Positions 1 through 64,000 of a stretch of DNA of 64,000 bases are shown piece by piece. The position numbers and the translations under genes are program-made. Source of the DNA: Desulfogranum japonicum DSM 18378 (GTDB lineage: Bacteria > Desulfobacterota > Desulfobulbia > Desulfobulbales > Desulfobulbaceae); NCBI RefSeq assembly GCF_000429945.1, contig NZ_AUCV01000031.1, forward strand, positions 1-64,000, written 5' to 3'. The notes below the pieces were generated by a model. The model had not been told where the DNA came from. It was given only the letters and a program-made list of their open reading frames with translations, and ran no database searches. Numbering within the stretch: position 1 is the first letter of the stretch; every line of letters starts with the position of its first letter.

Positions 1-711
1 CGACTAACGTTGAAAAAGGCAGGTATTGTGAGTAACTGGGCAAGCATACGTCAGATTCTTTCTACCCAGTGCAGAATGACAATTTCAATGAAGTGTAAGA
101 ACGGCAGTACAGTGCACGTGAGAAAAAGTAGCCGCCCGGATGCATCCCAACAGGAAATTTTGTCAGCTCTTGGAGTGCAAAATCTACCAGGTAAGCAGGT
201 GAAGACAACAATATGAATAAAAAGTAACTGCTCACAGAATAAGAAAAAAAGTAGTGCCATAACGGCACATGCTGAACCGGTAAATATCTGTATTTACGAT
301 AAATTGTGATCCAGCGTCACGAACTTGGGCTAAATTAAGATAGAGGTAACACATAGGCTTTTTTGAGGCCAGAATCAGCTTGGTAAAGCGGATGTGGTTT
401 CTTTTACCTGGAAAAAGATTGTAGCAGGTTTGGCGGAACGAAGAAGAGTAGGGCAAGCGGACTGTAGAGTCTCGCTTCCCGCGACTTGAGACAATGTCAT
501 AATTCTCAAGTACAACTACCTGTTACGAGATAGTGTCTACCAACGAAAATGAGAAAAGATAGATGGTCGAGGAGGGGGGACGGGTCGGTAGAATGCAGGA
601 ACCGCCCATGCCTTGAATTATCCTCCCCCCCCTTGGAGGGGATAAGAGGGGGGCTGTGGTATAGAGATAGTATTTTAGCGAATATTATCACCTCAACCCA
701 CCGCTCTTATC
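1..711. other. Gene-free left edge
   Basis: I see no convincing gene here. Short open frames on both strands have no start signal and no recognisable protein. At 224-237 lies GTAACTGCTCACAG, the terminal repeat of the dispersed element described at 6004-6161, without a visible partner end nearby. C-rich and G-rich tracts at 572-582 and 622-651 could pair, but no T-tract follows. Confidence 0.5.
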
Positions 712-948
712 ATGCCCAAAATACTTGAAAACGACCAGTTCAGCAAGCAAGAATTACCCATTCGCTGTCCCCAATGCGCCATGACGGTCACGATCCGCAA
801 TGGCAGCAAAAGGGCACACCCTGAAGAAAATTGCCAAATCCGTATTCAATGTTATCTCTGTAAATATCAACGCTGCCCCAGAAAAACATTTTCTGTCCAG
901 CCGTATCCTTTGCTTCCCGTTCTTCGTCGTGTCCTACATCAATCTTGA
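712..948 (+). pseudogene. Transposase zinc-ribbon remnant
   Basis: A 78-residue frame with a CPQC pair near residue 19 and a CYLC pair near residue 47, spaced like the N-terminal zinc ribbon of DDE transposases that read a CPxC...NG...QRYRCxxC pattern. The frame stops just where the DNA-binding and catalytic domains should begin, and nothing downstream continues it. I take it as the broken 5' end of an insertion sequence. The family is not certain; a stand-alone zinc-ribbon protein is less likely because the second half loses any conservation-like pattern. Confidence 0.4.
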
Positions 949-1239
949 ATAATATGGCAAGATAGGGAACGCAAAACATAAAATTTAATATCTCGCTTAT
1001 AATTTGCGGAAAAGCATTTCGTAAAGCATCTCCAGGTAGAGGTTTTTTAAATCTTTACCTTGCGAGTATGGCTGTTTCCTCATGTGAAGTGCAGGCAAGC
1101 TGTGGGGTCTAAGTTCACTTGTCGAAAGGCGCCAGTGTCTGGTCAAGCGATCTTTCTTGCCTGATTCAATTTCTGTGCATTTGGACTATTACCTTTGGAG
1201 AAAATGCTCTATTGTAAACAATGAATGAAGGTTTGATAG

Positions 1240-1893
1240 TTAATCGCTAATTTTTTTTGTGCAAAGTTTCCAGTGTGTTACAAGAATGTTTAGATAAAAC
1301 TCGTAATTGCCACTTTGGAAGCGTTTATGGCATTCATTGATTCTGTTCAGCCATTTGTTATTTGAATGTAAGTCGCGCCATTGCATGACTATGTTATGGA
1401 AATTTAAGTAGGTTTCAAGCATAAAGCGGCCAATTCTGCCATTAGCATCATAAAACGGGTGAACCATCACAAATTGTTGATAAAATTTTACTGCATTATA
1501 GACAGGGTCATCTGGATTTATTGTAAGGCAACTAACCGATTTTTTAACACCATCTTCTATTTTTTCTGTCGAATAACCTGGAAATCGTTGGCTTGGCCCA
1601 AAGAAAACAATACCGTTTCCTGGATCCTCAGCGGCACGATACTGACCCGCATTATTAATGATGCCTGAAAAGAGATAGTGATGCAGAGAAAGAGGAAGAC
1701 GTTCGAATGTTTCAATGAACTCCTCTTCTTCTTTTGTCTTGAGGTGATTAATGAAGTCTTCGGTATTTAGCTTGTCGAAGCGAACAAGGATTTTTATGAG
1801 GGCGTCGTCTACTAATGGCGGCGAGCTAACAGGAAAATCCTCCATCAAATCACGGAAATATTCCCTGTCGTGAGAGTCGCATTCGTGATTCAA
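1240..1893 (-). CDS. Fic domain protein (toxin of Panacea-Fic pair)
   Basis: This 217-residue protein carries the Fic core motif HPFYDANGRIGR at residues 145-156, with the catalytic histidine, the anion-binding NGR and the final arginine all present. Fic proteins usually transfer AMP or another nucleotide moiety to a target side chain. The flap region GIVFFGPSQRFPG lies at residues 94-106, where Fic proteins clamp the target. I see no clear (S/T)xxxE(G/N) inhibitory helix, so control probably comes from the partner. The gene starts with a TTG five bases after the stop of the Panacea gene; an in-frame ATG at 1845 is an alternative. The tight spacing and order (antitoxin first) indicate a bicistronic toxin-antitoxin unit. 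Cellular target unknown. Confidence 0.85.
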   Translation of the reverse strand: MNHECDSHDREYFRDLMEDFPVSSPPLVDDALIKILVRFDKLNTEDFINHLKTKEEEEFIETFERLPLSLHHYLFSGIINNAGQYRAAEDPGNGIVFFGPSQRFPGYSTEKIEDGVKKSVSCLTINPDDPVYNAVKFYQQFVMVHPFYDANGRIGRFMLETYLNFHNIVMQWRDLHSNNKWLNRINECHKRFQSGNYEFYLNILVTHWKLCTKKISD

Positions 1894-1898
1894 TCCTA

Positions 1899-2507
1899 TT
1901 ATTCTGCAAAAAAGGAATGAACGAGTTGTTTGAACTCGTGATTGGCTTCATCACTAAGCTTGGCATACTCTTTATAAGAAGAGTAGGTAGCATTAGCAGC
2001 TGTTTCTGCTTCATCCATATCAAGGACAAAAGAATGCCAAGTATTAGAATGGAGTAAATGAAAAGCTGCTTCTGTTCTGTCCTTGAGCAAATTTAACGCA
2101 AATGGCTGTTTTGAATAATACTCGATAATTGACTGCTCAGAGATAGTCTCTCTATCAGCTGTTTGCTTCCAAGGGTCTTCGTTATGCGTCATTGCGCTTA
2201 AAGTGAAAGCAGAATAATCGACATAATTATTCAGAATAAATTTCAGTAGGTCAGCTTGTGAGTCCTTCCAGGTTGGAAAAACTTTGGTGGTAGGAATAGG
2301 GCTTGAGCCGTATTGTTGATAGGTCTTGTAAATGTTATAATTCACAGGGCCGTATGTCCATTTTTCAAAACTAACATTAACCCACGGTTCTCCGGCGACA
2401 AGAGTCCACACCTTTGCATAGTACGCCAATTTTTGTAATTTCATAGGCGTAATATTTTTTTCTGGGTATGTGTGCAGTATGAATGCTGCTAAGTCCAACG
2501 GTTCCAT
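1899..2507 (-). CDS. Panacea (DUF4065) domain antitoxin
   Basis: The protein begins with DLAAFILHTYPEKNITPMKLQ, continued by a KLAYYAK helix and a WTYGPVNYNIY segment, the hallmark of the Panacea/SocA-like DUF4065 family (GepA-type phage-associated proteins). Panacea domains serve as antitoxins for many unrelated toxins, and Fic partners are known in this family. I chose the ATG at 2507 because the domain starts four residues later and because the upstream in-frame TTG at 2576 coincides with a promoter -35 box. The C-terminal part (about residues 100-200) is helical and unrecognised; in the family this region contacts the cognate toxin. It is transcribed first, followed after five bases by the Fic gene. 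Confidence 0.8.
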   Translation of the reverse strand: MEPLDLAAFILHTYPEKNITPMKLQKLAYYAKVWTLVAGEPWVNVSFEKWTYGPVNYNIYKTYQQYGSSPIPTTKVFPTWKDSQADLLKFILNNYVDYSAFTLSAMTHNEDPWKQTADRETISEQSIIEYYSKQPFALNLLKDRTEAAFHLLHSNTWHSFVLDMDEAETAANATYSSYKEYAKLSDEANHEFKQLVHSFFAE

Positions 2508-2546
2508 GACTATTCCATGAGTAACTAATTTTGAAAAAACGACTCT

Positions 2547-2576
2547 AACATAGACACTTTGGCCCAATTTTGTCAA
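2547..2576 (-). promoter_or_regulatory. Putative sigma70 promoter of Panacea-Fic
   Basis: On the minus strand a perfect TTGACA (2576-2571) is followed after 18 bases by TATGTT (2552-2547). Transcription would begin near 2540, about 33 bases before the ATG at 2507. This also argues against the upstream TTG as a translation start. Confidence 0.5.
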
Positions 2577-2817
2577 CGAGATTGTGTTAGTCTTTGTTGA
2601 GAATAATTCTTTATTATAAGCTTATATTCTGTTTTCACAATGTCAAAGAATAATATCATTCATCTGTAATATGGTGGTAGAGTTATGGATGGTGAATTGG
2701 GGGGGAGCTATCAAGTGTGAGTTTTAACTTGCTGTTTTTTAGCTTTACTAATGACATTGTAAATATCTCCCCTCCCAACATTATATTCTTTGCGAGTAGT
2801 GTGGGGTTCCCCCTGTG

Positions 2818-3078
2818 TTAGGGTAGTTGCCATCTCGCTGCACAGTCATCAACACTGCCAAGACGGTTACCATAGATTCTGGGACGACCTCTTTCTTTTT
2901 TACCTGTTACAATAGGTGCAAAATCCCACAGCGCTATATTTGTGCGCATTCGAGACAGCAAACGATACTTGCCGTCAGCCCCTTGTTTCAAAGGTGCCCA
3001 GAGGCCATTATTGCCGAACCAGCTGTCAGTGACTACCAGTACAGTTTTTTGATAATAAGCCTGTACATCTTTCGCCAC
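2818..3078 (-). pseudogene. DDE transposase fragment
   Basis: An 86-residue frame with VTDSWFGNNGLWAPLK near residue 15, LLSRMRTNIALWDF, and GRPRIYG. This is the middle of an IS4-superfamily (IS701-like) transposase, including the second catalytic aspartate in VTDSWF. The N-terminal and C-terminal catalytic regions are absent, so it is a remnant. Together with the zinc-ribbon fragment at 712-948 it brackets the toxin-antitoxin pair, which fits an accessory insertion site. Confidence 0.65.
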
Positions 3079-3282
3079 TTATCCTGTTGATATTGCGTAA
3101 TATATTTATATTTCTAACTCAAGGTTGGCATAAAAATGAATCATTTTTTATAGTCGTTCTCATTTAGGGGCTCTTCCCATGTTTACTGCCCAGCTTTTAA
3201 CCTTGCTGCGCAATTTTCAGGAAACTTCAGGTGTATAAGTTTAATGTGTTGTAGGTAAAAATAGCGAGTTGGTGTCAATTTT

Positions 3283-3516
3283 TTAGCCTGCATTATATTC
3301 GAGCCTGTCGAGAATTACGCCGCTATTAATACAGGAGTTCGAGGCCAACTGCAAATGCGGTAGCGTTAGCCCGCCATTGCCTGCAGGGACCACTGGACCA
3401 ACACCAGATCCCTCGATTGCCGGCTTTTCACCGGGCGCAATACCAGAACCTGGCGTGTTCGTGACCCTTTCTGCGCGAAAGGTGATGGTCTCACCGTCCG
3501 CCCCTAATATCTGCAC
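3283..3516 (-). CDS. Small ORF overlapping pilin gene end
   Basis: A 77-residue frame starting with GTG inside the last codons of the pilin gene (13-base overlap) and continuing in another frame. It is glycine/proline rich in the middle, has no signal peptide or membrane segment and matches no family I know. No good ribosome binding site precedes the GTG, so it would rely on coupling to the pilin. It could equally be the 3' remnant of a longer lost gene read by chance. Treat as a weak call. Confidence 0.3.
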   Translation of the reverse strand: MQILGADGETITFRAERVTNTPGSGIAPGEKPAIEGSGVGPVVPAGNGGLTLPHLQLASNSCINSGVILDRLEYNAG

Positions 3517-3992
3517 TCAAGGGGGAGCAGGCGCGGTTCAAGGGTGGTGGCGTTTTCCCCACCAACGAACATTTTGTCAGGAACTGAGGCGTAACCGCAA
3601 ACCCATGCTATGGGAACGCGGGGTTCACCGTCAACGCGGGCGGGACGAAGTGCCAGGACTTTGCCTCGGGCGTTTTTGTTGATGCGGTTGCCCAGCGTTA
3701 TCGCAATCATGCCATCATTAATGGCAACTGCTGCTGTATAATTGCCAACAATTCGATCAGCAGCGGGCAGGTCGGCTGCCAGATTGTCATGTGGTAGCCG
3801 ACCATCATGCGCTGTGTAGAAATTCTCCACAGCAACCCTGACGAAATCTGCCAGTCTGAGGGCCTCTTGAACCTGGGAACGAATTACTCGATCCTGGAAA
3901 GAAGGCATTGCCATGGTGGTGAGGATACTGATTATAGAAATAACAATCATCAGCTCGACGAGGGTAAATCCTTTTTTGTTATACGGGACCAT
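3504..3992 (-). CDS. Type IV pilin-like protein
   Basis: A short basic leader (MVPYNKKG) is followed by FTLVELMIVISIISILTTMA, the prepilin peptidase site and N-terminal hydrophobic helix with phenylalanine +1 and glutamate +5. The rest is a 130-residue pilin head with two cysteines, one in WVCGYA and one in LECRY at the very C-terminus, placed as in PilA-type disulfide loops. The ATG at 3992 is preceded at five bases by TAAGGAG, better than the GTG two codons upstream. It is the last clear gene of the minus-strand pilus operon. It could be a major or minor pilin; sequence alone does not decide. Confidence 0.85.
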   Translation of the reverse strand: MVPYNKKGFTLVELMIVISIISILTTMAMPSFQDRVIRSQVQEALRLADFVRVAVENFYTAHDGRLPHDNLAADLPAADRIVGNYTAAVAINDGMIAITLGNRINKNARGKVLALRPARVDGEPRVPIAWVCGYASVPDKMFVGGENATTLEPRLLPLECRY

Positions 3993-4005
3993 GATCACTC
4001 CTTAC

Positions 4006-5019
4006 TCAGATTACTTCAGCCAGTTTAAACAATGGCAGATACAGTGCGAAAACAAACAAGGTCACAAGCAACGCCGCTGCACAGATGGCAACGATATCAA
4101 AGACAAGGACCAGACGACGTTCAATTCGCTGAAACTCCTCCTCGTAATAGGATGCAAGATCGGCATAGACAGCAGGGCCGATGGTGCCACGCTCCGCGAC
4201 ACGAACCATCTGCAGATAAAAGGGGGGGAAAATATTGGTCCGACGCAGTATCTGCAGACCTGAATCCGTTGTTCCAGCCCTTTCCGTAGCATCCTCCAGC
4301 ATTGTTTTCCAGGATGAAGGGAAGAGAGGTCCGGCAGCCATACGAAGCATAGTCGCGGGGGAGGATTCTTCGCCAGACAATGCGGCCATATACAGGGATA
4401 ATCGGCAAAGAAAAATGGTTTTGGTCAGCTTTCGCAATCCAGGAACCTGCGAACTCCAGGACAAGACACGATTTCCCAGGAAAAGAAAAAGCAGGACAAG
4501 GGTAAGCAGTAAAAATATCGCTAACAGACCATGTCCGTAAAAGGCCGAAGCCAGGGAGATCAGGATCTGAGTCGGCAAGGGTAGCGTTGCACCAAAGCCA
4601 TCATACATTTCAGCAAAGACGGGGAGAACAAACGTCACCATCAACGCGATGAGGGCCAAGGCGAGAAAAATAATGCAAAACGGATAGGAAAGCGAACGCC
4701 TTAGCCTCTTTCGCATGGTACCGCTCTCGTCCAGATCTTTTGCCAACGCAAGAAAGAGGCGTGCCAGAGATTTGCCGGAGAGTCCTCCTTGTATACCCTC
4801 AACCAATACTGGCGGGAAAATTTCAGGGTGCCGCCCCATCCCTTCCCACATAGCGACTCCCTGTTGAAGGTCTGCATTGAGCGCAACCATCGTGTCCTGG
4901 AGCCGGGATCCATCACTCTCCTCGCCGATGATTGCCACTATCTCTTCAAGAGGAGTCTCCCGAGACAAGAGTGCGGCAAATTGCCGGTAAAGAATAATAC
5001 GTTGTTGTTTCTGTCGCAT
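4006..5019 (-). CDS. PilC/GspF-like inner membrane platform protein
   Basis: A 337-residue protein with the T2SSF architecture: a cytoplasmic helical domain (about residues 5-110), a membrane segment near 115-140, a second hydrophobic block near 160-195, a second cytoplasmic domain, and a last membrane helix near the C-terminus. This is the platform on which assembly ATPases act in type IV pili and type II secretion. It is shorter than typical PilC (about 400 residues), mainly at the N-terminus. The ATG at 5019 has AAGGTG six bases upstream; a GTG three codons earlier is possible. No assembly or retraction ATPase, peptidase or secretin is in the window, so these must be supplied elsewhere. 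Confidence 0.85.
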   Translation of the reverse strand: MRQKQQRIILYRQFAALLSRETPLEEIVAIIGEESDGSRLQDTMVALNADLQQGVAMWEGMGRHPEIFPPVLVEGIQGGLSGKSLARLFLALAKDLDESGTMRKRLRRSLSYPFCIIFLALALIALMVTFVLPVFAEMYDGFGATLPLPTQILISLASAFYGHGLLAIFLLLTLVLLFLFLGNRVLSWSSQVPGLRKLTKTIFLCRLSLYMAALSGEESSPATMLRMAAGPLFPSSWKTMLEDATERAGTTDSGLQILRRTNIFPPFYLQMVRVAERGTIGPAVYADLASYYEEEFQRIERRLVLVFDIVAICAAALLVTLFVFALYLPLFKLAEVI

Positions 5020-5032
5020 GTATCGCACCTTT

Positions 5033-5518
5033 CTATTTCAGATCGTATAAAATATAGTTTTCATCACGGACATCACTTCCTGCGCCATCGCCTTGCCTCC
5101 CCGCGTCTCCTTCCGCAACCCAGACAAGCGGGCCCAGGCTATCTCCCCCCAAAATCCGAGCCCGCAACCAGACATGCGCCACCGGTTCGTCCTCAAGATG
5201 CTCAGGGGCATGCACAGGTCCGGTTAAGTTAATCTTAAAGGCACCATCGCGAAAGCAGGCATCGATATCAGGGCCATACTGCGGTTGTGGTACGGCTCTG
5301 TCCGTCCAGTAACCGGTGAGGGCAAAATCTGCCATGGCATCTGCGCGGGAATCGTTGACCGCGAGAAGATGGGAGAGAACAGACACCTTTTTCAAAAGAA
5401 GCTGGGAGGAATTGACAGCACAGAAAAGCAAGGCACAGATAGTAGATATTGAAAAAATGACATCGAAAAAGAGCTGGCGAAAAAACGCACTGTCCCTGTG
5501 ATCGGGTCTTGTCCTCAT
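5033..5518 (-). CDS. Unknown single-pass membrane protein in pilus operon
   Basis: A 161-residue protein with one membrane helix at about residues 17-40 and a periplasmic-looking remainder. Its ATG overlaps the stop of the upstream pilin as ATGA, so it is translationally coupled to it. It lacks the pilin leader and the glutamate +5, so it is not a standard pilin, although its topology (short N-terminus, one helix, soluble domain of about 120 residues) resembles minor pseudopilins or PilO-like parts. I do not recognise the family. Position between pilin and PilC suggests a role in pilus assembly. Confidence 0.7.
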   Translation of the reverse strand: MRTRPDHRDSAFFRQLFFDVIFSISTICALLFCAVNSSQLLLKKVSVLSHLLAVNDSRADAMADFALTGYWTDRAVPQPQYGPDIDACFRDGAFKINLTGPVHAPEHLEDEPVAHVWLRARILGGDSLGPLVWVAEGDAGRQGDGAGSDVRDENYILYDLK

Positions 5519-5928
5519 TTGCACTTTTCCTTCGTCCAGCTAAATATCCCGTTAAGATCATCCCCCTGTAACTCGGGATGGATACTCATAGTTTTGTTTT
5601 CACAGCCCCCAGAAAAGGTGTCGTTGAAATGGACATGGATAACCCCATGGTCTACGGCTATGGAATCGATATATTTCCCCTTGATGGCGTTCGGCACCGG
5701 CTGTCCGCAGCTCATGTTATCACGGGGCATCTCGCCTGTATGTGCATAATATTCTAGGATATCTTTTTTTATCGGCTCCGTAAGCCTGTCACCTTCCACA
5801 AGAATGGCCCGATGCCGATAGGCAGAAAATTGCGGGATGGCGATGGCGGCCAGTACTCCGATAATCGAAACAACGTACATAAGCTCGATCATGGTGAATC
5901 CTTGCTCTATATTCCCATTTCTTTTCAT
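5515..5928 (-). CDS. Type IV pilin-like protein
   Basis: The leader MKRNGNIEQG precedes FTMIELMYVVSIIGVLAAIA, with phenylalanine +1 and glutamate +5 of class III-signal prepilins. The head domain is about 110 residues and has three cysteines (SCGQ, GGCEN, EKCK). The ATG at 5928 follows AGAGAG, whereas longer in-frame starts upstream would disrupt the short leader. It is the first gene of the minus-strand operon. The two pilins of this operon differ strongly in their heads, so they are probably distinct subunits rather than recent duplicates. Confidence 0.85.
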   Translation of the reverse strand: MKRNGNIEQGFTMIELMYVVSIIGVLAAIAIPQFSAYRHRAILVEGDRLTEPIKKDILEYYAHTGEMPRDNMSCGQPVPNAIKGKYIDSIAVDHGVIHVHFNDTFSGGCENKTMSIHPELQGDDLNGIFSWTKEKCK

Positions 5929-6003
5929 AGCAACACTCTCTAAAAAATCTCGGCGAAGTGGTCCCACTTTTCCGACCAAATCCCTTGTGAGTTAAATTCA
6001 ATT

Positions 6004-6161
6004 GTAACTGCTCACAGCGCACCTGATCTTTGCACGATCAACCTGACTCACGTATGACCCAATACGCTGCACCAATCTGCTTACAAAATTTCAGGTTCCC
6101 TGTAACTCCTTACAAAGAGGGGGAATTCTCAAGCTTATGGGGCTCCTCTGTGAGCAGCTAC
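6004..6161. repeat. MITE-like repeat A, copy with both ends
   Basis: The left end GTAACTGCTCACAG (6004-6017) and the right end CTGTGAGCAGCTAC (6148-6161) are inverted repeats with one mismatch. The first 70 bases closely match those at 21955-22025, and in inverted orientation 17650-17726. No coding capacity. The element sits between the pilus operon and the guanidine/urea operon. No clear target duplication is visible. Confidence 0.65.
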
Positions 6162-6434
6162 CTTTTTATTACGATTATGTGATGAGATTTCAAGCGATAG
6201 AATTTCTCCTTATAGTACGACTTCTTCATTTTTACTGCCGACCAGGTCTTCTCAAAGGTTTTTCTTATCATTAGAAAACTCGTCTACTCTTGGGGAAGTG
6301 GAGTATTCCTAGGGATTCTTGAATAGAAAGGCTGATTATCACATATATGTAAGGAATGATGCTTTTTTGTCTGTTTTTATCACACAAATGGGAATTGATG
6401 ACAGGGGTAAAGAGACCTGAGTGTTAACAGCTAA

Positions 6435-6463
6435 TTTACTCTGAAAATATCAGTTTATATAAA
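6435..6463 (+). promoter_or_regulatory. Candidate promoter of the transporter-carboxylase operon
   Basis: TTTACT (6435-6440), a 17-base spacer and TATAAA (6458-6463) form the best sigma70-like pair upstream of the operon. The spacer holds CTGA-N5-TCAG, a short dyad that could be an operator. The leader to the first ATG is then about 115 bases. I looked for guanidine-I, -II and -III riboswitch signatures here and did not see them. Confidence 0.3.
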
Positions 6464-6585
6464 ATCAGACTGTTATGTCAAAAAAAACTTAAAAGATCGG
6501 GCGTGGATAAAAAACGGCATGCATTTTGTTAAGAGTTCGTTATTACCATTTTTAAAATTCGTAATAATGAAAAAGGAGAGAAACA

Positions 6586-7563
6586 ATGAAAACGGGAATG
6601 AAATGGTTGATGAGTGCACTGGCACTCCTGATCACGGCGTGCAATGTGCAGGCTGGAGCATTAAAAATTGCGTACAGTGATTGGCCTGGATGGATTGCCT
6701 GGGATATCGCTGAGCGAAAAGGCTTTTTCGAAAAAGCAGGTGTTGATGTAGAGCTGAAATGGTTTGAGTACATGGCTTCCATGGATGCCTTTGCCGCCGG
6801 ACAGGTTGATGCTGTCTGTGTTGCACATGCCGATGCGCTTGTGCTTAACGCAACCGGCGCCAGAAACATCATGATTCTGGTGAACGATTACAGCAATGGT
6901 AATGACAAAATTGTGGCTGCACCCGGTATTAGTTCCGTAAAAGAACTGAAAGGAAAAAAGATCGGTGTTGAGCTTGGTCTTGTTTCCCACCTATTACTGG
7001 TTAACGCCCTTGCCGAAAACGGTATGAGCGAAGCAGACGTTACCCTTGTAAACGTGCCTACTCATCAGACCGCACAGGTGCTTGCTTCCGGTGATGTAGA
7101 TGCAATCGTTGCCTGGCAGCCGAACTCTGGTCAGGCGCTGAAGTCAGTACCCGGCTCTACTGCTGTTTACACCTCAGCCGATGCTCCCGGTCTTATCTAT
7201 GATACGCTTGCCGTATCACTGAAATCAGTTCTTGAGCGTCGTGACGACTGGATGAAAGTTGCTGCTGCCTGGTATGACGTTGTCGCTTACATGAAGGACC
7301 CTGCCAACAAAAAAGAGATGCTTGAGATTCTTTCTGCCCGTGTTTCACTCACCCCTGAAGAGTATGAACCGTTTCTTGAAGGAACCAAAATTCTTGAGCT
7401 TCCTGAAGTCCTTAAAGTTCTCGAGATCAAAGAAGGTTTCGGCAGTCTCTATGGCTCAAGTGATGTTACCAATGATTTCTTTGTTACAAACAAGGTCTAT
7501 GAAGAGCCAGTAAACGTGAAGAAGTCCATCGATCCTTCTTTTTCCAAGCAGTTGGTCAAGTAA
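6586..7563 (+). CDS. ABC transporter substrate-binding protein (NitT/TauT type)
   Basis: A signal sequence of about 23 residues includes ITAC, a possible lipobox, so the protein may be a lipoprotein; cleavage after NVQA is the alternative. The mature part starts LKIAYSDWPGWIAWDIAERK, typical of NitT/TauT-family binding proteins (NMT1-like), followed by FFEKAGVDVELKWFE and the hinge-region VDAIVAWQPN. Relatives linked to urea carboxylase clusters are annotated as urea or guanidine carriers. A good ribosome site (AGGAGAG) precedes the ATG. It is the first gene of a ten-kilobase plus-strand operon. Substrate: guanidine or urea by context; not proven by sequence. Confidence 0.85.
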   Translation: MKTGMKWLMSALALLITACNVQAGALKIAYSDWPGWIAWDIAERKGFFEKAGVDVELKWFEYMASMDAFAAGQVDAVCVAHADALVLNATGARNIMILVNDYSNGNDKIVAAPGISSVKELKGKKIGVELGLVSHLLLVNALAENGMSEADVTLVNVPTHQTAQVLASGDVDAIVAWQPNSGQALKSVPGSTAVYTSADAPGLIYDTLAVSLKSVLERRDDWMKVAAAWYDVVAYMKDPANKKEMLEILSARVSLTPEEYEPFLEGTKILELPEVLKVLEIKEGFGSLYGSSDVTNDFFVTNKVYEEPVNVKKSIDPSFSKQLVK

Positions 7564-7578
7564 GGGAGATTGAAGTCC

Positions 7579-8619
7579 ATGTCTTGGTTTCTTATGCAAA
7601 AAGATCTGCCCGGCCGAAAAAGGCTGATGCTGATTATCACCTCGTTCCTTCTGCCGCTCGCGGTATGGTCGGTTATCAGTTACACCCCCTTTATCTGGCA
7701 TCCGTTGATGAAGGTGGTTGATGCCGGTGACAGCCTGTATGTCGAAGAAGGGCAGCGGATTTCAATCTCTGTTTTTGAACAGGAAAACCAGCGGCTCAAA
7801 GAGAGTGGGGGAAGTGTTATAACAGGTGTGAGAGCAAATCCTGTATACCTTCCTCCGCCGCATAAGGTTTTAACGGCTGTCTATACCGCCTTTAAAACTG
7901 AACCGAGAAGGCCTGGCGATCCGTGGCTGCATGAGAGTCTTGTTCATAGTATTCGAGTGGTATTTTACGGGTTCATGCTTTCATCAATTATCGGTGTACC
8001 CCTTGGCATCATGTGCGGTGTCTTTGACTTCTTTTCAAAACTGACCGAGCCGTTTTTTGAGTTTTTTCGTTACATGCCGGCGCCGGTATTCGGCGCACTT
8101 GCCGTGGCAGTGCTTGGCATCAATGACAGCCCGAAAATAGCGATTATCTTTATCGGCACTTTTTTTCAGCAGGTTCTGGTCATTGCCAACACCACAAGAC
8201 AGTTGCCCTCTCCATTGCTCGAAGCCGCCCAGACTCTGGGCGCGGAGGGAATCACCCTGTTCAAGAAGGTGGTGCTCCCGGCAATAGCCCCGCATGTTTT
8301 TCTTGATATGCGGATTCTGCTCGGCTGGGCATGGACCTACCTCATTGTTGCCGAAGTAGTTGGAACGAGTACCGGTATTACCTGGTTTATCAATCAGCAG
8401 GCAAAATACCGGATTTATGAAAACGTGTATGCGGCGATTTTGATGATCGGTTTGATCGGCCTCTTCACAGATATGGTGCTTGCATGGATCGGACGTAACC
8501 TCTTTGTCTGGACAGGTGGACGCAGAAGTTCATTTTTTCAGATGCTGGTTGAGTTTGTGAGCACCCCGCGCGATAAAACTTTTAGCATCGTAGACAAGCG
8601 GGGTTTGCGTCATGAATAA
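7579..8619 (+). CDS. ABC transporter permease (NitT/TauT type)
   Basis: A 346-residue membrane protein with an N-terminal helix, a periplasmic stretch of about 90 residues and then a BPD_transp_1 domain. The EAA loop that docks the ATPase is [20 protein letters not shown], near residue 215. The long N-terminal extension ahead of the core is a feature of the permeases found in urea carboxylase clusters. The ATG at 7579 is preceded by GGGAG at ten bases; a TTG three codons earlier is too close to that site. The stop overlaps the ATPase gene by eight bases. Confidence 0.85.
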
Positions 8620-9508
8620 GCTGCAGCTACCAAGTTATAAGGAGCAGGCGCCTGAAGTTGCTGAGCGGTTCAGAAAACTGAAAGAGCGAGAAGTCATTCT
8701 TGAAACAGCAGATCTGACCAAAAAATTTGAAGTAGAAAAAGGTGCAGTCACAGCGCTTGAGAAGGTTTCTTTTAAGGCGTATCGAAGAGAATTTCTTTCA
8801 GTTATCGGTCCGTCTGGCTGCGGCAAATCAACCCTGATACGCATTCTTTCAGGGCTTGAGACTGCAACAGAAGGAAGCGTTTTACTTGACGGGAAACCGG
8901 TAACCAAGCCTGGTCCTGAAAGGGGTATGGTGTTTCAGGGGTACACCCTGTTTCCGTGGCTCAGTGTCAAAAAGAACGTCATGTTCGGCCTCGAGGTGGC
9001 AGGTAGAAGCCGCAATGGTGCCGAAGCTGAAGCGCTGCAGTGGATAGAGATGGTCGGCCTTGAAAAATTTGTCGATCACTATCCGGCCCAGCTTTCAGGC
9101 GGCATGCAGCAGCGGGTTGCTATTGCAAGGGCGCTTGCTAATCAGCCCAGAGTGCTGCTGATGGATGAGCCTTTCGGTGCGCTCGATGCTCAGACCAGAG
9201 CGAAAATGCAGTCCTATCTTTTGCAGATCTGGAGAAATGTCGATATCACCATCATCTTTATTACCCATGATCTTGATGAGGCGGTCTACCTCTCCGACCG
9301 TATTCTGGTACTTGACGCCAATCCCGGTCGGGTAAATGAAATGATAGAAGTTCCGGTGGCAAGACCACGATCATCCAAGCAGCATCTGAATCCTGAATAT
9401 CTGGCAACAAAGGCTCATATTGAGTCATTGATCCACCCACCCGGCGATGACGATGATGACACACTGCCGATGATCAAGCTGACAAAAGCAGGGGATGAGA
9501 TTGTTTAG
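8612..9508 (+). CDS. ABC transporter ATP-binding protein
   Basis: Walker [10 protein letters not shown] (about residue 70), Q-loop [12 protein letters not shown], signature LSGGMQQR, Walker [13 protein letters not shown] and the switch histidine in FITHDLDEA are all intact. The protein is of the NitT/TauT (SsuB/TauB-like) type. An extra 40-residue N-terminal segment and an acidic C-terminal tail (GDDDDDTL) extend the core. Overlap with the permease gene supports coupled expression of the importer. Confidence 0.9.
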
Positions 9509-9558
9509 CGCGAAAAAGCGTGATGCAGCAATTTAAAAAAATAGAGACCAATAGAACC

Positions 9559-10020
9559 ATGGCGAAACAGAAAACAGAAAAAGTCCACAGAATCAGTATT
9601 TCACTGCCTGAGAGTTTAACTGTAGAGCTTGACCAGATGGTTATCGACGGGGGGTATCAGAATCGCAGTCAGGCTGTTGCCCATATGATACGCAATAATC
9701 TTGATGATTACTACGGTGGCAAGGGCAGCCAGATCATGGCCGGGACAGTGACCTTGGTCTATGACGAATCAAAGCCTAACCTGCGGCAGAAACTTGTAGA
9801 GATTAAGCGCCAGTACATCGATACGGTTATTTCGTCACTCAACGTTCTACTTGAAAATAATCATTCTCTCGAGGTTCTGCAGGTTCAGGGCCCGGTGAAG
9901 ACATTGAATACGATAGTTAAGGAAATCCGTGCGTGCAAAGGGGTTGAAAGTTGCAAAATAGCTCTTACTTCAACGATCATGCCGCCGATCCATATCAAGG
10001 AAGGAGTAAACAATGGATAA
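9559..10020 (+). CDS. NikR-fold ribbon-helix-helix regulator lacking nickel ligands
   Basis: Residues 8-50 form a ribbon-helix-helix DNA-binding domain (RISISLPESLTVELDQMV, then NRSQAVAHMIRNNL). Residues 60-145 match the ACT-like effector domain of NikR (GTVTLVYDESKP, SLNVLLENNHSLEVLQVQG). In NikR the corresponding stretch carries two histidines in LHVHL and a cysteine before LE; here these positions read N, L and S by my alignment, so high-affinity nickel binding is unlikely. In-frame starts at 9520 (GTG) and 9523 (ATG) would add about 12 residues; none has a strong ribosome site. It sits inside the operon, so it probably autoregulates it in response to a small molecule such as guanidine or a pathway intermediate. 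Confidence 0.75.
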   Translation: MAKQKTEKVHRISISLPESLTVELDQMVIDGGYQNRSQAVAHMIRNNLDDYYGGKGSQIMAGTVTLVYDESKPNLRQKLVEIKRQYIDTVISSLNVLLENNHSLEVLQVQGPVKTLNTIVKEIRACKGVESCKIALTSTIMPPIHIKEGVNNG

Positions 10021-10750
10021 GGAATTCAGTCATAGCGAATCACCTCTGGTTCAAAAAATAATTGACGGAGGATGGAACTGGTCTCATGTGGTTAAACGCG
10101 GCATGTCGATACGATTTACCGACCTTGAAGGAGGAGCGAATCTGTCGGCTCTTTTCTATAACGCCACCAATTTCTCCGAGCGCTACAACATGGGAGATAC
10201 CCTGAAAATTCAGCATATTTCCTACATGTGTAAAAACCGCTGCATTTATTCCGATATGGGTAGAATATTGATGTCCGTTATCGATGATAGCCTTGGCTGG
10301 CACGACATGATCTGCGGTGTGAGTTACCCGGAGACCATTCAAACCCGATTTGGCGCCAAAAGTTATCAGGAATTTCACAATGAGTTTCACAGAAACGGAT
10401 ATGACTCCTTGATGATTGAGCTTGCCAAACACGGTTTGGGCAAACGCGATTTTATTGAAACCATCAATTTTTTCAGTAAAGTCGGTGTTGATCAGGATGG
10501 CGGCCTGGGTTTTGTCGAAAATCACTCAAAACCGGGCGATTTTGTCGAACTGCGGGCTGAGATGGACACGCTTGTTGTGGTCGATGCCGGAATGCATCCG
10601 CTTAATCCTTCTGCTTCCTACCTGAAAAAACCCGTTGAGGTAACCATTGCCCCATGTGATCCGGCAAAGCAGGACGACCCGTGCAAACATTTTTGTGCGG
10701 AGAATGAACGCGGCTTTTTTAATACCGAACAATATAACTACGCAGGCTGA
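10013..10750 (+). CDS. DUF1989 protein, carboxyguanidine deiminase subunit type
   Basis: A 245-residue urea-carboxylase-associated protein (DUF1989, older name aminomethyltransferase-like). Visible family motifs are FTDLEGGANLSALFYNA, LGWHDMICGVS, INFFSKVGVDQDGG and KPGDFVELRAEMDTLVV. Two such subunits form carboxyguanidine deiminase in guanidine-degrading bacteria, converting carboxyguanidine to allophanate with loss of ammonia. The ATG is preceded by AAGGAG at six bases and overlaps the regulator gene by eight bases. Its presence with a second paralogue directly downstream is the strongest sign that guanidine, not only urea, is the real substrate of this operon. Confidence 0.8.
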   Translation: MDKEFSHSESPLVQKIIDGGWNWSHVVKRGMSIRFTDLEGGANLSALFYNATNFSERYNMGDTLKIQHISYMCKNRCIYSDMGRILMSVIDDSLGWHDMICGVSYPETIQTRFGAKSYQEFHNEFHRNGYDSLMIELAKHGLGKRDFIETINFFSKVGVDQDGGLGFVENHSKPGDFVELRAEMDTLVVVDAGMHPLNPSASYLKKPVEVTIAPCDPAKQDDPCKHFCAENERGFFNTEQYNYAG

Positions 10751-10761
10751 GCGGGGGCAAT

Positions 10762-11397
10762 ATGGAATTTACAGAAAGCAGTTTGAAAAAAGAAGACGCC
10801 GTTCATACAGCCGAAGTTATGGCAGGTGACGGCTGGATGTATGCATTAAAAAAAGGTCAGGTACTGCGCATTACAGACTTGAAGGGGAATCAGGCTGTGG
10901 ACACGATCTTCTTTAATGCGCAAAACACGATGGAGCGGTATCACTCAACCAACACCATTGTTGGTCAGCAGAATGTCTATATCTCAACCGGTACAGCGCT
11001 CAGGTCCAATGAAAATAATGTGATGCTGACCGTGGTGGCAGACACCTGCGGTCGTCATGACACGCTTGGCAGCGCCTGTTCATGTGAGAGCAATACCGTA
11101 CGGTACGCCCTTGATAAACGGTATATGCACTCATGCCGCGACATTTTTCTTAAAGCTTTGCTCGACTGGGGTTGTGACATGGATAAGCGGGACCAGGTCT
11201 GCAACATCAATTTTTTTATGAACGTGCCGGTCAACCCGGACGGCGGGTCAAATTTTGAAGATGGCCTTTCAGAGCCTGGCAAGTATGTGGAGCTTCGGGC
11301 CGAAATGGATGTGCTGGTGCTGGTGTCAAACTGCCCACAGTTAAACAACCCCTGTAATGCGTATAATCCCACTCCGGTGGAAATGACTATCTGGTAA
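10762..11397 (+). CDS. DUF1989 protein, second carboxyguanidine deiminase subunit type
   Basis: A 211-residue paralogue of the gene just upstream (11-base gap). It keeps the more complete motif set: ITDLKGNQAVDTIFFNA, CGRHDTLGSACS with a histidine and cysteine that fit metal or substrate binding, INFFMNVPVNPDGG, and CPQLNNPCN near the C-terminus. In the first paralogue the cysteine motif at the end is replaced by MHPLNP, suggesting that the two subunits have different roles in a heteromer. The product would be allophanate, which the downstream hydrolase uses. Confidence 0.8.
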   Translation: MEFTESSLKKEDAVHTAEVMAGDGWMYALKKGQVLRITDLKGNQAVDTIFFNAQNTMERYHSTNTIVGQQNVYISTGTALRSNENNVMLTVVADTCGRHDTLGSACSCESNTVRYALDKRYMHSCRDIFLKALLDWGCDMDKRDQVCNINFFMNVPVNPDGGSNFEDGLSEPGKYVELRAEMDVLVLVSNCPQLNNPCNAYNPTPVEMTIW

Positions 11398-11420
11398 TCA
11401 TCATTGTTGGGTCAAAAGAT

Positions 11421-14400
11421 ATGTTTAATAAAGTTTTAGTCGCCAACCGTGGTGAAATAGCCTGTCGAATCATACGAAGCCTCAAAAAGATGGGAGTTGC
11501 ATCTGTTGCAGTATACTCGGAAGCTGATGCCTACTCTCAACACGTCACCGATGCAGATGAAGCCTATTGTATTGGTGGCGCCCAGGCTGCCGAGAGTTAT
11601 CTGGTGGGTGAGAATATTCTGGCGATTGCAAAAAAGACGGGCGCTCAGGCAATTCATCCCGGTTACGGATTCTTGAGTGAAAATAGTAGCTTTTGTGAAA
11701 GATGTGAACAAGAGGGCGTTCGATTCATTGGACCGACCATCAGCCAGATGGAGGATTTCGGTCTTAAACACCGGTCCAGGGAGCTGGCGGAACAATTCGG
11801 TGTCCCTCTGGTTCCCGGCTCATCGCTGCTCGATTCAGCTGAGATGGCATTGGCTGAAGCAGACCGGATAGGTTACCCGGTCATGCTGAAAAGCAGTGCT
11901 GGCGGCGGCGGTATCGGTATGGCCCTTTGCCGGGATGACAAAGATATTAGCGAAAATTTTGAACGTATTAAGCGGCTCGGCGAAAATAACTTTAATGATG
12001 GTGCCGTATTCCTGGAAAAATGTATCGAGCACGCCCGCCACGTTGAGGTGCAGGTCTTTGGTGACGGCAAGGGCAAAGCCCTGATTCTAGGAGATAGAGA
12101 CTGTTCGGTTCAGCGCAGAAACCAGAAGGTGATTGAAGAAACACCGGCACCGAACCTGCCTGATTCCGTGAGAGAAAAGCTGCACAGTTCCGCCAAACGA
12201 CTGGTTGAGGGCGTTGCCTATCGCTCAGCCGGAACGGTCGAATTTGTCTATGACAATGATACGCAGCAGTTCTATTTTCTCGAGGTCAACACCCGGCTTC
12301 AGGTCGAGCACTGTGTTACAGAAGAGATATACGGGGTTGATCTGGTTGAATGGATGATTCGTCTTGCAGCCGGTGATTTGGATGATCTTGATACCATGCA
12401 ATGTGCTGCCAACGGTGCTGCCATTGAGGTTCGTCTTTATGCCGAAGACCCAGGCAAAAATTATCAGCCTTCAACCGGCGTATTGACGGAGGTCGTTTTC
12501 CCGGAAGATGTGCGGCTTGAGAGCTGGGTGACAGCGGGAACAGAGGTGAGTGCCTTTTATGATCCGCTGCTGGCAAAACTCATTGTTCATGCAAAGAATC
12601 GTGAAGAGGCGGTGAAGAAGCTGCGGAAAGCGCTTGATGAATCGTCCTTATCTGGTCTTGAAACCAACCTCATCCTGCTGAGACAGCTTGCTGCCAGTCA
12701 ACCGTTTGTCGTTGGCGACTATACGACCAGGATGGCGGACAAGATCACCTATTCGGCTCCGACGTTTACGGTGCTGCGACCGGGGATGCAGACCACCGTC
12801 CAGGACTTTCCCGGACGCACCGGCTACTGGGCAGTTGGCGTGCCGCCATCCGGGCCGATGGACAGCTTAAGCCACCGGTTGGCCAACAGGGTTGTCGGCA
12901 ATAGTGAGGAGGCTGCCTGTCTTGAGATTACAGCAAGCGGCCCTGAGATAGAATTTAATACCGATTGCCTTATTGGCGTGACCGGGGCCGATTTTAAAAC
13001 CACCCTTGATGGTGAAAGGGTCGCCCTTTACACGCCGATTGCAGTGAAAGCTGGTATGGTGTTGAAATTCGGTGTTTCCATCACCGGGCAGCGTGGCTAC
13101 CTGGCAGTGCGTGGCGGGATTGATGTGCCGCTTTATCTTGGCAGCCGGTCGACCTTTACCCTTGGCCAGTTCGGCGGTCATGGCGGGCGCGTTTTAAAAA
13201 GTGGCGACGTATTGCATATCGATTCGCTGATTGCAGGTGCCCCGATGTCTCTTGATGCTGAAGAACAACCGCAGTTAACCTCACGCTGGGAAATAGCTGT
13301 CCTGTATGGTCCCCATGGCGCACCTGATTTCTTTGATACGGAAGATATCGAGACTTTGTTTTCCACCGATTATGAGGTGCATTACAACTCTAGCAGGACT
13401 GGCGTTCGTCTGATTGGCCCTGCCCCCAGGTGGGCCCGTGAAGATGGCGGTGAGGCCGGGCTTCATCCATCCAACATCCATGATAATGCATACGCGATTG
13501 GCACGCTGGATTTTACCGGCGACATGCCGGTTATCCTCGGCCCTGACGGTCCAAGTCTTGGCGGTTTTGTCTGTCCGGTAACCATTGTGGCCGGTGAATT
13601 ATGGAAAATCGGCCAGCTACGTCCCGGTGATAAAGTCCGCTTTATGCAGGTTAATCTCGAAACAGCTATCAGGATTGAGCAGGTGCAGGAGGAGCTGATT
13701 GAGCAATTTCAAACAAAAACCAGCGTTCAGCTTCCAGAAGACATGAGGCCGGAGAATGATTCACCGATTGTTTATACCTATGAAGTAGAAGGTGAAACCC
13801 GTGTTTTCAGGCGTGCCGGTGACAAATACCTGTTGATCGAATTTGGTGAGCTGGTTCTTGATTTGCGGCTGCGTTTTGCTGTTCACACCCTGATGCTTGA
13901 ACTGGAGCGCCTTGCCCCTGAAGGGATTATTGATATTACACCGGGAATTCGCTCGTTGCAGATCCACTACGATAACCGTGTACTGCCGCTTGAAAAGTTA
14001 ATTGCGCTTGCTGTGCAGGCAGAAAAAAATGCAGCGGGAAAAGGAAAACGAAAAGTTCCGGCCAGAATCGTGCACCTGCCGCTCAGCTGGGATGATGAAG
14101 CAACCCATAAGGCCATTGAAAAATACACCCAGTCTGTTCGGGCCGATGCACCGTGGTGCCCATCAAATATTGAGTTTATTCGACGCATTAACGGTCTTGA
14201 TTCAGTCGAGGACGTAAAAAAGATCCTCTTTAGCGCGAAATACCTGGTGATGGGTCTTGGCGATGTCTATCTCGGTGCTCCGGTGGCGACACCGGTTGAC
14301 CCACGCAACAGGCTGGTGACGACAAAATATAACCCGGCCAGAACATGGACGGCTGAAAACAGTGTCGGTATCGGCGGCGCCTATCTCTGTGTCTACGGCA

Positions 14401-15014
14401 TGGAAGGCCCTGGGGGCTACCAGTTTGTCGGTCGTACCATTCAGATGTGGAACCGTTACAACGTGACCAGGGAGTTTGAAGAGGGAAAACCGTGGCTGTT
14501 ACGGTTTTTTGACCAGATCAGGTTTTATCCGGTTTCCCACGATGAATTGACCCAGATGCGAAAAGACTTCCCTGCCGGTCAGGTGGGGCTGAAAATCGAA
14601 GAGACCGAGTTTGACCTTGATGAGTATGAAAAGTTTCTGGAAGAAAACCGGGAATCGATTCAGCAATTCAAGTCAAGGCAGCAGAATGCCTTTGAGGCAG
14701 AACGACAGGACTGGATTGAAAAGGGGCTGCTCAACTTTCAGGCTGATGATTCGCACGCAGGCGATGCCGATTCGGAAGCAACAGTGTTGGCCGGTTGTGA
14801 ACCGATTGAAAGCGAGGTGGCCGGCAGCTTGTGGAAGGTGCTTGTCAGCGAAGGGCAATCGGTTGCAAAGGGTGAGACAGTTGCGATCATTGAATGCATG
14901 AAAATGGAATTCAACCTGATGGCACACTGTGAGGGAACGGTTAAACAGCTTTTCTGCGCTGAAGGTGATGTCGTTGCATCAGGGCAGCAGCTGCTGGCAA
15001 TTGATCCGGCTTAA
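11421..15014 (+). CDS. Biotin-dependent urea/guanidine carboxylase
   Basis: A 1197-residue multidomain enzyme. Residues 1-450 are biotin carboxylase (VLVANRGEIACRII, AGGGGIGM ATP-grasp loop, FLEVNTRLQVEH). Residues about 455-980 are the carboxyltransferase region built of KipA/KipI-like (AHS2/AHS1) domains (TVQDFPGRTGYWAVGVPPSG). The C-terminus (1115-1197) is a biotinyl carrier domain with the biotin lysine in ECMKMEFN. The length and order match urea carboxylases. Enzymes of this family either carboxylate urea to allophanate or guanidine to carboxyguanidine; the neighbouring DUF1989 pair favours guanidine. The ATG follows the preceding gene by 23 bases and lacks a strong ribosome site. Confidence 0.9.
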   Translation: MFNKVLVANRGEIACRIIRSLKKMGVASVAVYSEADAYSQHVTDADEAYCIGGAQAAESYLVGENILAIAKKTGAQAIHPGYGFLSENSSFCERCEQEGVRFIGPTISQMEDFGLKHRSRELAEQFGVPLVPGSSLLDSAEMALAEADRIGYPVMLKSSAGGGGIGMALCRDDKDISENFERIKRLGENNFNDGAVFLEKCIEHARHVEVQVFGDGKGKALILGDRDCSVQRRNQKVIEETPAPNLPDSVREKLHSSAKRLVEGVAYRSAGTVEFVYDNDTQQFYFLEVNTRLQVEHCVTEEIYGVDLVEWMIRLAAGDLDDLDTMQCAANGAAIEVRLYAEDPGKNYQPSTGVLTEVVFPEDVRLESWVTAGTEVSAFYDPLLAKLIVHAKNREEAVKKLRKALDESSLSGLETNLILLRQLAASQPFVVGDYTTRMADKITYSAPTFTVLRPGMQTTVQDFPGRTGYWAVGVPPSGPMDSLSHRLANRVVGNSEEAACLEITASGPEIEFNTDCLIGVTGADFKTTLDGERVALYTPIAVKAGMVLKFGVSITGQRGYLAVRGGIDVPLYLGSRSTFTLGQFGGHGGRVLKSGDVLHIDSLIAGAPMSLDAEEQPQLTSRWEIAVLYGPHGAPDFFDTEDIETLFSTDYEVHYNSSRTGVRLIGPAPRWAREDGGEAGLHPSNIHDNAYAIGTLDFTGDMPVILGPDGPSLGGFVCPVTIVAGELWKIGQLRPGDKVRFMQVNLETAIRIEQVQEELIEQFQTKTSVQLPEDMRPENDSPIVYTYEVEGETRVFRRAGDKYLLIEFGELVLDLRLRFAVHTLMLELERLAPEGIIDITPGIRSLQIHYDNRVLPLEKLIALAVQAEKNAAGKGKRKVPARIVHLPLSWDDEATHKAIEKYTQSVRADAPWCPSNIEFIRRINGLDSVEDVKKILFSAKYLVMGLGDVYLGAPVATPVDPRNRLVTTKYNPARTWTAENSVGIGGAYLCVYGMEGPGGYQFVGRTIQMWNRYNVTREFEEGKPWLLRFFDQIRFYPVSHDELTQMRKDFPAGQVGLKIEETEFDLDEYEKFLEENRESIQQFKSRQQNAFEAERQDWIEKGLLNFQADDSHAGDADSEATVLAGCEPIESEVAGSLWKVLVSEGQSVAKGETVAIIECMKMEFNLMAHCEGTVKQLFCAEGDVVASGQQLLAIDPA

Positions 15015-15025
15015 GAGAGGGGAAT

Positions 15026-16807
15026 ATGAATCTTTGTATACACAACCTGAAAGAACTGTACCGCAAGGGAAGCCTTACTCCCGAACAGTTATGTCAACAG
15101 CTGCTGAAAAAATGTAAGGAGGAAACTTCCCCGGTCTGGATTTATCTGTTGAGTGAAAATGAGCTGGAGCCCTACTTGAACAGATTAAAAGAGTTCAGGC
15201 CGGATGAACTTCCACTGTATGGCGTACCCTTTGCCATTAAGGATAACATTGATTTGGCCTTGGTGCCTACCACAGCAGGTTGTCCGGCTTATGCCTATAC
15301 ACCGCAGAAATCTGCCTTTGTGGTGCAGCGTTTGATTGATGCTGGTGCTATTCCTCTTGGCAAAACCAACCTTGATCAATTTGCCACCGGGCTGGTGGGG
15401 GTACGTTCACCATATGGCGCGGTTAATAACAGTTTTGTTCCTGAATATGTTTCGGGCGGCTCAAGCAGTGGTTCTGCTGTAGCCGTGGCAAAGGCGATGT
15501 GCAGTTTTTCGCTGGGAACCGATACCGCCGGATCAGGCAGGGTGCCGGCGGCGTTCAATAATATTTTCGGGGTGAAACCAACCAAAGGCCTGCTCAGTAA
15601 CACAGGGGTTGTACCGGCCTGCAGATCGCTTGATTGTGTCTCTATCTTTGCAGGGACGGCTGAAGATGGAGAGAGGGTGCTATCGGTTGCTGCGGCCAAT
15701 GATGAAGCTGATCCGTTCAGCAGAAAAGCTTCAAAAGGCTGTAAACCAGAAACACTTGCTCAGAAGTTTACTTACGGCGTACCGCAAAAAAGGCAGCTTG
15801 AATTTTTCGGTAACAAAGAATACGAGCAAAGCTTTTATGCAAGCCTTGAACTGCTCGATAAGTTAGGCGGCAAACGGGTTGAAATTGATTTTTCATCCTT
15901 TCTTGATGCGGCAAAACTGCTCTATGAAGGGCCGTGGGTTGAAGAGAGAACGGTGGCAGTGGGGGATTTCATCAAAAATCATCTTGATGAGTCTGATCCT
16001 GTTGTTGCCGAAATTGTTGCCAAGGCAAAGAGCAGCAGTGGAGCCGAGCTGTTTCAGGCAATCTATACACTGCAGGCGTATAAATCCAAGAGTGATACCG
16101 TTTTTGAATCCGTTGATCTTATTGTCACGCCAACGGCCGGCACCTGTTACACCATTGAAGAGGTGCAGGCTGATCCGATCAGGTTGAATTCCAATCTCGG
16201 ATACTACACCAACTACATGAACTTGCTCGATTATTGTAGTCTTGCAGTGCCAACTGCAATAACCTCAACAGTACCCTTTGGCATTACCCTGGTGGGGCGG
16301 GCTTTCACCGATGAAATGCTCTTGGAGTTGGGCGAAAAGATCCACCAGTTGACCGGGTTGCCTCTAGGTGCTGGAACAGAGCAGCCTGTTTTTCACCAGG
16401 ATAAACAAAAACAGACAGAGAGTGATGTGGTACTTGTTGCAGTGTGCGGCGCACATCTGCAGGGCTTGCCGCTCCATCATCAATTGCAGGCTCTCGATGC
16501 AACATTCATCGAAAAGACAACAACATCGAAAAGCTATATGATGTTCGCTCTTGAGACCAAACCACCGAAGCCCGGTCTGATTCGCAATGAATCAAAAGGG
16601 CGGAAGCAGGTGGTAGAAGTGTATTCTCTTTCCAAAGAGAATTTCGGCAGTTTTGTTTCTTTTATTCCCCATCCCCTGGGGATCGGGAAGCTTGAGCTTG
16701 CAGATGGCAGCTGGGTTTCCGGTTTTATTGCCGAGCCGGTGGTCGTCGAACAGGGGGGTGATATTACCTCTTTCGGTGGCTGGAGAAACTATCTTTCAAG
16801 CTTATAG
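15026..16807 (+). CDS. atzF: Allophanate hydrolase
   Basis: A 593-residue amidase-signature enzyme. The catalytic Ser-cisSer-Lys set is visible: lysine in VPFAIKDNID near residue 70 and the serines in SGGSSSGSAVAVA near residue 145-157. The C-terminal 130 residues form the extra domain special to allophanate hydrolases (VCGAHLQGLPLHHQL, then GKLELADGSWVSGF). It hydrolyses allophanate to two ammonia and two CO2 and closes the pathway. The ATG has GAGAGGGG upstream and follows the carboxylase by 11 bases. It is the last gene of the operon; no hairpin terminator is visible after it. Confidence 0.92.
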   Translation: MNLCIHNLKELYRKGSLTPEQLCQQLLKKCKEETSPVWIYLLSENELEPYLNRLKEFRPDELPLYGVPFAIKDNIDLALVPTTAGCPAYAYTPQKSAFVVQRLIDAGAIPLGKTNLDQFATGLVGVRSPYGAVNNSFVPEYVSGGSSSGSAVAVAKAMCSFSLGTDTAGSGRVPAAFNNIFGVKPTKGLLSNTGVVPACRSLDCVSIFAGTAEDGERVLSVAAANDEADPFSRKASKGCKPETLAQKFTYGVPQKRQLEFFGNKEYEQSFYASLELLDKLGGKRVEIDFSSFLDAAKLLYEGPWVEERTVAVGDFIKNHLDESDPVVAEIVAKAKSSSGAELFQAIYTLQAYKSKSDTVFESVDLIVTPTAGTCYTIEEVQADPIRLNSNLGYYTNYMNLLDYCSLAVPTAITSTVPFGITLVGRAFTDEMLLELGEKIHQLTGLPLGAGTEQPVFHQDKQKQTESDVVLVAVCGAHLQGLPLHHQLQALDATFIEKTTTSKSYMMFALETKPPKPGLIRNESKGRKQVVEVYSLSKENFGSFVSFIPHPLGIGKLELADGSWVSGFIAEPVVVEQGGDITSFGGWRNYLSSL

Positions 16808-18415
16808 CGGATGAGGTGATACGTAATCGTTTTTTGCATCGGTGACCTTATCTTTCACTCCTTGTAGATGGAGCGCGGCACCTTGGATGGCTTCATAAGA
16901 AAGATGAACAAAACCGCCATCGCCTCTCATCTGGTGACCGATCTCCAAAAAGACTTCACTGATGAAGGAGAGTTTATAGAAAACGTTTGGAGGTTGTCGT
17001 CAGTTTTCTGTTGTTGCTCTCTGTTCACGCCTGCACTTCATCGTTTATATAAAGGTGACTATTCATAAATTCTCCAACAGACTCAGAGAAATCATGAACA
17101 CCGACTTGTTGCATGCCTAACCGAAAATGGATCACATGATAGGCCAGCTAATAGATTGGTAGGTGCTCAGAGAGTCTTTAGATTATCTGCTGAGACTGAT
17201 CCTCAGGTGATTGCCGAACATCGCGAGGAACATGATCATTTTGGAATCTATCGGCAATACTAAGGCATAGGTATTGTCAAGAGTGTGCGTCATTTAATGT
17301 ACGGATTAATACGTCGTCGTTAAATTCGATATTGACTAGATTTATTTTGGGATGATAGTATGTAAGTACAATACATACGGTTGTCATGTCATAGGCAACA
17401 TCTTCGCGAGCTTTCAGGCTGTTCGCGGCAGGCGATCTTGGTGACCGGATACACACGACGCGGGAATAGAATACTATTTGTGACAGCGGTTGGTCGGGCA
17501 CGTCAGTCATGCCAAAGCGTACAAAAGTCCATGGGGCGGATACACGTTGCATTGGGATATACACGATGTAACCCCTCACTGGGGGAGATGGCTCATTTTG
17601 AAAGTCTCCAGTATTTGTAACAGGTTACAGGGTTTTTGAGGTCTTTCCAACCAGGCTGGCGAAGCCTATTGTGCATGCGCAAGCCAGGCTGATTATGGAA
17701 AGATCAGGCGCACTGTGAGCAGTTGCCAAACGATAATGGTTTGCCAATTAGCACTCTTGTTACCTCGGCATCACTACATGACAGCCAGATACCAATTCCA
17801 TTGATCAGGCAGACAGGTGAGAATGTGACTTATCTTTACAAAGTCTCTCGCTGCTTGCTTATCTCTTTGAACGATTGCGATGTCAGGTATAGGTAGGCTA
17901 ATGGAGTCTGCGCTTACCTGCTCAAAATCGAGCTAGTCCAAATATGAAGCACCTGCGGTCAGTTGCAGTTTGGAGGTGAGTGAAAAAAGAAGATACAGAC
18001 CCCTTGGTTAATTACTAGAAGTCAGCCGAAGCCATGGGCATGTTCAAATTAGTAACACAAATGGATGTGAACAAGAGCTGTTCCCTATGGCTCCGTTCGA
18101 AGCGTAACCGTATACAATTCGCTTCTGTGCAGAATGGGAAAGCTGTCCATTGAAACAAGATGTTAGCGTTACAAATATCATAGTCAAAGGACAGGTAAAG
18201 GTTTCCTTACACTTGATGTTTGAGTTGTCACCCCGTTGTTAGACAGTGTCTGTTCATAAATGAGAATTTTTGTTTGAGGGTAGGGCTTCTTTAAAATTTT
18301 ATCACAGGCATGTTTTTGATATTCTGAGATAAAATTTTGAAGCTAATACATCTGCGGGCAAACAGGCTATTTATGGATAGGCCTAGATATATGTCTCCAC
18401 CTTTTGTACTAGGTT
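16808..18415. other. Gene-free region with repeat
   Basis: I find no supported gene in these 1.6 kb. Open frames at 16868-17068 (plus) and 17277-17579 (minus) lack ribosome sites and recognisable motifs. The region contains one copy of repeat A (17617-17726). The base composition and short scattered frames suggest decayed coding DNA. Confidence 0.5.
17617..17726. repeat. MITE-like repeat A, inverted copy
   Basis: The right end CTGTGAGCAGTTGC (17713-17726) and preceding bases match, in reverse orientation, the left half of the copies at 6004 and 21955. A degenerate opposite end GTAACAGGTTACAG lies at 17617-17630. About 110 bases, non-coding. Confidence 0.5.
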
Positions 18416-18495
18416 GTCAAAGATGATTTGGCCACGTTGAATAAGATTGATCGTCGGTCATTTTTATAAAAGACTCTACAATAAGGAGTAATACC

Positions 18496-19644
<1,149 letters not shown>

Positions 19645-19735
19645 AGGGGTTTTCATTTGAACTGTCAGGTGGTATCCCGCATTTCTCAAGACCTTTTGAG
19701 TAAAGGGCTAACTGACTGAATCGAAGTGTTTGCTG

Positions 19736-19772
19736 AGTTTCCCTGAAAAACAATCTGTTTTTCAGGGAAACT
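19736..19772 (+). terminator. Hairpin after collagen-like gene
   Basis: A perfect 15-base stem (AGTTTCCCTGAAAAA with its complement) and 7-base loop about 90 bases after the stop. The stem contains its own A- and T-runs, so it could terminate from either side, though no long T-tract follows. Confidence 0.5.
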
Positions 19773-20328
19773 TAAAAAGTCTACATGGAGCGAGCAGATT
19801 TTACAGTACCTGCTTTGTTGCCGAACATGTACAGCTAAGCTTGGACTCCGCTAGTTCGTGCCTGTCCATAAAGAGTCTTTTCGGAGTCTCGTTCCTCGCT
19901 TACCTTTCCAATTTTTGCATTATACTTAAAATTTTACCCTCGAAATGTGAGGTATATATCTCTGGTAAAATTAATAGCACGGCCTAAATATGAACAAAAA
20001 TCCTGAGTTATGGACAGGCGCTCGTTCACTCCGGTTGTATATCCGGTGACTCGCATCTACTGCAAGATATACCCGGGGGAAATCCGGGTAAGTTGAGTAA
20101 CAAAGGGAGCAAATCAATGCAGCCTGTCATCCCCTTGTTTATATGCTTCCCCGAATTATGGTCAACTGTCTGGAGCCGATTATATATCCGGCAGGAGCTA
20201 TATTCCAGTCAGTACCGCCCATGGAATTGCTGAGTGAAACAGGTGTGGTAATCAATTACTCAGCTCCGGCTGCACTTGTTACCTCATTTTCAGATCAACT
20301 CCTCCAGCGTTTGTGTTTGTGCTAAGTA
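19773..20328. other. Gene-free spacer with ORF remnant
   Basis: No supported gene. A short plus-strand stretch near 20228-20320 reads GVVINYSAPAALV and resembles another stretch at 22205-22335 (GAIIDYSAPVDIS). Both look like remnants of the same unknown gene. Confidence 0.35.
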
Positions 20329-20777
20329 GTCAAAGATGATTTGACCACGGCAAGCAAGATTGATCGTCGGTCATTTTTACAAGAGACTCTACAATAAGGA
20401 GTGAGACCGTTGTGAAAATAACTTACACGAGCCAACCAGTGAAGAGCAATAAGTGTCATCCCTTACGCTCATGGATGTACAGAATCCTTCTTCTTGCTCT
20501 TGTCGCAGCATCATTTTCGACCACATCCCTTGCTGAGGACAAGGTCGTCGTTGTCCCCCTTTGGAGGAACAAAGCAGTAGCCAGCGGTCCAATTAACTGG
20601 AAAGACGCCTGGGCTGCCGACACTACCTACCAGGAGGGAGACGCCGTTTTTTATGATGGCAGCAGTTATTACTGTAACACGGGGCACACTTCGAGTGCTT
20701 CAGAACCGCCGCCTAATACGAACTGGGATATGATGGCCCAGCAGGGCGATACCGGTGTGCAAGGCCCAACGGGTGCT
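20329..20777 (+). repeat. Duplicated segment, copy 2
   Basis: Partner of 18416-18864; see that entry. Differences are scattered substitutions, most of them synonymous within the coding part, which suggests that both copies have been under selection since duplication. Confidence 0.75.
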
Positions 20778-21941
20778 CAAGGGCTTCAGGGGCTGCAAGG
20801 TTCTACGGGCGCCCAAGGTATTCAGGGAATACAAGGCCCAACTGGAGCTCAAGGACTTCAGGGAGTACAAGGTCCAACGGGTGCTCAAGGTATTCAGGGA
20901 ATACAAGGTTCTACTGGGGCTCAAGGGCTTCAAGGCCCAACAGGTGTCACCGGAAATACAGGGGTGACCGGTCCCACAGGGGTAACCGGTCCCTCCGGGG
21001 CAATCGGAGATGCCGGTGCGACAGGCCCCACTGGAGCAACTGGAGCCATTGGCATTACTTGGCAACAGACATGGACCAATGCGAGTAAGTCGTATGTTAT
21101 AGGTGATGCAGTCGAGTATATGGGAAGCACTTATATCTGTGTCGAGGCCCATGATTCAAGTGACAGTGACAAGCCCTCTGAAAGTGTTAAATGGGACCTG
21201 ATCGCTCAGATGGGTGCAATAGGGGTAACCGGCGCCACTGGGGCTGATGGGGTAACCGGCGCAACCGGGCCAGAAGGGGCGACTGGATCTGCAGGAGCTA
21301 TCGGAGCAACTGGAGCCACCGGAGCCACCGGAGCAGCTGGGGCAGATGGAGCAACCGGCGCAACAGGAGCAGCAGGCTCACCAGGCGTTGAAGGCGCCAC
21401 CGGAGCCACCGGAGTCACCGGCCCAACAGGTCTACAGGGTGATGTCGGCGTTACAGGTCCCACCGGTCCTACTGGATCTTTAGGCGTTGTGCCCTATGCA
21501 TTAATAACAGACAACACAACTCAACTTCCTGTTGCCGCTAATACTGCTACCCAGGTAACCTTATCCACCAATCAAGCGCTAAACAGTATCTTACACACAG
21601 CTTCCAGCGGAGTTATAACGTTTCAGGTAACTGGCCAATATTTAATCAATTTGTCAATGCAGTTATCGCAAACAGCTGCACAGTCGACTACTGTTAACGT
21701 GTGGATTCGAAAAAATGGAACAGATATACCTGATTCCAACAGAACACGTACATGGAACAGCGCAACAGATGTGGAAACCATGTCTTCTTTTTATATTCTT
21801 GATGTGACGGCAGGTGATACTCTGGAAGTCTACCAATCTATTAGTGCCATTGGTAGAAATGCCGGGCTTTATGCTTTTACACCAGCAGGCCAGCCTGTTG
21901 TGCCTTCCATTACTGTTGGTATCAGCTATATTAGTGATTAA
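20412..21941 (+). CDS. Secreted collagen-like protein, paralogue with two chitin-binding-like modules
   Basis: A 509-residue paralogue of the gene at 18496. Order: signal sequence (about 1-41), first CBM5/12-like module (50-110), first collagen region (112-213, about 34 triplets, with GLQ, GIQ, GPT), second CBM5/12-like module (214-266, [20 protein letters not shown]), second collagen region (267-357, mostly GAT, about 30 triplets), and a C-terminal C1q/BclA-like head (358-509, with [16 protein letters not shown]). The module duplication distinguishes it from its neighbour, and the heads of the two proteins differ. GTG start with AAGGAG ten bases upstream. Likely a trimeric surface fibre; ligand unknown. 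Confidence 0.87.
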
Positions 21942-21954
21942 TTCTTGCTGGATC

Positions 21955-22042
21955 GTAACTGCTCACAGCGCACCTGATCTTTCCGCGATCAGCCTGGCTT
22001 ATGTATGATCCAATACGCTGTACCCCCCATATGAGTGGTTAC
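21955..22042. repeat. MITE-like repeat A, copy
   Basis: GTAACTGCTCACAG at 21955-21968 begins only 14 bases after the stop of the collagen-like gene. The next 55 bases closely match 6018-6072. The distal end ATATGAGTGGTTAC (22029-22042) is a degenerate inverted repeat. Confidence 0.6.
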
Positions 22043-22652
22043 GCTGGATCATTGAGACCACTGGCCAGTCCAGTGGTCTTGATGATGGCTTTCTCTTTAT
22101 AAACCAAGAGAAGTGTAGCGAAAGCATTCTTTTTTAAAGCGGGCTTAATGTTCGCAACCTAATATTTCACATGTAAAGAGTCGCTTATTTTGTATATTGA
22201 AGAAAGGTGCGATCATCGATTATTCAGCTCCAGTAGATATTTCCAGGCAGGATCTGCTTCAGCTGGCTCTGGAACTCGCCAAAATACAGCTCCAGCGATT
22301 TGCCAGAGGAGCATTCCTGTTATTGACCTGAAAAGCTCGATACAGAGCTTTAGGGGTACCGAAAAAATAAATTGTCCAATCTTGCTTGTCTCTTAACTCG
22401 GTAATTTCGTCGCGTCAATGGCTCAATACGGTCGGTATGGAACCATTGACGCGACGACGTTACCAAACCGATATTCTACGCAATTTTTGGATATTTATCA
22501 TTTTACGCGGTCCTTATATTCCCAGAGACGCGAGATCTGGTTTGCTCTGTAGAAGCACGCCCAGTAATGACCTGGGGCAAAGCAATGGGTTACGTACCCC
22601 GTGATCAGTTACGAAGAAAGCTACACGGTATATGCCGGTGCCAAATACTGCA
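22043..22652. other. Gene-free spacer with repeats
   Basis: No intact gene. Holds the ORF remnant at 22205-22335 (GAIIDYSAPVDIS frame), the palindromic repeat B copy 1 (22349-22512), and a lone right end of repeat A at 22599-22612 (CCGTGATCAGTTAC). Confidence 0.45.
22349..22512. repeat. Palindromic repeat B, copy 1
   Basis: About 164 bases, shared with 32016-32179 and, shortened, 33263-33358. Its core is a 14-base perfect inverted repeat, CGTCGCGTCAATGG (22408-22421) and its complement (22443-22456), around a 21-base loop. Non-coding, in the same orientation in all three places. Confidence 0.7.
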
Positions 22653-24659
22653 TCACTGCTTTCTGGAAAGTGCCACTTGCAGATTATTTTTTGCCAGTTG
22701 ATAGTCAGGATTGATTTTTAGAGCTGTCCGGCAGGCATCTTCAGCCTTTTCCCATGCAGACATAGCATTGTACGCACTGCAGATATTGTTATAGGCCGGA
22801 ACGTAGTCCGGTTGCAGTTGAAGTGCTTTCCTGCATGCGGTGATACATCGTTGATATTCACCTACTTTATAGTACTTTAAACTGAGGTTCAGGTAAGTAC
22901 TTGCCTGTGGATTTCTGTCCAGTATTTTTTCATAGCTGATGAGGCTGTCAAGAGACGTTTTGTCGGCTAGCACCAGGGTATGATAAAGTTCTATGAATTT
23001 ACTGTAATTGGGACTGATTTCCATGCCTTTTTCCACCAGGGCCAATGCCTCTTCTGATCGTGATCTCTCATGAAGAAAACGGCCATAATAATAATAGCAG
23101 GAAGGATTCAAGGGGTGGTATCGCAGTGCATTTTTAAAATGCTGTTCCGCCTCTTTCGGCCTCCCTGTCGCATTTTGTAAAATGGCCATATTGATGTGAG
23201 CATATGACCAGCGAGGCATCATTTCCAGTGCTTTCGCAAAATGCTTTTGTGCTTCCCGGTAGTTGCCTTTTTCCATTAAGGCAAGGCCGTAGTTCATTTG
23301 AACTCTTCCGTTATTCGGCGCTTTTACAACAGCATCCTTCCATAACGATTCTGCAGTCTCCCAGATAATATTTCTCTGATAGGTCCCATACGCGTGGAGA
23401 CCTATGAGCAGCAGTACTGAGATCACGACGGCTGGTAGAGTAATTCTACGCCTTGTCTCATCCTCACGTAACCGGATAATCTGCAGAGATATCCACCAGC
23501 CTGATGCCAGGACTAAACCTAGATAGGGGAAAAACGTTCGGTGATCATTGGCGAGTTGTCCGAAAGCAAAAAAACTGGACGTTGGGGCGAGAGCAAAGAA
23601 AAACCAGAGAATACCGAAGGAAATAGGCCGTGTTTTCATCTTTCTCGAAGTGGCAACGGCAATACTCAGCAGGATCAGGATAAGCCCAAGACTCAGCCAG
23701 ACTTTACGGTCCCAGTAATTCGTTATCAGAGAGAAATCCGTGTCCACACTCAGGTCTAAAGGAATGATAAAATTGCCAATATAATGGGCAATTATGTACC
23801 ATTGGGTGACAAAATAATCCCAGGAGATATCTAAGTGCCAGGAGGGCAGATCAAGCAGAGACCTGGCAGTATCAGCATCGCCGGTTGGCAGCAGACTTTG
23901 CTGTCGGGTTACTTTTCGTATAAGGGAAAACACCAAAATACCGAAAAAAAGTATAGGTGCAGATTTTTTAATGAGATGAGCATTTTTTTTGAAATTTTTT
24001 ATAATCTGTAATGGCCCCCATAAAGGCATATTTTCCTCAAACAACAGAATATAGAGGATCAGCAGCGGAACAAAGATTAATCCGGTCTCCTTCGTTCCCA
24101 GGCCGACAAGGAAGGTGAGATAATGCAGGCGGAACACTCTGGTTTTGGGATACAGATAGAGGATAAAAGATGCAACAATCATCAGGGTCGAGAAAGAGTC
24201 TGAACGCATGATGATGTAATTAATGGTTTCAGCATTTGCCGTATGCTGCATAAAAAAGGCGGTTGTGAAAAGAGCAAACCAGTTGTTCCACCTATCCTTG
24301 AAAGATATGTCAAAAATGTGTTTGAAAAAATAGTACAGTAAAACTCCCAGGATAAGATAACTGAGAAAAATGGATAGATGAAAAACAACCGGATTCAGTC
24401 CGCCTCCTAGCCAGTAATCAATAGCGTTGAGCGAAACCAAAACCGGATTATAGGTTCTGTTGTCAGGATTGGTGCCGAAGGTTTCTATGTCTGTAAAGAA
24501 TAGGGGAAGATTGGATATTTTTTGAATGTGGATATTGTTAACAATCGTATGAATATCATCGAAATAAAATCCATTGGTAAAATGGTTCGCGTAGCTTGCA
24601 CAGAGGAGAAGAAGGAAAGCCAGCACAGCGGCGCCGAACAGATATTTTTTTAAGCTCAT
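22653..24659 (-). CDS. TMTC-like GT-C glycosyltransferase with TPR repeats
   Basis: A 668-residue membrane protein. The first external loop carries YFDDIHTIVNN with the acidic pair D34-D35, the catalytic-loop signature of GT-C enzymes that use polyprenyl-phosphate sugars. About ten membrane helices follow up to residue 430. Residues 445-668 are TPR repeats (ALMEKGNYREAQKHFAKALEM, then AYNAMSAWEKAEDACRTAL). This layout matches TMTC-type protein O-mannosyltransferases and their bacterial relatives. The TPRs would face the periplasm and could bind acceptor proteins. It is the last gene of the minus-strand glycan cluster and lies nearest the collagen-like genes. Confidence 0.8.
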   Translation of the reverse strand: MSLKKYLFGAAVLAFLLLLCASYANHFTNGFYFDDIHTIVNNIHIQKISNLPLFFTDIETFGTNPDNRTYNPVLVSLNAIDYWLGGGLNPVVFHLSIFLSYLILGVLLYYFFKHIFDISFKDRWNNWFALFTTAFFMQHTANAETINYIIMRSDSFSTLMIVASFILYLYPKTRVFRLHYLTFLVGLGTKETGLIFVPLLILYILLFEENMPLWGPLQIIKNFKKNAHLIKKSAPILFFGILVFSLIRKVTRQQSLLPTGDADTARSLLDLPSWHLDISWDYFVTQWYIIAHYIGNFIIPLDLSVDTDFSLITNYWDRKVWLSLGLILILLSIAVATSRKMKTRPISFGILWFFFALAPTSSFFAFGQLANDHRTFFPYLGLVLASGWWISLQIIRLREDETRRRITLPAVVISVLLLIGLHAYGTYQRNIIWETAESLWKDAVVKAPNNGRVQMNYGLALMEKGNYREAQKHFAKALEMMPRWSYAHINMAILQNATGRPKEAEQHFKNALRYHPLNPSCYYYYGRFLHERSRSEEALALVEKGMEISPNYSKFIELYHTLVLADKTSLDSLISYEKILDRNPQASTYLNLSLKYYKVGEYQRCITACRKALQLQPDYVPAYNNICSAYNAMSAWEKAEDACRTALKINPDYQLAKNNLQVALSRKQ

Positions 24660-24805
24660 TTTTCAAAAAATATAGTTATATTGAATGAGAAATTAGGCGG
24701 CATCTGCAAGAGAATACATCTGTTTTACAGGGTTGACCCGATAATATCAACTTTCACACATCATGTATTTTTTATGTCTGCCTTTTCGGGCAAACAAGAA
24801 AAGAC

Positions 24806-24852
24806 GTAAGTGATTACAGGTGCACCACGCAGTCTCCCGCTGGTCGCTTACC
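24806..24852. repeat. Repeat A fragment
   Basis: GTAAGTGATTACAG (24806-24819) resembles the repeat A end. AGTCTCCCGCTGGTCGCTTA, from 24831, is identical to the complement of bases in the copy at 58949-59053. Partial copy, no second end seen. Confidence 0.45.
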
Positions 24853-24889
24853 TAACCTTGAGCAAAAGAACGGATTTATGGACAGACTC

Positions 24890-25828
24890 CTAGCTTATAA
24901 CATCTTTCCCCAGAACATTTGTTGCTATAACACCGCCGATGAGAAAGGGAAGCGTAGTTAAAACTCTGTCAATTGCCGCGGCGGCCGCCGCATGTTCCAT
25001 TGGAATACCTAGCATTACTAAAAGAGAGGTTAAACTCAGGTCACGAACTCCTAATCCCATAGGAACAAATGAAAACAGCCCCGCCACATAAGAAAAAATT
25101 ACAGCACCAAACAAAGGTCCCGGAGCCACGCTGACTCCCAGCGCATACATAATAAGGGACATTCGGACAAGAACTACGATATCGAGAACAATCAACAAGA
25201 GAAGCATTGCAAACAACGGGATACCTTTTGCGTTAGTTAGCAGTTTTCCCGCGTTTCGAAGGTGTTCGACGAAACGACCACGTATTCGACGGACTATGAC
25301 GTAGAGTAGCCCAAGGGTAAAAAAAACTCCGACGAATAGCAATCCAGCCATCATTGGCCCTTTTACAGGGGGGATTTGCTGGCGTAGCGTTGGCCCAAGC
25401 CAAAGAAATCCTGAAACAATGCAGAGTATAAGTACAGAACCATACCCAATAACACTTTCGAGCAAAACACCGCTTGCAGAAGCAGTGTAGGACACTCCAA
25501 GAATCTTCTTTTGCAGAACTGCCCGAATGGGGATTCCCGCCGGAAAAGGCATGGTCGAATTTGCTGATGTCGAGAAGGTCGATATCCATAGCATGGTAGT
25601 ATAAGGAGTCGATTGACCTATGCTTTTCAATGCGAAAATGGGGATTCCCGGAGCTAGTAGCTGCTGAAGCATAGCGGCACAAAGAGCGAGAGCGAGCGCC
25701 CAGCCATGAAATATATATTCGCTTCCCTCGTCAACGGAAATATATAGCCTATAAAAAATTACGCATGCAATTGCAAAAACACCAATCGTAATTCCCCATA
25801 ATGCAATCTGCCTTTTTCTACAATTCAT
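24890..25828 (-). CDS. Flippase-like membrane protein (LPG synthase TM family)
   Basis: A 312-residue protein with about eight membrane helices and the features of the TIGR00374/UPF0104 family: FSTSANSTMPFPAGIPIRAV, where family members have the P-x-x-G-x-x-R motif, and FSFVPMGLGVRDLSL near the C-terminus. Relatives are the AglD C-terminal domain and the MprF flippase domain, proposed to move lipid-linked substrates across the membrane. In this glycan cluster it may flip a polyprenyl-phosphate sugar. Function inferred from context. Confidence 0.75.
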   Translation of the reverse strand: MNCRKRQIALWGITIGVFAIACVIFYRLYISVDEGSEYIFHGWALALALCAAMLQQLLAPGIPIFALKSIGQSTPYTTMLWISTFSTSANSTMPFPAGIPIRAVLQKKILGVSYTASASGVLLESVIGYGSVLILCIVSGFLWLGPTLRQQIPPVKGPMMAGLLFVGVFFTLGLLYVIVRRIRGRFVEHLRNAGKLLTNAKGIPLFAMLLLLIVLDIVVLVRMSLIMYALGVSVAPGPLFGAVIFSYVAGLFSFVPMGLGVRDLSLTSLLVMLGIPMEHAAAAAAIDRVLTTLPFLIGGVIATNVLGKDVIS

Positions 25829-25884
25829 TTGATAAACTCATGGTTGTCGCGAACACAAAGAGTTTATCCTTCATGTAATACAAA

Positions 25885-26544
25885 TTACGAGTTCGCGACA
25901 TCTTTAGTACAGAAAATCTGATACGCATATTCGGGATGTGATTTTGTATACAACTGGGTCATTCTGGAAACTAAAAACCAAAAAAATTTGGGGGACCATT
26001 TAATTCTCGATCCCGATCCTCTCAGCTTTTTCCATCCGTTAAAGCCCTGAACCCGAAAGCCCATAGTGGTCATCTCCTGCGCATCAAAACCAGATAAATG
26101 CTCCTGATGTCTGTTATCGCTATGACTCATCTGAGGCACAAAACCATTCGGCGTTGAAATGATGACCTTTTTCTTTGCAATTTTCTCCATCTGGTCGAGC
26201 AATGAAACAGCTTCTTCTTTGGCAAGGTGTTCTATTAACTCAATTGCAATGACACAATCGAAAGATTTATTTGAAAATCTGTTGCCGATGTCTCTTGCAT
26301 CCATGTCGAGATATTTCTTGTGGATACAAGAACCTCGTGCTTCGGTTATTGATTGCCTGTGCAAATCGATTCCTACGGTTACAGGAATCTTTTGAGAAAA
26401 TTTTTCTATAGGGGAATGCGTACCACATCCGATATCAAGCAGAGATTGACAATTCCCTACTATTTCTTTTTCAAGAAATTGAATAAGTTGCCCTCTGCCA
26501 AAAAAAGTTGTGTCTTGTAAATGTGTTATAAGAGATGAATTCAT
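25885..26544 (-). CDS. Class I SAM-dependent methyltransferase
   Basis: A 219-residue protein with the SAM-binding motif I LLDIGCGTHSPIEKF at residues 37-51, an acidic residue at the end of strand 2 (GIDLHRQ), and motif IV CVIAIELIEHLAKEE. This is a Methyltransf_11/23-type fold. In a glycan cluster it probably methylates a sugar or lipid-linked intermediate, but the substrate cannot be read from the sequence. It lies one base from the upstream glycosyltransferase gene, so the two are co-transcribed. Confidence 0.8.
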   Translation of the reverse strand: MNSSLITHLQDTTFFGRGQLIQFLEKEIVGNCQSLLDIGCGTHSPIEKFSQKIPVTVGIDLHRQSITEARGSCIHKKYLDMDARDIGNRFSNKSFDCVIAIELIEHLAKEEAVSLLDQMEKIAKKKVIISTPNGFVPQMSHSDNRHQEHLSGFDAQEMTTMGFRVQGFNGWKKLRGSGSRIKWSPKFFWFLVSRMTQLYTKSHPEYAYQIFCTKDVANS

Positions 26545-26545
26545 C

Positions 26546-27562
26546 TTATTTCCTTTTCACTTTTTGCCTTAACAGCATTCCTTTTATGAGCATGGGCCGA
26601 AAAATCCTTTTAGCTACAAGCAGCCAATATCGCCAGGCGAATTCTTTTATAAAAATCCTGTAGAAAAATAATTGCACATAGAAAGAAAATAATTCAGAGG
26701 CATCATTGATTTTTTCCGCGTATTGTTTTGCCATTACAACAGCATGTTCTGCTGATGGAATACGACCTTTGTTTTTCAATGTAATGGCAATCTTCATATA
26801 GCATTTTGCTTTTTGAACGGGAACTGGGCGAATGTTTTGAAATATTTCCTCAATTGAAACGGTTTCAAGCACATGGATGATCAGATCATTAACTTCTTTA
26901 TAATGCTTTTTGTCATTCCTCGCAGTTCCCTGCTCGGAATGAATCCTCGTTTTGACAAAAATTTCTGGAACATATACGAATTGGTAATGCCGTCCCATTC
27001 TGAACCACATCTCGTAATCCTGTGTAAATCTCCATTGTGGGGCGAAATTTCCGACTTTTTCGAAGCATTCCTTCGGAATTAATGTGGCGCAGCCGCTAAT
27101 AAAATTCTCTTCTATTAAACGGAATAGTAATTCATGCTGTGGAAATGGATTACTTGTATATCTCCCCAGGTGATTCCCACCTGAATCAATCAATTCCGCA
27201 TCCCCATAGAGAATTATCTTGCGGTCTTGGCAGTTCTCTAAAAAACGAACCTGAGTTGAGAGTTTATCATTCGGGTATATATCATCGTGACTTAGCCACG
27301 ATATATAGTCTCCTTCGGCGTTCTCAATTGCTAAATTCAATGCCGTCGCGACCCCACCGTTTTCCCTCCAGAGATATCGAATCTTTTCTCCATAGGATTT
27401 CGCGACAGCTTCGGTTTTTCCATCATCCAAGGAACCGTCGTTGACAACTATCACCTCGAAATTGCTGTATGTTTGGGCTAACGCACTGTCTATGGCATCA
27501 CTTAAATAATCGAACCCGTTATACACCGGAATAACTATCGATATTTTCGGCTCGAATTTCAT
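26546..27562 (-). CDS. Family 2 glycosyltransferase
   Basis: A 338-residue GT-A enzyme. KISIVIPVYNGFDYLSDAI marks the nucleotide-binding start, VVVNDGSLDD the first acidic motif, and WLSHDDIYPND the DxD-like metal site. The C-terminal 110 residues are helical and basic without membrane segments. It would add one sugar from a nucleotide donor to a growing glycan. Donor and acceptor are not predictable. ATG start; the gene precedes the methyltransferase. Confidence 0.85.
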   Translation of the reverse strand: MKFEPKISIVIPVYNGFDYLSDAIDSALAQTYSNFEVIVVNDGSLDDGKTEAVAKSYGEKIRYLWRENGGVATALNLAIENAEGDYISWLSHDDIYPNDKLSTQVRFLENCQDRKIILYGDAELIDSGGNHLGRYTSNPFPQHELLFRLIEENFISGCATLIPKECFEKVGNFAPQWRFTQDYEMWFRMGRHYQFVYVPEIFVKTRIHSEQGTARNDKKHYKEVNDLIIHVLETVSIEEIFQNIRPVPVQKAKCYMKIAITLKNKGRIPSAEHAVVMAKQYAEKINDASELFSFYVQLFFYRIFIKEFAWRYWLLVAKRIFRPMLIKGMLLRQKVKRK

Positions 27563-27673
27563 AACTCATTTCCATTGGTACTTGGGACGTCAATTAGCAT
27601 ATGTTGTAATAAATTCAAGCTTTTAGTTCGTAAAGTTGTTGCCCGGCATTGCGAAGGGCGTAGTTCTGATACC

Positions 27674-28801
27674 TCATATTCTCGCCCACACCGTACGATT
27701 CACATAATCAATATAGCTTAACACAACACGGAGTATTTGCTTTGAAACCAACTCTGTTTCATAATCAGTGACGGATTGAGAGGCTCTTGTTGTTGTGTTG
27801 CGCTGAGCAATAATAACGCGCACAGCATCCAATACGTTTTCCTTCTCCAAACCGCTCATTATCAGTGTGCCTGCATCCATTCCCTCTGGTCGTTCGTGGG
27901 CATTTCGGAGGGTTATCGCAGGTAAATGAAGCAGTGAAGCTTCTTCCGTAATGGTACCGCTATCGGAAAGAACACAGGCTGATTCCATCTGGAGCTTGAT
28001 GTAATCACAAAAGCCAAAAGGTTGCAGAAATTGGATGTTCTCATGCAATTGTTTGTTTTCAAGTGTCGCCAGACGTTTTTGTGTTCGCGGATGGGTGGAA
28101 ACAATAACCGAATAGTCATAGGCTTCCTGCAGAGCATTGAGGGTTTCCACGAGAGCATACAGGTTTTTTGGGTTGTCGACGTTTTCTTCACGATGAGCGC
28201 TGACAAGGAAGAATTGACCTGAGATAAGTTTCAAGCGCTGGAGCACATCAGATTGTTCTATTTTTGGCCGGTAGTAGTTTAGCACTTCTCGCATATGAGA
28301 GCCGGTTTTGATGATCGTTTCAGGGCGGATACCTTCGGCAATCAGATAACGGCGTGCATGCTCTGTCAGCACCAGATTGATATCGCTCAAGTGGTCAATT
28401 ACCTTGCGATTTAGTTCTTCCGGTACGCGCTGGTCGAAGCAGCGGTTGCCCGCCTCCATGTGAAACACAGGAATTTTGCGACGCTTTGCCGGGATGACTG
28501 CCAGACAGGAATTGGTATCACCGTACAGCATGACGGCATCCGGTTTCTCCTTGTCCAGAACCATATCGGATTTTTCGATCACACGGGCAATGGTTTGGGC
28601 TGCATTGTCACCGGCCGCTTCCAAAAAGTAATCTGGCTTTCGGATGTTCAGATCATCAAAGAAAACCTGGTTAAGTCCGTAATCGTAGTTCTGGCCAGTG
28701 TGCACCAGGATGTGTTGTGTGTGCTGATCGAATTCGGCAATTACCCGGCTCATTTTGATGAGTTCCGGGCGGGTGCCGACAATGGTCATAACTTTACGCA
28801 T
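27674..28801 (-). CDS. UDP-N-acetylglucosamine 2-epimerase family protein
   Basis: A 375-residue non-hydrolysing UDP-GlcNAc 2-epimerase homologue (WecB/FnlC/WbvD group). The N-terminus MTIVGTRPELIKMSRVI, HTGQNYDYGLNQVFF, GDTNS, HMEAGNR, SAHREENVD and SDSGTITEEA all match catalytic and UDP-binding stretches. Together with the upstream dehydratase/epimerase it would be the last step that turns a UDP-L-hexosamine into its C2 epimer. Its start overlaps the end of the upstream gene by eight bases. Confidence 0.88.
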   Translation of the reverse strand: MRKVMTIVGTRPELIKMSRVIAEFDQHTQHILVHTGQNYDYGLNQVFFDDLNIRKPDYFLEAAGDNAAQTIARVIEKSDMVLDKEKPDAVMLYGDTNSCLAVIPAKRRKIPVFHMEAGNRCFDQRVPEELNRKVIDHLSDINLVLTEHARRYLIAEGIRPETIIKTGSHMREVLNYYRPKIEQSDVLQRLKLISGQFFLVSAHREENVDNPKNLYALVETLNALQEAYDYSVIVSTHPRTQKRLATLENKQLHENIQFLQPFGFCDYIKLQMESACVLSDSGTITEEASLLHLPAITLRNAHERPEGMDAGTLIMSGLEKENVLDAVRVIIAQRNTTTRASQSVTDYETELVSKQILRVVLSYIDYVNRTVWARI

Positions 28802-29804
28802 TGAGTTCTTCCTGGATGTAATCGAGCTTCAGGAGAAGGGCTTTGACTTGTTCAACATTGAGTCGAGCAGTGTTGTGTGAGGTATAATCTTCTATCTGGG
28901 AGATTTTTTCCTCTCCTTGGCTGAAATACTGGGCATAGTTCAGGTCTCGATTGTCTGCTGGAATACGATAGTAATCGCCTTGATCCTTCGCCTTGGCCAT
29001 TTCTTCACGAGAAACAAGCGATTCATATAACTTTTCGCCGTGACGAGTTCCAATTACGCGTATCGGATTATCTTTATTAAAGAGTTCTTTCAATGCTTGG
29101 GCAAGATCACCCACCGTCGAGGCAGGGGCTTTCTGCACATAAAGGTCCCCTTGCTCCCCGTGTTCAAAGGCATAGAGCACGAGGTCCACAGAATCCGGCA
29201 AGGACATCATGAATCGTGTCATTTTAGGATCGGTGACGGTCAGGGGCTCCCCTTTCTTTAGTTGGGAAACAAATAGGGGTATGACGGAACCACGTGAGGC
29301 CATGACATTACCGTAGCGTGTAGCGCAGAATACAGTCTCATACTTGCCTTGCAGCCTCGATTTAGCCACCATAACCTTTTCTGCCATGGCTTTGGAGATA
29401 CCCATGGCATTAATAGGGTAGACCGCTTTATCCGTACTCAGTACCACCACCCGTTCTACGCCACAGGCTGTAGCTGCATTGAGCATATTTTCGGTCCCCA
29501 TGACGTTGGTGCGCACTGCCTCCATGGGATAAAATTCACAGGAGGGTACCTGTTTCAAGGCCGCGGCATGAAACACATAATCTACACCACGCATCGCCTG
29601 GTAGATACTGTCGTATTCTCGCACATCACCAATATAGAACTTGAGCTTGGGATGATTGTGAGAAATGCGCATGTCTTCCTGTTTTTTCTCATCCCGGCTG
29701 AAGATGCGGATTTCAGCCACATCAGTCGTCAAGAACCTATGTAACACTGTATTGCCAAAGGAACCTGTGCCGCCGGTGATCATCAGAACTTTATCTTTAA
29801 ACAT
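28794..29804 (-). CDS. UDP-GlcNAc 4,6-dehydratase/5-epimerase (CapE/FnlA/WbvB type)
   Basis: A 336-residue extended short-chain dehydrogenase. GGTGSFGNTVL (residues 11-21) binds NAD(P). The active site region has LSTDKAVYPINAMGISKAM, where the family's TDK replaces the usual serine and the tyrosine is replaced by M, as in inverting dehydratases of the CapE type. It converts UDP-GlcNAc to UDP-2-acetamido-2,6-dideoxy-L-hex-4-ulose. The next genes on the strand are the 2-epimerase and, upstream, a reductase, which complete a three-step route to a UDP-L-6-deoxyhexosamine. Confidence 0.87.
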   Translation of the reverse strand: MFKDKVLMITGGTGSFGNTVLHRFLTTDVAEIRIFSRDEKKQEDMRISHNHPKLKFYIGDVREYDSIYQAMRGVDYVFHAAALKQVPSCEFYPMEAVRTNVMGTENMLNAATACGVERVVVLSTDKAVYPINAMGISKAMAEKVMVAKSRLQGKYETVFCATRYGNVMASRGSVIPLFVSQLKKGEPLTVTDPKMTRFMMSLPDSVDLVLYAFEHGEQGDLYVQKAPASTVGDLAQALKELFNKDNPIRVIGTRHGEKLYESLVSREEMAKAKDQGDYYRIPADNRDLNYAQYFSQGEEKISQIEDYTSHNTARLNVEQVKALLLKLDYIQEELNA

Positions 29805-29822
29805 GTTTCCACTCTTGGAATT

Positions 29823-30683
29823 TCATAACAAGGGGTCGGCGTGCATGGCCTCTACCATGCTTTCCCACGAGGGTGGACTCCAACCGGTGAACTGCCGGAA
29901 GCAGCTACTGTCCAAGCGCCGATCACACAAAAAGGTTTCATCCGTCTCAATGTGTACCCCCAGTCCGTACACCCGATTGAACAACTTCAGCAGACTGCAC
30001 TTGTCGATGGGATTTCCCCCTATCTGCCATATCCCGGAAAGATCAGGATGACACTCCAATATATACCGTAAAGTGTCAGCCATGGCCAAAGTAGTAAGGC
30101 CGGAATAGAGTGCTTTGCTGTAGCCCTGCACCTTTTTTCCTCTTTGGGAGTAAAACCATTCAAAGAGTCCTGTTCCTCGCCGCAATTCCCTACCGACAAT
30201 AGATGTTCGTATCGTCAGACAGTCTGTGCGGTTAACTTCACCCAGCAACTTGCTGCGCCCATAGAGGTCTGTCGGATCAGGCAGGTCATTTTCTCGGTAT
30301 GGACCCGCTCGTCCAGAAAAAACGCAATCCGTACTAAAATGGATGAAACGCGCCCCTGCCTGGGTGCACAGATCAGCGAGCTGATGGGGGAGTAACGCGT
30401 TGATACTGATAGATGTTACTGCGTCCTTGGCGGCATCGATTTGTTTGACTATGCCAATGCAATTTATTACCACATCCGGCGATACCGTTTCTACGCAACG
30501 AAGAATTGAGCCAAAATGTGTTGCGTCAACTTCTCCGATGAGACATCCTGAGTCAATTCCTTGAATCTCAGGAGCCTCAGAAATATGACCACGGATAGTC
30601 CCCCAGACTTCGTGGCCACAGGAAAGACGTTGCAAAAGCTTGTGCCCTAACATACCCGTCGCGCCAAGAATGAGTATCTTCAT
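29823..30683 (-). CDS. RmlD-like sugar-nucleotide reductase
   Basis: A 286-residue short-chain dehydrogenase with MKILILGATGMLGHKLLQ as Rossmann start, HFSTDCVFSGRAGPYREND and YGRSKLLGEV giving the S/T-Y-K catalytic set, as in RmlD. The reductase of the UDP-L-FucNAc route (FnlB/CapF) has an extra C-terminal cupin domain and about 370 residues; this protein lacks it. Its size and type fit the WbvR-like reductase of the UDP-L-QuiNAc route better. The ATG at 30683 starts exactly at the Rossmann strand; a GTG seven codons earlier is less likely. Confidence 0.8.
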   Translation of the reverse strand: MKILILGATGMLGHKLLQRLSCGHEVWGTIRGHISEAPEIQGIDSGCLIGEVDATHFGSILRCVETVSPDVVINCIGIVKQIDAAKDAVTSISINALLPHQLADLCTQAGARFIHFSTDCVFSGRAGPYRENDLPDPTDLYGRSKLLGEVNRTDCLTIRTSIVGRELRRGTGLFEWFYSQRGKKVQGYSKALYSGLTTLAMADTLRYILECHPDLSGIWQIGGNPIDKCSLLKLFNRVYGLGVHIETDETFLCDRRLDSSCFRQFTGWSPPSWESMVEAMHADPLL

Positions 30684-30764
30684 ATGCGTATTGCCTATTC
30701 CCACACTAAATAGGTTAACTGTGAACCCTCACTGGCCTCACAGGGTGTGAATTTCACACGGTGA

Positions 30765-31904
30765 TTATTTGATGGTTTTTCTGTAATAATCAAGTCTCAT
30801 TTTCGCAGCATCCCTCCATAAATAATTCTCATAAACCTTTTTTTTACCGAGCTCCCCCATTTTCTTTAATATATTTTTGTTTGAAAAGGCTGAGATTATT
30901 GTCTCGGCGAGTTTTTCTATGTTAAGGGGTTCGTTAATAATGATACCACCACCGGTTCTCTCCGCTATTTCCGGTGCCGCACCGCATGGTGCTGCAATGA
31001 AAGGACAACCGCAAGCTAGAGATTCGAGAAGCCCAATCCCGAAGCCCTCTTCCTTGCTTACGAGAAGTGTCAGCCACGCATTTCCCATTTCAATCCAGAG
31101 TTTATTTTGTGGAACTCTGCCTTTAAAAACAACATTGTTCTCTATTCGCTTTTTCTCCACTATTTCTTTACATTTCAAGACTAAAGGGCCATCGCCAAAG
31201 AGCAGAAGCTTTGCATGAGGAATTTCCTTTACGACCTTAGCCCAGGCAGAAACGAGCATATCGATTCTTTTGAGTGGAATAAATCTAGATGAATAAATAG
31301 CTGTAGGGGTTGAAAGCCATGTCTCCCCAAATGTAAAAATTTCATCAGAAACACCATTAGGAATAACAATAGGATTGATATTCGGGAAAAAAGACGTAAT
31401 TTTCTTGGCGAGATATTGTGAAACAACAGCTACGCCGTCAAACGAGTTTATCATCTGACCAAACTGTCTTCTATATATCGTAGAGCGCTCTAATAAATGA
31501 ATATCGCTACCGTGACCGGCATAGACTATAGCCTGCCCTGGGCGACGGGCGTTTGCTACTGCTTTGCCCGCCGCAGTAAAAACCGCCTCGATAACCTCTC
31601 TATCGGCGAATTCTTCCCGAATGGTTTTCTCAAAAGATTTCATAAAGCCAGGGATGGCAAGAAGGAGGAGCGGGTTTTTCTTTAGATTTGGCCAAATCCC
31701 ATTGCCATAGGCGAGGTTACGCGCCAAGCGTGGTTTGAATCGTATTCTAATTGCGTCTCCAAAATCTTCTCCATCAAACTCGGGCGCTATAACTTTAACA
31801 TCATGTCCAAGGCTTCTTAAGGCCATAACCTGTTCAGCAATAAATGAACCTGCAGCATCGCCATTATATCTTGGATAACTCGTTGTTACAAAACCGATTT
31901 TCAA
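30765..31904 (-). CDS. Family 4 glycosyltransferase
   Basis: A 379-residue GT-B enzyme. The N-terminal acceptor domain begins MKIGFVTTSYPRYNGDAAG with the glycine-rich loop. The donor domain shows YSSRFIPLKRIDMLV, LLLFGDGPL and EEGFGIGLLESLACGCPFIA, the E-x7-E motif of GT4 retaining enzymes. The donor is a nucleotide sugar, unidentified. It is one of three soluble glycosyltransferases of the minus-strand cluster and stands between the deoxysugar genes and the polyprenyl-phosphate transferase. Confidence 0.87.
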   Translation of the reverse strand: MKIGFVTTSYPRYNGDAAGSFIAEQVMALRSLGHDVKVIAPEFDGEDFGDAIRIRFKPRLARNLAYGNGIWPNLKKNPLLLLAIPGFMKSFEKTIREEFADREVIEAVFTAAGKAVANARRPGQAIVYAGHGSDIHLLERSTIYRRQFGQMINSFDGVAVVSQYLAKKITSFFPNINPIVIPNGVSDEIFTFGETWLSTPTAIYSSRFIPLKRIDMLVSAWAKVVKEIPHAKLLLFGDGPLVLKCKEIVEKKRIENNVVFKGRVPQNKLWIEMGNAWLTLLVSKEEGFGIGLLESLACGCPFIAAPCGAAPEIAERTGGGIIINEPLNIEKLAETIISAFSNKNILKKMGELGKKKVYENYLWRDAAKMRLDYYRKTIK

Positions 31905-32015
31905 TTAGTATCCCCGTCGAGAATGGTTGAGACCACTCGCCTTTAGGCTAGGTTGGTGTCTGCCCTGAAGTGATAATTTTTTTCGAGCTCAAGAGGTGTA
32001 CAGACGAGCATCAGG

Positions 32016-32179
32016 TTTAGGGGCACGGAAAAAATACATTATCCCATCTTGCTTGTCTCTCAACTCGGTAACGTCGTCGCCTCAATGGCTCAATACGGCC
32101 AGTATGGAACCATGGAAGCGACGAGGTTACCAAACCGATATCCTACGCAATTTTTGGATATGTATTATTTTCCACGACC
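32016..32179. repeat. Palindromic repeat B, copy 2
   Basis: Second full copy of the repeat at 22349-22512. It overlaps the last codons of the glycosyltransferase gene that ends at 32165, so the C-terminal residues REGRGK are encoded by repeat DNA. Confidence 0.7.
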
Positions 32180-33130
32180 CTCACGCAAATTTTGATTGTA
32201 TTGCATGTCGAACCACATCGCGAAAAGAATGCTTTGCAGCCCCGAGACGAAGAGAAATACCGCGAATAGCGCGCTTGTCGGGGAGACCGTCCCGCTAAAG
32301 AACCTGTAAGCCAGGAGGTAATTGCCAAAGACCAGCCCCGGCACAAACAAGCATAATCCCATCAGGTAGAAAAAAACCAGGGGGTGGAAGTCGCGGATGA
32401 TGTACTTTTGCACCATACGATAAAGAAACAGCTTGAGAAGAAGCCACGTCAGCTTCGGAATCATCCGCAGGGGTTTGATGCCGCTTTTTTCTCCGATATT
32501 GTACACAGGCTGGACCGGTACATCGATCACTCGGAAATTGTAGACGTTGAGGCGGACAAGCAGGTCATTGGGTTGGCCGTAACGCTTGTACATTTGGTCC
32601 CAGTCGATAGTTTTGAGTGCTTTGAGGTTGATGGCTGTATAGCCGGATTGTGAATCGGCCACGTGCCAGTAGCCTGAAGCGATTTTGGTAAGCAACGACA
32701 TCATTGAATTGCCCAAGTATCGCACGCGCGGGATCATTTTCCAGGCGTCGCCCGTGAAAAGCCGGTTGCCCTTGGCATAGTCAGCTTGGTCATTGACAAT
32801 GGGATCTAGTAATGCCGGTAGATCATCCGGCACCATCTGCGCATCTCCCGCCATCACAACTGTAACGTCGATATCATGATCGCGGCACCATTTGTAGCCT
32901 GTGGCAATCGCGCCGCCAACGCCCTGGTTGACAGTGTGGCGAACCAGTATGAGGCGTTCCCCGGCACTAGGTTGGAAACTCTCGACTTTCTCGCAGGTGT
33001 GATCCTGACTGCAATCATCCACAATGACAATGACGTCTACAAAATCAGGCATGGTTTCGATCACACGTGCTATAAGATTTTCTTCATTATAGGCAGGGAC
33101 GACCACTCCAATTTGAGCATTTTTATACAT
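32165..33130 (-). CDS. Polyprenyl-phosphate glycosyltransferase (DPM1/GtrB-like)
   Basis: A 321-residue family 2 enzyme. IGVVVPAYNEENLIARVIE, VIVDDCSQDHT and VVMAGDAQM form the GT-A core, with GNRL and the SQSGYTAI loop of dolichyl/undecaprenyl-phosphate sugar transferases. Two membrane helices close the C-terminus (HPLVFFYLMGLCLFVPGLV and ALFAVFLFVSGLQSILFAM). It probably loads a sugar onto a polyprenyl phosphate for the GT-C enzyme of this cluster. I chose the ATG at 33130, four residues before the fold; a longer in-frame start at 33199 has no family support. The gene lies between two direct copies of repeat B. Confidence 0.85.
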   Translation of the reverse strand: MYKNAQIGVVVPAYNEENLIARVIETMPDFVDVIVIVDDCSQDHTCEKVESFQPSAGERLILVRHTVNQGVGGAIATGYKWCRDHDIDVTVVMAGDAQMVPDDLPALLDPIVNDQADYAKGNRLFTGDAWKMIPRVRYLGNSMMSLLTKIASGYWHVADSQSGYTAINLKALKTIDWDQMYKRYGQPNDLLVRLNVYNFRVIDVPVQPVYNIGEKSGIKPLRMIPKLTWLLLKLFLYRMVQKYIIRDFHPLVFFYLMGLCLFVPGLVFGNYLLAYRFFSGTVSPTSALFAVFLFVSGLQSILFAMWFDMQYNQNLREGRGK

Positions 33131-33262
33131 TGTTAAGGTTTTACTCCTGTGTAAGTATTCGTCAGTAAAACCGGAGGGTTTAAAGTATGTGTCGAGCAAA
33201 GCGGTATGTTAAAATGATGCACTGACCACCATTCAGGGCTCCCATGCAGATACTGTCAGTTG

Positions 33263-33358
33263 TTTAGGGTCACTGAAAAAACCAATTATCCAATCTTGCT
33301 TGTCTCCCAAAGCGATATCCTACGCAATTTTTGGATATGTATTATTTCCCGCTACCCT
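33263..33358. repeat. Palindromic repeat B, copy 3 lacking the palindrome
   Basis: About 96 bases matching both flanks of copies 1 and 2, but the entire central palindrome (about 70 bases) is missing. The junction reads GTCTCCCAAAGCGATATCC, where the full copies hold the stem-loop between GTCTC and CCAAACCGATATCC. Confidence 0.65.
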
Positions 33359-33690
33359 TAATCCGGTTATCCTTTTTTCGAGATCCCGAATATATGTGAG
33401 CCTCCCTCCATTTTCCAATCACTAAGCGGCATGTTTAAAGTGCCTCCACCGTAGACAACACCTTTAAAAGATGTTCGCCTTTTTCAAGGCCGAATGTTTT
33501 TCTCTCTGTTGTAATAGTTGAAGAGAGGACGTAAATCGTGCCCGTCCAAATAACATTTTGGGTAAACATCCTCCTGCCTACCGTCTAACAACGTCTGTCG
33601 ATAAAGGCGTTATCCAAAGCACGATTACAACCATTCATACACTTCTTGCAATACTTTTCCTGTTATGCAATGCCGTTGTAAAGACCTCTA
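33359..33690. other. Gene-free spacer with decayed frame
   Basis: No intact gene. On the minus strand a short frame ending near 33375 reads FKGVVYGGGTLNMPLSDWKM and then HIFGISKKG before a stop, which looks like the C-terminal end of a lost gene. The rest shows nothing. Confidence 0.3.
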
Positions 33691-33834
33691 GGAGTCTGTC
33701 GGAGAAAGCTCTTTTTTCCTCATATTCGTGTTGTTTCCAGAAAATCAATGCCCGTAACAGCAACTATATGGCTGAGCTTGATTTCTAGAAAATGCCTTAA
33801 TCTGAGAAAAAATAGCAATTCTCCGACAGACTCC
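33691..33834. repeat. MITE C, copy 1
   Basis: A 144-base element with perfect 16-base terminal inverted repeats, GGAGTCTGTCGGAGAA (33691-33706) and its complement (33819-33834). The interior has no gene. The copy at 34964-35105 is the same element in opposite orientation, roughly four fifths identical by eye. Confidence 0.8.
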
Positions 33835-34011
33835 CAAAGAATTGCATACCTTGATAATCATTAAAATATCGGGAATTCTCTTTGTCAAGGACAGTTCGAG
33901 AACATCAATATAAAACAGGGTGTCCAGACTGTTTTTCTAATTGGCTTTGGCCTGTGACCATTGCAGAAAAATGTTGACATCATATTTCAATTCTGTTTTT
34001 GTTTGGTTGTT

Positions 34012-34164
34012 TTAGGTGCTTGGCAACAAGCTAAGAGGGAATCCGGTGTAATTCCGGGACGGGCCCGCCGCTGTAACCGGGGACGAAAACTGCAAGATGT
34101 CACTGTCGTTTAACGATGGGAAGGCGCAGTAAGTAGATTGAACCGGAAGTCAGAAGACCTGCCT
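34012..34164 (+). promoter_or_regulatory. Cobalamin riboswitch 1
   Basis: The B12-box region is clear: GGGAATCCGGTGTAATTCCGG, GCCCGCCGCTGTAACCGGGG, then GGGAAGGC, and GGAAGTCAGAAGACCTGCC near the 3' end. All core elements of the AdoCbl aptamer are in order with usual spacing. A strong terminator hairpin follows at 34228-34268. No gene directly follows that terminator, so this copy either belongs to a lost gene or acts as the first of two tandem switches ahead of mutA. Confidence 0.88.
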
Positions 34165-34227
34165 ATAAACACTAGCTGCTTTCGCGAGGCAAACGAAACC
34201 AGTATCCGATACGAGGAATACCAGGGC

Positions 34228-34268
34228 ATCCCCGAATCATTTTTTAAGTGGTTCGGGGATTTTTTTTA
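34228..34268 (+). terminator. Rho-independent terminator of riboswitch 1
   Basis: A 12-base stem (ATCCCCGAATCA with its complement, one wobble pair), loop of nine bases and eight T residues. It lies 64 bases after the aptamer, the usual place of the expression platform. Confidence 0.85.
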
Positions 34269-34732
34269 TTTCCGAACGAGCATATTCAACACAAAACCTT
34301 GGCTATAAGCTGGTTGGCTGTGCTGCGCCACTTGCTCTTGTACATGAGATGTTTTCTTAGCCGTGGCTGAAACATAGAATCATGCTCCCTCCCTTTTTGT
34401 ATTTTGCCGAATACAGTTATAGAGGCTCTTTTTCCTACTCCACCCAGATAGTCAGCAGTACTGATATTACATAATGCCATGTCCTTATTTCTACTCCACA
34501 AACAGTGGGGAGGGGGAATCCGAATGTAATTTCATGGCTTTTGGGTAAAGAGTATTTTCGGCGGACATACGAGTTTCGGTGCCATTGAGGACACCTTGAA
34601 AAATTGCCAATTTACCTAACTTCCTTGCTGCACGCAAAATTTTATCCTCGGGGGTAAGCGTAGACTCCGATATCAGGTATATGCCTGTGGTGAAACTCAT
34701 CGTGCGCCTCGAATGTGAAAAAATACTTATTT
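34269..34732. other. Gene-free spacer between riboswitches
   Basis: No convincing gene. Minus-strand frames at 34286-34501 and 34491-34700 have no recognisable family and no good ribosome site; the second (LTPEDKILRAARKLGKL) has coding-like composition and may be a remnant. A B12-related gene may once have stood here behind riboswitch 1. Confidence 0.35.
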
Positions 34733-34734
34733 TT

Positions 34735-34888
34735 CAAGGTACTCATATATCGGCTTAATAGGGAAAACGGTGCAAAACCGTTGTGGTCCCGCCGCTGTAA
34801 CCGGGGACGAACGCTGTGATATGCCACTGACGTAATTGTTGGGAAGGCAAAGCAAGTAGAACGATCCGGAAGCCAGAAGACCTGCCGA
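34735..34888 (+). promoter_or_regulatory. Cobalamin riboswitch 2, upstream of mutA
   Basis: The second aptamer has AATAGGGAAAACGGTGCAAA, GTCCCGCCGCTGTAACCGGG, GGGAAGGCAAAGC and GGAAGCCAGAAGACCTGCC. Both aptamers share the conserved core but differ in the variable arms, so they are not a very recent duplication. Its likely expression platform, a terminator at 35179-35216, lies about 290 bases further, because a 142-base MITE is inserted between. The next gene is mutA. Confidence 0.88.
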
Positions 34889-34963
34889 AAATTTTTCTAT
34901 CAGCGCAAGCGGCGAGGATACCGGCTTGAACGCATGATGTGAATTTTTTATATCGAGGCATTA

Positions 34964-35105
34964 GGAGTCGGTCGGAGAATTGCAATTTTTTCTCAGATTA
35001 AGGCATTTTCAGCAAATCCAGCACAGCCATATAGTTGATATGCGAGCATTGGTTTACTGAAAATAACACAAATATTGGGAAAAAGAGCTTTCTCCGACAG
35101 ACTTC
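34964..35105. repeat. MITE C, copy 2, inside the mutA leader
   Basis: 142 bases with ends GGAGTCGGTCGGAGAA (34964-34979) and TTCTCCGACAGACTTC (35090-35105), inverted repeats with two mismatches. It is oriented opposite to the copy at 33691-33834. The position, between aptamer 2 and its terminator, means it must be transcribed as part of the mutA leader and would form a long hairpin. Confidence 0.8.
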
Positions 35106-35178
35106 TCGCAAGGTTTTCAGCATTGCCTAACGCCTTTGAAACAAAAAATTTACCAGGGTGATGAAGTAAACAGGGCGC

Positions 35179-35216
35179 AATCCCCCCTGACCAATTCAGG
35201 GCTGGGGGATTTTTTT
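35179..35216 (+). terminator. Terminator in the mutA leader
   Basis: AATCCCCC and CTGA pair with TCAG and GGGGGATT around a short loop with a small bulge, followed by seven T residues. It ends about 40 bases before the mutA ATG and is the likely OFF structure of riboswitch 2. Confidence 0.75.
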
Positions 35217-35255
35217 GCTTGTTTATCAAGTGTAATCATCAGTAAGGAGTAGACA

Positions 35256-37385
35256 ATGAGTGATGCGTTAGACATCCTGCAGGATTTTCCGGCTCACACC
35301 CATGCGGAATGGCTTGAAGCAGCACATACGTTGCTGAAAGGAAAACCATTTGACAAAGTGTTGATCAAGAAAACCTATGAAGGGATTGACATTCAGCCCA
35401 TGTATTTTCAGGCTGATCTTGAAAAGCTGGACCACATTGATGCCTTACCCGGCCAGGCTCCCTATGTTCGCGGAACAACAGCTTCAGGGGATCTGACAGA
35501 CTCATGGAAGATCGCCCAGGAGATTACCAATCCGGATCCGGAAGAATTCAATGAAGCTGTTGTTAATGATCTGAGTAAAGGGCAGGATTCTCTCAATATA
35601 CCTTTTGACAAGGCAACCAGGCAAGGGCTGAACCCAGACCAGGCCGACCTGGATGAAATTGGTGTTGGCGGCCTCTCAGTTGCCTCGGTGAATGATTTTG
35701 AGACAGCCCTTGATGGTGTTAATCTCACAGAGATTCCCTTTCTTGTTCACAGTGGTTTTTCAGGGGCGGGAATAGCGGCTCTTCTTGCTGCATTTGTGGA
35801 AAAACAAGGCAAGTCGCTTGCTGCAGTTACTGGTTGCCTGGGGGTTGATCCGCTTGGTTATCTTGCAGAGGAAGGCTCTCTGCCCATTTCCCTGGAAAAA
35901 GCCTATGATGAAATGGCTCAGCTCGTTCTTTGGGCAAAGGATAATGCTCCGGGGGTGAAAGTTATCTGCGTTCATGCTGAGCCTTACCAATACTCCGGTG
36001 GAAATGCTATACAGGAGGTTGCCTTTGGAGTGGCTACGGCTGTTGACTATATCCGGGCCATGCAAAAGCGCGGTGTAGATTTGGATACCGCGGCAAACGC
36101 TATCCTCTTTTCCTTTGCCATTGGTGCGGACTTCTTCATGGAAATCGCCAAATTCCGTGCTGCCCGCATGGTCTGGTGCCAGGTTGCCGAAGCTTTTGGT
36201 GTTGGCGAGGAAGGACAGAAAATGTCCATGCATGCCCGCACTTCCACCTGGAATAAAACCCACGTTGATCCATGGGTAAATATGTTGCGCGTTTCCACCG
36301 AGTCGTTTTCTGCCATAGCAGGCGGTGTGGATTCCATACATGTCGGGCCGTTTGATGAAATTTTCCGCCAGCCTAACGAGTTCTCCCGCAGGATTGCTCG
36401 AAACGTTCATATCGTGCTGAAAGAAGAAGGGCACTTTGACCGCGTGGTCGATCCAGCAGGCGGTTCCTGGTATGTGGAAACCATAACCAGCCAGCTTGCT
36501 GAAAAAATTTGGGAGCTCTTCCAGAACGTTGAAGGTAAAGGTGGATTGTTTGCCGCCCTTGGCGAGGGACTTCCGCAGGAGCAAACCGCAGAGGTTGCAG
36601 CAGCCCGTTTAAAAAACATCGCAGTGAGAAAAGATGTATTTGTCGGCACCAATATGTACCCCTATCTGGATGAGAAAAAAGTCGAGACCTATGATTTTGA
36701 TTTTGAAGCATTCCAGGAAGATCGTGCCGCACAGGTTGCTGCGGTGGAAAAAGGGCCTGATCTTGCATCCCTGTTGGCTTCTGTAACCGGTGAGCAGGCG
36801 AACATGAGTGCTGGGAGCGTTTGTGCCGCTGTTAAAGCCGCCGGACAAGGGGCAAGTCTTGGCGAACTGACTGCTGCATTTCGTCAGGGTGCTGCAGGGA
36901 GTGAACGTATCAAACCGCTTCACATCCACCGAGGCGCCGAGCCTTTTGAAAAGCTTCGCCGCGATACTGAAGCCTATATCGAAAAGACGGGCGAAGCTCC
37001 CAAGCTTTTCCTGGCCAACAATGGGCCTATTCCAAAACATAAGGCCCGTGCAGATTTCTCCACCGGCTTTTTTAATGTAGCTGCCTTTGAAACCATTGCG
37101 AATAAAGGCTTTGCCACTCCGGAAGAAGCCGCCGATGCAGCCCTCGAATCCGGTGCAAAGGCAGTGATTATCACAGGTACGGATGATATGTACCCCGAGG
37201 TTGTCCCGGTTATTGCGAAAAAACTCAAGGCAGCTGATCCCAATATCATGATTATCCTCGCTGGATATCCAAAGGATCATATTGAGGCCTTTAAGGAAGC
37301 GGGTGTTGATGAATTTCTGCATGTACGCGCCAATGCACTGAGTCTGCTTGGCAACCTGCAAAAGCATATGGGGGTGGTAGCATGA
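35256..37385 (+). CDS. mutA: Methylmalonyl-CoA mutase small (beta) subunit
   Basis: A 709-residue homologue of the MutA subunit. The TIM-barrel part covers residues 1-560 ([63 protein letters not shown]). The C-terminal flavodoxin-like domain (585-709) lacks the DxHxxG cobalamin motif, as expected for the non-catalytic subunit. The ATG is preceded by AAGGAG at six bases. It overlaps mutB by four bases and forms the heterodimer that interconverts succinyl-CoA and (R)-methylmalonyl-CoA. In this kind of organism the pathway serves propionate formation or oxidation. Expression is probably under riboswitch 2. Confidence 0.93.
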
Positions 37386-39565
37386 TGAATCCTGATTTTA
37401 CCAAAATGGTGTTTAACACCGGCAAGCCGCAGATGAGCTACGACAAATGGGCTGCCAATATCCAGAAAGAAACCGGCATGACGGCCGAAGACCTGGTCTG
37501 GAAAACCGTTGAGCAGATTGATGTCAAGCCCATGTACACCCGCAATGATTATGACGGACTGGATCACCTGGGGTATCATGCAGGTATACCGCCGTATCTC
37601 CGTGGCCCCTATGCAACCATGTTTGTCATGCGTCCCTGGACGGTTCGCCAGTATGCGGGGTTCTCCACAGCTGAAGAGAGTAATGCCTTCTACCGTAAAA
37701 ACCTGGCAGCAGGTCAGAAAGGTCTGTCCATTGCTTTTGACCTGGCTACCCACCGAGGTTACGATTCCGACCACCCCAGGGTTGTAGGTGATGTTGGCAA
37801 GGCCGGGGTTGCGGTTGATTCCATCCTGGATATGAACATCCTTTTTGATGGTATCCCGCTGGATCAGATGACGGTATCCATGACCATGAATGGCGCGGTG
37901 CTGCCCATTCTCTCCTTTTACATCGTTGCTGCAGAAGAGCAGGGCGTGCGCCAGGATCAGCTCGGCGGCACCATTCAGAACGATATCCTCAAGGAATACA
38001 TGGTGCGGAATACCTATATCTATCCGCCGGCTGAATCCATGCGGATAATCTCTGACATCTTTTCCTATACCGCCCAGAACATGCCCAAGTACAACTCCAT
38101 CAGTATTTCCGGATACCATATGGAGGAGGCCGGTGCCACTTCAGATATTGAAATGGCCTATACCCTTGCCGATGGCTGGGATTACGCCCGTGCGGGGGTA
38201 AATGCCGGGATGAGTATTGATAAGTTTGCCCCGCGGCTGTCCTTTTTCTGGGCACAGGGCATGAACTATTTCATGGAGATCGCCAAGATGCGTGCAGCTC
38301 GCGTAATCTGGGCAAAAATTATCAAAACTTTTAACCCCGAGAACGTGAAGTCGCTTGCCCTGCGTACCCACAGCCAGACCTCGGGATGGTCGCTTACCGA
38401 AGGCGACCCCTTCAACAATGTCTGCCGTACCACCATTGAGGCCATGGCTGCTGCTTTAGGACATACCCAGTCCATGCACACCAACTCCCTGGATGAGGCG
38501 ATTGCACTGCCAACAGACTTCTCAGCCCGTATTGCCCGTAACACCCAGTTGTATCTGCAGGATGAAACCAATATCTGTAGACCTGCTGACCCCTGGGGCG
38601 GTTCCTATTACGTAGAAGCACTTACCGGTGCTATAATGAAGAGGGCCTGGGGACACATCATGGAGGTTGAGAAACTTGGCGGCATGGCCAAAGCCATTGA
38701 GACCGGCTTGCCCAAGATGCGCATTGAAGAGGCAGCGGCCCGTCGTCAGGCAGGGATTGATTCCGGTAGCGAGAAAATTATCGGTGTTAACACCTATTGT
38801 CTTGATGAAGAGGAAGCGCTGGATACTCTTGAAGTTGACAACACAGTGGTCCGCGAGGCTCAGCTCAAGCGGCTTGCCAAGCTCAGGGAGATGCGCGATG
38901 AAAGCAAATGCCGTCAGTCTTTGGAAGCACTGACCAAATGCGCTGAAACCGGAGAAGGCAACCTGCTGGCACTGTCCATTGAAGCAGCCCGTGCGCGGGC
39001 AACACTCGGAGAGATTTCCGATGCACTTGAAAAGCCTTGGGGGAGACATGTTGCTGTGATTCGATCTATATCTGGAATCTATAAGGCTGAGTTCAGCGAG
39101 CAGGAAGAAATGGAAAAGGTTATCAAGATGACCAAAGATTTCGAGGCAAAAGAAGGGCGCCGTCCTCGTATCATGGTTGCCAAGCTTGGGCAGGATGGTC
39201 ACGACCGTGGTGCCAAGGTTATCTCCACAGCCTTTGCCGATCTTGGCTTTGACGTCGACGTCGGACCGCTTTTCCAGACGCCGGAAGAAGCAGCGCGTCA
39301 GGCCGTTGAAAACGACTGTCACATCATTGGTTTCAGTTCGCTTGCCGCAGGTCACAAAACCTTGTTGCCTGCTCTTGTCCAGGAACTGGAAAAACTGGGG
39401 CGTCCGGATATCATGGCCGTCATCGGCGGAGTTATTCCGGCCCCTGACTATGAATTTCTGTATGAAAGCGGGGCAGCGGCCATCTTCGGACCGGGTACGG
39501 TTATTCCGGTAGCAGCGCAGAAGGTGCTGGAGGAGCTCAACGCCAGATTACATCCTGACGACTAA
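37382..39565 (+). CDS. mutB: Methylmalonyl-CoA mutase large (alpha) subunit
   Basis: A 727-residue catalytic subunit. The substrate barrel shows [38 protein letters not shown] and [20 protein letters not shown]. The C-terminal cobalamin domain has [12 protein letters not shown] near residue 603, the DxHxxG motif whose histidine replaces dimethylbenzimidazole, and [12 protein letters not shown] near the end. All residues expected of an active AdoCbl mutase are present. The start codon (37382, or the next ATG at 37385) overlaps the mutA stop. Confidence 0.95.
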
Positions 39566-39576
39566 GCCCCACTCTC

Positions 39577-39605
39577 TCGGCTCCTCCGCTTTATTGAGGA
39601 GCCGA
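39577..39605 (+). terminator. Intergenic hairpin between mutB and meaB
   Basis: A perfect 10-base stem (TCGGCTCCTC with its complement) and nine-base loop, followed by AAATTTTAA. The weak T-run suggests partial termination or RNA processing that lowers meaB relative to the mutase. Confidence 0.5.
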
Positions 39606-39628
39606 AAATTTTAACTGAGGGAGTGCAT

Positions 39629-40759
39629 ATGGGAAATGATGAAAAACGCCCATCCTGGGTTCCGGAAGGTGGTGCCGAAGGATTTGCCTGCAGCGTTATG
39701 GACGGTGTGGCAGCAGGCCATGATGGAATCAGTTCGTATAAGACAGCAGGAAAAAAGAAGAAAATAAGTAAATATAGCCGGCCGAAGTTGACCCCTGCAC
39801 AACTTGCAGAAGGTGTCCTTAATCGGGATCGCGGTTTGCTTGGCCGTGCCATAACCCTGGCTGAAAGTAATTTACCGGCTCATGTTGATGAGGCTCAGGA
39901 AGTTCTGAAAACGTTGCTGCCCTATACCGGTAAGTCAATGCGGGTGGGAATCACGGGCGTACCGGGGGTTGGCAAGAGTACCTTTATTGAGTCTCTTGGG
40001 TACTATTTGCTTAATAATGGCTACAAGGTAGCGGTTTTGGCCGTTGATCCCAGCAGCTCAAAATCCGGCGGGAGTATTCTTGGTGATAAAACCAGGATGG
40101 AGCGTATCGGTCGCGACGAGCGTTGTTTTATCCGGCCTTCACCATCAAGCGGCACCCTGGGCGGGGTTGCCCGAAAAACCAGGGAGACCATGCTCATCTG
40201 TGAGGCTGCAGGTTTTGATGTGATCTTGGTTGAAACCGTTGGCGTAGGGCAGAGTGAAACCACTGTACGTTCCATGGTGGATTTTTTCCTTCTGCTCATG
40301 CTGGCTGGTGCCGGTGATGAACTGCAGGGTATCAAAAAGGGGATCATGGAGCTTGCCGATGCCCTGATTATAAACAAAGCGGACGGTGATAATGAGCTGC
40401 CCGCCAAGCTGGCCCGTAATGAATATGAGCGGGCCATGCATTATCTGCAGCCATCCACTGAAGGCTGGGTGTCCCACGCGTTCACTTGCTCTGCAATCAA
40501 GGACAAGGGTATCTATGACATCTGGAAGGTGATCCTCAAGTTCAAGGAGGTCACCACCAAATCCGGTGTGTTTGACAATCACCGCAGGCAGCAGAATATC
40601 AACTGGGTGCATGATATGGTGGATGAGCACCTGCGTAACCTGTTTACCCGGCATCCCGAAATAATTAAGGCCCTGCCTGATATTGAAAAGCGGGTGGCAG
40701 ACGAAGAACTGCCGGCAGTTTCTGCGGTTAAGAAGTTGATCCAGATATTTGAGAAGTAA
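39629..40759 (+). CDS. meaB: Methylmalonyl-CoA mutase-associated GTPase MeaB
   Basis: A 376-residue G3E-family GTPase. Walker A GITGVPGVGKSTFIE near residue 108, switch and base-recognition motifs DPSSSKSGGSILGDKTRM, VETVGVGQSE and NKADG are intact. MeaB loads AdoCbl into the mutase and protects it from inactivation. An N-terminal extension of about 60 residues rich in lysine precedes the usual start of the family. The ATG at 39629 follows AGGGAG at five bases; the GTG two codons earlier would overlap that site. Last gene of the mutase operon. Confidence 0.93.
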   Translation: MGNDEKRPSWVPEGGAEGFACSVMDGVAAGHDGISSYKTAGKKKKISKYSRPKLTPAQLAEGVLNRDRGLLGRAITLAESNLPAHVDEAQEVLKTLLPYTGKSMRVGITGVPGVGKSTFIESLGYYLLNNGYKVAVLAVDPSSSKSGGSILGDKTRMERIGRDERCFIRPSPSSGTLGGVARKTRETMLICEAAGFDVILVETVGVGQSETTVRSMVDFFLLLMLAGAGDELQGIKKGIMELADALIINKADGDNELPAKLARNEYERAMHYLQPSTEGWVSHAFTCSAIKDKGIYDIWKVILKFKEVTTKSGVFDNHRRQQNINWVHDMVDEHLRNLFTRHPEIIKALPDIEKRVADEELPAVSAVKKLIQIFEK

Positions 40760-40903
40760 AAAGGGATAGAGCATGGGGACAACATGTGCTCATTTCTTCT
40801 ATTCGGGACTCTGTTGAAAACACCTATTCTCCGGCAAGAGAAGAAACGTAAATTTAAAAGGACATGGCGATACTTAAATGACTGATTCATTAAGGAGGTC
40901 AAT

Positions 40904-41107
40904 ATGATAAGTGATCGTGACAAAAAATTTTATGTGTCCAGTATTGGCGATATGTTTTTACTATCACTCGAAATGTTTCCAGGTAAGATAGTGACCGGAG
41001 ACGGCAAGGCTCTTGATCCCCGAAGCATGGAGATCAACGACACTGGCTTTGTTGAATTTCAAGGCCCGACAACCATCACCAGAACGTCCTTTACTCGCAT
41101 TGAGTAA
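40904..41107 (+). CDS. Small uncharacterised protein (67 aa)
   Basis: A 67-residue protein, MISDRDKKFYVSSIGDMFLL at the start, no signal peptide, no membrane helix and no cysteines. I do not recognise it. The case for a real gene is an ideal ribosome site, AAGGAGGT, four bases before the ATG, and a long hairpin shortly after its stop. It lies 145 bases behind meaB on the same strand. Confidence 0.55.
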   Translation: MISDRDKKFYVSSIGDMFLLSLEMFPGKIVTGDGKALDPRSMEINDTGFVEFQGPTTITRTSFTRIE

Positions 41108-41122
41108 TGCTCGCACCCCCTC

Positions 41123-41166
41123 GGCCCGGTTTACCGCTGCTCTCTTCCTGGTGCGTAAATCGGGCC
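41123..41166 (+). terminator. Hairpin after the 67-residue gene
   Basis: GGCCCG (41123-41128) and TTTAC (41130-41134) pair with GTAAA (41155-41159) and CGGGCC (41161-41166), with one internal mismatch and a 20-base loop. A short pyrimidine run follows. Probable terminator. Confidence 0.5.
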
Positions 41167-41285
41167 TTCCGCTTTTCTGGTTGATTGCTCAACCAAAAAT
41201 ATAGCTTCAGCTATCCAATCCCCCCTGGTCGGCAACTATGATAAAGGGGCTTCAAGTTTATCCATTTCCCCTATGAGTAGTTACC

Positions 41286-41585
41286 ATGAGAGTAAATCAA
41301 AAGGTATTTGATAAGCTGCAGAAGTTGTTGGCGCTAGCAGCCAGCTAAAATGAAAATGAAGCTGGGTTGGCTATGGAAAAAGCCCAGGTTTTGATGAATG
41401 AGCATAATCTTACGGTATTGGATGTTGCTCAGAATGGTTCTGGTGCAAACGTTACAGATGAAAGAATATGGGGCTCTTCCAAATACCGTCTTCGTCTCTG
41501 CGCTTGGTGTATAGAGTCCTGTCGTCCTGGTGAAGAGTATATCCCAAGGGATGTTATACTGTGGCTAAATCATCAATGGGCCTGA
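41286..41585 (+). pseudogene. DUF2786 gene interrupted by a stop codon
   Basis: From the ATG at 41286 the frame reads KVFDKLQKLLALAAS, a TAA at 41346-41348, then NENEAGLAMEKAQVLMNEHN and LTVLDV. Without the stop this is the standard start of DUF2786 proteins (KLLALA.S.NENEA..A..KAQ.LM..HNL). After about residue 60 the similarity fades and the frame ends early, so the 3' part is also damaged. The function of DUF2786 proteins is unknown; many are phage or plasmid encoded. Confidence 0.7.
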
Positions 41586-41892
41586 CCAGTATCTCTTTCC
41601 ATACAGTTTGTATGATTTGATTATCATGGCCACCATATTTGTTCTGCAAGTCTTCCTTCTACCCCTTGAATTAAAAATAGCACAATAAGGGTCAGACGAC
41701 GTTCCATACGCCCTCGTGAAAATGGGCCTGTAGAGCAAAACGGCAAGGCATATACAGCCAGGCGCAATCTTCCATTCAAATAAAGAGCTGATATGAAAGA
41801 GTAGTATTTTACATAAAATTAATTTCTTTTTTGTAACTCGTCTGTGTTAGTATTACCCCTATCTGCATGTTAATTTCATCAGGATAGAAAAT

Positions 41893-44800
41893 ATGAAAAT
41901 CCAGGGATATCTTTTTCTGTTTGTTCTTCCGTTTGTTTTGCTGCTCGCATCTACAGCTGGTGCTGCACTTCCAACGGCAATAAATTCAAGCGCATCGACC
42001 ATTACACGCAATACGGCGACATTAAACGCTTCAATAAACGCTAACAATGAAGATGCCACGGTTACCTTTGAATACAGTACCCAACCCCTGGAAGGTCAGG
42101 ATAACCCGGAGATACAGACTATTGCTGCCACCCCCCCGTTGGTTACCGGCAGTTCTTATACCGCAGTTACGGCAGATCTAACGTCCCTCGATCCAGGGAC
42201 AGTCTATTTTTTCCGTCCCGTCGCTGTCAACGCAAGTGGAACCACGTACGGAAGTACTGTTTTCTTCTCAACCGTCGCAGTAGCAACAGCTACGACTCAA
42301 ACGGCTACTCCGGTCACGACTACCGGTGCCACTTTGAAAGGGATTGTTAATCCACTTTCTGAGGAAACCACTGTCCACTTTGAATATGGAGGAACCTCTG
42401 CCTACGGTTTTTCTTTGTCTGCTGATCAGAGCCCTGTTAGCGGTGACGTAGACACAGAAGTGACTACTCAGGTAACCGGGCTCTCTGCCAACATCACGTA
42501 TCATTACAGAGTCGTGGCAACCAATGCTTACGGCACCGTCTATGGAGACGATACAACATTCTTTACTTCAGCTCAGGCTGCTCCTTCTGTGACGACAGGC
42601 GCTGCCACCTTTTCATTCACCGTCAATTCAGCGACGCTCAACGGTAGTGTCACGGCGAATAACAGTGAAGCCACCATTACCTTCGAGTACGGCACAACAA
42701 CTGCCTATGGCACCACTGTAACGGCAAATCAGAGCCCCGTTGTCGGAACCGCAGAGACACAGGTAAGCAAAAATATCAGCGGCCTCACCCCGGATACCAC
42801 GTATCATTACAGAGTTGTCGGCACCAATAGCCAAGGGACAAGCTATGGGGCAGACCAGATTTTTTACAACACAACCAGCCCCTATGCAGCCACAGAGGCA
42901 GCCAGTGCCGTGGGTAACAGTACGGCTCGCTTGAACGGTACCGTCAATCCGAAAACCTTTGATGGCGGAACAAGTAGCTGGACCACTGCTGTGACGTTCG
43001 AATACGGTCTGACAACGTCTTACGGCCATACGGTTACTGCACAGGAAAGCCCGATGGGAGGCGACATTAATCAGAACGCCAGTGCAGCATTGACTGGGCT
43101 GCAGCCTGGAACCATCTATCATTACCGGATTGTCGCCGACAATACCAACGGTACCACAACAGGCGAGGATGTAATTTTTATGACATACTCCCTGCCTGAT
43201 GCGGAAACCATAACCGCCGCGCCCGTAGAAAGTACATCCGCTACCCTGAATGCAACGGTCAACCCCTACGGAGAAGTAACAAACATTACCTTTGAATATG
43301 GGCTGACGACCAGTTACGGCAATACAGTGACAGCCGATGGAAGCCCTTCCACGGAAAACGCCGATACCTCTTTCAGCGCTACCATTTCCGGCCTCAACCA
43401 AAATACAACGTATCATTTCCGGGTTGTAGCAAGCAACGGGAGCGGCACCACATATGGCGAGGACAGAACCTTTGTCACCGGAACACCGCCACCCACCGCC
43501 ACTACCAAAACCGCCACCTCCATCTCGTCGACCGCAGCCGTACTTAACGGAACAGTCAACGCCAACGGCCTATCCACAACTGTTGGCTTTGAATATGGGA
43601 GTACCCCGACATTTGACAGGACAACAGCCGCCACTCCATCCATTCTCAGCGGCAGCAGTGCCACAGACGTTTCTCTTTCTCTCAGTAATCTTCTTCCCGG
43701 CACGACCTACTATTACAGAGTAAAGGCCACCAATGCCGGTGGGACCGTTTACGGCACGGTCAGCAATTTTGAAACAATAGCACCACCTGCTGTCACCACT
43801 GAAGAAGCTTCCGGTGTAACAACAACCAGTGCAACGCTCAATGGAAGTGTCAACGCCAACGATCTCGCATCAACCGTGACATTTGAATACGGAACCACCA
43901 CCTCCTACGGAACCAGCATAACCGCCGACCAGAGCCCGGTTGCCGGAACCGCGGATACGGCCGTAAGCTATGCTCTTAGCGGTCTTACCCCGGCTATAAC
44001 CTATCATTATAGAGTGGTAGCCAGTAATGCGGCAGGTACAACCTATGGTGATGACCGGACATTTACCACTTCGGTTGGACCTCCCACCGCGGTAACAGGT
44101 AATGCCTTCCCGTTAACTCTCGGAGCGGAAGTCGACGGTACGGTTAATGCGGTCAATGCAGCCACCACTGTCACTTTTGAGTACGGTACGACAGTTGCTT
44201 ACGGTTCTTCTGTCACGGCGAGCCCCAGCCCTATAAACGGTTCAGACGATACTCAGGTGCGCGCATCACTCTCCGGTTTGAGTTTTAACACCACCTATCA
44301 TTACAGGGTTGTCGCAACCAATGCCCATGGCACGACCAATGGAGCAGACAGCACCTTTAAAACGAGCTTGAATCCCACAGCTCTTACGCTGGGAACCAGT
44401 GATATACGGGCAACAACAGCCACCCTTCATGGTGAGGCCAATGGCAACGGCGGTACCTGGAGCGTTCGATTCGACTATGGGCCAACCGTTGCCTATGGTT
44501 CCACCGTGACTGCAACCCCATCCACGGTCAGCGGATCAACCACAACTTCGATTTCTGCCGGGGCAACCAATCTGACGCCGAACACGACCTATCATTACCG
44601 AGCAACAGTCTACTCTGGAGGTATGACCTATCCCGGCGATGACAGAACATTCACAACACTCACCGGACCTGCGGTAACCACGGATGTTGCCACCTCTGTT
44701 GACGCTACCCAGGCAACCATGAATGCAACGATAACAGCCAACAGCAATAGCACCAGCGTCATGTTCGAATACGGTCTGGATACAGGATACGGACACAGCA

Positions 44801-45615
44801 CCCAGGCCACACCGGCAACCGTCAACGGCGCAACGCCTACAGCTGTCAGTTCGCAACTCTTTGATCTGATTCCGCTGACAACGTACCATTATCGTGCCAT
44901 GGCCGCAAATAGTGACGGAACAGTGTACGGCAGCGACCAGACATTTACCACTGGAGGAATCGCCCCCGCCGCAACTACAACAGCGGCATCGAATGTAGGG
45001 TCGACGTACGCCCTCTTCAATGGATCTGTTGATGCCAACAATGACTCGACCACCGTTACCTTTGAATATGGGCTCACCACTTCCTACGGGGCAAGTGTGA
45101 CAGCTTCTCAAAGCCCGGTTACAGGAACTTCACCTGTCGCGGTGCAAGAGAGCATCAGCGGCCTTTCTGTCAACAAACTCTACAATTATAGAATCGTTGC
45201 CCAGAACAGCACAGGAACAACCTATGGGGAGAATGTCACCTTTTTTACCACTGCCGTTAAACCGGCTACTGTCACCTTGGCAGCAACAGCAGTGAATTCA
45301 ACAGGGGCAGTTCTGAACGGAACCATTAACGCCAACGGCAACGCAACGGCTGTCTTTTTTGAAGTTGGCAGCGATACTTCATACGGGAGAAGTTATGCGG
45401 CAACGCCGGGCACTGTAACAGGTTCAGGGACTACAGCCGTTTCCGTTATTTTGACCGATGTTTTACTGCCCGACACGACCTACCATTTTCGAGTTGTCGG
45501 CCAAAGTGCTGCTGGAACATCCTACGGGGCAGACATGACACTGTATACGAGGCAACGCTTTCCATGGCAGATACTGCTGCCCGGCCTTGTCTCGCCAAAC
45601 AAACAAGAAAACTGA
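41893..45615 (+). CDS. Secreted protein of 12 Fn3-like repeats with FPW C-terminus
   Basis: A 1240-residue protein. The signal peptide ends near GAA at residue 25. Twelve repeats of about 97 residues follow, each with ATLNGTVNANG, TVTFEYGTTTSYG and TTYHYRVVATNAGTTYG type segments, as in fibronectin-type-III-like domains of large surface proteins from Desulfobacterota. The repeats differ from each other, so they are old. The chain ends RFPWQILLPGLVSPNKQEN; nearly the same ending is found in the 1953-residue protein at 48726. No enzyme domain is visible, so adhesion or matrix formation is likely. ATG start; next gene begins 39 bases after the stop. Confidence 0.85.
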   Translation: MKIQGYLFLFVLPFVLLLASTAGAALPTAINSSASTITRNTATLNASINANNEDATVTFEYSTQPLEGQDNPEIQTIAATPPLVTGSSYTAVTADLTSLDPGTVYFFRPVAVNASGTTYGSTVFFSTVAVATATTQTATPVTTTGATLKGIVNPLSEETTVHFEYGGTSAYGFSLSADQSPVSGDVDTEVTTQVTGLSANITYHYRVVATNAYGTVYGDDTTFFTSAQAAPSVTTGAATFSFTVNSATLNGSVTANNSEATITFEYGTTTAYGTTVTANQSPVVGTAETQVSKNISGLTPDTTYHYRVVGTNSQGTSYGADQIFYNTTSPYAATEAASAVGNSTARLNGTVNPKTFDGGTSSWTTAVTFEYGLTTSYGHTVTAQESPMGGDINQNASAALTGLQPGTIYHYRIVADNTNGTTTGEDVIFMTYSLPDAETITAAPVESTSATLNATVNPYGEVTNITFEYGLTTSYGNTVTADGSPSTENADTSFSATISGLNQNTTYHFRVVASNGSGTTYGEDRTFVTGTPPPTATTKTATSISSTAAVLNGTVNANGLSTTVGFEYGSTPTFDRTTAATPSILSGSSATDVSLSLSNLLPGTTYYYRVKATNAGGTVYGTVSNFETIAPPAVTTEEASGVTTTSATLNGSVNANDLASTVTFEYGTTTSYGTSITADQSPVAGTADTAVSYALSGLTPAITYHYRVVASNAAGTTYGDDRTFTTSVGPPTAVTGNAFPLTLGAEVDGTVNAVNAATTVTFEYGTTVAYGSSVTASPSPINGSDDTQVRASLSGLSFNTTYHYRVVATNAHGTTNGADSTFKTSLNPTALTLGTSDIRATTATLHGEANGNGGTWSVRFDYGPTVAYGSTVTATPSTVSGSTTTSISAGATNLTPNTTYHYRATVYSGGMTYPGDDRTFTTLTGPAVTTDVATSVDATQATMNATITANSNSTSVMFEYGLDTGYGHSTQATPATVNGATPTAVSSQLFDLIPLTTYHYRAMAANSDGTVYGSDQTFTTGGIAPAATTTAASNVGSTYALFNGSVDANNDSTTVTFEYGLTTSYGASVTASQSPVTGTSPVAVQESISGLSVNKLYNYRIVAQNSTGTTYGENVTFFTTAVKPATVTLAATAVNSTGAVLNGTINANGNATAVFFEVGSDTSYGRSYAATPGTVTGSGTTAVSVILTDVLLPDTTYHFRVVGQSAAGTSYGADMTLYTRQRFPWQILLPGLVSPNKQEN

Positions 45616-45654
45616 TTTGTTGAAATATGTCATTCATGACAACAGGAGGAACAC

Positions 45655-47103
45655 ATGTTGTATACGGGAAAAAAAGAAAGAAAAAGGAATATACCTGCCT
45701 GGAGTATCATTTGGCAGCTTGTCGCTATGTTGTTCCTCGCAGGCATTGTACAAGGTAGTTCACAGTACGCCGGAATAACACTGCAGCCTGGTGGGATTAC
45801 CGCAACAGCAGCCTCACCGGAGTATACCTATATTGAACTGCGTATCATGGGACCAGCCGGCACCCCCATATATCGCAATGATTCAAATGGCAGCCCCATA
45901 ACCTGGACCATGTCTGAAAGCACTGTTGACGGTCGATATTCATGGGAAATACGGTTAGGCACAGCCCCGATACAGGAATCTCGAACCGATGACGGCAGCC
46001 AGGGAACAGCAGCCGCCTCCGAAGTAGTCTCAGGGAGTTTCCTCATCGAAAACGGTACCGTCGTCCTTCCGGCAGCTGAAGAAAGCAGCCTGCTGGAGAC
46101 TTTCCAGGCAAAGAGTCTGTCTCTGGTTGAAATGCTCTCAGAATTCTTTGTCTCAACCGCCTATGCCGACCAGACTATTAACGATGACTTGATTATTATC
46201 GGCAGTCAATGTATCGGAATCGACTGCGCCAATGGTGAGAATTTCGGCTTTGATACTCTCCGGCTGAAAGAAAACAATCTTCGCATACGCTTTACCGATA
46301 CAAGTAGTTCAGGTTCGTTCCCCACCAATGACTGGGAGATTACTGCAAATGAATCAAGCAACGGCGGTAAAAACTACCTCGGTTTCATGGATGTTGACGG
46401 AGGAAGGACATTATTGACCCTGGAGGCAGGAGCACCTGCCAACTCGATCTATGTTCACTCCACCGGAAGGGTGGGAATGGGTACTGCACTCCCGTCTACG
46501 GAGCTCCACATAACTGACGGCGATACAACCACGATCCGTCTCGAACAGGATGGAACCTCAGGTTGGCCGGCACACAGCTGGGATGTCGCCGGCAATGAAA
46601 CAAACTTTTTTGTCCGCGACGTAACCAATAGCTCTCACATACCTTTTAAAGTCATAGCTGGTGCACCAGAGAATACATTGGTCATTGGCAACAACGGCAA
46701 TGTAGGACTGGGGGTACGAAATCCAACCCATACGCTCCACGTGGCCGGCAACGCCCTTATTACCGGTAATCTTGAACTTAGCAGCAGTAGAAAGCTGAAA
46801 AATAATATTGTGCCTTTGGAAAAGGACCAGGCAATGCAGACAATCGCAGCCCTGGAGCCGGTAACCTTTCAGTATAAGGCTGATCCCACTGAAAAATCCG
46901 TCGGTTTCATCGCCGAAGATGTCCCTGATCTTGTAGCGACAAACAGCCGTAAATCGGTTTCGCCCATGGACGTTTTAGCAGTGGTGACAAAGGTTGTCCA
47001 GGAACAGCAGAAAACCATCGAGGATCTGCAAAAAGAAGTGAAAGAACTTAACATGCGACTGCAAAAAAGCACTGTATCTTCTACTGTTACAGTTAACCAG
47101 TAA
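45655..47103 (+). CDS. Secreted protein with peptidase S74 intramolecular chaperone domain
   Basis: A 482-residue protein with a basic N-terminus and a membrane core (IIWQLVAMLFLAGIVQG) as signal sequence. The middle (180-370) has beta-strand repeats (GRVGMGTALPSTELHI, NGNVGLGVRNPTHTLHVAGN) like phage tail-fibre stems. From about residue 376 SSSRKLKNNIVPLEKDQAM, FQYKADP and VGFIAEDVPDLV mark the S74 domain, which trimerises fibres and then cleaves itself off through a Ser/Lys pair. The C-terminal 40 residues are a coiled coil. S74 is typical of phage tailspikes; here it sits in a chromosomal secreted-protein operon, so a trimeric surface fibre is likely. Confidence 0.85.
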   Translation: MLYTGKKERKRNIPAWSIIWQLVAMLFLAGIVQGSSQYAGITLQPGGITATAASPEYTYIELRIMGPAGTPIYRNDSNGSPITWTMSESTVDGRYSWEIRLGTAPIQESRTDDGSQGTAAASEVVSGSFLIENGTVVLPAAEESSLLETFQAKSLSLVEMLSEFFVSTAYADQTINDDLIIIGSQCIGIDCANGENFGFDTLRLKENNLRIRFTDTSSSGSFPTNDWEITANESSNGGKNYLGFMDVDGGRTLLTLEAGAPANSIYVHSTGRVGMGTALPSTELHITDGDTTTIRLEQDGTSGWPAHSWDVAGNETNFFVRDVTNSSHIPFKVIAGAPENTLVIGNNGNVGLGVRNPTHTLHVAGNALITGNLELSSSRKLKNNIVPLEKDQAMQTIAALEPVTFQYKADPTEKSVGFIAEDVPDLVATNSRKSVSPMDVLAVVTKVVQEQQKTIEDLQKEVKELNMRLQKSTVSSTVTVNQ

Positions 47104-47124
47104 AGCCGTTGCAAGGCTACGATT

Positions 47125-47460
47125 ATGATCAAAACAGCTCTACCAGGTGTATGTGCGGCTGCACTCTTTTATGCCGTGCTTTCACCGGCTTCAGCCGGTA
47201 CACTGACGATCGGTTCCGGTTCGACATTTGACATTAATGGCGGCTCTTTACTTATGAACTGTCAGAATATTACTATCCAAAATGGTGGAACCCTGCTGTT
47301 GCAGGACGGCAGCCTTATACAAAGAAATTTCGTCACCGTTGAATCGGGCGGCACCTACACCAAAACCGGGGGCACTGAAACCCAATGTTCCGGAAATAGG
47401 TTTTATTTTCTTTTTAACAAAGAAGGACGCCCCGTTATTTTTTGTCTGCCAAAGGGGTGA
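47125..47460 (+). CDS. Small secreted beta-repeat protein
   Basis: A 111-residue protein. A signal peptide (MIKTALPGVCAAALFYAVLS, cleaved near ASA) leads into short beta repeats (LTIGSGSTFDINGGSLLMN, ITIQNGGTLLLQDGSLIQ, VTVESGGTYTKTGG). After TETQC the composition changes to hydrophobic and basic (RFYFLFNKEGRPVIFCLPKG), which suggests that the original C-terminus was lost by a frameshift. It follows the S74 gene by 21 bases and is probably co-transcribed. Likely a minor matrix or beta-helix protein. Confidence 0.6.
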   Translation: MIKTALPGVCAAALFYAVLSPASAGTLTIGSGSTFDINGGSLLMNCQNITIQNGGTLLLQDGSLIQRNFVTVESGGTYTKTGGTETQCSGNRFYFLFNKEGRPVIFCLPKG

Positions 47461-47708
47461 GCCGACGCTATATAAGAAATACTTTTTATCATTTTCTGCT
47501 ATCTGGAAGAACAGGCAATTATGTGAGATTGGAAGTCGAGACCCGTGGTAAAAATCACCGGGAATGAACTAGCTGTTTTTTAAAGCTTTATGCCTGATCC
47601 CCCGTTGTTACTGTTAAATCAATCCTGACTTCACCAAAAGTAGCCATGGTTGAATTCAGGTGTAGTCGATGCTCGCAAATCAATACTATTTGCTCACGGA
47701 GAAGTGAA

Positions 47709-48406
47709 ATGCTAACACGTAGTAATACAATGATTTGTTGCTGTATCCTTGGGACTGCTTTGTTTTCCGGGCTAAGCTGTATTGCAGAAAATCGGGTTGT
47801 GGTTATTCCTATGAATACCGGTAGAGATGGAATCTCACCAGGGCAGTCTTGCTCCAAGGTTCTATCGTAAAAGGCTTTGACAGTGACGGCAATATTATAT
47901 GTTATATCCAAAGGAAATATGTATTTGTTACCGAAGGACTCTATGACGGATCTTTTTCCAATGGTCTTGTAGGCGCTCATGCAGCATGTAATACTGAAGC
48001 CGAAGCCGCAGGACTTACCGGTGTATATTTAGCCTGGATAAGTGACAGTACTTTATCTCCCCTGGCAATGATGATGAAACATCAGGTCCCGTACGTTTTG
48101 CCAAGTAATGAGGTGGTTGCATCTGATTGGGAAGATCTTACTGACGGAGCACTCTATCATGCCATAAACCAGACAGCTGATGGGACTGTGGTTACGTCAG
48201 GGTACGTGTGGACAGCTACCTCTGTATATGGAACCCATGACATTTCCCATGGTGTTGCAAATTGCAGCAACTGGACAACGTCGAGCAACTTAGAATCTGC
48301 CGGAACAGGAGACGTGCTGGCCAATAATAATTACTGGTCTGACAATTCTGGTAGTCAGTCACATTCGTGTGATGAAATGCTGAGAATTTACTGTATCCAG
48401 CAATGA
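47709..48406 (+). pseudogene. Secreted DUF1554 lectin-like gene with a one-base deletion
   Basis: The ATG at 47709 has GGAG seven bases upstream and opens a signal peptide followed by AENRVVVIPMNTGRDG. The frame stops at 47870. A second frame from about 47850 continues with GSIVKGFDSDGNIICY and YVFVTEGLYDGSFSNGLVGA, and then WISDSTLSP, WEDLTDGALYHAIN, VWTATS and CDEMLRIYCIQQ, a full DUF1554 domain. Adding one G to the CTCCAAGGTTC run at about 47855-47862 restores SCSKGSIVKGFDSDG and one frame of about 233 residues. This is either a recent frameshift or a sequencing error. DUF1554 proteins are secreted lectin-like proteins of unknown role. Confidence 0.75.
48356..48387 (+). repeat. 32-base duplication, copy in the DUF1554 gene
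   Basis: These bases encode the C-terminal SHSCDEMLRI of the DUF1554 protein and are repeated exactly, in the same orientation, at 54824-54855. The two copies flank the giant gene at 48726-54587. Confidence 0.75.
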
Positions 48407-48678
48407 GGAGTAATTGCAGCCTTATTACTCATGCGTAACTGGTTTCAGTAACTTTATGTTTGGCCAATCGCGATTTTTGCCCGCATTTCTCAGGATTTTT
48501 TGAATATGTGGAAATCGGCGTGAAAAGGATGGTTAAATTCTTCTTGTCAGGAGAAACATAGACAAATTTTTCACTGCAACAGGGGGAGCTCGAGGGATTG
48601 CATCTGCGGTTGCGGATCCCTACCGCAGCCGCCTAATGAATCCATAGATGGGAAAACAGATGCTGCTTTGCGAGATTT

Positions 48679-48711
48679 GCATGATTGGCTATGTTGAATA
48701 GCCAATCATGC
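48679..48711 (+). terminator. Terminator hairpin
   Basis: A perfect 13-base stem, GCATGATTGGCTA (48679-48691) and its complement (48699-48711), with a 7-base loop and TTTT after it. It lies between two convergent genes, the plus-strand DUF1554 gene and the minus-strand giant gene. The T-run serves the plus strand. Confidence 0.7.
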
Positions 48712-48725
48712 TTTTCTGACAAAGG

Positions 48726-51700
48726 TCATTCCATGTTCTGCTGCACCTTGTTTGGCGAAGATAGTGCGGGCATGAGGAGAAGCCAGGGGAAACTTGTCTG
48801 TTGTATTTCCACTGAGCCGATATCGCAGATGGCTGCACCGGTTTTATCGCCGTTTTTGGGGCGGGTGACACCCCGCTGGTCTGTAGTCTCACAGGTGGCA
48901 TCGTCTCCGGCATCGACAACCGGGCTGATAGATTGATCGGAAATCGTCGGCAGGTATGTCCAGGTTGCTCCTCCATTGTCGGCAAGGGGGCTGAGCATGG
49001 GGTCGCCTGAGAGTGCTGGTGAACAGGTGTTGTCTTCAATGAGGTTGTTGGCATTGGTGACAAAAGTACCTGTGTCAGTACAGTCACCTCCGCTAACGCT
49101 GTTGGCGAGGATGGTATTTTGCACATGCAGGGTGCCGGTGTTGTTGAGGGCGCCGCCCGTCCCGGAGGCAGAGTTGTCGCTCAAGGTGCAGTTACTCAGG
49201 GTGAGAGTGCCGCTGGAGAAGATCCCGCCGCCATCAGTGGCTGAGTTGCCGCTGAATGTCGAGTTGATTGCAATGACTGTTCCCCCGTCATTGGAGATGC
49301 CGCCACCGTGGGTTCCTCCACTGCTGGTGTTGTCCCTGATGGTTGACTTGCTTATGTTCAGGGTACCTGCGTTGAGGATACCTGCACCATTCCCTGCCAC
49401 AGAGCCGTTCATGATAGTCAGGTTGGTTATGCTCACAGTGCCAGCGGTGATATTGAGCACTCTTGAGGCGTTGTTTCCACTGATGGTCAGGCCGGAGGAT
49501 GATGGCCCTGTCAGGGTCAGATCCTTATCGATAACCAGCTCGCTGCCGTTCAGGGTGATTGTTCCGCTCAGGCTGCCGAGGTCCAGAGTATCTCCGCTGG
49601 AGGCCAGTTGGATGGCATCCCGCAGGGAGCAGTCGCCATCGTCACAGGAGCCGTCAGTTTCATCGGTCAGGGTATCGACTGTATGGCTGGTATTGCCTAT
49701 CCCGGCAATGGTGAAATTGTACGGGTTTTCATTACCGTCATTGTTGGCAATTGAGATGGTGGCAGTCCTAGTTCCCTTTGCTGAAGGATCAAAGCTTACC
49801 TGGAAAGAGGTGGCACCGCTTGCCGAAACCGTGGCTAACGGATTGGTTGTCAGGGTAAAATCCCCGCTGTGGGTTCCTCCAATGGATACCCTGGGGGTGC
49901 CGGTCAAATTCAGGGGCAACGAACCGGTATTATAAATGAAAAAGGATCGGCTGATACTGCCACTGTCCACGTCAACTCCTCCAAACAGGGTGTAATCACT
50001 CGTGGCGGGTGTGGTATCTCCGTCGGAGATGGAAGTACCGTTGCCCTGGACGTCCATCTCAATGGTGGAAACAGTTATGGGGTTACCAGTAATATCGGCA
50101 ACAGTGACCCCCGAATCAGCGCCTTTGGCCCAGTCTTCAGCCGCAGCCAGGTTATATGTGACTGAGCTGCTGGAAGACGTTCCGGCCTTGTCAAGTCGTG
50201 CGTCGACAGCGGTCCTGTCAGTGCCGGACAGGGTTATGGAAAAAGACGTTCCTGAAAGAATTTCCACGTCATTGGCAGAAGTGAGGGTGTAAGCTCCGCC
50301 TTCGCCGGTAACGGTGAGCTGCGAGATGTCGATGTCATTGGTTGCTCCGGCTTGTTTGAGTAAGCCGGTTCCCGTGACAAGGAGCACGCCCGTACTGTTG
50401 TTGTAGGTGGCCGAGGTGATAGTGGGTGCAGCCACGCTACTGACGGTCATGGTATTACCGGTCAGATCAACGACATTCACAGCAGTATCAGCTCCCATCG
50501 CCCAGTCCTCGGCTGCTGCCAGGCTATAGGCGGTGCCAGAAGTGGAAGTGGTACCATTTTTATTCAGGATCTGGTTCATTGCTGCCAGGTCGGTGGCGCT
50601 TGCTGTCAGCGTGAAGCTTGTTCCAGACGTTATGTCCACATCAACGGTGTCGGTCAGGGTATAGGTTTCGCCCCCTTCGCCGGTAAAGGTGAACAGGGAG
50701 GCATCTATATCATTGCCGGCCCCACTGGCTTTGAGAAAGCCGGTACCGGTCACTGTAACCACGCCGGTAACAGCATTATAGGTAGCGCTGGTGATTGCAG
50801 GTACCGGCACGCCGTTCACTGTAATATCGTTACCTGTTGCGTCACTGGTATCCCCGCTGGTGGCATTGGTATCCCAATCATCGGCAGCAGCCAGGTTATA
50901 GGTAGTGCTGTTGGTGGAATTGAGGCCATCTTTATTGAGGATCTGGTTGATCGCCGACTTATCGGTTGATGACAGGTTCAGGGTAAACTCGGTTACGGAA
51001 GTCCTGTTCACGTCTGCAGTATCAGTCAAGGTGTAGGTTTCACCCCCTTCACCGGTAATGGTCAATGTGGAAGCGTCAATGTCCGACCCTCCGTCATTTT
51101 CCTGTATATTGGTGCCGGTAACCACAAGGACACCGGTTGTTGCATTATACGTGGCAGAAGTAATCGTGGGCGCAATGGTAACATTGATGGCGTTACCTGT
51201 CGTATCAGCAATATCTGCGGCTGTATCAGCTGCTGCCAACCAGTTATCAGCCGCAGCCAGATTATAGGTAGTACCACCGCTGGACTGTGTTTCTATCCGA
51301 TCCAGGCGACTGTCAACATTGGTTTTATCTGCTCCTGAAAGGGTCAGGGAAAATTCTGTGGCTGATGTTATTTCCACATCGGAACTGCTGGTTATTGTAT
51401 AGGTTCCCCCTTCACCGGTAACTGATAGAGTCGAGAGATCCACATCATTGTCTGTGCCGATTTTTTTGAAGAGATTACTGCCTGTTACCGCCATCACTCC
51501 GGTGTCGGAATCGTACGTAGCAGAAGTGATAGTGGGCGCGGAGACGTTGCTCACTGTTATGCCGTTATTGGTGGTATCGGCAATATCATTGGTCGCAGGA
51601 GCACCGGGTAGCCAATTATCGGCCGCAGCCAGGTTATAGATAGTACCTCCGCTGGACGATGTTCCTATTTTGTTGAGCAGACCATGCGCATTCAGTTGAT

Positions 51701-54587
51701 CCGTGGCGCTCAGGGTGAGGGTGACACTCGTAGCGCTGGTCAACTCCACGTCTGTAGTGTCTGTCAGTGTGTAGCTCCCTCCCTCCCCCGTGAGGGTAAA
51801 GAGCGAGGCATCGAGATCGTTTGCCGCACCTGTCATACTAACCAGATTCGTCCCGGTAATGGCCAGTTGTCCGGTACTCCAGTCATAGGTGGCGCTGGCA
51901 ATGGCCGGTGCTGTATAATTGCTTACCGTAATTCCGTTGCTGTTGGTGTCGGCAATGGTCACCGTTGCATCGGCTCCCCGGTTCCAGTCCTCGGCTGCTG
52001 TCAGATTGTACGTGGTTCCGCTGTCAGAACTGAGGCCGTTTTTATTGAGCAGGCTCTCCACGCTGTAGATGTCTGCCCCGGTAAGCGTCACACTGAATTG
52101 GGTGCCCGAGGTGATCTCCACATCCGTGCTGCTGGCCAGTATGTACGTAGCACCCCCCTCGCCGGTCAAGCTCAGGGTCGACACATCGATATCATTGGTA
52201 GCTCCGGTCAGCTTTACCAGCCCCGTACCGGTCACTGTCAATGTATTGCTATCAGCATCATAAGCTGCGGAGCTGATGGCAGGGGCAGGCACATTGTTGA
52301 CGGTAACAGCATTCCCTGTTAGATCTTCTATGTTACTGGTTAACGAAGCCTCGGTCAGCCAGTTGTCCGCTGCAGCGAGGTTGTAGGTGGTACCACCTGT
52401 GGAGGTGGTGTCTGCTTTATTGAGTATTTGATTCACCGCCGCCTTGTCAGTCGCGCTTAACGTTAGGGTACATGAAGTGCTGGAACTAATCTCCACATCA
52501 GGGGTATCTGTGAAGGTATAGGTTTCCCCGCCTTCACCCGTCAGGGTAAACATGGATGCATCAACATCAGCACCCGAGCCATTGTCCACCAGGGCTACGC
52601 CGGTAACTACCAGCTCTCCTGTGGTGGCATTGTAAGCAGCACTGGTGATGCTCGTCCTGTCTGAGGTCAGCTGATTACTGTCCACCGAGGTAATGCCGGT
52701 GGAGGTGGCACGGAGAGTATAGGTTTCCGAATCACTGATAGAATTGGTATAGGTCACTGTCAACCCGGTAAAGGTAGCCACTCCGCTGCTCGGCGTCTGG
52801 GTGACCGTACTGTTTCCGCCGCCATCGGTATCGCCAGTGGACTCAAGGATTGCCGACCCGGCACCATTCTCTTCCGACAACACGATGTCTGTACTCCAAC
52901 CGGTATCTACCTGGTTATTGGCATCTACCGCTTTGACAACGGGATCGGTGCTAAAGTCAAGCAGGTTACTTGAATAGCCCGTGAGAGGTGCTGGCTGGGT
53001 GTCGAAGATCAATTTGGTTGCGACTATATCGGAGGTCAGTGAAGATGAGGTCAGAGTGGGAAATATCCCGCTGTCTATATCCAGCGTAAAACTTTCTCCA
53101 TCCACTGACGCGGTATAGATAACATTGCTGAATGTGGCTACACCACTGGATGCAGCCACGGACGTCGTGCCGGAGAGCGAGCCACTCCCAGAGTTTTTAG
53201 AAAGAGAGACGTTGGCAGTGTAATCCAAATCCGTATTATTTGCTGCATCCCGGGCCGCCACTCCAAAGGTTGTCATTGCCAAACCACTTGCATCTCCACT
53301 GGTGGGTGCAGTAGAAAAGGCCAGTTTGGTAGCGACCACCTCTGTACTCATAGTGCCGGTTGTAACAGAACTGTTTGCCCCGCTCATCTGGGTTTTGGAG
53401 CCATCCACCGTCAGGTCGGTATCGCCGTCAATGGAGATGACCAGGGTCTGGTTGTCGGTAATACCTGTGTTATCGTTCCAGTAAGCAGAGATCGTGCAGG
53501 TCGTACTACCGCCGTCACCCACAGAAATCAACGGGGCACCGCTAAAGCTTACCGTCGACCCGCTGGGAGCTACATCCGATAGGCTAGCACATCCTGAAAG
53601 GTTGAAGCGTAGTTTGGAGAAGTTGGCCGAAGCGGTACCGGAGAGATTGATATCAAGTTGAGTGACATCCAGGGAAAGGCCATCGCCCCCTCCGCTATCG
53701 GCGATGGTAAAGTCGAAGATATTGATCGCGTTGCCTGATCCTGAGGCGGTAGTGGGGAGGTCGACCGGCTCTGTCACTCCAACGGAGGCTGTGAGACTGC
53801 CGTCATTGTTCGATGGACCCAGGATCGTAACTGCAAAACTCTCCTGGTACGATTCAAAACTATCTTTAGCTTGTATACAGATATTGTATGTCCCCGGCGA
53901 AACATTGCTACTATTTACCAGAAGATCCCCTGTATCCCAGTCAAAATCAAAATCCCCGTTCCCGTCATCTCCTGTGGCTCCGCAACTGCCATTATCGGAG
54001 GCGCCATCAGAAACGATGGAATAGGTGAGCGAATCACCGTCGGTGTCTGTTCCTGTCGCTGTAATACCCGTTTCGTAGTATTCCCATAAATTATTGTATG
54101 TTAACGTCGAAGAAAGTGAAGAGAGCGTTATATCTGAAGGAGGGGCGTTGGAAACAGTTGAGGTCGTAATGGTTGCTGTCCAGGCTAAACCAGGAGACAT
54201 AATTCCCCAACTCATTGTAAAAGCGAGAGTACAGTTATAGTTGTTTGAGCTATAGGTTTGGTTCCAGCTTGAGGCATTATTGACACTGCAGCCGGTTAAA
54301 GAAAAATTGATAGGATCACCATAGATATTATCTACTGTTGGTCCTGAATACGAGACACTGTCTACTTTAACGGCACCTGAGAGTTGGACTTTGAAGCCGT
54401 CTCCGGTATCACCGGGTGTAGGACCAGCAGTTCCGGTAACTGTATGCGTACCTGCGGTGCTTACGGTAAATGTAGGGCCTGTAGGGGAAAAATCAGAAGA
54501 TTCCGTACCTAATGTTCCGGCAGACACGTTGAGAGAGTAAAAGGCAGCCAATATACATCCGGTAATAAGGATTCGAATTGTTTTCAT
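48726..54587 (-). CDS. Giant secreted adhesin-like protein (1953 aa)
   Basis: Signal peptide of about 23 residues. Residues 24-160 are a beta domain, 165-260 cadherin-like ([17 protein letters not shown]), 270-640 Ig-like filaments. Residues about 646-1505 hold seven repeats of about 122 residues ([42 protein letters not shown]). A HYDIN/ASH-like domain covers 1510-1630, then CSLRDAI near 1645 opens a right-handed beta helix ([20 protein letters not shown]) up to 1925. The chain ends [20 protein letters not shown] plus E. CSLREAI and beta-helix parts occur in large surface or outer-membrane-attached proteins. No Shine-Dalgarno is obvious. Role: adhesion or matrix, inferred. Confidence 0.85.
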
Positions 54588-54823
54588 AAAAGGAAGGCCG
54601 TTGTTAGAAAAGAAAAAATTACCTTGTGAGCCGTTTGTTCCTCAGTCGACAAACAAGGAGCAGAGAGTTCAGGTAGAATGGAAGCAAAACTCTGTACCAA
54701 GTTACGTTTAATATCTACAAAAAGCCTATCACCAAAAGAAAATGAAAGTCAAAATTTTGATATAATAACGTGTGGAAAAAATTAAATTTTTCAAATGAGA
54801 AAGGGAGTAACAATTAGAGGACA

Positions 54824-54855
54824 CAGTCACATTCGTGTGATGAAATGCTGAGAAT
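54824..54855 (+). repeat. 32-base duplication, stray copy
   Basis: An exact copy of 48356-48387 without the rest of the DUF1554 gene around it. Immediately after it comes GTAACTGATCGCGG, similar to the end of repeat A. Confidence 0.75.
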
Positions 54856-54905
54856 GTAACTGATCGCGGGATTAACAACACTGATATTTCAGTTGGTTAT
54901 GAGTC

Positions 54906-55007
54906 GTAACTGGTCACAGCTGCTTCAGATTTATGCAAGCGCGGTTTTTCGCAGGTAAGCGAAGACTCCGGTAGGCTATCTATGCGGGAAACCGCTATCG
55001 TAATTAC
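54906..55007. repeat. MITE-like repeat A, variant copy
   Basis: GTAACTGGTCACAG at 54906-54919 is the left end. The stretch GACTCCGGTAGGCTATCTAT (from 54964) is identical to bases in the copy at 58949-59053. The right end is degenerate (near 55000-55007, GTAATTAC). Confidence 0.5.
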
Positions 55008-55102
55008 AATATGAATCATCACAGATGATAATACATGTAACTGACGTTTTTGGAGTCTTCGTCTGCCAGATCTCGAACGAAAATCCTCATTTCAGGCCAG
55101 AT

Positions 55103-56308
55103 CTAACGAATACTTTTTTGTTGTCTGAGCCGTTGTATCTTTTCGTCTGGATATTCCAGCAATTCTTTGAGGATGTTTTCTGTATGTTCTCCCAAAAGGG
55201 GAGGAGATGAGAATTTATCCCCCCTGCTTTCAGACATTCGAATAGGATTCCCGGGAGCCTTGAAGGTAAGGCCTACGCCTTTATGTTCAATATCCACCAC
55301 CATGTTCAATGCCAGTGTGGCAGGGTCGTTCAGGGCGGCACGTAAATCATTGATCGGCGCACAAGGCACTCCGTTGGCTTCGAGAAGTTCCAGCCATTGC
55401 TGACTCGTCCTTTTCGCAAACGCTTCATCTAAAATCTCAAGCAGTTCTTTTCGGTAGGTATTTCTTGCTTGCAGGCTCTCGAATTTTGGGTTGCCTGTAA
55501 GGGCTTTGCTGTCTAAAACCTGGCACAGAGCAGACCAGAACTTGGGTAAATGGGCATCAATGACGATATAGCCGTCTTTGGTTTTTACTGCATTGTAGGG
55601 GATTAACGATCTATGACCGGAGCCCACCGGGCCGGGAGCTTCACCCGAATACAGGCAGAAGCCAGCCTCATAACTTAAAAGAGAAATCATTGTACTGAAG
55701 AGAGGAACCTCAATTTTCTGTCCTCTACCGGTGTGCTCGCGTGCATGAAGTGCTGCCAGTATCCCCGTGACAGCATAGATACCGGCAACATGATCGGTTA
55801 TGGAAACACCCATTCGCAGAGGGGGACCTTCCGGCTCTCCGGTGAGGCTCATGCCACCTCCCTGAGCCTGCATCATCAAGTCAAAGGATGGTTTATGACT
55901 GTCAGGGGTATCTGATCCATATCCATTGATGGAACATGATATGATTTTGGGGTTGTAGCGACTCAAAACCTCATGATTAATCTTAAGCTTCTCGGGGACA
56001 CCGGGGCGCAGATTATCCAGAACGACATCTGATGTTTTTACCAGGTCATAGAAGACTTCGCGTCCTTCCTCCTGGTTTAAGTCAAGGACAATGCTTTTTT
56101 TATTTCTGTTCAGCGTCATAAAATAGATACTTTCCCCTTTATAGAAGTGGGGAGGGGTTCGTCGGGCACTATCTCCACCATCTGGCGATTCTATCTTAAT
56201 GACGTCGGCTCCTAGATCGCCAAGAATCATTCCTGCATAAGGACCGGCAAGAACCTGTCCCACCTCCAGTACGCGTATATCCTGTAAACAATGTTTCACC
56301 TTTTTCAC
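55103..56308 (-). CDS. Class III (CaiB/BaiF) CoA-transferase
   Basis: A 401-residue protein of the CaiB/BaiF family, which moves CoA between carboxylic acids through an aspartyl-CoA thioester. The N-terminus reads IRVLEVGQVLAGPYAGMILG and GADVIKIE; the catalytic aspartate is D143 in SFDLMMQAQGG; NLRPG and RGQKIEVPLFS are further family motifs. Start is GTG at 56308 (a second GTG three codons on is possible). It stands alone, without an acyl-CoA dehydrogenase or hydratase neighbour, so the acid it activates cannot be named. Confidence 0.88.
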   Translation of the reverse strand: MKKVKHCLQDIRVLEVGQVLAGPYAGMILGDLGADVIKIESPDGGDSARRTPPHFYKGESIYFMTLNRNKKSIVLDLNQEEGREVFYDLVKTSDVVLDNLRPGVPEKLKINHEVLSRYNPKIISCSINGYGSDTPDSHKPSFDLMMQAQGGGMSLTGEPEGPPLRMGVSITDHVAGIYAVTGILAALHAREHTGRGQKIEVPLFSTMISLLSYEAGFCLYSGEAPGPVGSGHRSLIPYNAVKTKDGYIVIDAHLPKFWSALCQVLDSKALTGNPKFESLQARNTYRKELLEILDEAFAKRTSQQWLELLEANGVPCAPINDLRAALNDPATLALNMVVDIEHKGVGLTFKAPGNPIRMSESRGDKFSSPPLLGEHTENILKELLEYPDEKIQRLRQQKSIR

Positions 56309-56438
56309 CGTATGTTATGCTCTTGTGATATGTGTTCAGTGGGTAACATATTTGCAGGCCAGGATATGTCGCACAGGCAATTTCGACTGTTGTATGGCCG
56401 CAAGATTCACAGAGATTGTATAACATATTAGCAAAAAA

Positions 56439-56475
56439 AAGCCCTGCAATCGTACGAACTCCGATTGCAGGGCTT
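56439..56475 (-). terminator. Rho-independent terminator of the chemoreceptor gene
   Basis: On the minus strand a perfect 14-base stem (AAGCCCTGCAATCG and its complement) with a 9-base loop runs into a T-tract of about eight bases. It starts 23 bases after the stop of the chemoreceptor gene. Confidence 0.9.
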
Positions 56476-56497
56476 GAAAGAAAGAAAAACAAACAGG

Positions 56498-58669
56498 TTA
56501 TACTTTGAATCGACCTACCAGTGACTGCAACCTTTCTGCCATATTGGTAAGTTCTCTAACATTAAGAGTTACCTGATTGCTGGAGTCAGTGATATTCTGA
56601 ACCGACTGATTGACTTCAGCGATATCACCGGAGATTGAAGCCGCCACCGTCGAACTTTGTCCGACATTTTCATTGACCTCCTGAATACCCATGGATGCTT
56701 GAGCAATATTGCTCGAAATCTCCTGACTTGTCGCTGCCTGCTCTTCCACCGCCGTAGCAATTGTTGCCACAATTTCATTCACTTCATTAATAACTGAGGT
56801 GATTTGAGTAATCTGCTCCACCGTAGTAGCAGTAGACCCTTGAATACCTTCAATTTTGGTCTTGATCTCCTGGGTTGCCTCGGCTGTCTGCTTGGCCAGT
56901 TCCTTGATCTCGTTTGCAACAACTGCAAAGCCTTTTCCTGCTTCACCGGCCCTGGCTGCTTCAATGGTGGCATTCAACGCCAGTAAGTTGGTTTGTTCTG
57001 AAATTTCAGTTATGACTTCAGTAACCTTATTGATTTCATTGGCTGCACGGCCCAGTTCTCCAACCTCATTGGAAGCCGCATTGGTTTGGGTAACGGCAGA
57101 TTCCGTTATCACCCTGGCCTTTTCCGAGTTCTGGGCGATCTCACTGACACTTGACGTCATTTCTTCAGTAGCTGAGGCCACCATGTTCACATTGGTCGCA
57201 GCCTGTTCACTGGCTGCCGCGACACTGTTCATGTTTGAACTCATCTCTTCAGCTGCCGAAGCCACACCGCTGGAGCGGTCAGACATTGATTCGGCACTGT
57301 CGGATAATTCGGTGGCAATGGATCTGAGATTGGACGAAGCATCATTAAGAGTACCGGTCGTACCGGTAACATCTTTAATCAGTGATTGCAGTTTTTCCAT
57401 GAATTCATTGAACCATTTCGCCAGTTCACCGATCTCATCCTGACTTGTCACCTCCAGACGCTTGGTAAGATCACCTTCGCCCTCAGCGATATCCTTGAGC
57501 ATGTCGACCGTACCACGAATTGGGCGAACAATAGCGCCAATGGCATACCACAAGAGCAGAATTGCGATTACAAAAGATCCCAACCCAGCCAATACCTGCA
57601 TGAAGGTATTGCGTTTTCCTGTGGCTGTGAGTTCCTTGTCCAGGGCAATAGCATCAGCCAGAACGGTTTCCTGCTTGACCCGAATTATCACAGACCAGGG
57701 TTTACCGGTTCTACCGAGTTTAATCGGGGCAAACACCTCGAAATAATTATCTTTAGGGTTCAGGACTGCTTCATTTTTACCTTCCCTGATATAGGTCAGG
57801 TATTCCTCCCAATCTTCAGGTATAACCCCTTTTAAATGTTTGCCGATCATCTCCGGTCGTTCGCTGTCTGCAACGATAAGTCCATCGTTACTGACAATAA
57901 TGATCTCCCCCTGACCCTCGAAAAGGTTCTTATCAACATCTTCAGATAGTTTCTGGACAAAATCCAGGTTGTAATCGGTACCGGCAACCCCGTAAAATTT
58001 TCCATTCACCAAAATCGGGACCGAGAGCGTAGCCAGCCAGACCTGTTTTCCCTGAACGATATACGGTAGCGGAGCCAGTACGCTTTCCACCTTGTTTTCA
58101 CGCGGGTTAATATACCAGCCACCCTTGAGCACACCATTGGGATGACGATCGCGGGTATCATATTCAACCAGAGGCTGTACTGCGATATTCCCGTTTTCAT
58201 CGCGATTCCAATAGGGTGTAAATCGACCGGTTTCAGCATTGTTCCCGTCTCTACCGGTTTTAAAGAGATAATCGTTGCCATCAAGAGCATCCGGTTCCCA
58301 ACAGGAATAGGTGCCGTTAAAGTTTGGATTTTCCTTTAAAACTTTAAGCAGGATCGCATTGATTTGATCACGCCCCAATTCAAGGCCGCCGTTATCACTT
58401 GATTTTGCCACCTGAAAGGTGTTAGCCATTGTCCTGGCTGAATCCAAAGCAATAACGAATTCAACCCCGATTTTGCCTGCATAGTCACCGGCAAGACTTT
58501 TCAGTCCCTCTAAAGAGCGGGTTTCGATAAGCCCTGAAACTCGTTCATTAACGTGCTTCTGGGTTGATTTGGAAGAATACAGACTGTATCCCACCAGGAA
58601 GGCGGTTGACAGAATAAGACACGCCCCGGCCATTCCGCCAATCTTCATTCTAACAGTTTTCAATTTCAT
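56498..58669 (-). CDS. Methyl-accepting chemotaxis protein with Cache domain
   Basis: A 723-residue receptor. First membrane helix at about 11-30, periplasmic double Cache domain at 35-355 ([40 protein letters not shown]), second helix at 362-385, HAMP domain at 387-440, and a long cytoplasmic signalling domain with the conserved tip [20 protein letters not shown] followed by [15 protein letters not shown]. It lacks a C-terminal CheR-binding pentapeptide. The ligand is unknown; the standard amino-acid-sensing Cache motif is not evident to me. ATG start with GGAGG ten bases upstream; own terminator, so monocistronic. Confidence 0.93.
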
Positions 58670-58813
58670 GTAATCATTTCCTCCCGCACAAATTATTCAA
58701 TCATTCACCATCAGGGGTTATGATCATTATATGGAAAAAAGAGTCGATGTTATAATTCTTTTTCAAGGCCAATGCAGATTCAGCAAAAGAGAAGAATGCG
58801 GGAGGTGAGAGGC

Positions 58814-59278
58814 TCAGGGGAAACAGGTTACCAAAGTATTAAAATGTTTACATAAAGGTATGTGGTCTGTGTGCATCCTATTTACATGATGGCGATTGGT
58901 CACATACAAAGTTTCTGGCCGGCAATGAGGATTATGTTCGAGTTGAGAGCAACTGATCACAGACTCCGGTAGGCTATCTATGCGAGAAACCGCGATCGTG
59001 CAAAGAGGTAAGCGACCAGCGGGAGACTCCGTGGAGTATCTGTGATCAGTTACAACGTTACTCATAACTGGGGCTGTAGTAGCTTGTCTGAATTTTTTCT
59101 TTTTTCCCTCTATGGCTATTAGCTGTGGCAGGGAGACTGGCACCATTGAATTTTTAGGATCAGAACGTAATCGTTTCGGTCCAAGCTGGTGATGGTTCAG
59201 AAAATATGCACCATAAGTCGGTTGACAAGTCTCCGCATGTTCGCTTAGAAACGTGTCCTGCAGTTCTTGTATACTCAA
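58814..59278 (-). CDS. Doubtful ORF running through repeat A
   Basis: A 154-residue frame. The first 75 residues (MSIQELQDTFLSEHAETCQP and on) are unrecognised but could be real. The rest is read through the repeat A copy at 58949-59053, which is non-coding elsewhere, so at least the C-terminal half is an insertion artefact. Probably the 5' remnant of a gene cut by the element. Confidence 0.25.
   Translation of the reverse strand: MSIQELQDTFLSEHAETCQPTYGAYFLNHHQLGPKRLRSDPKNSMVPVSLPQLIAIEGKKKKFRQATTAPVMSNVVTDHRYSTESPAGRLPLCTIAVSRIDSLPESVISCSQLEHNPHCRPETLYVTNRHHVNRMHTDHIPLCKHFNTLVTCFP
58949..59053. repeat. MITE-like repeat A, clearest copy
   Basis: Ends GCAACTGATCACAG (58949-58962) and CTGTGATCAGTTAC (59040-59053) are inverted repeats with one mismatch. 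The interior shares stretches with 54906-55007 and 24806-24852. 105 bases, non-coding. Confidence 0.75.
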
Positions 59279-59407
59279 AAAGAGTAATCCTGCCCATACC
59301 TGGGAGTTGCCTTACTCGCAGCTGACAGTTTCAGGCTGTTGCCGCCTCAGCAGTCTGTTGCGCTGAAATATCACAACAGCGAGTTCATTAATGGAGAAGT
59401 GCAGGGA

Positions 59408-60799
59408 ATGGAAATTTCCTTAGAAACAATTCAAAATCTGGCACCTGACCAGGCATCTTTACATGCAGCAAAAAAATTGCTCAAACCTGCCAAATGGCCA
59501 TTATTGGGCCAGGATCCAGGTGTGAATACCATATGGGGACAATGTCAGGGATCGGGATCCAATCCCTACCTGACCATGGCAGATGTGGTTGATCATGGCT
59601 ACAAATGCACGTGTCCTTCCCGTAAATTTCCTTGTAAGCATGTGCTGGCATTGTGGTGGCAATTTGCTGATCGCCCGGATGATTTTACGGTATCAGATCC
59701 TCCTGAGTGGGTGCATGACTGGTTGGGACGCCGACGCAAGAAAAGTACATCCACTGAAGCAGAGACCGCCGGGAAGGTAGAGAAGAAAAATATTCTTTTG
59801 GCCACAGGCGATGATACTCCTGCATTGAGCGCCGCAGAACAGGCTAACAAGGAGGCTGCAAAGGCTCAACGTGCAAAACAAATAAAAGCTGCCACCGAGG
59901 CAAGTATTCGAGATGGCCTGGTTGAGTTTCAGCAATGGGTCGATGATCAATTGCGTACTGGTATAGGTGGGCTTATGAAGGAAATAAGCAGCCGATGCCG
60001 GCAGATAGCTGCCCGTATGGTGGATGCGAAGGCTGCCAATCTGGCATCCCGTCTGGATGAAATACCGGCAAAAGTACTGGCCTTGCCCTCCCATGAACAG
60101 GCACGAAAAGTATGTCAGGAGCTGAGTCAGCTGGTATGGCTGAGCGAAGCATGGCTGGTTGATCCTGATGATCCCGACGCACGGCGAAGTGTGGCGGCAA
60201 CAGAGTCGCGGGCTGTCCTTTTAGAGACTCCCGAAACCTTGAGTGTTATGGGGGTATGGGAAACCGTAGGAGAACAGATCGTCACGCGCCGAGACGGCCT
60301 GATTAGTCATGCGAGCTGGCTGCTTAACCTGGATGAAAGCGCCGAACAGCGTTTTGCCCTGTTGCAGGATTTTTATCCTGCCTCTGTGGGGAGGCGTCAG
60401 GGTGGAGAGCGGGTTGGTTCTGTTATCTCCGCAGAGCTGATATTTTACCCCAGCAGACTGCCGTTGCGGGCAACCATACACACCCAGAAAGCCTGTGCTC
60501 CGCAGGTGTGTGACTGGCCACATGAAGAGGTCGCACCAGATACCGGCTTTGCGAGGAAACTCTGTACGATACCCTGGCTGGAATCACACCCGTTCATTGT
60601 CAGTGAAGGCCGTATTGCAGCAGATAAAAAAGGTCGTTTTTACTGGCGTGACAGTTACGGAGCGTGGCCCCTGATGAATGAGCATGTCTCTCCTTTACTG
60701 CAAGGCTGTGAGATACGCCGGGCCTGTATTGTCTGGGACGGCAATAACGCGGAACTGTTGGGCGTACAGGCAAAACCGTGGGGGAGTATAGCATGTTGA
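59408..60799 (+). CDS. SWIM zinc finger protein of MoxR cassette
   Basis: A 463-residue protein. The N-terminus (LETIQNLAPDQASLHAAKKL, then WPLLGQDPGVNTIWGQCQGS) leads to a SWIM zinc finger YKCTCPSRKFPCKHVLAL at about residues 65-82, with CxC and CxH ligands. A lysine/alanine-rich linker (130-170) separates it from a helical C-terminal region. Homologues of this type occur beside MoxR AAA, DUF5691, DUF5682 and VWA genes. I chose the ATG at 59408 since the family starts at this point; an in-frame start at 59339 adds 23 unsupported residues. The stop overlaps the next gene by seven bases. Confidence 0.85.
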   Translation: MEISLETIQNLAPDQASLHAAKKLLKPAKWPLLGQDPGVNTIWGQCQGSGSNPYLTMADVVDHGYKCTCPSRKFPCKHVLALWWQFADRPDDFTVSDPPEWVHDWLGRRRKKSTSTEAETAGKVEKKNILLATGDDTPALSAAEQANKEAAKAQRAKQIKAATEASIRDGLVEFQQWVDDQLRTGIGGLMKEISSRCRQIAARMVDAKAANLASRLDEIPAKVLALPSHEQARKVCQELSQLVWLSEAWLVDPDDPDARRSVAATESRAVLLETPETLSVMGVWETVGEQIVTRRDGLISHASWLLNLDESAEQRFALLQDFYPASVGRRQGGERVGSVISAELIFYPSRLPLRATIHTQKACAPQVCDWPHEEVAPDTGFARKLCTIPWLESHPFIVSEGRIAADKKGRFYWRDSYGAWPLMNEHVSPLLQGCEIRRACIVWDGNNAELLGVQAKPWGSIAC

Positions 60800-62289
60800 A
60801 CCAGGATGAACTGCAGCAGGCTTTAGCCGTCACAGAGCAATTGCAACGCCAGTGGATGATTGGTGCCGGTGAAGTGGCAGCCACAGTAACGCTGCCTGAG
60901 AGCTGGAGTGCACTGTTACAAGGAACCAGCCCTGAGCATGCAAGGCTTTTAACCCTGGCATTGACGGGGCAGCTGCAATTGATGATGACCTCCGGTTGTT
61001 CAGGACAGCAGAGTCTGCATGAAAAACCACTGTTGCCCATGTTGGCGGTACCCACTTTGCCCGAATCATTGCGGCCTCTTTTCCGCAGGTCGCTGGAAGG
61101 TCTTTCAAAACAGCGGTCCATAGACGTGGCCTGTGTGTTGAGACTGTTATCCCAACGCCGGGTGACAGCCCATCCTGCGGACTGGTTGCCTACCAATAAA
61201 GAAAAAAGTCTGCCCAGGGAGTATTGGCCCTGGTGTCGATGGGTGGCAGATGTCGCTGCCATGAACACAGAAGCCGGTGAAACGCTTTCTGAAGATACCT
61301 GGGACCAGTTTTATCCTGCTGAACGCCTGGCCCTATTGCAGGATATGAGGGCTCTGGAGCCGGATTCTGCTCGTGAACTGATAATGCAGTGTGCAGGACG
61401 TGAACCGGCAGACAAGCGTCTGTCCATTGTCGGAACCCTGGCAGTGAACCTTGCCCCGGCAGATGTGGACTATCTGCAGTCGTTGTTACAGGACCGCTCA
61501 AAAAAAATCGCTACGCTGGCATCCCAGATGCTGAGCCGTCTGGGAACTCTTCTGGAGCAAGATAGCGCAGAAATGTCTGAAGAGGAAGTTCAGGAGCACG
61601 CAGAAACATATACCCTGGAAAAAAAGGGTATCTTGAAAAAGCGGTTGAGGCTGCGTCCCAAAAAAATGCGCAGCGGCAAGCAGAATGCGATACGCACCGA
61701 GCGTCTGGGGGGAATTTCTCTTTCTGCTTTTGCCCGGGTGCTTGGTCTCAAAGTAACGCAGCTCCTCGATGCCTGGGATTTTGAAGATAACCGTCCTTCG
61801 GATAACCTGGCCTTCCTGACCAATGCCGCATCCACCCTCAGCGATGATCATATCGAACATTTGCTTGCCCGTCTGCTCAGCGATGCGTCCATCACCCACA
61901 ACGATATATCTCTTCTGGAGCAGGTCGTTGCCCGGCTTTCTCCCGAAGCACGTCAGACCTGCGTGCAGCAGATACTGCGAGGCAAGGATGCTACGCTCTC
62001 GTTTTACGATTGCCTGCTCCTTGTTGAATCCCCATTGGATGACCTGCTTTTTACCGACCTGAAAAACAGCGGGGCCTGGAAAGCACTCTGCAATCGCATT
62101 GGAGAAGAATTTGACGGCGGTTACCTGGAAAACCTCCACTGTTGTGCCGAGCTGACCAGCCTTGGATTGCTTGTTCCCCAGGCTACTGCGGCCGCTGTCC
62201 TGGATGCTGTTGAATCCATGGGCCTCTCTTTGGCAGACCCTGCACTTGATCTACTGCAACTCAATAATCAGTTACCTATATTAACATAG
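60793..62289 (+). CDS. DUF5691 family protein
   Basis: A 498-residue protein made of helical, HEAT-like segments (RLALLQDMRALEPDSARELI, VDYLQSLLQDRSKKIATLAS), with a basic stretch KKGILKKRLRLRPKKMRSGK near residue 280. It belongs to the DUF5691 family by context and by the WLP-N-W / EW-WR type segments after residue 140. The family has no known activity; helical repeats suggest a scaffold. The ATG at 60793 has GGGGGAG six bases upstream and overlaps the end of the SWIM gene. Next gene follows after 12 bases. Confidence 0.75.
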   Translation: MLNQDELQQALAVTEQLQRQWMIGAGEVAATVTLPESWSALLQGTSPEHARLLTLALTGQLQLMMTSGCSGQQSLHEKPLLPMLAVPTLPESLRPLFRRSLEGLSKQRSIDVACVLRLLSQRRVTAHPADWLPTNKEKSLPREYWPWCRWVADVAAMNTEAGETLSEDTWDQFYPAERLALLQDMRALEPDSARELIMQCAGREPADKRLSIVGTLAVNLAPADVDYLQSLLQDRSKKIATLASQMLSRLGTLLEQDSAEMSEEEVQEHAETYTLEKKGILKKRLRLRPKKMRSGKQNAIRTERLGGISLSAFARVLGLKVTQLLDAWDFEDNRPSDNLAFLTNAASTLSDDHIEHLLARLLSDASITHNDISLLEQVVARLSPEARQTCVQQILRGKDATLSFYDCLLLVESPLDDLLFTDLKNSGAWKALCNRIGEEFDGGYLENLHCCAELTSLGLLVPQATAAAVLDAVESMGLSLADPALDLLQLNNQLPILT

Positions 62290-62301
62290 TAAGGAATCTC
62301 C

Positions 62302-63381
62302 ATGGCAGACATACTCCGTCAACCCGCTGAAGTTATCTATCAGGCAGAACTGGAAGCATTACACGCTGAAGACAGCGGCAGTAAACCGCATAACTGGTAT
62401 GTATCACCAAAGGCAGTGGTGACCTATCTCATGGGAGGGAAAACCGCTGCAGGGGTTGAGATATCAGCCAAATATATTGGAAACCGTCGATTAATCGAAA
62501 CCGCTGTTGCAACCTTGGCTACAGACCGGGCATTGCTGCTGCTGGGGGTGCCGGGGACTGCCAAATCCTGGGTAAGTGAGCATTTGTCAGCAGCGATCTG
62601 TGGCAAGAGTACGCAGATGATTCAATGTACAGCCGGTACTGATGAAAATCAGGTCCGTTATGGATGGAATTATGCGCAACTGCTGGCCAAGGGGCCAAGC
62701 AGGGAGGCGTTGGTGCCCACACCGCTGTATCGGGCCATGGAGTCAGGAACCCTGTGTCGGCTTGAGGAACTCACCCGCATGGGGTCAGATGTTCAGGATA
62801 CGCTTATTACAGTGTTATCTGAGAAAATGTTGCCCATCCCGGAATTGAATGAAGTGGTGTATGCCGAGCGCGGTTTTAATGTCATTGCCACGGCCAACAA
62901 CCGCGACAAAGGCGTGAACGAGTTGTCTTCGGCGCTCAAGCGGCGCTTTAATGTGGTGGTTTTGCCGTTGCCTGACGATATGGAGCAGGAGGTTTCCATT
63001 GTTGCCCGGCGCGTCGAGCAGACAGGTATTGGTCTTGATCTGCCGATCCCTAAAAATGTAAGGGAAGAAATAGAAAAAGTTGTAACTATTTTCAGGGAAT
63101 TGCGAGGTGGTGAAACCCTTGACGGCAAGGTGGTTCTGAAAACACCGACAGGTAATCTGTCCACCGCTGAGGCCATCGCCGTGATGGTGGGGGGCCTGAG
63201 CCAGGCAAACTGGTTTGGTGAAGGTGCTTTGACAGCTGAAGATATCAGCGCTAATCTGGTGGGTGCGATTGTAAAAGATCCTGTGCAGGATAAAGTCGTG
63301 TTGGAAGAGTACCTGGAGACCGTGATGAAAAAGCGCAGGGATTATGCCGAATATTATCGCAGCATGAATGATGTGCTCTAA
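62302..63381 (+). CDS. MoxR-family AAA+ ATPase
   Basis: A 359-residue ATPase. Walker A is GVPGTAKSW (about residues 81-89), with the final Thr replaced by Ser. The Walker B region reads LCRLEELTRM, with E-E in place of the usual D-E. Sensor 1 IATANNRDKG and the arginine-finger region ALKRRFNVV are intact. MoxR ATPases act as chaperones on a VWA-domain partner, often to activate or load metals. In this cassette the VWA gene is expected beyond the right edge. ATG start with AAGGAA upstream. Confidence 0.88.
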   Translation: MADILRQPAEVIYQAELEALHAEDSGSKPHNWYVSPKAVVTYLMGGKTAAGVEISAKYIGNRRLIETAVATLATDRALLLLGVPGTAKSWVSEHLSAAICGKSTQMIQCTAGTDENQVRYGWNYAQLLAKGPSREALVPTPLYRAMESGTLCRLEELTRMGSDVQDTLITVLSEKMLPIPELNEVVYAERGFNVIATANNRDKGVNELSSALKRRFNVVVLPLPDDMEQEVSIVARRVEQTGIGLDLPIPKNVREEIEKVVTIFRELRGGETLDGKVVLKTPTGNLSTAEAIAVMVGGLSQANWFGEGALTAEDISANLVGAIVKDPVQDKVVLEEYLETVMKKRRDYAEYYRSMNDVL

Positions 63382-63394
63382 GCGGCGGTAGGTT

Positions 63395-64000
63395 ATGTCT
63401 CAAGCGGAGATTCATTATTTTGGTGTTCGCCATCATGGTCCGGGCTCTGCACGTCGTGTGCTTTCCGCCCTGGAGCATGTGAGGCCTGCTACGGTTCTGG
63501 TCGAAGGTCCGGCTGACTGTACCCCTCTTTTTTCGCAGCTTGCCAGGCCGGAGATGAAACCACCTGTGGCCCTGTTAAGCTATGTGGCCGATAATGCCGT
63601 CTGTAGTACATTCGTTCCATTTGTCGAGTATTCTCCCGAATACCAGGCCTGCTGCTGGGCTGTGCGTAACAATGCTGTGTTGGAGTTTATTGACCTGCCT
63701 GTGGCCACACGTCTTGCCCAGATGGTCGCGGAAGCAGCCGAACAAACTGAACCCTCACAAGAGGATACGGTTGAGGCTGAGCCTGTTCAGGAGGGGGAAG
63801 AAGAAAGAGATTTTCGCCTTTCAGCAGATCCCATAGGTGTTCTGGCGCAACTGGCCGGTTATGAGGATGGAGAGGCGTGGTGGAATGACCTGATAGAGCA
63901 GAACGCAGATGACGACCATGCGATTTTTGCTATTCTGGATCAGGCAATGTTAGAGCTGCGCAGTGCTGCATTGGAGCAGTGCGGTGAACATGGAGATCTT
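63395..64000 (+). CDS. DUF5682 family protein, 5' part (cut by window edge)
   Basis: From the ATG at 63395 the frame is open to the end of the window (202 codons). The start, IHYFGVRHHGPGSARRVL, ALEHVRPATVLVEGPADCTP, is the signature of the DUF5682 family. The histidine pair and the VEGP motif recall the TraB/PrgY-like fold, though the catalytic role is unproven. An acidic stretch lies at residues 120-140. It follows the MoxR gene by 13 bases and extends the cassette. Confidence 0.8.
   Translation, partial: MSQAEIHYFGVRHHGPGSARRVLSALEHVRPATVLVEGPADCTPLFSQLARPEMKPPVALLSYVADNAVCSTFVPFVEYSPEYQACCWAVRNNAVLEFIDLPVATRLAQMVAEAAEQTEPSQEDTVEAEPVQEGEEERDFRLSADPIGVLAQLAGYEDGEAWWNDLIEQNADDDHAIFAILDQAMLELRSAALEQCGEHGDL

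Follow-up and report, generated by a model that had tools for sequence, protein, structure and literature searches.

The 64,000-nt window analyzed here, which denotes the whole stretch of DNA under study from Desulfogranum japonicum (genome G000), a sulfate reducer related to Desulfobulbus, carries on its forward strand the genes for a two-subunit methylmalonyl-CoA mutase and its accessory GTPase. The small subunit is encoded by mutA (35256-37385), the large subunit with its B12-binding domain by mutB (37382-39565; PRK09426, 1274 bits; Pfam PF02310; PDB 1req_A) and the mutase-associated GTPase by meaB (39623-40759, start codon provisional; PRK09435, 487 bits). MutB and MeaB score above their NCBIfam cut-offs; MutA lies under its own (TIGR00642, 471 against 617 bits) but is a PF01642 protein adjoining MutB. 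The same genome also encodes another methylmalonyl-CoA mutase, a single-chain enzyme (714 aa, 1215 bits; L163, G000:C21:41500-49500) with its own epimerase, MeaB and CoA-transferase-like genes, and none of the 14 RF00174 matches of the genome, 13 of them over the cut-off, lies on that contig.

An initial annotation of the locus had placed two cobalamin riboswitches before mutA-mutB-meaB, and Rfam bears this out. Riboswitch 1 (RS1) occupies 33997-34180 (123.1 bits, E 2e-30) and riboswitch 2 (RS2) 34720-34903 (107.3 bits, E 7e-26), both on the forward strand and both matching the whole RF00174 model (positions 1-189) above its gathering score of 31.5. Two complete switches on one strand before a single gene constitute a tandem riboswitch leader. 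The gap between them is long, at 539 nt, and the open reading frame list holds no frame of at least 80 aa between 33199 and 35256. Folding places a P13 hairpin after each aptamer, at 34175-34203 for RS1 and at 34899-34938 for RS2 (-13.1 kcal/mol, z -0.95). The loop of the first (34185-34193, CGAGGCAAA) could pair with L5 GCCCG and that of the second (34913-34920, CGAGGAUA) with L5 UCCCG, giving GCCCG:CGaGGC in RS1 and UCCCG:CGaGGA in RS2, each with five pairs and one bulge, although the four-pair motif is common by chance. It occurs in 27 of 29 own L5-L13 pairs (four of 33 rows were dropped for lack of a parsed L5), and also in 257 of 360 mismatched pairs and in 50% of shuffled platforms; the motif was therefore set aside as evidence by itself.

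Each switch had also been assigned a terminator. For RS1 this holds: intrinsic terminator 1 with its U-tract (34228-34268, hairpin 34228-34260) was found by both terminator scan and folding, starts 47 nt after the aptamer and is strong (-21.2 kcal/mol, z -7.1, none of 200 shuffles equally stable). For RS2 it holds in outline. Terminator 2 (35179-35216), which starts 275 nt after its aptamer, is weak (-15.4 kcal/mol, z -1.0, 31 of 200 shuffles equally stable), is absent from the terminator-scan list and falls under the threshold of the terminator folding analysis, yet a stem (AAUCCCCC/GGGGGAUU) and U-tract are recognizable and the position is conserved. Its counterparts in the relatives G045 (-27.8) and G038 (-26.4) are more stable.

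The leader has also been invaded by a MITE-like repeat, a family of about 147 bp with terminal inverted repeats. Copy 1 (33690-33837, reverse strand) lies upstream of the leader and is an inverted copy of copy 2 (34962-35106, forward strand), which repeat comparison and folding place inside leader 2. The start of the riboswitch region at 33691, as first annotated, thus falls in copy 1 and outside RS1. With 40 of 120 candidates scored, the family has at least 42 matches at no fewer than 40 places in the genome, so further copies are possible. Copy 2 sits in the loop of a hairpin, H2 (arms 34939-34949 and 35143-35153), that has counterparts of different sequence in the relatives G049, G045 and G046.

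This insertion, together with the weakness of terminator 2, raises the prospect that the second gate is dead in this strain, leaving mutA to RS1 alone or to no control. We regard that as doubtful. The repeat (34961-35107) folds on its own (-50.3 kcal/mol, z -6.5), and in the predicted fold H2 and terminator 2 persist around it, while P13 is not fully preserved in the minimum-energy fold of the whole MITE-bearing stretch. The repeat is missing from the leader of G049, which is collinear in other respects and whose terminator 2 is likewise weak (-17.0, z -1.8). Furthermore, aptamer 2 still scores 107 bits. We therefore favor two working gates over a single surviving one.

Conservation of the switch before mutA

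A MutA profile search of 257 genomes of the class returned 14 full-length orthologues (>1200 bits), all in the family of the window; the next matches, at about 410 bits, are another mutase, and a fifteenth MutA (G048) is a 3' fragment at a contig end without upstream sequence. A same-strand RF00174 aptamer lies directly upstream of all 14 full-length orthologues, as the initial annotation had proposed to look for, and likewise before mutA in Desulfobulbus rhabdoformis DSM 8777, whose leader is also tandem. RS2 thus belongs to mutA-mutB-meaB. In these 15 leaders the last aptamer is separated from mutA by merely about 100-350 nt and no B12-transport gene intervenes; the presence of one in close relatives had been raised as a possible objection. 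At least two aptamers are present in ten of the 14 leaders (three in G026) and one in G045, G046 and G019, while in G032 the contig starts 23 nt before the sole visible aptamer. Tandem or triple switches are accordingly found in at least 11 of the 15 leaders. A terminator after the last switch was found in 11 of the 15, and none was seen in the other four. By comparison, no RF00174 match was present at 16 loci of other mutases, paralogues or fragments in the family, one of which has almost no upstream sequence. The gate before mutA is real, conserved and mostly doubled.

Among the best 80 loci listed from named genomes, three have an aptamer upstream of mutA: those of D. rhabdoformis, a Thalassospira sp. 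(L071, 38 bits) and a Rhodospirillales MAG (L076, 39 bits, partial). Seven of the 80 have less than 300 nt upstream and are unable to reveal an aptamer, and the RF00174 match at one further locus (L116) is downstream of mutA. The two weak aptamers of Thalassospira-type Alphaproteobacteria stand directly before mutA (L071 2199-2377; L076 2248-2346). The arrangement thus occurs in the Alphaproteobacteria as well, with a probably independent origin.

Two other loci deserve mention. In G021, positions 1-170 of a contig (L212, G021:C81) hold what is left of a mutA-proximal switch: P13 and the terminator are present, but no mutase gene follows; this relic, whose contig starts inside the aptamer, is apparently an orphan riboswitch left by gene loss. 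In G018, nrdD for the anaerobic ribonucleotide reductase (L166 8670-10817) is divergent from mutA, and a separate cobalamin aptamer lies upstream of nrdD on its strand (L027 4441-4641).

Promoter and origins of the two switches

A candidate -35 box, TTGACA, is located at 33974-33979 on the forward strand ahead of RS1, with no good -10 box. Across the leaders, 12 of 14 first aptamers have an exact TTGACA nearby as against none of 12 later ones (Fisher p 1e-5), when counted up to 70 nt upstream of or 10 nt inside the aptamer and with G032 skipped for its contig end; the background is 25 of 687 windows. In the single-switch leaders of G045 and G046 the box lies directly before the sole aptamer, and the leaders of G019 and G027 have none. 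A scan with approximate sigma-70 matrices gave p 0.08 at the window's box and poor -10 boxes. Most of its scores fell inside the shuffle range, and it was rejected; first and later aptamers are told apart by the exact TTGACA count alone. The start codon of mutA lies just 39 nt past terminator 2, which leaves little room for the separate promoter after 35216 that had been considered as a driver of mutA. The distribution of the box suggests one promoter before the first switch, with two gates in series behind it.

A tree of 45 aptamers places the 15 mutA-proximal aptamers in one clade (93/71), which rises to 100/100 after removal of six long-branch rows. The 12 upstream aptamers, in contrast, are rejected as a single clade (p-AU 7e-62), whereas the ten outside G000 and G049 are allowed to form one (p 0.22). 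In the same tree, RS1 of the window falls together (99/86) with a switch that precedes a TonB-dependent receptor gene elsewhere in the D. japonicum genome. By this phylogeny, RS2 is old and vertically inherited, and the upstream switch has more than one origin, that of the window's RS1 being different from that of the sister group's.

The relationship to the receptor gene extends beyond the aptamer. The forward-strand stretch 33943-34581, comprising promoter region, RS1, terminator 1 and spacer, is paralogous to the TonB-receptor leader (L164, G000:C14) at 79.5% identity over 662 bp. The same stretch is found before mutA in G049 (82% over 629 bp), and that genome, which is 68% complete, has it before mutA only. 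Measured against NCBIfam models, the receptor itself stays under the cut-off both as a B12 receptor (138 against 600) and as a siderophore receptor (164 against 224). The suggestion that a transporter leader had been captured was thus right in that a transporter-type leader is involved; it concerns RS1 rather than RS2, and the receptor gene is still in the genome. Copying in the other direction, from the mutA locus to the receptor gene, also fits the tree; alternatively, RS1 may have arisen when an older upstream switch underwent gene conversion. A plasmid search with RS1 returned four records covering at most 40% of the query. The parts of the leader, their order, their conservation, their phylogeny and this paralogy are all read directly from the DNA.

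Could RS1 be a duplication-derived orphan, with a promoter between the aptamers driving mutA so that RS2 alone matters? The paralogy of RS1 and its spacer to the receptor leader and the 539-nt gap would both fit, and the initial annotation had offered an orphan as one possibility and the first half of a tandem gate as the other. We consider the orphan unlikely, because the TTGACA box precedes 12 of 14 first aptamers and none of the 12 later ones and because tandems recur, from more than one origin, in most of the leaders. The second possibility, RS1 as the first gate of a tandem, is the one retained here.

Tandem riboswitches for the same ligand, adenosylcobalamin (AdoCbl) included, are known, and a steeper response is predicted for them ('Architectures and complex functions of tandem riboswitches', PMC9481103). 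The mutA leaders resemble those systems in that switches for one ligand follow one another and every switch has an expression platform to itself. They differ in the mutA target, in the triple case of G026 and in the several origins of the upstream partner, which the accessible part of that article does not describe. Several origins of an upstream switch at one operon amount to a natural experiment on the evolution of tandem riboswitches. Our literature search, which covered mostly journals outside subscription, turned up no earlier description of cobalamin switches in tandem upstream of mutA. Each element of the leader has known counterparts; to our knowledge, their combination and its history are new.

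At six loci (L027, L028, L029, L031, L032 and L055), a GGTCC before aptamer 2 (GGTCT in L055) is by eye complementary to a GGACC loop in the P13 of switch 1. This may be a contact between the two switch units.

Sign of the response and its possible purpose

B12 riboswitches are best known for switching off B12 synthesis, B12 uptake and B12-independent isozymes. A switch before a B12-dependent mutase had accordingly been taken as lacking precedent. In the reporter assays of Kennedy et al. (2022, PMC9600662), however, a mutA riboswitch of Veillonella parvula was among 38 that proved repressing; their discussion is silent on why a B12-dependent mutase is repressed. V. parvula, with two annotated MCM homologues (PMC6759758), resembles D. 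japonicum in carrying a cobalamin switch before a methylmalonyl-CoA mutase gene and in having two mutases. It belongs to another phylum, its corrinoid response was measured whereas that of the D. japonicum switches is predicted, and the accessible text does not mention a tandem.

Two published designs allow the sign of a response to be read from the expression platform. In the repressing metE switch of Priestia megaterium, an antiterminator formed by P13 and the terminator's 5' side excludes P13, as shown by mutation (Procknow et al. 2023, PMC10653944). In the activating cobT switch of Alkalihalobacillus halodurans, P13 is itself the antiterminator and its 3' side is the 5' side of the terminator (PMC10653944). 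Equilibrium folding with and without aptamer or L13 constraints gave terminator probabilities of 0.62-1.00 everywhere, controls included, and was uninformative. Transfer of Rfam pairs to all aptamers by alignment mapped the P6 region poorly and was not used. The informative folds were those of transcripts cut before the 3' strand of the terminator.

In these folds, all seven last-switch platforms of one genus group (G018, G033, G017, G032, G038, G037 and D. rhabdoformis) pair bases of P13 with the 5' flank and 5' strand of the terminator, giving a long antiterminator whose formation excludes P13. The pairs are GGUUCCC with GGGAACC and GGCC with GGUC or GGCC (GCC in G032). Once the aptamer is included, the favored partner in the G032 ensemble is a local one (TGGGG), and in G017 and G038 part of the pairing goes to the aptamer (0.25 and 0.16). 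Residues 14-39 of the antiterminator segment are invariant across the seven. A 23-nt probe from it is exact in 7 of 73 genomes, six times before mutA and once in the G021 relic, and with two or three mismatches it occurs in four more genomes, once (G026) before mutA. The seven platforms are thus like that of P. megaterium metE in the makeup of their antiterminator, although metE encodes a B12-independent isozyme, and this match to a published repressing design favors an OFF response.

The mutually exclusive folds that had been anticipated for the window are predicted for the platforms of the seven relatives, whereas no P13-exclusive antiterminator of the metE type was found in the fold of the window's own RS2 platform. 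Nested folds of the RS2 leaders of the window, G049, G045 and G046 accommodate P13, H2 and a local antiterminator together. Of the 12 upstream, RS1-type switches, nine have the 5' strand of the terminator paired for the most part with bases of the aptamer. RS1 of the window is among the other three, and its predicted antiterminator is weak (terminator 5' strand 0.47 paired). An OFF response is nonetheless favored for the window's RS2, because its leader has homologues of the repressing type and because RS1 stands in series before it.

Taken together, we think it likely that both riboswitches are repressing and act in series on one transcript, each with its own terminator, before mutA-mutB-meaB. 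Here we infer the ligand, the sign of the response, the single promoter and the physiological purpose. The transcript would begin just before RS1 and pass the gates of RS1 and RS2 before reaching the three genes. An adenosyl-corrinoid on the aptamer would favor the L5-L13 kissing loop and P13; with P13 formed, the antiterminator would be lost and the terminator would halt transcription. The operon would thus be read when free cofactor is scarce, and two serial gates should give a lower or steeper response than one.

The opposite sign for RS2, in which AdoCbl permits read-through, the mutase is made only with its cofactor and an OFF RS1 turns the pair into a band-pass, had been entertained from the start and would be economical, like the pocR switch of Listeria, which acts through antisense (PMC9943018). 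P13 is compatible with the local antiterminator in G000, G049, G045 and G046, and activating-type anatomy does exist in the family, before a ThiC-family gene. The mutA leaders share P13, an intrinsic terminator and a possible kissing loop with the A. halodurans cobT switch; there, however, P13 shares terminator bases, whereas terminators of the mutA leaders start 46-275 nt after the aptamer (46-135 nt in the relatives) without P13 overlap. An ON response through alternating segments in G000-like leaders was also rejected, since in our reading of the folds the long H2 makes an alternative hairpin unlikely. With the activating overlap absent, the homologous leaders of the sister group of repressing type, the V. 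parvula mutA riboswitch repressing and an OFF RS1 in series that would hold mutA off nearly always, an ON reading for this genome's RS2 is unlikely and is the rival we rank last. The mutA gate is most probably repressing.

The production of apoenzyme at low cofactor looks uneconomical and is a counterpoint to repression. Extra apoenzyme may compensate by keeping flux when the cofactor is scarce; alternatively, the switch may serve a hand-over between mutase isozymes. The purpose of the serial repressing gates would then be either more mutase at AdoCbl shortage or a hand-over from the second, unswitched mutase. By score pattern, a second mutase is present in 11 of the 14 mutA genomes. It was also not seen in G036 and G049, both incomplete, and G019, at 99% completeness, has none and carries the switch nonetheless. 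An isozyme swap was therefore rejected as a requirement, and it cannot explain everything. A probably repressing, often doubled gate before a B12-dependent catabolic enzyme thus poses a testable choice between more apoenzyme and a swap of two B12-dependent mutases. As a tentative and more far-reaching proposal, which we would put at rather less than an even chance, the Desulfobulbaceae may run a scarcity program in which MutAB-MeaB is de-repressed as free AdoCbl falls, adding to or replacing the unswitched single-chain mutase. Selection for a sharp threshold would have built the tandem gate repeatedly, here from a promoter-riboswitch unit shared with the TonB-receptor gene.

Candidate activating leaders before a ThiC-family gene

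Another cobalamin switch of the D. japonicum genome (L013, G000:C18:15426-18634) has the activating anatomy, with P13 formed by CAGAAC/GUUCUG and its 3' arm within the 5' arm of the terminator. The gene that follows is of the ThiC family (ThiC 560 bits, cut-off 410; the lower-ligand enzyme BzaB, 492 bits, under its cut-off of 700). A cobalamin aptamer is present upstream at all 20 of the relatives' loci of this gene that were scanned, out of 29 further ones. In 17 of the resulting 21 leaders, own genome included, the order is a P13 arm, a CGATGG loop (GTGATGG in two), AAAGG or AAAAGG, and the second P13 arm; the relatives' loci with this layout are L216-L227 and L229-L232. The other four have a different platform. 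Among the 17, the arm common to P13 and the terminator was located by script in 12 and by eye in three more, and two are without a U-tract hairpin. The P13 arms covary among the leaders (GGAAC/GUUCC, AGAAC/GUUCU). We propose these leaders as a candidate family of activating corrinoid riboswitches. They would offer many natural candidates for an activating class of which one member was known according to the 2023 paper.

Two more cobalamin switches in the D. japonicum genome (L011 and L012) precede genes for a MATE-family efflux protein and a sodium/solute-symporter-like protein, both of which are unusual targets.
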